Of a stretch of 39,195 nucleotides of DNA, positions 1 to 39,195 are shown in pieces. The stretch comes from Negativicutes bacterium (GTDB lineage: Bacteria > Bacillota_C > Negativicutes > Sporomusales_B > JARLHX01), in NCBI GenBank assembly GCA_031292035.1, contig JARLHX010000183.1, positions 1-39,195 of the forward strand, in the 5' to 3' direction. The notes below the pieces were generated by a model, which was not told the origin of the DNA, made no database searches, and saw nothing but the letters and a program-made list of their open reading frames with translations. The first letter of the stretch is position 1; each line of letters opens with the position of its first letter. The position numbers and the translations under genes were made by a program.

Positions 1-136
1 AACCGGCCTTAAGATGAGGTCTCTCACAGAGTTAATCTGGTAAGGCCCCTTGTAGATCACGAGGTTGATAGGCCAGGTGTGTAAGGCCAGCAATGGTTTT
101 AGCTGACTGGTACTAATAGGCCGAGGGCTTGACTTA
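1..136 (+). rRNA. 23S ribosomal RNA, 3' end (partial)
   Basis: The sequence up to about 136 matches the conserved 3' end of bacterial 23S rRNA, including the terminal stretch TACTAATAGGCCGAGGGCTT at 112-131. The 5' part of the gene lies outside the window. The exact mature 3' end is estimated from the usual end just after GGGCTTGACTT. The 5S gene follows on the same strand, as in a normal rRNA operon, with no tRNA between them. Confidence 0.95.
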
Positions 137-148
137 TAAGCAGACACA

Positions 149-264
149 CGACGCTTCAGCGTCGATGTGGTCGCTTAGTTCCGAACGTAAGTGAGGGACA
201 AAGTAGACGCAGAAATGCTGTAGAATAGTGTGAGTCGCTTAGTTCCGAGCGCAAGTGAGGAACA
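149..264 (+). repeat. 23S-5S spacer: hairpin and duplicated 30-bp element
   Basis: The spacer holds a perfect small hairpin (CGACGC, loop TTCA, GCGTCG, 149-164), then two copies of a 30-bp element at 171-200 and 235-264. The copies share TCGCTTAGTTCCGA and differ at three positions. Each copy can fold with GTTCC pairing to GGAAC; in the first copy one pair becomes a G-U wobble, so the fold survives. This suggests an RNA processing or antitermination element of the rRNA transcript. The function is inferred. Confidence 0.6.
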
Positions 265-385
265 ACACTAAGTGACAATACCATAGCATAACCAGCCAAA
301 TCCTAGTGCTCACCATTCACTTCACTTTATCCCCTGTGCAGTTTTGAGGGAGTATACTCTGCAAAGAGATGCGCACCTCAAGTAT

Positions 386-499
386 TCAGTGTCGATAGCT
401 ACGGGGCTCCACCTGTTCCCATACCGAACACAGTAGTTAAGCCCGTATACGCCGAAAGTACTTGGTTGGAAACGGCCTGGGAGGATAGGTAGGCGCTGA
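386..499 (+). rRNA. rrf: 5S ribosomal RNA (copy 1)
   Basis: This is a complete 5S rRNA with the conserved core CTCCACCTGTTCCCATACCG and the closing terminal helix CAGTGTC (387-393) with GGCGCTG (492-498). It follows the 23S end by about 250 bp and is followed by a strong terminator, so it closes the rRNA operon. Mature ends are approximate to a few bases. It differs markedly from the 5S copy at the far end of the window. Confidence 0.95.
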
Positions 500-503
500 T
501 TCG

Positions 504-535
504 AAAAACACCCATCATTTTGATGGGTGTTTTTT
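504..535 (+). terminator. Rho-independent terminator of the rRNA operon
   Basis: The stem ACACCCATCA pairs with TGATGGGTGT around a three-base loop and is followed by a T run, directly after the 5S gene. Confidence 0.9.
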
Positions 536-612
536 GCTGCTTTTGCATGCAAATACAAAAGAACGTGTAAAAGCACATAAAGGATTATACTAAATAGATC
601 CAGAAGGGATTA

Positions 613-666
613 ATGAAAAGGACGTCAATCGCGGATGCTTTGACAGTATTAAGAGAAGAAGAATGA
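613..666 (+). CDS. Possible 17-aa leader ORF upstream of the antiporter
   Basis: A 17-codon ORF (MKRTSIADALTVLREEE) begins 10 bases after the purine-rich AGAAGGGA and ends 15 bases before the antiporter start. I do not recognise it. It is too short to judge from composition and could be chance. It is listed only because of its ribosome-site-like upstream sequence and its position. It could be a translated leader or nothing. Confidence 0.2.
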   Translation: MKRTSIADALTVLREEE

Positions 667-681
667 AACGGGGGACTATAG

Positions 682-1914
682 ATGGGCTCAGAAGCCATTC
701 AGGTAGCGCAAGGAGTGTTGCTTACTTTTGCTGCATTATTTCTTGCAGGAGCCCTGGCTGCGAAATTGGCTGGATTCTTGAAAATCCCTGATGTGGTTTT
801 GTTTTTATTGATTGGGATTGTGGTAGGGCCGCCGTGTCTTAATATCATCAATGTGCCGGCGGAATCGCCATTGAATCAGCTGCTACTGATACTTGGTGCA
901 TCTTTTTTGCTGTTTCACGGGGGTATGAGTGTCAGCTTTGGCGTGCTCAAGAAGACCTGGCTGACGATTAGTTTACTGGCGACAGTCGCGGTGTTGATTA
1001 TGGTAGCGATTGTAGGGTATACGGCACATTATATTTTAGGTGTGGGATTGATGTCGGGGTTATTGTTGGCTGCCGTTTTGGCATCTACCGATCCGGCGAC
1101 ACTGGTCCCTATATTTTTGGCGATAAAGGTAAAAGATAAAGTCGCGCATACGGTACTGAGCGAATCAGCCTTTAACGATGCTACTGGCGCTATTGTAACC
1201 TTTGGCATCTTGGGGATAATCGCGACAGGCCAATTTTCACTTAGCGATTGCTTCGGTCAATTTGCCATTATGTCTGTCGGAGGTATACTAATTGGCGTCA
1301 TTTTTGGGCTGCTTTCCGCCTTTATTTTGTGTGATAAATCCCGACATTTCTTTGGTGAGTATGCTCAGGTCATGTTGCTGCCGCTGATCATTCTTTCCTA
1401 TGTCAGTGCCGACTATTTAGGGGCAAGCGGATTTATGGCCGTATTTGTCGCCGGACTGATTCACGGTAATATGAATTTCTTTGCGTGGAGAATGCATGTG
1501 GACCACGTTGAAAATTACTATAGTTTTATCGATAATGGATCATTGCTGCTGCGAATGATTATTTTTATCCTTTTGGGCGCACATGTTGATTTTACAATAG
1601 TAAAACAAATTCTTTGGCCTGGCTGTGCTGTTATTGCGGTATTTATGTTTATAGCTCGACCCTTAGCCGTGTTAGTGTGCACTCTCCCCGATCGCAGGGC
1701 TGAGTGGACGAAAAATGAAATTATTTTTATGTTCTGGACGCGTGAGACAGGCGTTATTCCAGCTGCATTGTCCGGAATGTTGATCGGGATGGATGTGCAG
1801 CATGCCGATATTATTGCGGCCTTGACCTTTATAGCGATTTTGGCGACGTTGATTATTCAGGCCAGCACAACAAAGTGGTTAGCCGCAAAGCTCGACTTAC
1901 TGGAGCTAAATTGA
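682..1914 (+). CDS. CPA1-family Na+(K+)/H+ antiporter
   Basis: This 410-aa polytopic membrane protein should exchange Na+ or K+ for protons across the cytoplasmic membrane, serving pH and ion homeostasis. It has about 11-12 hydrophobic segments over its whole length. Residues 135-139 (STDPA) and the 161-168 stretch ESAFNDAT with Asn165-Asp166 match the ion-binding core of NhaP/CPA1 proteins. The length matches the membrane domain, with no added C-terminal RCK or cNMP domain. The ATG is preceded by a GGGGG stretch about 10 bases upstream. The gene stands alone between the rRNA terminator and a convergent terminator, so its cation cannot be told from context. A CPA1 antiporter is well supported; Na+ versus K+ is not. 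Confidence 0.9.
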   Translation: MGSEAIQVAQGVLLTFAALFLAGALAAKLAGFLKIPDVVLFLLIGIVVGPPCLNIINVPAESPLNQLLLILGASFLLFHGGMSVSFGVLKKTWLTISLLATVAVLIMVAIVGYTAHYILGVGLMSGLLLAAVLASTDPATLVPIFLAIKVKDKVAHTVLSESAFNDATGAIVTFGILGIIATGQFSLSDCFGQFAIMSVGGILIGVIFGLLSAFILCDKSRHFFGEYAQVMLLPLIILSYVSADYLGASGFMAVFVAGLIHGNMNFFAWRMHVDHVENYYSFIDNGSLLLRMIIFILLGAHVDFTIVKQILWPGCAVIAVFMFIARPLAVLVCTLPDRRAEWTKNEIIFMFWTRETGVIPAALSGMLIGMDVQHADIIAALTFIAILATLIIQASTTKWLAAKLDLLELN

Positions 1915-1964
1915 GACCGGATTTTCGTAGCTCATAGCAGGAGAGAACAACGACCGAGGACAAG

Positions 1965-2001
1965 AAAAAGCACCTAGGAGTGAAAATCCTGGGTGCTTTT
2001 T
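1965..2001. terminator. Bidirectional terminator between the antiporter and the histidine kinase
   Basis: The stem AGCACCTAGGA pairs with TCCTGGGTGCT and is flanked by an A run on the left and a T run on the right, so it can end transcription from both convergent genes. Confidence 0.85.
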
Positions 2002-2008
2002 ACATTGA

Positions 2009-3304
2009 TTATTGATTCGGCAAGGAAATGGTGAAAGTACTACCGCTTTCAGGAGAACTAGTTAAGCTGATAGACCCACCATGAATTTCAACAATCGAAT
2101 GGGCGATGGCCAATCCCAAACCAATGCCGCCTTCCTCACGCGGACGCGCCTTATCAATCCGAAAAAAGCGTTCGAAAATCATCGCTTGGTACTCAGGGGG
2201 GATTCCAATGCCGCTATCGACAACTTTTATTTTCGTTGCCCGGTCGCCAGACTCCCAAATCACCGTTATCTTGCCCCCAAGGGATGTATACTTGATGGCA
2301 TTGTCGACGAGAATGTAAATTAACTGTTCGATATGTGCCTGGTCTGCTCTAAGCGTAAGACCATCCGGGCCGAGAGTATTCATGGATATGTTCTTTTGTT
2401 TGGCAGGGGTTCTTAGGCCACGCAAGACTCGCGCTACTAGTGGTTTGAGTTCGAAAGTCTCCATTACACAGCGTATATTGCCGGTGTCGGCCCGGGCCAG
2501 AGAAAGTAAATCGCTAACGATGCGGGTTGTTTTCTTGACCTCATCCTGCATATCATTGAGCACCTGTCGGGAAAGGGGGGTAAGCCGATTCCCTTCATCG
2601 CCCTGAATCACTTCTAATGATGTTGTTAGAACACTTAGCGGGGTCCGCAATTCATGGGAGGCGTCGGCAACAAACTGTTTTTGCCGGGAATAAGACTGTT
2701 GAATGGGAATCATGGCTCTGCCGGCCAAGAGATGGCCAAAGCCAGTGGCACAGATTAAGAAGAGGATAGCAATTCCAAGCAAGGTGTAGAGGAGTTTGTT
2801 CAAAACCTGATAATAAGCCGTGACATCCTTGCCGACAAAGAGGGTGCCTAACAACTGTTGGTTGTTGAAGATCTTCTGAAGGGTAAAAATTACGGTGGCT
2901 TTTTGTCCGTCAGCCAAAGTAAAATTTTCGACGCGAACCTCATTATCTTTCCAGTTGCCGGTTTTCATAGTATCGGTGACATAGGATATTAGTGCCGGAT
3001 TAGGCTGGTCGATTTTTACCAGATGTCCGCTCGCGTCGGTAAGAAAGTAAAACATTTGTCCGCTGATGTCACGATTATCATCCTGAGACACTATTTCGGG
3101 AGGGAGAGTGTGGGTGCCGTAATTCACCAGCCGATCCTTGTGTTCATCGCTTAAATCCTGAGCGATCAGACGAATTTCATCCCGACGCTCCGAGTAAACC
3201 AGCCAAGTCATTCCAGAAGAAATTGCGCCAAGCAGGAGAATGAGAAAAAGGGCCATGACTGTAGCATAAACAAAGGTCAATTGGTTGCGAATCTTATTAA
3301 ACAT
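2009..3304 (-). CDS. Membrane sensor histidine kinase, EnvZ/OmpR class
   Basis: This protein of about 431 aa autophosphorylates on a histidine and passes phosphate to the regulator encoded just upstream. It has an N-terminal membrane segment, an extracytoplasmic region of about 130 residues, a second membrane segment, a HisKA box FVADASHELRTPL and a C-terminal HATPase domain with an N box (VDNAIKYT), DSGIGIP and GIGLGLAI. No recognised ligand domain is visible outside, so the stimulus is unknown. The ATG at 3304 is chosen because AGGTG lies six bases upstream; a GTG at 3313 is in frame but has no well-spaced site. The gene overlaps the end of the regulator gene, indicating translational coupling. 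The kinase role is secure; no specific pathway can be assigned. Confidence 0.93.
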   Translation of the reverse strand: MFNKIRNQLTFVYATVMALFLILLLGAISSGMTWLVYSERRDEIRLIAQDLSDEHKDRLVNYGTHTLPPEIVSQDDNRDISGQMFYFLTDASGHLVKIDQPNPALISYVTDTMKTGNWKDNEVRVENFTLADGQKATVIFTLQKIFNNQQLLGTLFVGKDVTAYYQVLNKLLYTLLGIAILFLICATGFGHLLAGRAMIPIQQSYSRQKQFVADASHELRTPLSVLTTSLEVIQGDEGNRLTPLSRQVLNDMQDEVKKTTRIVSDLLSLARADTGNIRCVMETFELKPLVARVLRGLRTPAKQKNISMNTLGPDGLTLRADQAHIEQLIYILVDNAIKYTSLGGKITVIWESGDRATKIKVVDSGIGIPPEYQAMIFERFFRIDKARPREEGGIGLGLAIAHSIVEIHGGSISLTSSPESGSTFTISLPNQ

Positions 3305-3977
3305 CCTGGACACCTAGCTTATAGCCAATTCCTCTAATATTATGAATTAAGGCTTTCTCACCCGGAAAATCAATTTTCTTGCGGAGAAGGCGAACAAAGG
3401 CATCCAGATTATTGGATGACACTTCTGCCTCCAGGCCCCAGATTCGGTCTAAAATTAATTCACGCGGCAGCACGGTGCCGGAATTTTGGGACAGCAACTC
3501 AAGGAGCTGGAATTCGCGGCCAGTCAGCTGGATTTCCCGTGTTGCCCGTTTTGCGGTCTTGGTCAGCCGATTTAGAGTTAAGTCGCCCACTTCCAAGAGG
3601 TCGTCCCTGATTTTAAAACTACTCCGCCGGGAAACTGAACGGATTCTGGCAAGCAGCTCTTGAAACTCGAAGGGTTTTACAAGATAATCATCAGCTCCGG
3701 TGTCCAAACCAAAAACGCGGTCACTGACGCCGTCTTTGGCAGTAAGAATGATAATGCCACCTTGAAAGGCCGATTGCCGCAGCCGTGCGCTGACTTCAAC
3801 GCCGCTCAGTCCTGGCATCATCCAGTCTAAGATGAGCACGTCATGAATGGACCGAAGTGCATATTCCAAGGCTGCATCCCCGGTCAACACCCAATCAACC
3901 TGCAACTTTTCTTTTTCAAGCATGTATTTGATAAGTTTTCCGAGCCGACGGTCATCCTCGGCTAAGAGAATACGCAT
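3297..3977 (-). CDS. OmpR/PhoB-family response regulator
   Basis: This 226-aa DNA-binding regulator has a receiver domain (acidic pocket EDD at residues 7-9, phosphoacceptor Asp51 in LILDWMMPG, Thr79, Lys101 in VKPFE) and a C-terminal winged helix (LTGREFQLLELL and VRLLRKKI). A longer in-frame start exists at 4043, but the ATG at 3977 begins the standard MRILLAEDD and has AAGGAGCGG well placed upstream, so the shorter form is chosen. It is the first gene of a two-gene unit with the kinase and diverges from the hydratase gene. Whether it controls that gene is not shown by the sequence. Confidence 0.95.
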   Translation of the reverse strand: MRILLAEDDRRLGKLIKYMLEKEKLQVDWVLTGDAALEYALRSIHDVLILDWMMPGLSGVEVSARLRQSAFQGGIIILTAKDGVSDRVFGLDTGADDYLVKPFEFQELLARIRSVSRRSSFKIRDDLLEVGDLTLNRLTKTAKRATREIQLTGREFQLLELLSQNSGTVLPRELILDRIWGLEAEVSSNNLDAFVRLLRKKIDFPGEKALIHNIRGIGYKLGVQDV

Positions 3978-4151
3978 AAAAACCGCTCCTTCCTGTTGTG
4001 AAGAGGGATTTTCGCTGATTGATGAAATCTGGGGAAACAGCACAGTATTTAATGAAATCCTCTGCTATTACTATACTAAATCGAGCCGATAATAGCTACT
4101 GCCTGATGATAATTGTTCTATTAACAGACGGTTGGCAGATGTTGATATATC

Positions 4152-4180
4152 TTGAAAAAAATGCGGTTAACTGAGATAAT
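4152..4180 (+). promoter_or_regulatory. Sigma-A promoter of the hydratase gene
   Basis: TTGAAA (4152-4157) and GATAAT (4175-4180) are separated by 17 bp, close to consensus. The -35 box covers the far-upstream in-frame TTG, which argues that translation starts later, at 4218. Confidence 0.8.
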
Positions 4181-4217
4181 AACAAAAAGCACACTTTCAA
4201 GGGAGAAGAGGGAAGAT

Positions 4218-6575
4218 ATGATTAGTCTTTTGGATCGTGGCGTATATCTTTTAGCAGGAAAAGTCTTACTTGAGGATGCTGACCGTATCAGCACTGCCGA
4301 AGTCAATCAGCAACTGGCTGCTGCTGCGGTAAAACCGCTGACTGGCCGGACCATTGAGCGCAAGACGGCCCGAACCGGGACAATGAGCTATCAAATATTG
4401 AGTAAACACAATCAGTCGGGGGATGAGAATAGTCTCAGACTGCGGTTTGACGCGCTCGCCTCGCATGATATTACTTATGTGGGGATCATCCAAACCGCCC
4501 GTGCCAGCGGGCTGAAGGAGTTCCCTGTTCCCTATGCCCTGACCAATTGCCACAACAGCCTTTGCGCGGTGGGCGGAACCATTAATGAAGACGACCATGT
4601 TTTTGGTCTTTCGGCGGCGCGAAAATATGGCGGTATTTTTGTCCCGACCCATCAGGCCGTCATCCACCAATATGCCAGGGAAACGATGGCTGGCTGCGGA
4701 AAAATGATCCTTGGGTCGGACAGCCATACCCGCTATGGTGCGCTGGGCACGATGGGGGTTGGTGAAGGCGGCCCGGAAATCGTCAAACAGCTGCTAGAGA
4801 AGACCTATGATTTGGCCTACCCCGCCGTGGTGGCCATTTATCTGGAAGGCAGCCCGGCCCCGGGGGTTGGTCCGCAAGACGTAGCCTTGGCCATCATTCG
4901 GGCGGTATTTAAAAACGGGCTGGTCAAAAACAAAGTTATGGAGTTTGTCGGCCCAGGGATCGCCAACCTCAGCGTTGATTTTCGCAACGGGATTGATGTA
5001 ATGACTACTGAGACGACCTGTCTGTCTTCCATCTGGCAAACCGATGAAAAGGTGGCCGAATACTACCGGATTCACGGTCGTCCTGAAGACTATCAGCAAA
5101 TAGAACCTGATGAAGTCAGCTATTATGACGGTCTTGTCAAGGTTGATTTGAGCAAAATCGAGCCAATGATCGCCTTGCCCTTTCACCCCAGTAACGCCTG
5201 GCCGATTGCCGAGCTTAACCGTAATGCCGCCGATATTTTGCGGGAGGTTGAGATCGAAGGGCAAAAACAACTGGAAAATAAGAGCCTCCAGTTTCGCTTG
5301 ACCGACAAACTGGTCAATGGTCGCCTCAAGGTTGAGCAGGCGATTGTAGTCGGCTGTGCCGGGGGCACCTTCGAAAATGTTGTTGCCATGGCCGGCATTC
5401 TTGATCAGAAAACAATTGGTGATGGCGAGTTTTCTTTGAGTGTCTATCCTGCCAGCCAACCGGTTTATTTGGCATTGATTAAAAGCAAGGCGATTGAAAA
5501 ACTGATGCTGGCCGGGGCCGATATCAAGACGGCGTTTTGCGGGCCATGTTTCGGTGCCGGTGATACCCCGGCTAACAACACCCTGAGTATTCGTCATGCT
5601 ACCCGGAACTTCCCGAACCGGGAAGGTTCCAAGCCGGACAGTGGCCAACTAGCCTCGGTTGCGCTGATGGACGCCAGGTCGATTGCTGCTACAGCGCGAA
5701 ATGGCGGATTGCTGACCCCAGCCACCGAGCTGGATATTCCGGCGACAGCCATAGAGTATCATTTCGACAAAGCGGTCTACAACAACAGGATATACCAGGG
5801 ATTCGGCTCCGCCAAACCGGCTGAAGAGCTGAAATTTGGACCGGACATCGCCGACTGGCCTACTATGCTGCCGCTGGCCGAAAATATGTTACTCCAACTT
5901 GCATCAATTATTCATGACCCTGTGACCACTACCGATGAACTGATTCCTTCCGGCGAGACGTCTTCGTATCGCTCCAATCCGTATAAGTTGGCCGAATTTA
6001 CGCTATCGCGCAAAGACCCCGGGTATGTCGGCAGAGCCAAGACAATCCGCGATCTCGAGTCCGCCCGCCAGAGGCTGCTAGAAGGTGGCGAGCCGACAGC
6101 GGCGTTGCAGGAAGTCTTTCGCCAAATCGCTACAGACAGCCAGTCGCCGCAAAATCTAAGCCAGATGATGCAAGCTACTGGTATGGGAAGCGTGGTCTTC
6201 GCTGTAAAGCCAGGTGACGGCTCGGCGCGGGAGCAAGCGGCATCCTGCCAAAAGGTATTGGGAGGCCAAGCCAACATCGCCATAGAATACGCCACAAAGC
6301 GTTATCGCAGCAATCTGGTCAACTGGGGGATGCTACCGTTTATCGTAGAAGAAGGCACTCAAGCCTCCTGGGCTGTTGGCGATTATATCTATATTCCTGG
6401 GATTCGCAGCGCCATCATAGGCGGAGCGGAAAAGATACCGGCCTTTGTCGTTGGCACCTGGGGCAAAAAGCCGATTGAATTAAAACTGCCCAGCCTTACT
6501 CAAGGGGAGCGGGACATTATCCTGGCAGGATGTTTGATCAATTATTACGCTAAAGAGTTGACTTTAAACCGGTAA
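4218..6575 (+). CDS. YbhJ-like hydratase, aconitase superfamily
   Basis: This 785-aa protein belongs to the aconitase superfamily, which dehydrates and rehydrates hydroxy-acids with a [4Fe-4S] cluster. It is closest by pattern to the YbhJ group rather than to AcnA or AcnB. Cluster cysteines are visible at Cys380 ([11 protein letters not shown]) and Cys441/Cys444 (FCGPCFGAG), and [20 protein letters not shown] (166-185) is the conserved aconitase active-site segment. The C-terminal part resembles the swivel domain. The ATG at 4218 is chosen because AGAGGGAAG precedes it; upstream TTG and ATG codons lie inside the promoter. The gene is monocistronic, with a terminator at 6625-6671. The substrate is unknown. 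A role in the TCA cycle should not be assumed. Confidence 0.85.
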
Positions 6576-6624
6576 AAATGAAATCGAAAGCCGCCGAAGA
6601 AGAAGCGGCAGCGTTAGCAAAACA

Positions 6625-6671
6625 AAAAAAGAGGCTCACTTGGATATTGTGTCCGAGTGAGCCTCTTTTTT
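6625..6671. terminator. Bidirectional terminator between the hydratase and the AraC gene
   Basis: A 16-bp stem (AAAAAAGAGGCTCACT with AGTGAGCCTCTTTTTT) has A and T runs on opposite sides and serves the two convergent genes. Confidence 0.9.
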
Positions 6672-6706
6672 AAATACCACCAGGGAGTCTTTATGAACGT
6701 AGTGGC

Positions 6707-7576
6707 TTATGAGTAATATAGATAATCGGTAACGCTGAAATCATCAGCAAGGAGAATGATTTTGCCGGTATCACTTATGGCCATCTTGCGATATTTTCCA
6801 GGTGAAAACCGGGTGTACTTTTTAAATATCTTAGTAAATTGCTCGATGGTCCCAAAGCCAAGTCTTTCCGACAATTGTTTCAAACTACAATCAGGAAAAC
6901 GCAAGCATTCTTTCGCTTTTTCCACCCTTATATATTGGAGGTACTCGCCAATCGTGTACCCAGTGCTTTGTTTAAAGGCCTGACACAAGTAATACTTGTT
7001 ATAGCCGACGCTGCGAGCAATATCATTGAGATTGACCGACTGCATATAATGTTCGTTGATATATTTGGATACAGCCGAGGAAACTCCGGCAAAGAGCGGC
7101 GGCAGTCCCCTGGCCAGGTCATTGGCGGTTTCTAAGGTCGGTTGGCTAGCATTTCTGGCAATCAATAACAGAACCGTGTATAGATAGGTATTAATAAAAT
7201 CCTTATACAGGATGTCTTTGCTTAGCCCTTCTTTAATCAGATTCTCCAACGAATTTTTGATCCGTCCATTTTCGTCTTTGCCGCAGGTTTCGGCAATGCC
7301 GAGGTGCGCCGCCAAAGCTGGATCTTGGACCATGAATTTTACACCCAGCACTTCCAGTTTATCGCCCTGCATCTTCGCAAGCTCGTGTTCTTCATAGGGC
7401 TTGATGAGAAGATACATGTTTTTGGTCAAGACAATATTGCGATTGTTCAGCTTAAAGTTACCAACACCATAAGTAATGTAAAACAATTGGTAGAAGTCAT
7501 GCAAATGTTTTCGCAAACCGCACTTAACGGGGTATTCTTCTTTGGCCGCCCAGAGTGCTTCAACCAAACCTAGCAT
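6707..7576 (-). CDS. AraC-family transcriptional regulator
   Basis: This 289-aa regulator has an N-terminal cupin-like sensing domain (HLHDFYQLFYI, ligand pocket type) and a C-terminal double helix-turn-helix of the AraC/XylS family (about residues 185-275, with NLNDIARSVGYNKYYLCQAF and LGFGTIEQFTKIFKKYTRFS). It is transcribed away from the alcohol dehydrogenase and MFS transporter genes across a 454-bp gap, the usual arrangement for a local activator. GGAGG lies 11 bases before the ATG, slightly farther than usual. The inducer is unknown; by position it may be the substrate carried by the downstream transporter. Confidence 0.9.
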   Translation of the reverse strand: MLGLVEALWAAKEEYPVKCGLRKHLHDFYQLFYITYGVGNFKLNNRNIVLTKNMYLLIKPYEEHELAKMQGDKLEVLGVKFMVQDPALAAHLGIAETCGKDENGRIKNSLENLIKEGLSKDILYKDFINTYLYTVLLLIARNASQPTLETANDLARGLPPLFAGVSSAVSKYINEHYMQSVNLNDIARSVGYNKYYLCQAFKQSTGYTIGEYLQYIRVEKAKECLRFPDCSLKQLSERLGFGTIEQFTKIFKKYTRFSPGKYRKMAISDTGKIILLADDFSVTDYLYYS

Positions 7577-7828
7577 TGATCACATAGCCTCCGTTGTCCG
7601 GCCAAACAAGTGGTTCTGGTGCTTTTGTTTGGCTGGCCGATAATGGGCAATATTTCGCTAAGCCGAAGTGTACGCCTGTCGTCAATCCAAATTATACCAT
7701 AGCGTTTTGGAAAAAAGTCAATAAATTTTCGCTGGGAATCTAATTGCGGCGACAGGCGCAAAAGGACGGAGCGGTGCTGGCAGGCAAGCATCTAAATATT
7801 AGACAATTCTTAACTAATTATGGTGGTG

Positions 7829-7855
7829 TTGACAAAAAGTTGATAATGCTATAAT
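7829..7855 (+). promoter_or_regulatory. Promoter of the alcohol dehydrogenase-MFS unit, extended -10
   Basis: TTGACA (7829-7834) precedes TGCTATAAT (7847-7855), an extended -10. The 15-bp spacer is short, which is compatible with dependence on the extended -10 or on an activator such as the divergent AraC protein. The rest of the 7577-8030 gap holds no convincing gene. Confidence 0.7.
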
Positions 7856-8030
7856 TTTTGTAACGATTCAAAATATTATAAAACTTTGCTTTGGTAAAGG
7901 CCTGGACACTGTTGGTAGGGATCAGAATTACGATGGTGGCGCCGGATAATTTGGCAGGAGGCTTTCCTCGACGGTGATGCCAGCGTGCTAGGCTGCTAAA
8001 AGCAAACGGTATTCAGGAGGAGGCAATCGT

Positions 8031-9182
8031 ATGGTCGAATTTGATTTTTACAATCCAGTGCATTTTATTTTTGGCAGAGGGAAACTGGCCAAGATCGGAA
8101 GCTTGACCAGACAGTATGGGAAAAAAGTCCTGATCGTAACCTCGGGAAGTACTGCCCGGACGGGAGTGCTGGCAAAGGTGATTGGGTATGCAAAAGAGGC
8201 GGGATTAGAATATGCGGTGTTTGACAAAGTCACAGCCAATCCATTGACAACAACAGTCTATGCCGGAGCGAAAGTTGCCTGCGATGAACACTGTGATGTC
8301 GTTATTGGCATCGGCGGCGGCAGCGCGATGGACGCCGCCAAAGCAATTGCCTTCATGGCCCGCAATTCCGGCGATATCACAGCCTACATGGATGGAGCAC
8401 CGGGAGCGGGAGCATTGCCGATTATTCTTGTCGCGACCACTGCCGGAACAGGCAGTGAAGGCAATATGGGAGCAGTCGTTACTGATCAGGCAACCAACGA
8501 CAAGCGGCCGTTGAAAACCCAGTACATATATCCTAAAGCATCGATTATCGACCCGGAACTATTTCGGACCTTGTCGAAGCGCCAAATTGCCGGCCCCGGA
8601 CTGGACGCGCTCTATCACTCCATCGAATCCTATATCGGCAATCGCTGCAATCCGGTCACCGAAATGATCGCCTTGCAGGCCATTACCCTTTTAGCGCGGC
8701 ATTTACCGGCCGTCTATGATGACGCCGACGACATTGCCGCCTGGGAAAAGGTTGCACTGGCCAGTACCCTTTCAGGGGTAGTAATCGGCTTTAGTGGGAC
8801 CTGTCTGCCGCACGGTTTGGAGCATCCGGTGAGTGGTCTGTTTAATGTAGCCCATGGCGAAGGACTGGCGGCAGTATTTTTGCAAGTGATGGAATTTGCC
8901 CATCGGAACGCACCAGAGAGATTTGCTGCGATTGCCAGAGCCATGGGCGTGAATACCGGCGGGATGTCGCCTGAAGAAGCGGCAGCCGCCAGTATCGAGG
9001 CTGTGGCCAAGCTGATGGAGAGAATGAACATGACGCCAAAACTGCGAGACCTCGGGGTCACGAAAGAAGATCTGGACTGGCTGACTGCCAACGCGTTGAA
9101 GACCGGTAAGGCGAATATTGAAAATACGCCGCGGGTGCCTGACGCCAAGGAAATCAGAGAGCTTTATCTCCAATGCTTATGA
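8031..9182 (+). CDS. Iron-containing (group III) alcohol dehydrogenase
   Basis: This 383-aa NAD(P)-dependent alcohol/aldehyde oxidoreductase has the nucleotide-binding GIGGGSAMDAAKAIA (93-107), TTAGTGSE (136-143) and metal ligands Asp192, His196, His261 and His275. Their spacing (4, 65, 14) matches FucO-type enzymes. AGGAGGAGG precedes the ATG. A transporter gene follows after 61 bp, so the enzyme probably acts on an imported compound or its product. The sequence alone cannot distinguish butanol, lactaldehyde or hydroxy-acid substrates. Confidence 0.92.
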   Translation: MVEFDFYNPVHFIFGRGKLAKIGSLTRQYGKKVLIVTSGSTARTGVLAKVIGYAKEAGLEYAVFDKVTANPLTTTVYAGAKVACDEHCDVVIGIGGGSAMDAAKAIAFMARNSGDITAYMDGAPGAGALPIILVATTAGTGSEGNMGAVVTDQATNDKRPLKTQYIYPKASIIDPELFRTLSKRQIAGPGLDALYHSIESYIGNRCNPVTEMIALQAITLLARHLPAVYDDADDIAAWEKVALASTLSGVVIGFSGTCLPHGLEHPVSGLFNVAHGEGLAAVFLQVMEFAHRNAPERFAAIARAMGVNTGGMSPEEAAAASIEAVAKLMERMNMTPKLRDLGVTKEDLDWLTANALKTGKANIENTPRVPDAKEIRELYLQCL

Positions 9183-9243
9183 TCGTTCAGATCAACAAAA
9201 ATGGGTAGACGAATCAAGATAACCAACAGATAGGGGGGGTATT

Positions 9244-10563
9244 ATGGAAAACCGGGTATTTGATGAAAACAAGCTGATGAGTAAGGTGCGGTGGAAGATT
9301 GTTCCCTATATTATGTTTCTGTATATCATCGCGATGGTTGATCGGGTAAACATTGGCTTTGCCGCCCTTCAGATGAACAAAGATCTTGGGATTGGCGCCA
9401 CCGCCTTCGGCATGCTTGCCGGGATATTCTTTATCGCGTATTTTTTCTTTGAGGTGCCCAGCAATGTCATTATGCATAAAGTCGGGGCCAGGCGATGGAT
9501 TGCACGTATACTGATCAGCTGGGGGATCATTACCATTATTACCGGTTTTGCCGAGACCGTCACCCAGATCGGGGTTATGCGGTTTTTACTCGGCGTAGCG
9601 GAGGCCGGTTTTCATCCCTGCATGATTTTGTATCTTACCTTCTGGTTTCCGGCCAAGCATCTGGCCAAAGCCGTGTCGCTATATGTCTGCGGGATGGCTA
9701 TCGCCAACATCCTTGTCGGACCACTATCGACCTGGATCATGGATAACGTGTCCTGGTATGCCATGGCTGGCTGGCGCTGGATGTTTGTTTTGGAAGGGAT
9801 TCCGGCGGTGCTTATGGGCGTGGTGACGTTATTTGTTATGACCGACCGTCCGGAGCAGGCAAAATTCTTGACGCCGGCAGAAAAGAACTGGCTGGTAGCC
9901 GAACTGAAAAAAGAGCATGAAGCCAAAGCGGCGAAGCTGCAGATTTCAAAGTGGGCGGTGTTTGGTCAGTTTCGTGTATGGCAAATTTCCTGGTGTCACA
10001 TCTGCTATGTCATCGCCAATTATGGCCTGGGGATGTGGGTACCGCAAATATTACGCGAATTGTCCAAAGTTCTGACCAATACCCAGATTGGCTTGATATC
10101 GACCGCACCCTATATTTGCGGGGTGGCCATGATGGTTGCGGTGGCCAGACACTCCGACAAGACGCTTGAGCGTCGCTGGCATATCGCTATGCCGATATTC
10201 ATGAGCTTTTTCAGCCTGATTGCACTGACAATGACCAGCAATTTATGGCTGTCGATATTCTTCATCTGTGTCAGCACTGCCGGTTTTTACGGCTTTATCG
10301 GCACCTTCTGGACACTGCCCCATATGTTTTTGAGTGAGGGAACGGCGGCGGTCGGGATCGCTATTATTAGTTCGGTGGGCAATCTGGGAGGATTCTTCGG
10401 GCCCTATTTCGTCGGTTTCCTAAAGGATGCGACCGGCTCGACCGATGCCGGGATGTACGTTTTGGCTTCATTCGCCGTATTGGCGGCACTGTCGATTCTG
10501 GCGATTCGGAAGAAAGCTGGCGAAGGACAGGATTTGACAGCAGGTACGGCGACAGGTGCTTGA
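9244..10563 (+). CDS. MFS transporter, anion:cation symporter (ACS) type
   Basis: This 439-aa permease has about 12 membrane segments in two halves, with the central loop near residues 215-240. The N-terminal pattern DRVNIGFAALQMNKDLGI and the first-half signature PSNVIMHKVGARRWIARI resemble ACS-family carriers of sugar acids, tartrate or aromatic acids. GGGGGG precedes the ATG. It is cotranscribed with the alcohol dehydrogenase and followed by a terminator. Uptake of an organic anion is likely; the compound is not identifiable. Confidence 0.88.
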   Translation: MENRVFDENKLMSKVRWKIVPYIMFLYIIAMVDRVNIGFAALQMNKDLGIGATAFGMLAGIFFIAYFFFEVPSNVIMHKVGARRWIARILISWGIITIITGFAETVTQIGVMRFLLGVAEAGFHPCMILYLTFWFPAKHLAKAVSLYVCGMAIANILVGPLSTWIMDNVSWYAMAGWRWMFVLEGIPAVLMGVVTLFVMTDRPEQAKFLTPAEKNWLVAELKKEHEAKAAKLQISKWAVFGQFRVWQISWCHICYVIANYGLGMWVPQILRELSKVLTNTQIGLISTAPYICGVAMMVAVARHSDKTLERRWHIAMPIFMSFFSLIALTMTSNLWLSIFFICVSTAGFYGFIGTFWTLPHMFLSEGTAAVGIAIISSVGNLGGFFGPYFVGFLKDATGSTDAGMYVLASFAVLAALSILAIRKKAGEGQDLTAGTATGA

Positions 10564-10713
10564 TAATAATCGTAGTCACAGAAGTTGAGCAGCTGATTAG
10601 GGCGGTTTTCGCTTCAGGACAGGCATTACCGATTAGTATGGTAGGACGTGGGGCATGGATTATAATTTGGGACCGGATATTTTGTTTAAATAAAATATAT
10701 CTTGGACACGGAG

Positions 10714-10741
10714 AAAGACGGGCACATATGCCCGTCTTTTT
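10714..10741 (+). terminator. Terminator after the MFS transporter gene
   Basis: AAAGACGGGCA pairs with TGCCCGTCTTT around CATA and is followed by T residues. Confidence 0.9.
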
Positions 10742-10796
10742 ACCCTTGGACGATGCATGATACAGTGAGACATCACAAGTTATTTTATACTGGCTA

Positions 10797-10826
10797 TTGA
10801 CAAAGGTATAAGTGTCCTGGTATGCT
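10797..10826 (+). promoter_or_regulatory. Promoter of the leuACDB-ilvB1 operon
   Basis: TTGACA (10797-10802), an 18-bp spacer and TATGCT (10821-10826) lie just upstream of the T-box leader. Confidence 0.65.
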
Positions 10827-10899
10827 GTATAACAATTACACTAATTGCAAAAATGAACAATCAAGGCTCGGTTGGTTTACAATTTGAGCCGCGAAAAAT

Positions 10900-11160
10900 G
10901 CCAAAAGTAATGACTGGGATAAAGCAAGGGCGGACAGCCGCTACAGAGAGCCGGTGGATGGTGCGAACCGGTGCGGGCGTCGTTGCGAAACTCACCCAGG
11001 AGCTTTTCTGCTGAAGCAGGCAATCGCCTGTCTAGGCTGAAACGCCGCCGGGCGTTAGCCGGAAGCCGCAGCATGCGGCGAACGAGTACAATGTAGGGTG
11101 GTACCGCGATATTCGCCCCTATTGACGCCAAGAGTGTCAATAGGGGCGTTTTATTTTTTA
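10900..11160 (+). promoter_or_regulatory. T-box leader, Leu-specific (specifier CUC)
   Basis: This T-box riboswitch reads uncharged tRNA-Leu. Stem I runs from GACTGGG to CCCAGG and contains the AGAGAGCC and GTGCGAACCGG elements. The specifier position, just before the conserved purine in CTCACCC, reads CTC (10991-10993), a leucine codon expected to pair with tRNA-Leu(GAG). The T-box sequence AGGGTGGTACCGCG is at 11095-11108. A terminator follows (CGCCCCTATTGAC with GTCAATAGGGGCG, then a T run, 11114-11160). When leucyl-tRNA is scarce the antiterminator should form and leuA transcription continue. The 5' limit is approximate; 10835-10900 holds another small hairpin. Confidence 0.93.
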
Positions 11161-11208
11161 GGTCCCGGTGTACCGTTTGCCGAACTTGATTATAAGGAGG
11201 ATTCTACC

Positions 11209-12756
11209 ATGGAAAGACAGCTCGTAAAAATATTTGACACAACTCTCAGGGATGGCGAACAGACTCCCGGAGTCAGTCTAAATTCAGCCGAGAAACTGGA
11301 GCTTGCCCAGGCCTTGGCCAAGATGAAAGTGGATATCATTGAAGCCGGTTTCCCGATTGCCTCGCCTGGAGATTTTGCCGCGGTAAGCGGGATTGCCGCC
11401 AAGGTCAGTGGGCCGGTTATCGCCGGTTTGGCCAGGGCGCAGAAGCAGGATATCGACGCGGTGTATAACGCGGTGAAGGGGGCGGAACGGGCGCGAATTC
11501 ACACTTTTATCGCCACCAGCGACATCCATCTCGAACATAAGCTCAAGATGACCAGGGCGCAGCTCTTGACTGCCGCTGAGGAAGCGGTCATTTATGCCAG
11601 AAAGTATCTTGATGATGTCGAGTTTTCGGCGGAGGATGCTTCGCGGTCGGATTGGGATTTTCTGTGTCAGGTCTTCACCCGGGCGATTGCCGCCGGTGCC
11701 ACGACCATCAATGTTCCCGACACTGTCGGCTATACCACCCCGGTCGAGTTTGGCGCATTGATCAAATATATCAGGGAGCATGTGCCGAATATTGAACAAG
11801 CCGCTATCAGCGTTCACTGTCACGACGATCTGGGTTTGGCAGTCGCCAACTCTCTCGCCGCCGTCCAAAATGGCGCCACTCAGGTAGAATGTGCAATCAA
11901 TGGCCTGGGTGAACGGGCCGGCAATGCCTCACTGGAGGAAATCGTCATGGCGCTGCAAACCAGGTCCGACTACTACAAGGCAGCAACCGGTATCGATACC
12001 CGGCAGATTTACCGCACATCACGGCTTGTCAGCATTTTGACCGGGATTGTCGTCCAGCCCAACAAAGCCATTGTCGGTGACAATGCCTTTGCCCATGAAT
12101 CAGGGATTCACCAGCACGGGATGCTGAATAATCCGCTGACCTATGAAATCATGCGGCCGGAAACCATCGGCCTGAGCCGTAACGCGCTGGTTTTGGGCAA
12201 ACTATCTGGCAAACATGCTTTTGAGGAGCGCCTGATCAGCCTGGGATACCAAGTTGAAAAAGAAAGGGTCGCTGATCTTTTCGCCCAGTTCAAAGTGTTG
12301 GCTGACAGGAAAAAAGTGGTTTTCGACAAGGATATCGAGGCGCTGCTTTCCGAGAAGATCGCCGCCCAGCCCGAATGGTACCGCCTGGTGTACTACCATG
12401 TGATGAGCGGCAACCAGACGACAGCCACCGCTTCAGTCAGGGTAGAAAGCGACAATGGGGCCTCCGAGCAGGCCGCCTGCGGCGACGGACCGGTGGATGC
12501 CACCTTCAAGGCGATTGAAAAAGCGGTTGGCTTTGAGGTTTGCCTCAAGGATTACCAGATAAAAGCGGTGACCTCGGGAGAAGACGCTCTGGGCGAAGCA
12601 ACCGTCTGGCTGGAGCAGGATGACAAGGTTTTCAGTGGTCGGGGCTTGAGTACCGACGTCATTGAATCAAGTGCCAAGGCGTATGTCAACGCCATCAATA
12701 AAATGCTGGCCGCCTGCGGTCGGCCTGCCTCACAGCAGGCAGCAGAAGGGAAGTGA
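11209..12756 (+). CDS. leuA: 2-isopropylmalate synthase
   Basis: LeuA condenses 2-ketoisovalerate with acetyl-CoA, the first committed step to leucine. This 515-aa form has the N-terminal TIM-barrel signature [16 protein letters not shown], the metal-site motif [26 protein letters not shown] and a C-terminal regulatory domain (about residues 390-505) that binds leucine in this family. The ATG at 11209 follows TAAGGAGG; in-frame codons farther upstream run back into the T-box terminator and are rejected. It heads an operon with leuC (4-bp gap), leuD and leuB. Expression should depend on the Leu T-box, with feedback by leucine on the enzyme. Confidence 0.97.
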
Positions 12757-12760
12757 CCAT

Positions 12761-14023
12761 ATGGGAATGACGATGACCGAAAAAATCCTGGCGCGCCACG
12801 CCGGTCTGGACCAAGTAGTGCCCGGCCAACTGATCAAGGCCAGACTTGACCTGATTCTTGTCAATGATATCACCGGGGCACCGGCGATCAAGGAGTTTGA
12901 CAAGATCGGCAACCCGGTGTTTGACAAAGAAAAGATCGTGATGGTGCCCGACCATTTTGTGCCGAACAAGGATATTAAGTCAGCGGAGCAGGCCAAGATC
13001 ATGAAGGATTTCGCCAGAAAGCACAATATTACTCACTATTTCGAAGTCGGCCGGATGGGCATAGAACATGTACTTCTCCCGGAAAACGGTCTGGTAGCCC
13101 CCGGCGAGCTGATCATCGGGGCCGACTCTCATACCTGTACATATGGGGCGGTAGGTGCCTTTTCCACCGGAGTGGGCCACACTGATGCCGGAGCGGCCAT
13201 GGCGGCCGGGGAAACCTGGTTCAAAGTGCCAAGCAGCATCAAGGTCGAGCTGACCGGCAAGCCATCCCGCTGGGTGACAGGCAAAGACGTCATCCTGACA
13301 CTGATCGGCATGATCGGTGTTGATGGCGCCCGCTATCAGTCGCTGGAATTCAGCGGTCCCGGAGTGGCTGAACTGACCATGACCGACCGGCTGACCATCG
13401 CCAACATGGCGGTCGAAGCCGGCGCCAAGAACGGCATCTTCCCGGTCGATGCAGTAACCCAGGCTTATGTCGGACCGCGGGTCAAGCGGGCCTATATCCC
13501 GGTTAGCGCCGACCCTGACGCCCAGTATGATCGCACCGTCGCCATCGACCTAGGAAAATTGACGCCGGTGGTTGCCCTGCCCTTCCTGCCGGAAAATGTG
13601 AAGCCGGTGAGTGAAATCAGCCCCACCCCGATTGATCAGGTGATCATCGGATCGTGCACCAACGGCCGGATCGAAGATTTAGCCCAGGCAGCTGAAATTA
13701 TCGCTGGCCGGGAGATCCACCCCGCCGTCCGGGCGATTGTCATCCCCGGCAGTCAGGCGGTATATATGGAAGCGATGCATAAGGGTTATATCGAGATCTT
13801 TATCAAGGCCGGTGCGGTGGTCAGCACACCCACCTGCGGACCGTGCTGCGGCGGGCACATGGGTATCCTGGCTGCCGGCGAACGGGCGGTGTCGACCACC
13901 AACCGCAATTTCCGCGGCCGGATGGGTCATGTCGACAGCGAAGTATACCTGGCAGGCCCGGCGGTGGCCGCAGCTAGTGCCATTCTCGGCCGGATTGCCT
14001 TACCTACGGAGGTGATAGCATGA
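12761..14023 (+). CDS. leuC: 3-isopropylmalate dehydratase large subunit
   Basis: LeuC with LeuD isomerises 2- to 3-isopropylmalate. This 420-aa protein is the shorter, archaeal/clostridial-type large subunit (HACN family), distinct from the roughly 465-aa enterobacterial form. Cluster cysteines are seen in [13 protein letters not shown] and [12 protein letters not shown], and [20 protein letters not shown] is the active-site segment. The ATG at 12761 sits four bases after the leuA stop with AGAAGGGA upstream. The last four bases overlap leuD (ATGA), indicating coupled synthesis of the subunits. Confidence 0.96.
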
Positions 14024-14511
14024 TTTTAGAAGGAAAAGTGTGGCGCTATGGCGACAATGTCGATACCGACGTTATTATTCCGGCGCGTTACCTGAACACC
14101 ATCGACCCCAAAGAACTGGCGTCCCACTGCATGGAAGATATTGACTCAACGTTTGTCGGTCAGGTCAAAAGCGGGGACATCATGGTTGCTGGCCGCAATT
14201 TCGGCTGCGGCTCCTCCCGGGAACACGCTCCGGTTGCCATCAAGGCCAGTGGTGTGACCTGCATCATCGCCGACAGTTTCGCCCGGATCTTTTACCGCAA
14301 CGCCATCAACATCGGCTTGCCGCTCATCGAACTGGGACCGGAAGTGGAAAAAATCAAGAAAGACGATATCCTTAAAGTTGATCTGGGCAAAGGTATTATT
14401 GAAAATGTCACCAGCGGCGCAAGCTTTACCGTCCAGCCGCTGCCGGGCTTTATCCAGGAAATCGCCTCTGCCGGCGGCCTGATCAATTACGTCAAGGGGG
14501 AAAAGGCGTGA
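14020..14511 (+). CDS. leuD: 3-isopropylmalate dehydratase small subunit
   Basis: This 163-aa swivel-domain partner of LeuC carries the signature [12 protein letters not shown] and the substrate-recognition segment [14 protein letters not shown] (58-71). Its size matches the short LeuD that pairs with the 420-aa LeuC. It overlaps leuC by four bases and leuB by four bases (GTGA), so the three are translationally coupled. Confidence 0.96.
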
Positions 14512-15578
14512 GTGCCAGAAAGATTGTAATCATTCCCGGTGACGGCATCGGCCCTGAGATCACAACCGCCGCCCGGATGGTGCTGGAAAAGACGGCCCGC
14601 CAGACCGGTCTCACCCTTGATTTTGCCACCTGCCTCGCCGGCGGTGCCGCCATTGATGCTGACGGCATACCCCTTCCGGAAGCCACCCTCGTCGCCGCCA
14701 AAGGCGCCGAAGCGGTTCTCCTGGGGGCAGTGGGCGGACCGAAGTGGGATAATGTGGCCCCCGATATCCGGCCGGAAAAAGCCATTCTCGGCCTGCGCAA
14801 GGCACTGGGGCTTTACGCCAACCTGCGTCCCATCCGGGTGCCGGCCAGCCTGGCGGCCTATTCGCCGCTCAAACCGGAAATCGTGGCCGGGGTCGATATC
14901 CTGATTGTCCGCGAGCTCACCGGCGGCATCTATTTTGGCGCCAAGTGCGAATCTGAGACGGTGGACGGGGTCGAACAGGCCTGGGATACCGAATTATACA
15001 GCGTGCCGGAAATAACCCGCATTGTCAGGACGGCCTGCCAGGCCGCTGCCCTTCGCCGTGGCCATGTAACCTCGGTGGATAAGGCCAATGTGCTGGCAAC
15101 CTCCCGCCTCTGGCGACGGGTGGCCGGCGACACCGCCCGGGAATTCGCCGGGATCAAGATTGATCACCTATATGTCGACAATTGCGCCATGCAGCTCGTT
15201 CTGGCCCCGAAGAACTTTGATGTTATTGTTACCAGCAATCTGTTTGGTGACATCTTAAGCGACGAAGCGGCAGTGGTGGCCGGGTCTATTGGCCTGCTGC
15301 CCTCAGCCAGCATCGGCGACGGTCCGGGTCTTTTCGAGCCCATCCACGGTTCGGCGCCGGACATCGCCGGCAAAGGGTTGGCCAATCCCATCGGTACCAT
15401 TTTGTCGGCTGCCATGCTGCTCCGGTTCTCGCTGGGCGAGCAGGCAGCGGCGGAAAAAATCGAGCAGGCGGTTGACTCCGTGTTGGCTGAGGGATACCGT
15501 ACTGCCGACCTTTATCGGTCCGGGTTGACCAAGGTCTCTACCGATGAAATGGCCCGTCTCGTAGCAGACAGAATCTAG
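14508..15578 (+). CDS. leuB: 3-isopropylmalate dehydrogenase
   Basis: LeuB oxidatively decarboxylates 3-isopropylmalate to 2-ketoisocaproate with NAD+. The 356-aa protein has IIPGDGIGPE at the N terminus, VRELTGGIYFG, the DKANVL and NLFGDILSDEAA metal/substrate motifs, and the NAD loop EPIHGSAPDIAGKGLANPIG. The start is GTG, overlapping the leuD stop. A 65-bp gap without a clear terminator separates it from ilvB1, so the operon likely continues. Confidence 0.97.
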   Translation: MSARKIVIIPGDGIGPEITTAARMVLEKTARQTGLTLDFATCLAGGAAIDADGIPLPEATLVAAKGAEAVLLGAVGGPKWDNVAPDIRPEKAILGLRKALGLYANLRPIRVPASLAAYSPLKPEIVAGVDILIVRELTGGIYFGAKCESETVDGVEQAWDTELYSVPEITRIVRTACQAAALRRGHVTSVDKANVLATSRLWRRVAGDTAREFAGIKIDHLYVDNCAMQLVLAPKNFDVIVTSNLFGDILSDEAAVVAGSIGLLPSASIGDGPGLFEPIHGSAPDIAGKGLANPIGTILSAAMLLRFSLGEQAAAEKIEQAVDSVLAEGYRTADLYRSGLTKVSTDEMARLVADRI

Positions 15579-15643
15579 AAAGGCTGTTTTGGGCAGCCTA
15601 CTCGGATGGGATTTACATTGCGCTGTAAGGGAGGTGGAGCGGC

Positions 15644-17305
15644 ATGAAGATGTCTGGCGCAAAAGTCATTGTCGAGTGTTTACGCGAACAAGGGGTCGAC
15701 ACTGTTTTCGGTTATCCGGGCGGCACTATTCTACCTTTCTATGACGCCTTATGCGATTCGCCGGTGCGCCATATCCTCACTGTGCACGAACAGGGGGCCG
15801 CACACGCTGCCGATGGATACGCCCGCGCCAGCGGCCGGGTGGGAGTCTGCATCGCCACTTCCGGCCCTGGGGCGACCAACCTCGTGACCGGTCTGGCAGC
15901 GGCCTTTATGGACTCCATTCCGGTGATCGCCATTACCGGGCAGGTGCCGACCTCGCTTATCGGCCGGGATGCCTTTCAGGAAATCGACATCACCGGGATT
16001 ACCATGGCAATCACCAAACACAATTTCTTGGTCAAAGACCCGGCCAAACTGGCTGATACCATTCGCTATGCCTTCCGTATCGCCCGCTCCGGCCGGCCGG
16101 GGCCGGTACTGATCGACGTGCCGCGCGATGTGCAGACCAGCGATGTATTCTTCGAGCCCGCCAAGGGATCGGAAAAGGTTCCTTCGGCCATCCCCGGGCA
16201 GGTTTTAAACCGGATCGAAGCCGCAGCCAGCGCCATTTGCGCCGCTAAGCGGCCGGTCATTCTTACCGGCGGTGGGGCAGTGGCAGCCGAGGCCCAGCAA
16301 GAAGTAAGGATGCTGGCCGAAAAACTGCATATTCCGGTTGTCAGCACCTTGATGGGTCTGGGTGGCTTCCCGGCTTCCCACCCTCTGTTTTTAGGTATGA
16401 CCGGGCTCCACGGCCTGAAGCCAGCCAATAATGCCGTCTTTGAAGCCGATGTCATTATTGCTGTCGGCAGCCGGTTCAGCGACCGGATTACCGGCGATCG
16501 GGCCAAATACGCCGCAGGCAAGACCATCATCCATATCGACGTCGACCCGGCCGAAATCGATAAAAATTTAGCGGCCCACATCGGTCTTACCGGAGACCTC
16601 AAAACCATACTGGGATTTCTGATCGAACGTCTGCCGACAGGAGGCGACAAAGCCTGGCGGGACAAGATCAAAGAATGGAAACGCGAAAAAGAGGCTGTTC
16701 AGGTTGTCGATCGATTGACCGCACCGGGCATTCTCAGCCAGATTGTCAAGCAGACCGCTGGCCAGCCCTGCATTTTTGCCACCGATGTCGGACAGCACCA
16801 AATGTGGGCAGCCCAGCACCTTAAGCTGGAGAACCCGCGGACCTGGATCACTTCCGGCGGTCTCGGCGCCATGGGTTTTGGTTTGCCGGCAGCGCTAGGA
16901 GCGCAGTTAGCCTCGCCGGACAAAAGGGTCATTTTAATCGCCGGTGATGGCGGCTTTAAAATGACTGGGGCGGAACTCTTTACTGTTGCCAGTTACAAGT
17001 TGCCGATTATTTCTGTCATCATCAATAATGGCGGGCTGGGAATGATCCGCCAGCTCCAACAGGTCTTTTTCGATAAACGCTATACTGCCTGCGACCTGCC
17101 GCCGGTAACCGATTTTACTCTGTTTGCTGCAGCCTTTGGTGTCCACGCCGTAAAAGTCGACAGTCGCCGGGCCTTTGCCAAGGCCTTTGCCGCTGCGTTG
17201 GCTTCGCCGAATCCTGAAGTGATTGTGGCCAATATCGCCCCCGAAGAAATGGTGTCGCCGATGACCCCGCCTGGCGGAGCCATCAATGCCTATATCGATA
17301 TTTAA
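15644..17305 (+). CDS. ilvB: Acetohydroxyacid synthase large subunit, copy 1 (Leu at the Trp specificity position)
   Basis: This 553-aa ThDP- and FAD-dependent enzyme makes acetolactate (valine/leucine) or acetohydroxybutyrate (isoleucine). The ThDP glutamate is Glu49 (HEQGAAHAADGYARASGR), and the ThDP/Mg motif GDGGFKMTGAELFT continues to the NN pair. The normally conserved Trp of GMVRQWQ is Leu471 here (GMIRQLQQ). Replacing the equivalent Trp464 in E. coli AHAS II lowers preference for 2-ketobutyrate, and AHAS I naturally has Gln there. I infer an enzyme biased to acetolactate, which fits its place in a Leu-controlled operon. GGGAGGTGG precedes the ATG. The shared small subunit is probably IlvN at 17736. 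Confidence 0.95.
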   Translation: MKMSGAKVIVECLREQGVDTVFGYPGGTILPFYDALCDSPVRHILTVHEQGAAHAADGYARASGRVGVCIATSGPGATNLVTGLAAAFMDSIPVIAITGQVPTSLIGRDAFQEIDITGITMAITKHNFLVKDPAKLADTIRYAFRIARSGRPGPVLIDVPRDVQTSDVFFEPAKGSEKVPSAIPGQVLNRIEAAASAICAAKRPVILTGGGAVAAEAQQEVRMLAEKLHIPVVSTLMGLGGFPASHPLFLGMTGLHGLKPANNAVFEADVIIAVGSRFSDRITGDRAKYAAGKTIIHIDVDPAEIDKNLAAHIGLTGDLKTILGFLIERLPTGGDKAWRDKIKEWKREKEAVQVVDRLTAPGILSQIVKQTAGQPCIFATDVGQHQMWAAQHLKLENPRTWITSGGLGAMGFGLPAALGAQLASPDKRVILIAGDGGFKMTGAELFTVASYKLPIISVIINNGGLGMIRQLQQVFFDKRYTACDLPPVTDFTLFAAAFGVHAVKVDSRRAFAKAFAAALASPNPEVIVANIAPEEMVSPMTPPGGAINAYIDI

Positions 17306-17320
17306 GAGGAGGTGGGTTTC

Positions 17321-17437
17321 ATGACCAGGCAGAATCAGCAGTCTGAGATTATCCGTGTAGGGGGAATCAACGACATTCTAGGCGGTGTCGACCCACAGGC
17401 GGATGAGAATCTGCTCCGGGTTGCTTTGGGGATTTAG
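17321..17437 (+). CDS. 38-aa conserved microprotein, paralog of the 30-aa ORF at 19269
   Basis: I do not recognise this protein. A very strong ribosome site (AAGAGGAGGTGG) lies 15 bases after the ilvB1 stop, and the ORF has 38 codons. Its second half, from Arg12, reads RVGGINDILGGVDPQADENL. The 30-aa ORF at 19269 has RVGGISHELGGVDPQADQNL. Over 27 aligned residues 18 are identical, and 10 of those 18 use different synonymous codons, the mark of selection on protein. There is no signal peptide, membrane segment or cysteine. It is not an obvious attenuator peptide: it lacks a run of Leu, Ile or Val codons. It lies at the end of the ilvB1 unit, just before the promoter of the ilvN unit. A small AHAS-associated factor is possible but unproven. 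Confidence 0.75.
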   Translation: MTRQNQQSEIIRVGGINDILGGVDPQADENLLRVALGI

Positions 17438-17473
17438 ATCATAAAATTCATTGCACTTTTTCTATGATGTATC

Positions 17474-17502
17474 TTGACAAACGGCAAAAGTATGTGGATA
17501 AT
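17474..17502 (+). promoter_or_regulatory. Internal promoter of the ilvN-ilvC unit
   Basis: TTGACA (17474-17479), a 17-bp spacer and GATAAT (17497-17502) form a near-consensus sigma-A promoter immediately before the riboswitch. Confidence 0.85.
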
Positions 17503-17506
17503 GTAT

Positions 17507-17524
17507 ACAACATTACAATGTTGT
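17507..17524. promoter_or_regulatory. Inverted repeat at the transcription start (candidate operator)
   Basis: ACAACATT-AC-AATGTTGT is a perfect 8-2-8 inverted repeat covering the expected +1 of the promoter. It could be a repressor site or a 5' hairpin of the transcript. No protein can be named. Confidence 0.45.
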
Positions 17525-17672
17525 GATGTAAGAAAGTGCATCTAGGGTTCCGCCGTAACAACGGGGCTGGTCCGAGCGATGCAGATGCGGAATGCCGCAT
17601 TACACCGTGGGTATAAAAGACTCTGCGGAAAGTTTCTTACGTAAGATGTAAGAAATTTTCGCAGGCTTTTTT
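17525..17672 (+). promoter_or_regulatory. ykkC-class riboswitch, probably ppGpp type, with terminator
   Basis: The ykkC-class core is recognisable: CTAGGGTTCCG, CTGGTCCGAG, ACACCGTGGG and TAAAAG. P1 forms from GTAAGAAA (17528-17535) and TTTCTTAC (17633-17640). The same TTTCTTAC also pairs with a second GTAAGAAA at 17648-17655 inside a terminator (CTGCG...CGCAG then T6, 17623-17672). Ligand-stabilised P1 and the terminator are therefore mutually exclusive, the layout of an ON switch. Known ppGpp riboswitches (ykkC subtype 2a) often control branched-chain amino acid genes; guanidine and PRPP subtypes usually do not. The subtype call rests on this context, not on diagnostic bases. Confidence 0.88.
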
Positions 17673-17735
17673 GTCGCCACGGTTTTTGTATATTGTATTC
17701 AAGAATGATTTTGTTGACGAGAGAGGAGGATTGCC

Positions 17736-18260
17736 GTGAAACATGTATTGTCGATCCTGGTATATAATCAGCCCGGGGTTCTGGTGCGAGTCGCCGGTAT
17801 GTTCTCCCGGCGCGGCTTCAATATTCATAGCCTGGCGGTGGGCACCACCCAAGACCCCGATTACTCACGAATCACCGTGGTGGTCTGCGGTGACAACGAC
17901 ATTCTCGACCAAGTGATCAAGCAGCTTGACAAGCTGGTGGAGGTTGTCGCGGTGCAGCCGCTGCCGCCGGATAACACGGTACGGCGGGGGATGGCGATGT
18001 TCAAGGTCGCCGCCGGGGAAAAACGCGGCGAGGTGCTGAAACTGGCGGAAGTTTTCCGCGCCAATGTGGTCGATGTTTCAGAAAACACAGTAACCATGGA
18101 AGTGACTGGCGATGAGGAAAAAATCAACGCCTTTGCCGAAGTTCTGGCGCCATACGGGATGCTGGAAATGGTCCGGACCGGTCTGGTAGGATTGGCCCGG
18201 GGCGAAAATACCATTCACCAATACGAGAGGGGACATTATTATGAGCAAATTGTACTATGA
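17736..18260 (+). CDS. ilvN: Acetohydroxyacid synthase small (regulatory) subunit
   Basis: This 174-aa regulatory subunit activates the large subunit and confers valine feedback. It has an N-terminal ACT domain (residues 1-75, with [20 protein letters not shown]) and the C-terminal domain typical of the long IlvN/IlvH form. The start is GTG, eight bases after GAGGAGG. It is the only small-subunit gene in the window and so probably serves both IlvB copies. Its last 20 bases overlap ilvC. Transcription should be set by the riboswitch just upstream. Confidence 0.95.
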
Positions 18261-19236
18261 TCTGGATGCCAACTGGGATGTAATCAGAAACAAAAAGGTG
18301 GCAATTATCGGCTACGGCAGCCAAGGCCACGCCCATGCGCTGAACCTGCATGACAGCGGGGTAGATGTTACCGTAGGCTTGTATAAAGGCAGAAAGTCCT
18401 GGGCCAAGGCCGAGACCGACGGTGTGAAAGTGGCCACGGTGAGCGAGGCGGTTGCCTCTGCCGATATCGTGATGATCCTGATCCCGGACGAAAAGCAAGG
18501 CCAGGTATACCGCGACCATATCGCTCCCAGCCTCAAGTCCGGCGCAGCACTGGCGTTTGCCCACGGCTTCAATATTCATTTTAATCAAATCGTCCCGCCG
18601 GAAAATGTCGATGTGTTCATGGTTGCCCCCAAAGGCCCTGGTCATTTGGTGCGACGGGTGTACACCGAAGGCAAAGGCGTTCCCTGTTTGCTGGCTGTCC
18701 ACCAGAACTTTACCGGCAATGCCCAAGAAATCGGCCTGGCGTATGCCCGCGGGATCGGCGGCACCCGGGCCGGCGTGTTGACCACCACCTTCAAGGAAGA
18801 GACCGAGACTGACCTGTTCGGCGAACAGGCGGTGCTCTGCGGCGGTGTAACCGAACTCATCAAAGCCGGGTTCGAGACCCTGGTGGAAGCAGGTTATCAG
18901 CCGGAATCAGCCTATTTTGAATGCATGCATGAAATGAAACTCATCGTCGACTTGATGTACGAAGGCGGAATGGCGATGATGCGCTATTCCATCAGTGATA
19001 CGGCCGAGTTTGGCGATTACATGACCGGGCGGCGGATCATCACCGCCGAGACCCGCGCCGAAATGAAGAAAATCCTGGCTGAAATCCAAGATGGCGAGTT
19101 CGCGAAAAAGTGGATGCTGGAAAACCAGGTCAACCGTCCGGTGTTCAGCGCTCTTCGCCGGACAGAAGCCGAGCATCAGATCGAAACCGTCGGCAAAGAA
19201 CTGCGGGATATGATGCCCTGGCTGAAAAGCAAATAG
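18241..19236 (+). CDS. ilvC: Ketol-acid reductoisomerase (class I)
   Basis: IlvC isomerises and reduces acetolactate and acetohydroxybutyrate with NAD(P)H and Mg2+. The 331-aa protein is the short class I form: the Rossmann motif is [17 protein letters not shown] (24-40), and the following loop [12 protein letters not shown], with Arg and Ser, suggests NADPH. The C-terminal knotted domain has [12 protein letters not shown] and the [12 protein letters not shown] metal site. The ATG lies inside the end of ilvN, with GAGAGGGG upstream, so the two are coupled. Confidence 0.97.
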
Positions 19237-19268
19237 TCTGAGTAAAACGTGATGAAGGAGGTATCGGT

Positions 19269-19361
19269 ATGGATCGTGTAGGCGGCATTAGTCATGAGTT
19301 AGGCGGGGTTGATCCCCAGGCGGACCAGAATCTGATACGCTTAGCTGGTCTTGCTCAGTAA
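19269..19361 (+). CDS. 30-aa conserved microprotein, paralog of the 38-aa ORF at 17321
   Basis: I do not recognise this protein. A strong ribosome site (GAAGGAGG) precedes the ATG, 32 bp after ilvC. Nearly the whole 30-aa product is the core seen in the other copy (RVGGISHELGGVDPQADQNL followed by IR), while the nine extra N-terminal residues of the other copy are absent. The two DNA sequences differ at many third positions yet keep the residues, so this is an old duplication under protein-level selection. It sits at the end of ilvNC and about 30 bp before the Ile T-box. No membrane segment, cysteine or known metal motif is present. Confidence 0.75.
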   Translation: MDRVGGISHELGGVDPQADQNLIRLAGLAQ

Positions 19362-19389
19362 TAAACGGAATAATAACTTGATTGTTTAA

Positions 19390-19646
19390 AGGTGATGACT
19401 GGGACGAATGTACAGTAAAACCGCTGCAGAGAGCCGGTGGGTGGTGCGAACCGGTGCGTACGCTGTATGATTGGATCACCCAGGAACTGCTTTGCCGAGG
19501 CGCTAAAGGTGCCCAGGTGAAGACGCGACCGCGCGTTACGGCGGAGCTGGCTGATAGGCTGGTAGATAATAGTGAAACATAGGGTGGTACCGCGGATTTT
19601 CCGCCCCTATTGACGTAACCGTCAATAGGGGCGGTTTTGTTTTTTC
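19390..19646 (+). promoter_or_regulatory. T-box leader, Ile-specific (specifier AUC)
   Basis: This is a second T-box with the same parts as the Leu one: GATGACTGGG...CACCCAGG of stem I, AGAGAGCCGGTGG, GTGCGAACCGGTGCG, the T-box AGGGTGGTACCGCG (19581-19594) and a terminator (CCGCCCCTATTGAC with GTCAATAGGGGCGG, then T run). The codon in the specifier position is ATC (19475-19477), isoleucine. Uncharged tRNA-Ile(GAU) should allow transcription of ilvB2. I see no strong promoter between the 30-aa ORF and this leader, so it may gate read-through from ilvNC. The strong similarity to the Leu leader points to duplication and a change of specifier. Confidence 0.93.
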
Positions 19647-19669
19647 TAAATCAAGTGGAGGTGGGAACG

Positions 19670-21337
19670 ATGATCATGTCTGGAGCTGCGGCAGTAGTGG
19701 CTTGTATATTAGAGCAGGGTGTCGACACCGTTTTTGGTTATCCGGGCGGGCAGATCATGCCGCTGTATGATGCGCTGTATGATGCCCCGCTCCGCCATAT
19801 TCTGACTGTGCACGAACAGGGGGCGGTTCATGCCGCCGACGGCTATGCCCGGGCCAGCGGGCGGGTGGGGGTATGTATCGCCACCTCGGGGCCAGGGGCG
19901 ACCAACCTGGTTACTGGGCTGGCGACGGCGTATCTTGACTCAGTGCCGATGGTGGCCATCACGGGGCAGGTGGCGACAAGCCTTCTGGGCCGCGACGCCT
20001 TTCAGGAAGTGGATATTACCGGAATCACCATGTCGGTGACTAAACACAATTTCTTGGTCAAGGACCCGGCTCGGATACCGGAAATCATGCGGCTGGCCTT
20101 TCGCCTCGCCCGCAGCGGCCGCCCAGGGCCGGTACTTGTCGACCTGCCGCGGGATGTCCAGGTAGGCAGTCTTGACTATAGCCCCTTGCTAGCACCGTCG
20201 CCGGAGCCGCAGGGTGAGCCGTCGGCGAAAATTCTCGCCGCTGTTCGCCAGGCGGCCCAGGCTTTGGAAACTGCCCGGCGGCCGGTCCTAGTGATCGGCG
20301 GCGGCGTGACCCGGGGTGGAGCCAGCGAGGCAGTACGACTGCTGGCAGAAAAATACCGGTTGCCGGTGGTCAGCACCTTGATGGGGCTCGGCGGCCTGCC
20401 GGCCTCCCATCCCCAATTTCTTGGTCTAACCGGGATGCACGGCCATAAGGCCGCCAATCACGCTGTTTGCAAGTCAGATTTGATCATTGCGGTTGGCAGC
20501 CGCTTCAGCGACCGGGTGACCGGCGACCGCCAGAAATATCTGACAGGCAAAACGCTCATTCATATTGATATCGATCGCTCGGAGGTAGGTAAGAATGTCG
20601 ATGCCTTGATCGGGCTGGTCGGTGAGCTCAGGTGCTTGCTAAACCTTCTTTCTGACGCCGGTAGCCCGCAAAACCTGGAGGAATGGTGGCAGACCATCGC
20701 CGGTTGGCGGCGCGAATTTGCCGATCAATGCGATGATCAACAGCTGACCGCCCCTTGGATGATGCGGGAAATCTCGCGCCAGGTGGCTGGCAAACAAGTC
20801 GTTTTTGCCACTGATGTCGGCCAGCACCAAATGTGGGCAGCTCAGCATCTGGCGGTCGACAGGCCAGGAAGCTGGCTAACGTCAGGAGGCCTCGGGACCA
20901 TGGGGTTTGGTCTGCCTGCGGCCATGGGAGCCCAGGTCGCCCTCCCTGACGCCCGGGCAATCCTCATTGCCGGCGACGGCGGCTTCAAAATGACGGCCAT
21001 GGAGCTTTTTACCATCGCAACATACAACCTGCCGGTCATTTCCATCATTGTCAATAACCGCTGCTTAGGCATGGTTCGCCAGTGGCAGCAGTTGTTTTTC
21101 CGGGAGCGCTATTCAGCCAGTCTGGCGCAGGGCGAGATGAATTTTGTTGCCCAGGCCCAGGCGTGCGGCGTGGCAGCCACGCGGGCGACTACCCCAGATC
21201 AGTTTCGGCAGGCTTTTGCCGACGCCTGGAGTGAGGGCAAACCGGCGGTGATTGTCGCTGATGTCGCGATGAACGACCTGGTAACGCCGATGATCGCCCC
21301 CGGCGCTCCCCTGGATCAATATGTGGCCATCGAATAA
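19670..21337 (+). CDS. ilvB: Acetohydroxyacid synthase large subunit, copy 2 (Trp retained)
   Basis: This 555-aa paralog of ilvB1 has the same ThDP site (Glu49 in HEQGAVHAADGYARASGR) and GDGGFKMTAMELFT. Unlike copy 1 it keeps Trp472 in GMVRQWQQ, the residue associated with high preference for 2-ketobutyrate, the isoleucine branch. This agrees with control by the Ile T-box immediately upstream. The ATG at 19670 follows GTGGAGGTGGG; an in-frame start at 19637 falls in the terminator and is rejected. No small-subunit gene follows; IlvN encoded upstream is the likely partner. The role as an isoleucine-dedicated AHAS is inference. Confidence 0.95.
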   Translation: MIMSGAAAVVACILEQGVDTVFGYPGGQIMPLYDALYDAPLRHILTVHEQGAVHAADGYARASGRVGVCIATSGPGATNLVTGLATAYLDSVPMVAITGQVATSLLGRDAFQEVDITGITMSVTKHNFLVKDPARIPEIMRLAFRLARSGRPGPVLVDLPRDVQVGSLDYSPLLAPSPEPQGEPSAKILAAVRQAAQALETARRPVLVIGGGVTRGGASEAVRLLAEKYRLPVVSTLMGLGGLPASHPQFLGLTGMHGHKAANHAVCKSDLIIAVGSRFSDRVTGDRQKYLTGKTLIHIDIDRSEVGKNVDALIGLVGELRCLLNLLSDAGSPQNLEEWWQTIAGWRREFADQCDDQQLTAPWMMREISRQVAGKQVVFATDVGQHQMWAAQHLAVDRPGSWLTSGGLGTMGFGLPAAMGAQVALPDARAILIAGDGGFKMTAMELFTIATYNLPVISIIVNNRCLGMVRQWQQLFFRERYSASLAQGEMNFVAQAQACGVAATRATTPDQFRQAFADAWSEGKPAVIVADVAMNDLVTPMIAPGAPLDQYVAIE

Positions 21338-21424
21338 CAAAGGGATTTTAGCCCTTGGGGCAAAACATAATATATAAAGAAACAACTTTATTATTAATTG
21401 GTGGCTGACAGGTGGTGGCGAAAA

Positions 21425-22681
21425 ATGGCGGCAACAAATAAATATAAGGCGACCATAACTTTGGGATTGGTTTCCCTTGGTTTTGCCATTAGCTATCCGT
21501 TCAGCAATACCTTTTGGGGCGGCGTTGTCGCCAGTGGCTGCAGCGCGGCGATGGTCGGCGGATTGGCCGATTGGTTCGCAGTTTCCGCCTTGTTTCGCCG
21601 ACCGCTCGGTATTCCTTTTCGCACCGAGATTATTCCTCGCAACCGGGAGCGCATTTCCCAGGCCATCATCGACATGGTCGAGCAGGAACTGTTGACAATG
21701 GAAAATATTTGTGACACCCTCAACCGTTATGACATGGGCGGCTTATTGGTCGACTATTTTGTAAATCATGGCGGGAGCGCGCATATTAAAGAATTTGCCG
21801 CTAAACTTGGCATCGATGCTCTGGAAAAAACCAATTCCGCCAAGATCAGTCGTTTTCTGGCTGAACTGATTCAGGCCCACGGCGGCAAAATACCGTTGGC
21901 CCCGGCAGTGGCGCAGACCTTAACCTGGTCGGTAAGTAGCGGCTATTTCGATAAGCTTTTGGATTTTATCATCGCCGAGCTCGGTCTTCTTATCCGGCAG
22001 TCGCAGGTGAAACACTTGCTGACCAACCTGCTGGGGGAGGCCAGGCAGGTGTATGAAAAAGATATGCGGCGGCGCAAGCTGGCCAGTCAAATCCTCGAGC
22101 AGCTGGGCGTCACGGCCGGCAGTCTGGCAGGATTGCTTCAGCAAAAGTGCGGCGAATTTCTCGGTGAACTGCAAGAACAAAAACACCCCCTCCGGGAGCA
22201 GCTGCGGCAAAAAGCGGCCGACTTTGCCGGACGTCTGGCTGACGATCCCGTTCTCCAGGCGCGTTTCGAGGAGCGAAAGATAGAGCTTATCGCCGGCTAC
22301 GCCGGGTTGGAGGACCAACTCGACGACTGGATTCAAGCGCTGCTGGGAGCCGCCAAGGCCGATAGCGGCAAAGCCGTGATCCGCAGGTGGCTCGATTTAC
22401 AGGTCGATAGTCTGATAGCCACCTTCCAGCGGAATGCCGACCAGCAGCAGATCTTGGGCAACTTGGCCAAAAAGGCGCTGATCAGACTGGTCGAGACCCA
22501 TCATGCCGCAATCGGTACTATTGTCCGCGAACGGCTGACCCAGCTTTCGACACCGGCGCTGGTGGAATTTATCGAGGGCCGGGTGGGTAATGATCTGCAG
22601 ATGATTCGAATTAATGGCTCGGTAGTCGGCGGACTGGCAGGACTGTTGATTTTTCTGCTGACCTATTGGTGGCAGGTATGA
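21425..22681 (+). CDS. DUF445 family membrane protein, first of a tandem pair
   Basis: This 418-aa DUF445 (YjiN/YheB-like) protein has an N-terminal membrane segment followed by the family hallmark GGLADWFAVSALFRRPLGIP and IIPRNRERI, a long helical middle (about residues 90-380), and the C-terminal RINGSVVGGLAGLLIFLL membrane anchor. Family function is unknown. The ATG at 21425 is chosen because AGGTGG is correctly spaced before it; TTG and GTG codons upstream are possible. It overlaps the next gene by ATGA, so the two are coupled. It follows ilvB2 by 87 bp with no convincing terminator between. Confidence 0.85.
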   Translation: MAATNKYKATITLGLVSLGFAISYPFSNTFWGGVVASGCSAAMVGGLADWFAVSALFRRPLGIPFRTEIIPRNRERISQAIIDMVEQELLTMENICDTLNRYDMGGLLVDYFVNHGGSAHIKEFAAKLGIDALEKTNSAKISRFLAELIQAHGGKIPLAPAVAQTLTWSVSSGYFDKLLDFIIAELGLLIRQSQVKHLLTNLLGEARQVYEKDMRRRKLASQILEQLGVTAGSLAGLLQQKCGEFLGELQEQKHPLREQLRQKAADFAGRLADDPVLQARFEERKIELIAGYAGLEDQLDDWIQALLGAAKADSGKAVIRRWLDLQVDSLIATFQRNADQQQILGNLAKKALIRLVETHHAAIGTIVRERLTQLSTPALVEFIEGRVGNDLQMIRINGSVVGGLAGLLIFLLTYWWQV

Positions 22682-23964
22682 CGGTAGATTACAGCAAGAA
22701 GGCCAACCTGGTGCTAGGGTGGGTATTCGCCCTGTTTGCCGCCGCCGCGGTGATCCACTATTTTTACCCTGACCACCTCGTTGTCAAATTGCTTTACACC
22801 GTATTCGAAGCCGCGCTGGTTGGCGGAATCGCCGACTGGTTTGCCGTGACAGCGCTGTTTCGCCGGCCGCTTGGTATTCCCTGGCATACGGCCCTTATCC
22901 CAAGTAATCGGGATAAAATGATCGGAGCCATCGCGGCGGCAGTGCAGAATGACCTTCTCAGCAAGGATTCGATCAAACGACGTCTGGCTGGCGCCCGGAT
23001 TGTCGACCTTGCCATCAAATGGGTGGAAGAGAGGGACCGGCAAACGATATTTTCCGGGTTAGTTGCCCACTATGCAGAGCGCGTTCTGGCGGATATCGAC
23101 AGCCAGGCACTGGCAAAATACGGGCAACGACTGCTGAAAAACTATCTGCGGAAAGCGATGTTGGCCGATAAAATACGGCAGGTGCTTGACTGGGCTCTCC
23201 GGAGCGGAGCGTTGGACCGGTTGCTGGATTATATTCTGGCTGAATTGCGGGTAGTGGTCGAAAGAGACAGCAGCCGGCAGGCCATCCAGCAGTACCTGGA
23301 AAAATATAAGGAGAGCGTCAGTCAAAGCTGGTGGCAGCAACTGATCCTTGATATCGCCGAATTGACCAATACGCTGAATATGGCGGAAGCAGCGTCCGTC
23401 CTGCACGGCGAGGTGCAACACTTTATCCGGGATATGGCTGATCGCGAACATCCTTTCAGGCATTGGATTCGGGTCCGGTTGGCGGTCGCCGGGGATAATC
23501 TGGCAAACGATTCAGCGTGGCGGGAAAATATTTTGGCCTGGCAGCATGGTCTGGCCGGTCGGCTTGAATTTGCCGACGCGCTTGCGGTGCTGATAGTCCT
23601 GGCGAGAGACAGCGTCACTCCAGCCGATGCAGCTGCCTGGGCAGGTCGGCAGACGGAAAAGCTGTGGAATACTTTCAAGGCCGACACTGAATTGCAGGAT
23701 TGGGTAGAAGAGCGGCTAAAACTAGCTCTTGGAGAATTTATCGATATTGAGCATCGGATTGTGGCCACGATCGTCAAAGAAGCATTGCAACGCCTCAGCG
23801 ACAGCGACCTGAACCGGTTTGTCGAAGACAAGGCCGGGGAAGATCTGGCCTGGATTCGGATCAACGGATCGGTGGTCGGAGGCATCGTCGGCCTATTGCT
23901 ATTTCTTATCCTTCACTATTTCTATGATCCCTATGTCGTTCCGCTAATTAGAGCCTGGTTGTAA
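22678..23964 (+). CDS. DUF445 family membrane protein, second of a tandem pair
   Basis: This 428-aa paralog of the preceding gene has the same plan: an N-terminal membrane segment, GGIADWFAVTALFRRPLGIP with LIPSNRDKM, a long helical middle and a C-terminal WIRINGSVVGGIVGLLLFLI anchor. The ATG at 22678 overlaps the previous stop codon. The two proteins are diverged over the middle but match at both ends, suggesting an obligate hetero-oligomer or a membrane tether at both ends. Function is unknown. Confidence 0.87.
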   Translation: MTVDYSKKANLVLGWVFALFAAAAVIHYFYPDHLVVKLLYTVFEAALVGGIADWFAVTALFRRPLGIPWHTALIPSNRDKMIGAIAAAVQNDLLSKDSIKRRLAGARIVDLAIKWVEERDRQTIFSGLVAHYAERVLADIDSQALAKYGQRLLKNYLRKAMLADKIRQVLDWALRSGALDRLLDYILAELRVVVERDSSRQAIQQYLEKYKESVSQSWWQQLILDIAELTNTLNMAEAASVLHGEVQHFIRDMADREHPFRHWIRVRLAVAGDNLANDSAWRENILAWQHGLAGRLEFADALAVLIVLARDSVTPADAAAWAGRQTEKLWNTFKADTELQDWVEERLKLALGEFIDIEHRIVATIVKEALQRLSDSDLNRFVEDKAGEDLAWIRINGSVVGGIVGLLLFLILHYFYDPYVVPLIRAWL

Positions 23965-23968
23965 GAAA

Positions 23969-24013
23969 CAAAGTAAACCCCGCCCCCTATTACAGGGGGC
24001 GAGGTTTACTTTG
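23969..24013. terminator. Bidirectional terminator between the DUF445 pair and the PhoH gene
   Basis: A long stem (CAAAGTAAACC and CGCCCCCT with AGGGGGCG and GGTTTACTTTG, with one mismatch) lies between the convergent genes. It lacks a long T run. Confidence 0.7.
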
Positions 24014-24026
24014 CAGGAAATGACGA

Positions 24027-25412
24027 TTACAGTCTGACTGCTGCCTCGGCCGCCAGCGGCGACCGTTCGCATTCTTCTTGGCTGAGGGTGACTTGGAAAC
24101 AAAGCTTTGAACCGCGCATTTTATCACTTGCATAGACCAGGCCGTTGGTTCGGCTATCCAAATAGGGATGGTCGATTTGCGCCGGATCGCCAAGCAGAAT
24201 GATTTTGGTGCCTAGGCCTGGCCGGGTGATGATCCCTTTGGCTTGACGCGGCGTGGAGTTTTGCATTTCGTCCAGAATCATCCAGTATTTTTGCACAGAA
24301 CGGCCTCGCTGATAAGCGAGTGCTTCAGTCTGAATAATGCGTTTATCAAATAACATTTGAACCGTGTCTTCCACTTGGGCAATCTCTTTGTCCTCAGTCA
24401 TCAGGCTGCCGGACATAAGGGTAAATAAATTATCGCGAATTCCCCGCATATAGGGGGCGATTTTCTCGTTTTCCGATCCGGGTAAAAAACCGATGTCTTC
24501 GTCCATCGGGATATTTGGCCGGCAGATTAATAGATGGTGATAGGCGCGCGGGCGACACTCCATATTTTCGTGTAACCCCACCGCCAGAGAATAAAAAGTC
24601 TTTGCCGTCCCGGAAATCCCTTTGATAATAATAAGCGGGGCTTCTTCGGCGCTCATCATTAAACATTCCTGCATGAAGATTTGGCCGACATTGCGAGGGG
24701 TGACGCCGAAAGGAGTACGATTGCGATACCGCAATTGGACGACCTTTTGCCCGTCAAATCGGCCTAAGGCGGTATGGCGGTCTTTATCAGTCGACTTAAT
24801 CAACAGGAATTGATTTGTCGTTAGATCGACAGAAGAGAGCCGATGGATCGTTTCGTCGAACATGGAAAGAGTATCGGGCGTAATGAAATTTGCGTCGTCG
24901 GCATAGAAACGGTCAATGTTTTCGGAAGAGGTGTATACCACCGCTCTTCCGGTATATTGCTCCTCAACTGCTGCGACCTTTTCGTTGCGAAAGTCTTCGG
25001 CGGCGATTCTCAGAATCGATGCCTTTACGCGCATGTTCGTGTCTTGCGTTACTAAAACAACATCTTTATTTTGGTCGACAAGACCTTTGCAGACTTGTAA
25101 TATTCGATTGTCAGGTTTGTTTTTATCCCAATATTCGCTGACAATGGTGGCAAGATGATTGGTTTCAACCTGGAGCATGCCGCCCTCATCGTTGAGAGAA
25201 ACACCCTCCAATAAATTTCCCTTTAGTCGTAATGTGTCAATAATACGACTTGTTTGGCGACTGTTTGCGCCTCTATCGGTTGATTCTCGTTTAAACCGGT
25301 CAAGTTCTTCCAAGACAACTTCCGGAATAATAACATGATGTTCGTCAAAAGCGAAGATCGCATTAGGAGAATTCAATAACACGTTCGTATCTAAAACATA
25401 ATATTTGCTCAC
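24027..25412 (-). CDS. PIN-PhoH fusion protein (YlaK/PhoH2-like)
   Basis: This 461-aa protein joins an N-terminal PIN RNase-type domain (YYVLDTNVLLNSP, EVVLEELDRFK, later acidic TQDTNMR) to a C-terminal PhoH ATPase (about residues 240-455, Walker B region WMILDEMQN and the later GDPAQIDHPYLD). PhoH2 proteins are RNA-unwinding and RNA-cleaving enzymes. The Walker A reads GISGTAKT (265-272): the usual Gly before Lys is Ala270. The start chosen is GTG at 25412, seven bases after AAGGAGG, giving MSKYYVLDTN. It is monocistronic, with its 5' region in a 443-bp gap. Confidence 0.9.
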   Translation of the reverse strand: MSKYYVLDTNVLLNSPNAIFAFDEHHVIIPEVVLEELDRFKRESTDRGANSRQTSRIIDTLRLKGNLLEGVSLNDEGGMLQVETNHLATIVSEYWDKNKPDNRILQVCKGLVDQNKDVVLVTQDTNMRVKASILRIAAEDFRNEKVAAVEEQYTGRAVVYTSSENIDRFYADDANFITPDTLSMFDETIHRLSSVDLTTNQFLLIKSTDKDRHTALGRFDGQKVVQLRYRNRTPFGVTPRNVGQIFMQECLMMSAEEAPLIIIKGISGTAKTFYSLAVGLHENMECRPRAYHHLLICRPNIPMDEDIGFLPGSENEKIAPYMRGIRDNLFTLMSGSLMTEDKEIAQVEDTVQMLFDKRIIQTEALAYQRGRSVQKYWMILDEMQNSTPRQAKGIITRPGLGTKIILLGDPAQIDHPYLDSRTNGLVYASDKMRGSKLCFQVTLSQEECERSPLAAEAAVRL

Positions 25413-25855
25413 AGGAAGGCCTCCTTCTTTCGCATGCAACTTGCAATAAAATGACTGTCGTCATACACGGCAAGACAAAATCAATAGTAAATCATGCTGT
25501 ATTTTAATACACAGCTTACGAAGGAGTATTGAACAAACTTCTAAGGAAGGACATCATACTTATTCAAGCAAATCCCCTTTCTTTTGACAGAAATTGAGAT
25601 GTTTATTTTTATTATAGCGTAAACTAACGGCAACCGCATTATATTTGTCGTTTTGTTAACGAATTATTAACAACATATGGCAGTAAAATTGAGCTATACG
25701 CTTGATCGACACTATATCTTGCGTTTCGCCTTCTCCGTATAATAGGGGGGATCCTACCCCGGGACTGGGGCAGGAAATCGTTGTCGATAGGGCGAAGTGC
25801 CGTCCATGGGATGAGATGCTATGCTGGAAATGGCACATTTCGGAGGGATTCGATC
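25413..25855. other. Intergenic region between phoH and the enolase-superfamily gene
   Basis: This divergent 443-bp gap holds no convincing gene. An ATGAC-TGTC-GTCAT inverted repeat lies near 25449-25464 in the phoH 5' region. A + strand TTGACA is at 25584-25589, followed by AT-rich sequence without a well-spaced -10. Promoters for both genes are expected here, but none can be placed with confidence. Confidence 0.5.
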
Positions 25856-26968
25856 ATGAAGATAACCAATGTTGAAGTCGTGTGTCTTGCGGTACCCCTC
25901 GAGGAGCCGGTGCAGCTTTCTTTCGGGAGGATGACTTACCGGCGAAGCTGCCTGGTTCATGTTGAAACCGACGCCGGGGTCGACGGCTGGGGGGAAAGTT
26001 TTGTCAATCACCCTTTTTGGGCCTTGGAAGAACGGAAGATAACCATTGAACAAGGGGTCAGGCCGCTGGTGCTTGGCGAAGATCCGTTACATATTAACAA
26101 AGTGTGGGAAAAGATGTATGGGTCGCTCAATACCCTCGGCCTCCAGGCTGGTGCCAGGGGCCAATTCATGCAGGCCATCAGCGGTGTGGACATTGCTCTG
26201 TGGGATATAAAAGGGAAGGCGCTCGGCCTTTCGGTGTGCGAGCTTCTCGGCGGCAAAATGATGGACAGCGCCGAAGTATATGCCAGCGGTCTGGGCCCGA
26301 AGAACCCCGAAAAGCAGGTCCGGCAATATGCTGACTACGGGATAAAAGCTTTCAAATTAAAGGTCGGTTTCGGCAAGGCGTTTGACACCAATAATATCGA
26401 AAAAACGTGGTCTGCAATGCCGCAAGGCGGCCGGCTGATGCTTGACGCCAACATGGCCTGGAACCGGAAAGAGGCTCTGGAAATGGTGGAAATACTAAAA
26501 AATTATCAGATTGAGTGGCTAGAAGAGCCTTGCTCCTGCGAGGATGTTGATGCTTTGGCGGTGTTGACAAAAAAGAGCCCAATTCCGATCGCCGGGGGCG
26601 AAAATGTCTATTGTCAGGATGGGTTTCGCAGGGCGTTCGGTCAAAATATTTTTGCAATTGCCCAGCCGGACCTAACGAAAACTGGCGGGATTTCCGAAAT
26701 GGCTTGTATTTGTCAGATGGCCAGGGCCTGCGAAAAACCCTGGGCGCCTCACTTCTTCGGCAACGCCGTCGGCTTAGCGGCGACCCTGCAGGTGTTTGCG
26801 GCCATTCCGGGAGGCCTGATCGTGGAACTGGATGCCAACCCCAATCCGCTTCGCACTGAACTGCTATCCAATCCCCTGGAAATCGTTGACGGTCGGGTGA
26901 GCATCCCTGCCGGACCTGGTCTGGGTGTGACGATTAACCTGGACACAGTGGCAAAATACAGAATTTAG
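25856..26968 (+). CDS. Mandelate racemase-subgroup enolase-superfamily enzyme
   Basis: This 370-aa TIM-barrel enzyme should abstract a proton alpha to a carboxylate, as a racemase, acid-sugar dehydratase or cycloisomerase. All key residues of the mandelate racemase subgroup are present: Lys167-x-Lys169 (FKLKV), metal ligands Asp197 (LDANMAW), Glu223 (WLEEP) and Glu249 (AGGEN), and the Asp272/His299 dyad (QPD, WAPHFFGNAVG). With bases on both faces, 1,1-proton transfer or dehydration is possible. GGAGGG precedes the ATG. No sugar-acid pathway genes are adjacent, so the substrate is open; a hydrophobic microORF follows by 13 bp. Confidence 0.88.
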   Translation: MKITNVEVVCLAVPLEEPVQLSFGRMTYRRSCLVHVETDAGVDGWGESFVNHPFWALEERKITIEQGVRPLVLGEDPLHINKVWEKMYGSLNTLGLQAGARGQFMQAISGVDIALWDIKGKALGLSVCELLGGKMMDSAEVYASGLGPKNPEKQVRQYADYGIKAFKLKVGFGKAFDTNNIEKTWSAMPQGGRLMLDANMAWNRKEALEMVEILKNYQIEWLEEPCSCEDVDALAVLTKKSPIPIAGGENVYCQDGFRRAFGQNIFAIAQPDLTKTGGISEMACICQMARACEKPWAPHFFGNAVGLAATLQVFAAIPGGLIVELDANPNPLRTELLSNPLEIVDGRVSIPAGPGLGVTINLDTVAKYRI

Positions 26969-26981
26969 AGCAGCAAGGGGG

Positions 26982-27095
26982 ATGACCATGCAGGAGCGAG
27001 TGTTGGCCACCTTGATGATCATCCTGGCTTTTTTGTGCGAAGTGCTTGATGTGGCATCCAAACTGCTTGCTGATCTGATCACCCCCAGACGGTAG
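26982..27095 (+). CDS. 37-aa hydrophobic small protein
   Basis: I do not recognise this ORF. It starts 13 bp after the enolase-superfamily stop with AAGGGGG just upstream, and has 37 codons. Residues 7-23 (VLATLMIILAFLCEVLD) form one hydrophobic stretch, followed by a helical segment and a basic end (TPRR). This suggests a single-span or peripheral membrane peptide cotranscribed with the upstream enzyme gene. Chance is not excluded. Confidence 0.5.
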   Translation: MTMQERVLATLMIILAFLCEVLDVASKLLADLITPRR

Positions 27096-27109
27096 AAAAA
27101 TATGGCTGG

Positions 27110-27148
27110 TGACAGTGTCAACCATCAAGCAGCGATACATACTATAAT
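27110..27148 (+). promoter_or_regulatory. Promoter with overlapping palindrome upstream of the 27187 gene
   Basis: TATAAT is at 27143-27148. The expected -35 position (about 27120) shows no good TTGACA but abuts the perfect palindrome TGACA-G-TGTCA (27110-27120). The palindrome could be an activator or repressor site. Moderately supported only. Confidence 0.4.
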
Positions 27149-27186
27149 TATGGCAGTAGCACACTTTGCCGACAGGAGTGACATGA

Positions 27187-27870
27187 TTGCAAGCAGGGTT
27201 AATCGGCGTCGGAAGAATGGGGAAGGAATTGTCGCGTCGACTGGCCGGGCACGTCGACTTGACGGTGTTTGACCGCGATCCGGTTTTGCTGGAGGCGGTC
27301 GCCAATGAACTGAGCATCAAGACGGCAGCGAGCATGGAAGAACTGGCGACGCTAGGGACGGTTATTCTGGCGGTGCCTGATCAGGAAGTGATCAATTGCA
27401 TCAAAGATTTCAACCAGCAAAAGGAGCCGATGATTGCCATCAGCGTCGCCACCAACGTTGCTCAGCATGTGCTGGCCGAGACGGCGGCACGTCATGTGAA
27501 ATGCATCGGTGTTAAATTTGTGGGCCACGCCGGGGAGATGGCTCTCGGCCTTGATCCGGTGATTATCGTCAATGACCGGCCGGGCGAATTAAGCGTTTTG
27601 GCAGCAGAGTTGTTTGCAGCAGCAGGTCAGGTCGTGATTGGTAAAGCCGACGTGGTCGGATATATCAATACTGTCGCTGCCGAAAAGGCATTAGAAGCTG
27701 CGGTGGCGATCGAAGAGGGACTGCAACTGCAAGGGGTGACCCACCCCGCGATTATCAAAAGCGCCATCCGCCAAGTAGCGGCCGGTATATTGAAGGCCTA
27801 TGCCGATCAGGACCTCGGTCCTTTTGCCCGGCAAATCGTTCGCGCCGTGAGGGCCAAACATAAAAAGTGA
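27187..27870 (+). CDS. Pyrroline-5-carboxylate reductase-like NAD(P)-binding protein
   Basis: This 227-aa protein opens with a Rossmann fold (AGLIGVGRMGKELSRRL, then TVFDRD) and a second strand motif TVILAVPDQEV, like ProC and the F420-dependent NADP oxidoreductase group. The C-terminal half is helical and keeps a dimerisation-type region (GYINTVAAEKALEAAVAIEEG). It is shorter than typical ProC (about 270 aa), so a true proline role is doubtful. The start is TTG at 27187, eight bases after GGAG; an ATG at 27183 is out of frame. It is monocistronic, with a terminator at 27875-27910. Confidence 0.75.
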   Translation: MQAGLIGVGRMGKELSRRLAGHVDLTVFDRDPVLLEAVANELSIKTAASMEELATLGTVILAVPDQEVINCIKDFNQQKEPMIAISVATNVAQHVLAETAARHVKCIGVKFVGHAGEMALGLDPVIIVNDRPGELSVLAAELFAAAGQVVIGKADVVGYINTVAAEKALEAAVAIEEGLQLQGVTHPAIIKSAIRQVAAGILKAYADQDLGPFARQIVRAVRAKHKK

Positions 27871-27874
27871 TGGT

Positions 27875-27910
27875 AAGCACCTGCTGCTTTTTGTCAGATC
27901 AGGTGCTTTT
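27875..27910 (+). terminator. Terminator after the P5C-reductase-like gene
   Basis: AAGCACCTG pairs with CAGGTGCTT, followed by TTT. Confidence 0.75.
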
Positions 27911-28054
27911 CCTATGATAGCCTCAGGAAAATTTCAATTGTTGGCAGGAAAAGCTAAATTAGCGTCGTATAAAATGTTGAATATGTCCCCATGTTAAGAT
28001 AAAATATTAAGTATGCCAATCAATCTGTCTGAGGTTACATAGGAGGGAAAGATA

Positions 28055-28936
28055 ATGGAACAAGCTACATTTCGCGTAAAGGCCGGCCTAGCCGAAATGC
28101 TCAAGGGCGGCGTTATAATGGACGTAACCACACCCGAGCAGGCCAAGATTGCCGAAGCGGCAGGCGCCTGTGCGGTTATGGCCCTGGAAAGGGTTCCAGC
28201 CGACATCCGGGCTGCCGGCGGCGTGGCCCGCATGGCCGACCCGACGATCGTCCAGCGGATTATGGATGTTGTGACCATTCCGGTCATGGCAAAGGCACGC
28301 ATCGGTCATTTTGTCGAGGCTCAGATTTTAGAATCGCTTGGGGCCGACTATATCGATGAAAGCGAAGTGCTCACTCCGGCGGACAATAAATACCATATCA
28401 ATAAACACCTGTTCAAAGTGCCGTTTGTCTGCGGTGCCAAAAATCTTGGTGAAGCGCTGCGCCGGATTGGTGAAGGGGCAGCCATGATCCGTACTAAGGG
28501 CGAGCCTGGTACCGGCAATGTCGTTGAGGCTGTGACCCATATCCGGATGGTGATGGGTGAGATCCGCCTGCTGCAAAATCTGCCTGATGAGGAAGTGGCA
28601 GCGTTTGCCAAAAATATCGCCGCTCCCTACGATCTTGTAATGGAAACTAAAAAACTCGGCCGGCTGCCGGTGGTCAATTTCGCGGCTGGCGGTATTGCTA
28701 CCCCGGCTGATGCCGCACTGATGATGCAGCTTGGCTGCGACGGCATTTTCGTCGGCTCCGGGATTTTTAAAGCTGCCGATCCTGCCAAACGGGCGAAAGC
28801 CATTGTGGCAGCAACCACCTATTACAACGATCCGAAGGTGCTGGCTGAGGTATCCCAAGATCTGGGCGAAGCCATGCCTGGCCTGGAAATTTCTACCATC
28901 GCACCCAATGAACGGATGCAAGAACGGGGCTGGTAA
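28055..28936 (+). CDS. pdxS: Pyridoxal 5'-phosphate synthase subunit PdxS
   Basis: PdxS condenses ribose 5-phosphate, glyceraldehyde 3-phosphate and ammonia to PLP. The 293-aa TIM barrel matches the family length and has [20 protein letters not shown], the VMAKARIGH catalytic-lysine segment, [15 protein letters not shown] and the phosphate-binding [27 protein letters not shown] precedes the ATG. PdxT follows after three bases; the two form the 12+12 synthase complex with ammonia channelled from PdxT. Confidence 0.97.
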
Positions 28937-28939
28937 GAC

Positions 28940-29515
28940 TTGAAAATTGGCGTACTTGCCCTGCAGGGAGCTTTTCGTGAGCATCGTAATATGCTGGAAC
29001 GCTGCGGGGTTGAAGCAGTAGAGATCAGAAAACCGGAAGAACTGGATGATGTAGCAGGGCTTATCATTCCTGGCGGAGAGAGTACCACTATCGGTAAAAT
29101 GCTGGTCGACTGGGGCTTGATGGATAAGATTAAAAGCCGGGCGGCTGCAGGGATGGCGATTTACGGTACCTGCGCCGGAATGATTGTGCTTGCCAAGGAT
29201 ATTATCGGCAGCGAACAGCCGCGCCTCGGCCTGATGGATATAAGAGTACGGCGCAATGCTTCTGGTCGGCAGCGGGATAGTTTTGAAGCCGATCTTGCGA
29301 TACCCGAGTTTGGTGCAGAGCCGATCCGGGCGGTTTTTATCCGGGCCCCTTACATCGAAGCCGTCGGCCCGGAAGTTAAAGTGCTGGCTTCGGTTGATAA
29401 ATATCCTGTCGTAGCCCGGCAGGGGCAGTTTCTCGCGACGTCGTTTCACCCCGAGCTGACGAATGACAACCGGATTCACAAATATTTTATGGCGATGATT
29501 GAAAATCAGACCTAA
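28940..29515 (+). CDS. pdxT: Pyridoxal 5'-phosphate synthase glutaminase subunit PdxT
   Basis: This 191-aa class I-type glutaminase supplies ammonia to PdxS. The nucleophile Cys lies in YGTCAGMIVLA, the substrate motif is PGGESTTIGKML, and the catalytic His/Glu pair is in SFHPELTND. The start is TTG directly after the pdxS stop (KIGVLALQGAFREH follows), with no strong separate ribosome site, so translation is probably coupled. A terminator at 29563-29592 ends the unit. Confidence 0.97.
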   Translation: MKIGVLALQGAFREHRNMLERCGVEAVEIRKPEELDDVAGLIIPGGESTTIGKMLVDWGLMDKIKSRAAAGMAIYGTCAGMIVLAKDIIGSEQPRLGLMDIRVRRNASGRQRDSFEADLAIPEFGAEPIRAVFIRAPYIEAVGPEVKVLASVDKYPVVARQGQFLATSFHPELTNDNRIHKYFMAMIENQT

Positions 29516-29562
29516 TAGCACTGTTAAAGAGTGTAAACAATAACATCAAGTGCCGTAAACAA

Positions 29563-29592
29563 AGCCTGGGATAACTGCCCGGGCTGTTTTTT
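29563..29592 (+). terminator. Terminator of pdxST
   Basis: AGCCTGGG pairs with CCCGGGCT (one G-T pair), followed by G and six T residues. Confidence 0.85.
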
Positions 29593-29652
29593 CAGCCTGG
29601 TGCTTTTTTGGAAGGCAGGGGGGTCATCCATTTGGCAGAAGGGGGCTACGTA

Positions 29653-30894
29653 ATGGGCAATTCGGCCAGACTTCAGCAATTAAAGGTAGTCTTTTCTCTG
29701 GCGCCGGCGCAGCTCCAGCAGATCGCCGACCGGTTTCAGGCCGACATGTCGGCCGGGTTGGCTGGCGAGCCAAGTTCGCTAAAAATGCTGCCTTCCTATC
29801 TTGCCAAGCCGACAGGCAATGAACAGGGCCATTTTCTGGCTTTGGATTTCGGCGGAACCAATGTCCGGGTCCAGTTGATCGACCTGTCGGGCGATGGGCA
29901 GTGGGTAGTCAGACGAAAAATCGCCGCACCGCTGGCTGATCCAGCCGGGCTATACGACTATACTACAGCGGCGACAGTAGCCTCCGGGCTGTTCGATTTT
30001 CTGGCTGGGCAGATCGCCGCAGTGGTGGATGACCACGGCGATTATCGTTTAGGACATACCTTCTCATTTCCCTGCCGCCAGCACGGACTCAACCAGGCGG
30101 TGCTGCTCCATTGGACCAAAGAAATCAAAACAACCGGCGTGGAGGGCCAGGAAATAAATGCCTTGTTGGCCGCGGCGTTATTGCGTAGGGGCCTTTCCCG
30201 GGTAAAGCCCTGCGCCATTCTCAACGACACGGTGGGAACTTTGCTCACCGCCGCCTATGGCGACCTCTCGGCCGATATCGGCTCGATCTGCGGCACCGGC
30301 CACAATACTTGTTATTTTGAACCGACACTGAAAATAGTGATTAACATGGAGTCAGGCAATTTTGCCGCTTTGCCGGTCACAAAATATGATCAACAATTAG
30401 ATGCCGACAGCGAAAAACCGGGAACGCAGCAACTGGAAAAGATGGTGGCTGGCCGGTATCTGGGAGAACTGGTTCGGTTGATTGCCGTCGATTATCTTCC
30501 GTTGACCCTGCCGCCAGGCAGTGTATCAGCCGAAGATTTGGCAGCCATTATTGGTGACATTCCTGTGAAAGGACCGTTGGCCCGGCTAACCGCCGCCGAG
30601 TCAGAAATGCTGCAGGAGATCGCCGGCTTGGTGACAGCGCGTTCGGCCCGCTTGGTGGCGGCGACCTTTTTGGGGGTCTTATCACGAATCGATCCGGTGC
30701 TGGAATCGCCTCATACCATTGCGGTGGATGGGTCTTTGTATGAAAAAATGCCCGGCTATGCCGGGATGCTGGCAGCGGCTTTGGTCGAAGTGCTTGGAGA
30801 CAAAGCTGCTAAAGTAACAATAAAATTATCCAAGGACGGATCAGGAATCGGGGCAGCCATCGCTGCCGCGGTAGCCGGGCCAACGGCCGGTTAG
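29653..30894 (+). CDS. Eukaryotic-type hexokinase
   Basis: This 413-aa protein has the two-domain plan of eukaryotic hexokinases rather than bacterial ROK or Glk enzymes. Phosphate 1 is LDFGGTNVRV (64-73), the sugar-binding segment is TFSFPCRQHG followed by LLHWTKE, catalytic Asp192 is in LNDTVGTLLTAAYGD, phosphate 2 is CGTGHNTCYFE and the glucose Glu is in INMESGNF. It should phosphorylate glucose or another hexose with ATP. The ATG at 29653 is preferred because GAAGGGGG precedes it; TTG codons at 29608 and 29632 are alternatives. It stands alone after the pdxST terminator and ends against a convergent small gene. Confidence 0.9.
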   Translation: MGNSARLQQLKVVFSLAPAQLQQIADRFQADMSAGLAGEPSSLKMLPSYLAKPTGNEQGHFLALDFGGTNVRVQLIDLSGDGQWVVRRKIAAPLADPAGLYDYTTAATVASGLFDFLAGQIAAVVDDHGDYRLGHTFSFPCRQHGLNQAVLLHWTKEIKTTGVEGQEINALLAAALLRRGLSRVKPCAILNDTVGTLLTAAYGDLSADIGSICGTGHNTCYFEPTLKIVINMESGNFAALPVTKYDQQLDADSEKPGTQQLEKMVAGRYLGELVRLIAVDYLPLTLPPGSVSAEDLAAIIGDIPVKGPLARLTAAESEMLQEIAGLVTARSARLVAATFLGVLSRIDPVLESPHTIAVDGSLYEKMPGYAGMLAAALVEVLGDKAAKVTIKLSKDGSGIGAAIAAAVAGPTAG

Positions 30895-31148
30895 GCGTCC
30901 TTTGCTGCAGGGGGCACATCAGGGCTAACTGCCGGCATCGCGCCTTTGGGGCTGTTCCAGATGGAATTGATGGCATGGGTGGCGTTGAGCTGGGTCATAA
31001 GCCAGACATACATATCGCGCAGACTATTTAAGTCGAAATGGGTGTTTTCCACGGCGTTTAGCGTCCAGGCTGTCAGCCAGAGAATGACAAAGACTGCGGT
31101 GAACAGGCCGAGGCAAAGCTGGGGTACACCGTTCGCGCGGGACCACAA
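30891..31148 (-). CDS. 85-aa single-span membrane protein of unknown function
   Basis: I do not recognise this protein. It starts with TTG nine bases after AAGGAG. Residues about 11-32 (LCLGLFTAVFVILWLTAWTL) form one membrane segment. The rest is a soluble region ending in a Pro/Ala-rich tail (AMPAVSPDVPPAAKDA). Its stop overlaps the hexokinase stop by four bases tail to tail. A good ribosome site and a coherent hydrophobic segment favour a real gene. Confidence 0.6.
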   Translation of the reverse strand: MWSRANGVPQLCLGLFTAVFVILWLTAWTLNAVENTHFDLNSLRDMYVWLMTQLNATHAINSIWNSPKGAMPAVSPDVPPAAKDA

Positions 31149-31390
31149 ACCGAACCACTCCTTTTCTGAGTTTGCTACAGAATATGCCGCATCTTCGGTG
31201 AATGCGCGAGGCTTCGCTTGTCATTGTTCACATAAAAATATCAAGCGGTTGTTTATGAAAAATGGTTTGCGGTTGTGGACTTTCTTGTAAGTCAATATCG
31301 TTTTTAAAATTAAACATTAGACTGAAATGATAGGACATAATAGTTGTATCATTTTTTGTCATACCCATCTTGAGAGCCATTACCCTTGTC

Positions 31391-31405
31391 TTTGACCAGG
31401 TCAAA
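31391..31405. promoter_or_regulatory. TTTGACC-A-GGTCAAA palindrome upstream of the DUF421 gene
   Basis: This perfect 7-1-7 inverted repeat overlaps a possible -35 (TTGACC, 31392-31397) followed by TATTCT (31413-31418, 15-bp spacer). It resembles a dimeric repressor site. The rest of the 31149-31468 gap is AT-rich without a clear gene. Confidence 0.4.
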
Positions 31406-31468
31406 ATTTTAATATTCTTCTAACGTACACATCACAGATACAATTTAGGCTGGGAGGAAAGCGCCCGC

Positions 31469-32176
31469 ATGGAAGGTATTGCCGAAACCGTCTATCGAAC
31501 TTTTATTGCTCTGGGAGCACTATTGCTGGTAGTAAAAATTATGGGGAGGAGATCCCTGGCCCAGCTGACGTTATATGATTATGTGATTGGTCTCATCCTT
31601 GGCAACATCGGAGCCTCCTTTGCTGTTGGCAGATCCACCTCAATCCTTGAAGGGCTGGTAAGTCTTGCGGCAGCAACAATATGGATTCTGGGGGTAAATT
31701 TTTTTACGCAAAGAAACCTTGTTGCAAGAAAGTTTATCGACTCCGAGCCAATCATTGTCGTTTACAAGGGACGTATTCTTGAAGAGAACCTTCGTAAAAA
31801 ATTTTATAATGTAAACGATTTACTAGAGGAATTGCGGCACCAGGGAATCTTTAACCCCAGTGATGTAGAGGCGGCTGTCATTGAAACCGACGGTGAGATA
31901 AGCGTACTGGAAAAAAACACGGCAAAGGCGGTCGATGATACCGGAAACAACTCGCTAAATTTTTCCAGTGTCAGCAGCAAGCTGATCGGACGGGAGCTTA
32001 TTATCGATGGGAAGGTGATCGAGAAAAGTTTGATTGAAAGTGGTGTGACTTTGGAGTGGCTTAACAGTAGTTTGGCTTCTCAGGGGGCAAAGCTTCAGGA
32101 TGTCATTGTGGCCATGATTACGCCGGAGGGAAAGCTGTATCTCGACAAAAAGGATGATGAAATCGACCCCAAATGA
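31469..32176 (+). CDS. DUF421/YetF-family membrane protein
   Basis: This 235-aa protein has three N-terminal hydrophobic segments (about residues 8-26, 36-55, 62-80), the family pattern GRRSLAQLTLYDYVIGLILGNIG (from residue 26), and a cytoplasmic tail in two parts (VARKFIDSEPIIVVYKGRIL and a C-terminal GRELIIDGKVI repeat-like unit). In spore formers some relatives act in spores or cell-envelope stress; the biochemical role is unknown. GGGAGG lies 12 bases before the ATG. Confidence 0.85.
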   Translation: MEGIAETVYRTFIALGALLLVVKIMGRRSLAQLTLYDYVIGLILGNIGASFAVGRSTSILEGLVSLAAATIWILGVNFFTQRNLVARKFIDSEPIIVVYKGRILEENLRKKFYNVNDLLEELRHQGIFNPSDVEAAVIETDGEISVLEKNTAKAVDDTGNNSLNFSSVSSKLIGRELIIDGKVIEKSLIESGVTLEWLNSSLASQGAKLQDVIVAMITPEGKLYLDKKDDEIDPK

Positions 32177-32232
32177 TCTTCATTGGAGTGCAAATAGGTG
32201 ATGCGGGCGGGCGCCCACCCCGGTGGCAGAGA

Positions 32233-32270
32233 GCCGACATGGATTTATTTCCCTGTCGGTTTTCATTTTT
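32233..32270 (+). terminator. Probable terminator after the DUF421 gene
   Basis: GCCGACA pairs with TGTCGGT and is followed by TTTCATTTTT. Just upstream, 32201-32232 is very GC-rich (GGGCGGGCGCCCACC) and may form another hairpin. Confidence 0.6.
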
Positions 32271-32315
32271 ACGCGGCAATAATAGCTATAGAAGTTGTAT
32301 TGGCGGGTGATGGTC

Positions 32316-33446
32316 ATGAAAATCGGCATCGTAGGGCCAATATCGAAGGATAGCATGATTTTGCCGGACGGCAACGTGGAACCAAAATGGGGAGCTGTGG
32401 CCTACAGTGCATTAGCAATTGCGAAGTTATTAAATGGTTCAAAAGACCTTGTCGTATGCTTGTCCCATTTATCGCCAGAGGATATTAACGAGGTACGGGC
32501 CTTTCTTGATCACCCCAATATCATCATCCCGGACATTGACACAGCGGACACAAAAGGGACAAAGATTGAACTGCGTCACATTGACAATCAGGAGCGGGTT
32601 AGCCGCCAGATGCAGACAATGACTCCTGTCTCGCCGAAGGAAATGAAGCTGCTGGCGGACTGTGATTATCTCATATTGATGCCGCTTAATGAAAATGACA
32701 TTCCGCTTGGGGCTGTCAAGGAATTTCGGCAGGGTTCGCGGGCGCTAATTTTCCTTGATGTACATGGACTGATTACCGGTGTTGACTCAGCCGGCAAACG
32801 CTATAAAAAAGGCTGGGAACAATCCCATAAGTGGATCGAAACCATTGATTTTTTGAAAATGAACGACAAGGAAGCGCCCTGGGCGGCCGGGCGCTTTTTG
32901 AAGGAGCAGGAGGACTACGCCCGTTTCGCTGGCTCTGTCATTGATAGGGGGTTGTCGGCATGTTGGATTACGTTCGGCGACCAGTCGTCGCTGATCGCTT
33001 GGCGGCGCAATGAGCGGGTATTTTGGGCGTACGTTCCAGTGGTGGATGTGGGAAAGGTCGTAGACACCATCGGTTGTGGCGACACAGCTTCAGCCGGGTT
33101 CATCTATTCTTATGCAAAGATGCATAATCCTTTGCTGGCTGTGGTGCTGGGCAATGTTTTCGGTTCAGTCAAGGCCTCGCTTTCTGCGATCAATGAATTT
33201 CCTTCGAAGCCGGAAGTTAGGGGGATGGTTTATCAGCACTATCGCCACTATCTCCACACCGTGCTTGACGAGTTTCTTACCCAAGACCATTTGATTGTCC
33301 ATGAAGTAAAGGAGGACCACCCAGATGAAAGTTCTCTGCACAGCACAGATGGGCACAGGTACGATTATGGGACAGACCATGCGGGTGGCGGCGATCGCCA
33401 AGGCTCTCCAACACCGGGGCCATGGGGTGAAATTTTTGGCCGGTGA
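32316..33446 (+). CDS. PfkB-family sugar kinase with overlapping C-terminal tail
   Basis: This 376-aa ribokinase/PfkB-like kinase has its catalytic base in VVDTIGCGDTASAGF (Asp256; the family norm is GAGD, here GCGD). It should phosphorylate a sugar, nucleoside or similar alcohol. It starts at ATG 32316 (MKIGIVGPIS). The last 40 or so residues, after about VHEVKED, overlap the next gene's first 122 bases in another frame and are Gly/Pro-rich without domain character. A stop in another frame lies beside the AAAGGAGG of the next gene. This suggests a frameshift or lost stop near 33290-33310. The product probably feeds the glycosyltransferase and nucleotidyltransferase downstream. Confidence 0.82.
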   Translation: MKIGIVGPISKDSMILPDGNVEPKWGAVAYSALAIAKLLNGSKDLVVCLSHLSPEDINEVRAFLDHPNIIIPDIDTADTKGTKIELRHIDNQERVSRQMQTMTPVSPKEMKLLADCDYLILMPLNENDIPLGAVKEFRQGSRALIFLDVHGLITGVDSAGKRYKKGWEQSHKWIETIDFLKMNDKEAPWAAGRFLKEQEDYARFAGSVIDRGLSACWITFGDQSSLIAWRRNERVFWAYVPVVDVGKVVDTIGCGDTASAGFIYSYAKMHNPLLAVVLGNVFGSVKASLSAINEFPSKPEVRGMVYQHYRHYLHTVLDEFLTQDHLIVHEVKEDHPDESSLHSTDGHRYDYGTDHAGGGDRQGSPTPGPWGEIFGR

Positions 33447-34521
33447 CAAGCTCATACCCGTTATTAAGGATCTTGGAATTGACGTTATCGAAATTGCTGA
33501 TATGCCTCATTATGATTACTCGTTCGGCAACCAGCCGACCAACCCCAAAGAGCAAAAAGAGCTGCAGAGCAAGGGGCAGCTGGTCATGGCCAAAATTCAG
33601 GAGATCGAAACAGCGGCAGCTGCGCGCGAACAGCCGGATCTTCTGCTTTGCGGCACAATCAGCGGCCCTAAAGTCGGGCAGAGCCTCGGTATCCAATCCA
33701 TGTTGGTATTTTTGCAGCCGCATGGAGCCAAGACACTGGCGATGTTTGATCAGCGACTGAAGGATAGTAAAATTAAAGATGAAATAGCCAGTTCACTGGC
33801 AGCGGCAGACATTATCATCCTTGAAGGCATGCCCGAAATAAGCGGTGGAGTAAATTTTGAGGGACTAGGGAATCATTCTGCGGTATTGCAAGATAAGCTG
33901 CATTTTACCGGGCCGTTGCTGACTGAGTACCCGGATGCCATGCCGCCGCGCAAGACCCTTAAGAAAAAACATATCGGCGCTGGAGATCAGCAATTGGTGT
34001 ATGTGACCATTGGCGGCGGCTCGTCGCTTATTGGCGAACAGTTTCTGCGGCTTGTCCTGGATTCGCTGAGAATGCTGCCGCAGCTGACTGGGGTCGTTGC
34101 TACAGGCATTGCTATATCGCCGGATAAGATTAAAACATTCAACCCGCCAGGCAACGTCATAATTAAGGGCTTCGTGCCCGGCACCGAGCTAATCAAGGCC
34201 AGTGATGTAACTGTTTTTCACGGCGGGTCATCTACCCTGATGACCTGTTTGGCCTGCGGCACACCGGCGGTTGTGGTCCCTTCCATGGGCGAGCAGGAGG
34301 ACAATGGAGCCGTGTTGACCCAGTACGGCGCGGGAATTGTCTTGGACAAGCAAAAGCTGACAGCAAACATGTTGGCGGAAGCGGTCGAAACCGTAGTTAA
34401 TGACCCTGGATACCGTGAACAAGCCGCAAAACTTAAAGCAATAGGGGAGAAGTACGGTGGGGCTGAGCTGGCTGCATCCTTGGCAGAAAAGCTTGCTCTA
34501 CGGGAGGCGGTTCTCCAGTGA
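33325..34521 (+). CDS. GT1-type (UGT/MurG-like) glycosyltransferase
   Basis: This 398-aa GT-B fold enzyme has an N-terminal acceptor domain (TAQMGTGTIMGQTMRVAAIA) and a C-terminal donor domain with VYVTIGGGSS, KGFVPGTELIKASDVTVFHG and GGSSTLMTCLACGTPAVVVP followed by EQEDNG, the UGT-like nucleotide-sugar motif. AAAGGAGG is correctly placed before the ATG, so this start is firm even though it lies inside the upstream ORF. It overlaps the nucleotidyltransferase by four bases (GTGA). Donor and acceptor are unknown. Confidence 0.87.
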   Translation: MKVLCTAQMGTGTIMGQTMRVAAIAKALQHRGHGVKFLAGDKLIPVIKDLGIDVIEIADMPHYDYSFGNQPTNPKEQKELQSKGQLVMAKIQEIETAAAAREQPDLLLCGTISGPKVGQSLGIQSMLVFLQPHGAKTLAMFDQRLKDSKIKDEIASSLAAADIIILEGMPEISGGVNFEGLGNHSAVLQDKLHFTGPLLTEYPDAMPPRKTLKKKHIGAGDQQLVYVTIGGGSSLIGEQFLRLVLDSLRMLPQLTGVVATGIAISPDKIKTFNPPGNVIIKGFVPGTELIKASDVTVFHGGSSTLMTCLACGTPAVVVPSMGEQEDNGAVLTQYGAGIVLDKQKLTANMLAEAVETVVNDPGYREQAAKLKAIGEKYGGAELAASLAEKLALREAVLQ

Positions 34522-35312
34522 AAACCTTAATTTTGGCAGCCGGGAAGGGGACTCGATTGCGACCGATAACCGACTTTATCCCAAAGCCGATGGTGCCGAT
34601 ACACGGCAGACCGCTCTTGGAATGGCTTCTTCTCCACCTGATTTCGCATGGGTTGCGGGAATATGTGATGGCTGTCAGCTATTTTGCCGATCAAATTGAG
34701 AATTATTTTGGCGACGGCAGCCGCTGGGGCGTTAAAATCGAGTATAGCTATGGTTTATCGCCTGGTGGAAAAGCCGGCGAGGTTTGGCGGGCAAAGGAGC
34801 TTCTCGGCAACGACGAAAAGCAATTTCTCGTTGTGCCGGGAGATACAATTAGTCATCTTGATTACAGTGAGTTGATTGCTTTTCACCAAAGGCACCGCGG
34901 GTTAGTCACAATCGCATTATCCACTTGCTACCGCTTGGAAGTGGGTCTGGCGGAAGTGAATGAACAAGAGATTGTCACGCATTTTTATGAGAAGGCCAAT
35001 CTTGGTCGGCCTGTCAGCACAGGGGCCTATATGCTGGATAGCGGCATAATGCCTTATATAGAACGATTTGTGCCAGACCGTCACATGGTAGATTTACCTG
35101 GAGACGTTTTTCCGGCGCTGCTTAAGGAGAATGTTCCCATATACGGTTTTGTGCGGGACTATGATTGGCGGGATATCGGCAAGATGAGTGACTATGAAGA
35201 AATAACAAAAATGCCGACCGTCGAAGCGTCGCGTGTTCTATGTCTGGATAAGATAAACAGTATTTCGCAGGGAGTTGCGAGTACCCGGCCGGCCCAAATT
35301 TCTATCAATTGA
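34518..35312 (+). CDS. Sugar-phosphate nucleotidyltransferase
   Basis: This 264-aa protein of the RfbA/GlmU-N type transfers NMP to a sugar 1-phosphate. It opens with LILAAGKGTRLRPITDFIPK and PMVPIHGRPLLEW, with the metal aspartate in VVPGDTISHLD and later YDWRDIGKMSDYEE. There is no C-terminal left-handed helix acyltransferase domain, so it is a single-function enzyme. The start is GTG, overlapping the glycosyltransferase stop. It likely makes the nucleotide sugar used by that enzyme. Confidence 0.87.
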   Translation: MKTLILAAGKGTRLRPITDFIPKPMVPIHGRPLLEWLLLHLISHGLREYVMAVSYFADQIENYFGDGSRWGVKIEYSYGLSPGGKAGEVWRAKELLGNDEKQFLVVPGDTISHLDYSELIAFHQRHRGLVTIALSTCYRLEVGLAEVNEQEIVTHFYEKANLGRPVSTGAYMLDSGIMPYIERFVPDRHMVDLPGDVFPALLKENVPIYGFVRDYDWRDIGKMSDYEEITKMPTVEASRVLCLDKINSISQGVASTRPAQISIN

Positions 35313-35364
35313 AAGTGTGCTTTGCGACAACATATAACATAAATTCGCAGTTAAAAGCGAAGAC

Positions 35365-35406
35365 CACAGGAATAAGGGCTACCACCTGGTAGCCCTTATT
35401 CCTGTG
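35365..35406. terminator. Perfect 19-bp hairpin after the sugar cassette
   Basis: CACAGGAATAAGGGCTACC pairs exactly with GGTAGCCCTTATTCCTGTG around a four-base loop. It has no T run, so it is either a terminator working by strength of fold or another structural element. Confidence 0.6.
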
Positions 35407-35438
35407 CCTGGTTAGAGATTTTTCCAAGGGTTTTTGTA

Positions 35439-35474
35439 TTGACCTGGATAAAAGTTCTTGATATTATTAATAAT
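35439..35474 (+). promoter_or_regulatory. Promoter and candidate operator of the padR-efflux operon
   Basis: TTGACC (35439-35444), a 17-bp spacer and TATTAT (35462-35467) form a good promoter. The perfect palindrome ATTATTAATAAT (35463-35474) overlaps the -10, an apt place for autoregulation by PadR. Confidence 0.65.
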
Positions 35475-35508
35475 GATAAAAATAATTACTTTGAATGAGG
35501 GGATAATT

Positions 35509-35868
35509 TTGGCGGAGAAAAACAACGACTACTTGAGTTACATGCGGCTGGTTCTCGGACTATACATCCTCAAAATATTACAACAAGAGCCTGCCCATGG
35601 AAATAAATTGGCGGAAGAAATTAAGCGGCGTACGCAAACTGCCTATACGCCGAATACCAATGCCTTGTATCCGTTGCTGCGGGTCATGGAAGAGAAGGGG
35701 TATATTGTCGGGGAATGGGATAGTCCCATAACGCGCAGCAAACGGATTTATACCATTACTGAAGACGGCATTGCCCGTATCCCGGCATTGGAAGTCATGC
35801 TGGAAGAACGGTTAAAGCATGTGGAATGGAAGGTAGCAACTTTACGAATGGATTTACTCAGACAATAA
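35509..35868 (+). CDS. PadR-family transcriptional regulator
   Basis: This protein of about 119 aa has a PadR winged helix (YILKILQQEPAHGNKLAEEI, then TNALYPLLRVMEEKGYI and a beta wing ITRSKRIYTITEDG) and a short C-terminal helix for dimerisation. Start TTG at 35509 follows GAGGGG by seven bases; an upstream in-frame start at 35458 would cover the promoter and is rejected. It is encoded ahead of an HlyD/EmrB pump, the common arrangement for a ligand-released repressor of a drug efflux operon. Confidence 0.9.
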   Translation: MAEKNNDYLSYMRLVLGLYILKILQQEPAHGNKLAEEIKRRTQTAYTPNTNALYPLLRVMEEKGYIVGEWDSPITRSKRIYTITEDGIARIPALEVMLEERLKHVEWKVATLRMDLLRQ

Positions 35869-35988
35869 CGTTGTTGATAAAGGGAGATCGGTTCCGAGCC
35901 AATGGGTCACTGTTTTGTAGCAAGGTATCTGATATTTATTTAACTACGCAAGAGAAAAATATACGCAGAAAAAGGCGAGGGGAAATTT

Positions 35989-37008
35989 GTGAATAAAGTG
36001 ACGTCAAGACTTAGTAACCGCCACATGGCCATGATTATCGGGGTGCTGGTGGCGATTTTGATTGCCGGTGGATTATGGTGGTGGATTCGTGCCAGCCGGA
36101 TTGTAGCCACAGACGACGCCAGAGTAAAAGGAACGATCGTTGCGGTGAGCGCGAAAGTCAATGGCAGGATCGATAAAGTATTGGTCCGCGAGGGAGATAA
36201 TGTTAAGGCCGGTCAGGCCATAGCGAACCTTGAACAGCAGGAATTTGAGGCGCAGGTGGATCAGGCCAAGGCCAATTTGGCGATGGCCCAGGCAAAGCTG
36301 GCCGCGACGGTAGCGGGCAACAGGCCGCAAGAGATTGCGCAGGCCAATGCCACAGTCTTGCAAGCAAAAGCTAATCTGGAAAATAGCCGGCGAAATAGCG
36401 AACGAGATGAAACCCTTTATCGGCAAGGAGCCATATCTGTTCAACAAAGGGATGCCAGCAAAACGGCCTATGATGTTGCTCATGCCCAATATATCTCGTC
36501 CACCGAGCAATATAGCCTCAGTGTTGAAGGCTCGCGGCAAGAAGATATCATGCTGGCGCAAGCTCAGGTACAGCAAGCCCGGGCGGCGCTGAGAAATGCC
36601 GAAATCCAATTAGCCGATACAACGATCAAAGCTCCTGTCGCCGGGGTTGTAGCCCTTAAATCAGTGGAAGACGGCGAAATCGTTTCTTTTGGCCAGCAGT
36701 TATTTAGCATCAGTAATCTTTCCGATGTGTGGATTGGCGCCAATATCGAGGAAACCTACATTGGACGGATCAAAGTCGGCCAACAAGTGGGGTTTACTAT
36801 TGATGCTTATCCAGATAAAAAATTTAGCGGTCAGGTTATTGAAGTCGGTCCTGCGTCGGGGTCGCAGTTTGCGCTTTTGCCGACAGAAAATACGTCTGCC
36901 AATTTCACGAAGGTAACCCAGCGGTTGCCGATAAAAATAAAAGCCGAAGAATCCGACTGTGTTCTGAAACCAGGCATGTCAGCGATCATTAATATTGTTA
37001 CAAGATAA
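35989..37008 (+). CDS. HlyD/EmrA-family efflux adaptor protein
   Basis: This 339-aa membrane-fusion protein has an N-terminal membrane anchor (about residues 12-32), a barrel-sandwich hybrid (TDDARVKGTIVAVSAKVNGR to KAGQAIANLE), a long coiled coil (about residues 80-195) and a C-terminal beta barrel with IKAPVAGVVALKSVEDGEIV. The start is GTG with GAGGGG upstream. It is paired with the DHA2 transporter just downstream, like EmrA with EmrB; such adaptors span the periplasm of diderm cells. Confidence 0.93.
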   Translation: MNKVTSRLSNRHMAMIIGVLVAILIAGGLWWWIRASRIVATDDARVKGTIVAVSAKVNGRIDKVLVREGDNVKAGQAIANLEQQEFEAQVDQAKANLAMAQAKLAATVAGNRPQEIAQANATVLQAKANLENSRRNSERDETLYRQGAISVQQRDASKTAYDVAHAQYISSTEQYSLSVEGSRQEDIMLAQAQVQQARAALRNAEIQLADTTIKAPVAGVVALKSVEDGEIVSFGQQLFSISNLSDVWIGANIEETYIGRIKVGQQVGFTIDAYPDKKFSGQVIEVGPASGSQFALLPTENTSANFTKVTQRLPIKIKAEESDCVLKPGMSAIINIVTR

Positions 37009-37056
37009 AGAGCTACTTATTTTCACTGCTTTACTATTGCACTGAAAGGTCTTAAT

Positions 37057-38640
37057 ATGCTGAAAAAATATGCTATTTTATGCGCTGTTTGTCTGGGAAC
37101 GGTTTTGAGCGCCTATGTCAGCAGCTGCGTCAATATTGCCCTTCCGAATATAATGGCGGCATTAAATTTCAATATGGATTCCATTGTCTGGGTATCATTA
37201 GGCTACTTGTTGCCCTACGGATCCACCCTCCCTTTGACCGGCAAACTGGGGGATCAGTTTGGAGCCAAAAAAGTTTATATCGTTGGGTTAGTTATATTTA
37301 CTGTCACGTCGATGTTATGCGGGATAGCTACTAATTCGGCGGCGATGGTCATCTTTCGAATTGTTCAGGGAGTGGGAGCCGGGATGTTGTTGCCGAATGC
37401 GATGACCATCGTTGCGGAAACCTTTGACGCCCACGAACGGGGACAGGCTCTTGGCGTATGGAGCGCGATGGCGGCTGCAGGCAGTGCGATGGGGCCAACT
37501 GTCGGTGGCTATTTAATTGAAAATTTTGATTGGCGGTCAATCTTCTTTTCCGTTGGCCCCATCTGCGTATTGAGTATTATCCTTGCGTTGGCTGTTCTAC
37601 CGAAATCCCAGCGAAATTCGTCTGTCACAATTGATTTTTTAGGCGCAGCCTGTTTGATTACCAGCATCAGTTCGCTGCTGGTTGCCCTGAACCAAGGACA
37701 AAAGGAGGGCTGGGATTCTCTTTACATTTTAGTGCTCTTCTATCTGGCTTTTGCCGCGTTTGTATTATTTTTGGCACTAGAAGCCAAGGTCCAGAATCCG
37801 ATGATTGATATGCGGTTATTCGGCAATGCCACCTTTACTGTGGCCAATATTGTCGGGTTTTTATCATTCGTCGCTTTTTACGGCGGGAATTTCCTGCTGC
37901 CGTTTTTCCTAAAATCAGTTTTAGGATATAGTTCGACGACAGCAGGCCTGATGTTACTTCCCCTGACTGCAACCATGGTCGTTTTCTCCCCCCTCGGTGG
38001 ACGGCTGGCCGACCGTTTCGGTTCGCGGTTGCCGGCGTTTTCCGGAATCATGATGATTGCCGGAGCGTTATATTCCCTTGATACCATCAGTGCTGACTAT
38101 TCGAGCGGCGATTTCTTTATCCGCCTTTCTTTGTTCGGTATGGGACTGGGTCTTACCATGTCGCCGCTGACCAATTGCGCCGTAGCGTCCCTTCCGAAAG
38201 ATAAAATCGGCGTTGGTTCGGGAATTTTTAATCTGTCGAAAATTATTGGCGGTAGCATGGGGGTAGTTTTAGCTGAGACTCTACTGACTCGTCGGGAAAT
38301 CTATCATACTGCGGTATTAAAGGAATATATAAATCCTGCGACTCATTCTTCCCAGGAAATATTCCGATTGCTGCAGGTGTTGTGGGGAAACCAGGGGATG
38401 GATAGCTCGATGATATCAGCGGCTGCCCATGGATGGTTAACCGGGCAGGGTCTATTGCCGCAGCAGTATGTGATGTTCAAAGCGCTCTTGAGTGCGATGG
38501 TTTCACGACAGGCGTCCATATTGTCCTTTCAGGATGTATTCTTCACAGTTTCCCTTGTGTGTTTTGTCGGTGGCTTATTGGCGCTGTTAATTCGGCGAAA
38601 ATCCATTAGTGCAGATCCGGTATCATCAGAGACTCGGTAA
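37057..38640 (+). CDS. EmrB/QacA-type MFS drug efflux transporter (DHA2)
   Basis: This 527-aa permease has about 14 membrane segments. The DHA2 motifs are visible: the conserved start ALPNIMAAL, motif A-like GKLGDQFGAKKVY, and motif C region LGVWSAMAAAGSAMGPTVGGYLIENFDWRSIFF. It should export drugs or other amphiphiles with the HlyD-type adaptor encoded 48 bp upstream. Substrates cannot be predicted. Confidence 0.93.
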   Translation: MLKKYAILCAVCLGTVLSAYVSSCVNIALPNIMAALNFNMDSIVWVSLGYLLPYGSTLPLTGKLGDQFGAKKVYIVGLVIFTVTSMLCGIATNSAAMVIFRIVQGVGAGMLLPNAMTIVAETFDAHERGQALGVWSAMAAAGSAMGPTVGGYLIENFDWRSIFFSVGPICVLSIILALAVLPKSQRNSSVTIDFLGAACLITSISSLLVALNQGQKEGWDSLYILVLFYLAFAAFVLFLALEAKVQNPMIDMRLFGNATFTVANIVGFLSFVAFYGGNFLLPFFLKSVLGYSSTTAGLMLLPLTATMVVFSPLGGRLADRFGSRLPAFSGIMMIAGALYSLDTISADYSSGDFFIRLSLFGMGLGLTMSPLTNCAVASLPKDKIGVGSGIFNLSKIIGGSMGVVLAETLLTRREIYHTAVLKEYINPATHSSQEIFRLLQVLWGNQGMDSSMISAAAHGWLTGQGLLPQQYVMFKALLSAMVSRQASILSFQDVFFTVSLVCFVGGLLALLIRRKSISADPVSSETR

Positions 38641-38676
38641 GGCAGCTTGCGGGATGGTAGTGGAAGATAATGCATC

Positions 38677-38705
38677 TTGACATTTAAGGCGGCGCTTGAT
38701 AAAAT
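38677..38705 (+). promoter_or_regulatory. Promoter of the tRNA pair
   Basis: TTGACA (38677-38682), a 17-bp spacer and TAAAAT (38700-38705) lie upstream of tRNA-Leu. Confidence 0.75.
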
Positions 38706-38760
38706 AACGTCCTGTCCCCAATGCAGCATTGTTTGAGGATGGAGCGGTAGATAGACAATT

Positions 38761-38846
38761 GCGGTCGTGGCGGAACGGCAGACGCGCTAGCCTCAGGAGC
38801 TAGTGGGGGCAACCTCGTGGTGGTTCAAATCCACTCGACCGCACCA
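38761..38846 (+). tRNA. tRNA-Leu (CAG)
   Basis: An 86-nt tRNA with acceptor strands GCGGTCG and CGACCGC, encoded CCA end (38844-38846), an anticodon arm CTAGC-CTCAGGA-GCTAG giving anticodon CAG, a long variable arm typical of tRNA-Leu and the TTCAAAT T loop. Confidence 0.96.
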
Positions 38847-38848
38847 GC

Positions 38849-38923
38849 GCGGAAGTAGCTCAGTGGTAGAGCATCGCCTTGCCAAGGCGAGGGTCGCGAG
38901 TTCGAATCTCGTCTTCCGCTCCA
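38849..38923 (+). tRNA. tRNA-Gly (GCC)
   Basis: A 75-nt tRNA with acceptor strands GCGGAAG and CTTCCGC, encoded CCA, an anticodon arm TCGCC-TTGCCAA-GGCGA giving GCC and the T loop TTCGAAT. It follows tRNA-Leu by two bases and is surely cotranscribed with it. Confidence 0.97.
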
Positions 38924-38963
38924 AATTAACTGCCGCAGCAGCGAGTTACCAAAAATTGATGGG

Positions 38964-38992
38964 TTGACGGGGCCGCGAAGACATGGTATTCT
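38964..38992 (+). promoter_or_regulatory. Promoter upstream of the second 5S gene
   Basis: TTGACG (38964-38969), a 17-bp spacer and TATTCT (38987-38992) lie about 92 bp before the divergent 5S gene. A GGTCAA-G-TTGACC palindrome sits at 39001-39013, at the start of the transcript. Confidence 0.6.
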
Positions 38993-39083
38993 ATAGCTCC
39001 GGTCAAGTTGACCACATGATGAATGGCGAAGATGAAATGTGCAATAACGTGAGTCTTCGTATTTAAACAACCAACTACATATT

Positions 39084-39195
39084 CGGTTTCGATAGCTAAG
39101 AGGCTCCACCTGTTCCCATACCGAACACAGAAGTTAAGCTCTTACACGCTGAAGGTACTTGGCTGGAAACGGCCTGGGAGAATAAGTAGATGCCG
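39084..39195 (+). rRNA. rrf: 5S ribosomal RNA (copy 2, divergent)
   Basis: The conserved 5S core CTCCACCTGTTCCCATACCG is intact, but many other bases differ from copy 1. Helix II changes from ACGGG/CCCGT to AAGAG/CTCTT with paired substitutions, and the terminal helix is CGGTTTC (39084-39090) with GATGCCG (39189-39195), with one T-T mismatch. Paired changes argue for a functional gene rather than a decayed copy. It is not preceded by a 23S gene but by tRNAs and its own promoter. A base or two may extend past the window. Confidence 0.85.

Follow-up and report, generated by a model that had tools for sequence, protein, structure and literature searches.

An apparently undescribed microprotein family of Negativicutes, encoded in part with branched-chain amino acid genes

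The leu/ilv genes of a Negativicutes bacterium are accompanied by two small genes which, as judged by sequence comparison, belong to a real and apparently undescribed microprotein family of Negativicutes with members of about 30-50 residues. The most likely role of these peptides would be that of small branched-chain amino acid (BCAA) starvation effectors acting on a candidate enzyme or regulator target. The two genes lie in a 39,195-nt stretch of contig JARLHX010000183.1, the whole of which was analysed and is called the window here.

Two homologous genes and their family

Microprotein gene 1 (17321-17437, 38 aa, MTRQNQQSEIIRVGGINDILGGVDPQADENLLRVALGI) lies directly 3' of ilvB1 (AHAS large subunit, 15644-17305), and microprotein gene 2 (19269-19361, 30 aa, MDRVGGISHELGGVDPQADQNLIRLAGLAQ) lies directly 3' of ilvC (ketol-acid reductoisomerase, KARI, 18241-19236), which in turn is preceded by ilvN (AHAS small subunit, 17736-18260); all window features given in this text are on the + strand, and the enzyme names come from reading of the sequence. 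Both ORFs are present with the strong ribosome-binding sites that an earlier note on this DNA had reported, read from the sequence as AGGAGGTG (17307-17314) for gene 1 and AAGGAGGT (19255-19262) for gene 2. The codon counts of that note proved exact, with the same residue in 18 of 27 aligned codons and different codons at 10 of those 18, and its reading of the ORFs as paralogues under selection at the peptide level agrees with a pN/pS of 0.21 for the pair over 24 codons. A profile of 119 relatives found both ORFs among the 1407 stop-to-stop frames of the window (E 1.6e-15 and 5.1e-15, next frame 0.9), as did a profile of 72 LSGGP-type relatives alone (E 6.8e-13 and 4.5e-13, next frame 0.28). 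Both profiles were built without the two window proteins, which guards against a self-fulfilling match, and by this comparison the two window ORFs are true homologues, beyond chance. In a tree of 46 columns, with firm support on 6 of 28 inner branches and a bootstrap that had not settled, gene 1 groups with the ilvB-linked copies of genomes G309, G311 and G312 (support 89/82) and gene 2 with the copies linked to ilvC in G310-G312 (support 92/89), neither fork reaching the threshold for firm support.

The same note had placed each gene at the end of its transcription unit and immediately before an RNA switch. The positions behind ilvB1 and ilvC stand, but no terminator turned up behind gene 1 or gene 2 in the terminator search, and neither can be called the last gene of its unit on this evidence; an intrinsic-terminator-like hairpin starts 2-28 nt past the stop codon in 13 of the 31 relatives examined. 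RNA switches do lie downstream in the window, where gene 1 is followed by a ykkC-type aptamer and gene 2 by a T-box leader (19386-19611) that precedes ilvB2, and in the close relatives G309-G312, but this arrangement is not family-wide.

Homologues in related genomes, for which the note had asked, exist: 18 of 380 genomes of the class carry copies. A first six-frame profile search gave matches in 24 of the 380 at E <= 0.1, with 14 genomes scoring below 1e-7, and a 23-row profile (A2) returned 18 genomes at E <= 0.05 with 34 rows, from which 32 copies were kept, up to three per genome. The two rows left out, each with E 0.03, were judged chance; they are frames of G310 and G313 that read as hydroxyethylthiazole-kinase-like. 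Searched against proteins, A2 matched 191 clusters at E <= 10, the best 120 of the 191 all at E <= 1e-11, and a search with divergent members matched 134 clusters at E <= 1, adding Sporomusa among the matches listed (best 120 of 134). The named holders among the matches listed are Anaerosporomusa, Anaeroselena and Acetonema (Acetonemataceae in NCBI taxonomy), Anaerospora and Sporolituus (now Thermosinus; Sporomusaceae in NCBI taxonomy), Lucifera (now Allolucifera, Veillonellaceae) and Sporomusa (placed in Sporomusaceae); the other matches listed come from Negativicutes or Sporomusaceae MAGs and metagenomes. The copies in annotated species (Anaeroselena agilis, Acetonema longum, Allolucifera butyrica, Sporolituus (Thermosinus) thermophilus, Anaerospora hongkongensis, Sporomusa carbonis and S. 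aerivorans) are all labelled 'hypothetical proteins', belong to the same family by sequence and carry no function, family name or precomputed Pfam domain.

Among 398 genomes drawn evenly across the phylum, G309 was the sole true holder, with two further weak rows at E 0.003 and 0.005; weak matches in a TctC-like protein (G412) and a 68-codon frame (G736; names by reading) were judged chance. No member appeared at 80 ilvC loci, six of them from Selenomonadales/Selenomonadaceae and the rest from other taxa (best E 2.5). A single 43-aa frame used as query against 5.8 billion proteins matched only the window's own protein, and a scan of genome contigs with a two-sequence alignment gave 179 pattern stretches, not one of which tblastn confirmed at 1e-3. 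Neither window protein matched a Pfam or NCBIfam family at E <= 10, a Pfam scan of the 23 A2 members at E <= 1 gave a single match, from one member and attributable to chance (E 0.11), and the PDB held no relative (two chance matches, E 0.13 and 1.2). The note knew of no described family with this motif, and none was found in Pfam, NCBIfam, the PDB or the literature matches listed; the case for a new family is made by homologues in several genera together with purifying selection.

Genomic context, promoters and leader RNAs

The earlier note had also looked to recurrent linkage with BCAA genes, and 14 of the 32 copies, in 9 genomes, do lie in leu/ilv clusters: after ilvC and after ilvB in G309-G313 (10 copies), after leuB in G288 and G289, and after ilvB in G294 and G315. 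Beside these 14 stand six single genes behind a BCAA-type promoter motif (the GSLDP-type, Sporomusa-type copies of G298, G304, G305 and G306, together with G307:C1 and G308:C14); of these six, two have a ykkC leader or what is left of one. In the four Sporomusa-type copies the promoter is followed by the ORF, a terminator and then a gene on the same strand, a position that taken alone is compatible with a leader or attenuator. Eleven further genes, of LSGGP/LAGGP type, are divergent from a gene starting MDxLxHA, which was called in 9 of the 11 loci and can be recognised by its start within the upstream DNA in the remaining two; in G309 this neighbour is YdjM (PF04307, E 1e-33). This LSGGP branch (11/32 copies) shows no BCAA link in context or promoter motif. 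The last copy, G293:C1, is a single gene that resembles the BCAA-type copies but has no BCAA context or motif, and 12 of the 32 copies altogether stand outside any BCAA context and without a BCAA-type promoter motif. Downstream genes differ between the sets and are often convergent.

These contexts bear on the note's suggestion that the peptides could bind and regulate AHAS (IlvB/IlvN) or KARI (IlvC); in this reading each would serve one of these enzymes as a dedicated subunit or regulator encoded next to its target. Copies directly after ilvB (the window, G294, G315 and G309-G313) or ilvC (the window and G309-G313), with ribosome sites near the preceding gene, are what such a pairing would produce. 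However, the preceding gene is leuB in G288 and G289, no enzyme gene precedes the copies of G298, G304-G306, G307:C1 and G308:C14, and no BCAA link was seen in the LSGGP branch. With a neighbour that varies among ilvC, ilvB, leuB and none, and 12 of 32 copies outside BCAA contexts, specificity for AHAS or KARI is not supported in that form, and we consider a dedicated regulator of either enzyme rather improbable.

A by-eye comparison of leaders brought out the promoter pattern TTGAC-N18-TATNATGTATNCA, which recurs with minor deviations ahead of the six single genes and of the ilvN leader in the window; TGTATACA is one part of this BCAA-type motif. In the window it takes the form TTGAC-N18-GATAATGTATACA (17474-17509) and precedes the ykkC leader and ilvN. 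The pattern was devised from these seven promoters, six of them microprotein promoters, and at up to three mismatches it matched the window once, at a site with a single mismatch, while 16 of 100 shuffles also gave a match. The window's leuA promoter has, on reading, a related but altered sequence and was unmatched in the motif search. Across 16 genomes the motif occurred 47 times at one mismatch (2-5 per genome), compared to 3 times for the reversed control. Twenty-three of the 47 sites precede leuA, ilvN or ilvB units (tblastn with window proteins) and six are those of the single microprotein genes. Two more precede ilvA, encoding threonine ammonia-lyase (NCBIfam, above cut-off), one precedes a gene resembling a BCAA-binding protein (best NCBIfam match, far below the model cut-off), and one (L236) precedes an ORF that is IlvH-like by eye and received no name from NCBIfam at E 1e-20. 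The 23 tblastn-supported sites, the two ilvA sites, the binding-protein-like site and the IlvH-like site make 27 of the 41 sites outside the pattern design BCAA-linked; one of the 41, L237, is truncated by the end of its contig and was placed in neither class. The motif is not purely a BCAA signal, since 13 of the 41 precede other genes, including metX, lysA and pyrB. If the units are co-transcribed, 13 of the 14 copies in leu/ilv clusters lie in a unit started by the motif, the exception being the leu unit of G311, which has no motif at one mismatch.

We also scored the promoters with a matrix built from 20 of the 23 tblastn-supported leu/ilv sites, leaving out the G310 ilvN site (L241) and the G313 sites L248 and L249 as near-duplicates. 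The six single genes scored 20.8-32.4 bits, compared to -0.9 or lower for the 11 LSGGP/LAGGP-type genes and -1.8 for G293:C1. The background, taken from loci that themselves contain true sites, comprised 2288 stretches of 350 nt with a median of -12.1, and 12 stretches reached 15. The fixed columns of the motif are common to the sites by design; with the 20 free columns alone, four of the six single genes exceeded the random 95th percentile and two fell just short.

Promoter sharing has to be weighed against a broader reading, in which the peptide is a general amino-acid-starvation effector with a non-BCAA target (a transcription regulator, the ribosome or a protease) that differently controlled paralogues feed. 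Up to three copies per genome in differing contexts (the two chance rows left out), an LSGGP branch outside the BCAA regulon and the motif before metX, lysA and pyrB all fit this. Yet 19 of the 20 copies in leu/ilv clusters or behind the motif as single genes lie, if co-transcribed, in units that start with a BCAA-type motif, and no common non-BCAA partner was seen in the contexts, so that we hold a general effector to be possible though distinctly less favoured than a BCAA-regulon peptide.

Leader RNAs also precede several of these units. In the window a T-box leader (10901-11123) precedes leuA-leuC-leuD-leuB-ilvB1-microprotein gene 1, and the ykkC-type aptamer (17531-17630; 56.8 bits with the Guanidine-I model, short of its gathering score of 63) precedes ilvN-ilvC-microprotein gene 2. 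Passages of PMC5912903 describe ykkC RNAs associated with BCAA genes as subtype 2a, which senses ppGpp, and from its own association with BCAA genes we infer that the window aptamer belongs to the ppGpp subclass. The corresponding unit is preceded by a ykkC aptamer in G309-G312 as well (51.4-55.3 bits) and by a ykkC leader recognised through an exact 11-mer in G313. In G288 and G294 the leader of leuA or ilvN combines a ykkC aptamer (47.5-59.9 bits) with a T-box, one after the other. In Sporolituus a ykkC aptamer (55.8 bits, locus L092), which probably senses ppGpp, precedes the single microprotein gene G308:C14, with 196 nt between the aptamer core CTAGGGTTCCG and the start codon and a terminator-like hairpin in that interval. 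The microprotein gene seems to be alone there, since a terminator-like hairpin follows the ORF on reading; the terminator script ranked another hairpin, 117 nt further on. A ykkC aptamer thus stands directly before this gene and before the operon of window gene 2, with a score below the gathering score of 63 in both cases. G307 has a homologous leader that on reading has lost the conserved aptamer letters and gave no Rfam match; an RF00906 match in locus L093 is a terminator-like hairpin and was judged chance.

Peptide anatomy and proposed role

Family members share a layout of a variable charged N-terminus, which differs in length between members, followed by H-V-G-G-[IV]-x3-L-G-G-V-D-P-x2-D-x2-L-x-R-L and a short tail. 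Among 169 proteins, which include both window proteins and came from a profile search, 168 have the core D-x3-[DE]-x2-[LM]-x-R, a frequency that partly reflects selection by the profile. The distance from the core arginine to the C-terminus does not depend on that selection and is exactly five residues in 157 of the 168 (six residues in 6, four in 5). The last residue is proline in the LSGGP branch, and other last residues are common. Five ilvB-linked copies have lost the VGG half and kept G[VI]DPRAD[EG]NLLR. The AlphaFold model of one relative has a C-terminal helix (mean pLDDT 90 over residues 31-40, 66.4 for the whole model), and the model of gene 1 (whole-model mean pLDDT 61.8) has a weak hairpin ahead of the helix that is absent from the other; overall confidence is low in both models. 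We infer from the fixed distance to the end that the C-terminal helix may dock on a partner protein; this fixed end, the sole confidently predicted helix and the motif kept in five copies together suggest that the helix is the working part. Given the eroded N-terminal half of the core in the same five copies, the docking unit may comprise only the last 15 or so residues.

The family is, by codon comparison, under purifying selection. Where the note had named a dN/dS near 1 as evidence against its reading, 57 of 58 pairs gave a pN/pS of 0.00-0.36 over the 24-codon core and the remaining pair had no differences; the core was taken from 25 of 33 copies, the 8 of GSLDP and IPGVDP types being left out. 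That no protein is made and the ORFs are a conserved DNA or RNA element, open by chance, has nothing but their short length in its favour. Against it stand these pN/pS values, with synonymous change near-saturated in distant pairs, the ribosome sites read ahead of the ORFs and the length differences in the N-terminal part, and we give this explanation almost no weight.

A translated peptide might instead act in cis, as a leader or ribosome-arrest peptide whose translation controls the downstream gene. The constant spacing between the conserved end and the stop codon, the terminator-like hairpins past that codon, the terminal proline of the LSGGP branch and the gene order of the four Sporomusa-type copies could each be read in this way. 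However, the downstream genes are not conserved across sets and often convergent, copies lie at the 3' ends of long units, last residues other than proline are common, and known leader peptides precede the genes they regulate instead of following them. We therefore regard control in cis as very unlikely. Action in trans is the better reading of a gene positioned behind enzymes or alone, with differing and often convergent downstream genes and a peptide conserved across genera.

We lean, by a small measure, towards a BCAA-regulon microprotein that would be made with the leu/ilv genes and act in trans through a C-terminus docking on a partner protein. One set of copies, including both window copies, would belong to the BCAA regulon and be expressed by either of two routes: as one of the late cistrons in a leu/ilv unit, or as a separate gene under the BCAA-type promoter motif, to which one lineage adds a ykkC riboswitch, probably of the ppGpp type. 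The peptide would be translated and act in trans, and its active part would be the conserved C-terminal 24-28 residues, predicted to form two phi-G-G-phi turns followed by a DPxxDxxLxR helix that stops five residues short of the C-terminus, with the variable charged N-terminus as a possible linker. BCAA starvation would in this way yield a small effector that adjusts a protein common to BCAA-synthesising cells, either a pathway enzyme or a regulator and not necessarily the enzyme encoded by the adjacent gene. Because the neighbouring enzyme changes while the regulon stays constant, the target may be better sought among BCAA-starvation proteins than in the adjacent cistron.

A more speculative extension, which we consider unlikely, would treat the family as interchangeable C-terminal docking peptides whose paralogues, under separate controls, report different starvation states to one protein hub. 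The separate controls would be the ppGpp riboswitch and BCAA motif on the one hand and the unrelated divergent promoter beside the YdjM gene (LSGGP branch) on the other.

Significance and comparison with known systems

Although metabolic operons are generally considered well annotated, the BCAA units of a group of Negativicutes hold a conserved small gene annotated as 'hypothetical'. The six single-gene copies make the case testable, as each has no evident partner other than a BCAA-type promoter or riboswitch. Binding to AHAS, IPMS or a regulator would make the peptide a new post-translational layer of BCAA control, and binding to a common hub would make it a link between starvation signals in these Negativicutes.

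The AHAS small subunit IlvN/IlvH is an ACT-domain regulator and resembles the microproteins as a small polypeptide co-encoded with AHAS and BCAA genes. In contrast, the microproteins have no Pfam match and are far too short for an ACT domain, and the window has a separate ilvN; identity with IlvN/IlvH was rejected because no ACT domain, nor any other family, was found for either window protein in Pfam or NCBIfam at E <= 10.

SgrT and MciZ are small effectors and CydX is a membrane subunit; we know of no sequence relation between any of them and the present family. The likeness would be one of working principle, in that such proteins have about 50 residues or fewer, are co-regulated with the system they serve and bind a larger protein, as is proposed for the present family. 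CydX (PMC4325964) is an operon-encoded small subunit of 37 aa. The microprotein family differs from this membrane protein in having, on reading, no hydrophobic span.

Leader peptides lie upstream of regulated genes and act in cis. With ilv leader peptides and uORFs, such as the Corynebacterium ilvB uORF (PMC10272879), the microproteins share a short ORF within a BCAA operon. They differ in lying behind enzyme genes or alone and in a peptide conserved across genera; an ilv leader peptide or attenuator was rejected as a candidate, with the window ORFs behind ilvB1 and ilvC and most relatives behind enzymes or alone. Co-regulated microproteins are thus known as a kind, and what is new is the microprotein family itself, undescribed in the literature and databases searched.

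Promoter-like motif and window borders

A promoter-like motif, TTGAC-N18-TATNATGTATNCA, occupies positions 17474-17509 (forward strand) of the window, and its sites in these Negativicutes genomes lie before leu/ilv genes, ilvA and some met, lys and pyr genes. The motif may be an operator (TGTATACA is a palindrome) or a start-site feature. rRNA and tRNA genes border the window (1-136, 385-501, 38761-38920 and 39082-39195), with the last part of an rRNA operon (the 23S end and 5S) at the left edge and two tRNAs and another 5S gene at the right.

Variation among microprotein copies

In the second, ilvB-linked microprotein copies of genomes G309-G313 (loci L111, L114, L115, L116 and L117), the HVGGI half has disappeared from the core, but G[VI]DPRAD[EG]NLLR and the fixed C-terminal end are retained. 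Upstream of the LSGGP-type genes, between the microprotein gene and the divergent YdjM gene, a conserved element of approximate sequence GTCYAYGGTAAGTTnTGG is found (loci L120, L124, L127, L130 and L133), with a changed form in G309-G313.

Riboswitch leaders

The single microprotein gene of Sporolituus thermophilus (G308:C14; L123/L092) has an intact riboswitch leader. In another relative (G307:C1; L126/L108), conserved aptamer letters are gone from the leader and the ORF is retained. Two genomes, G288 and G294 (loci L112 and L121), carry a ykkC-type aptamer and a T-box in tandem ahead of leuA or ilvN, an arrangement that a figure legend in PMC5912903 terms an "AND gate".
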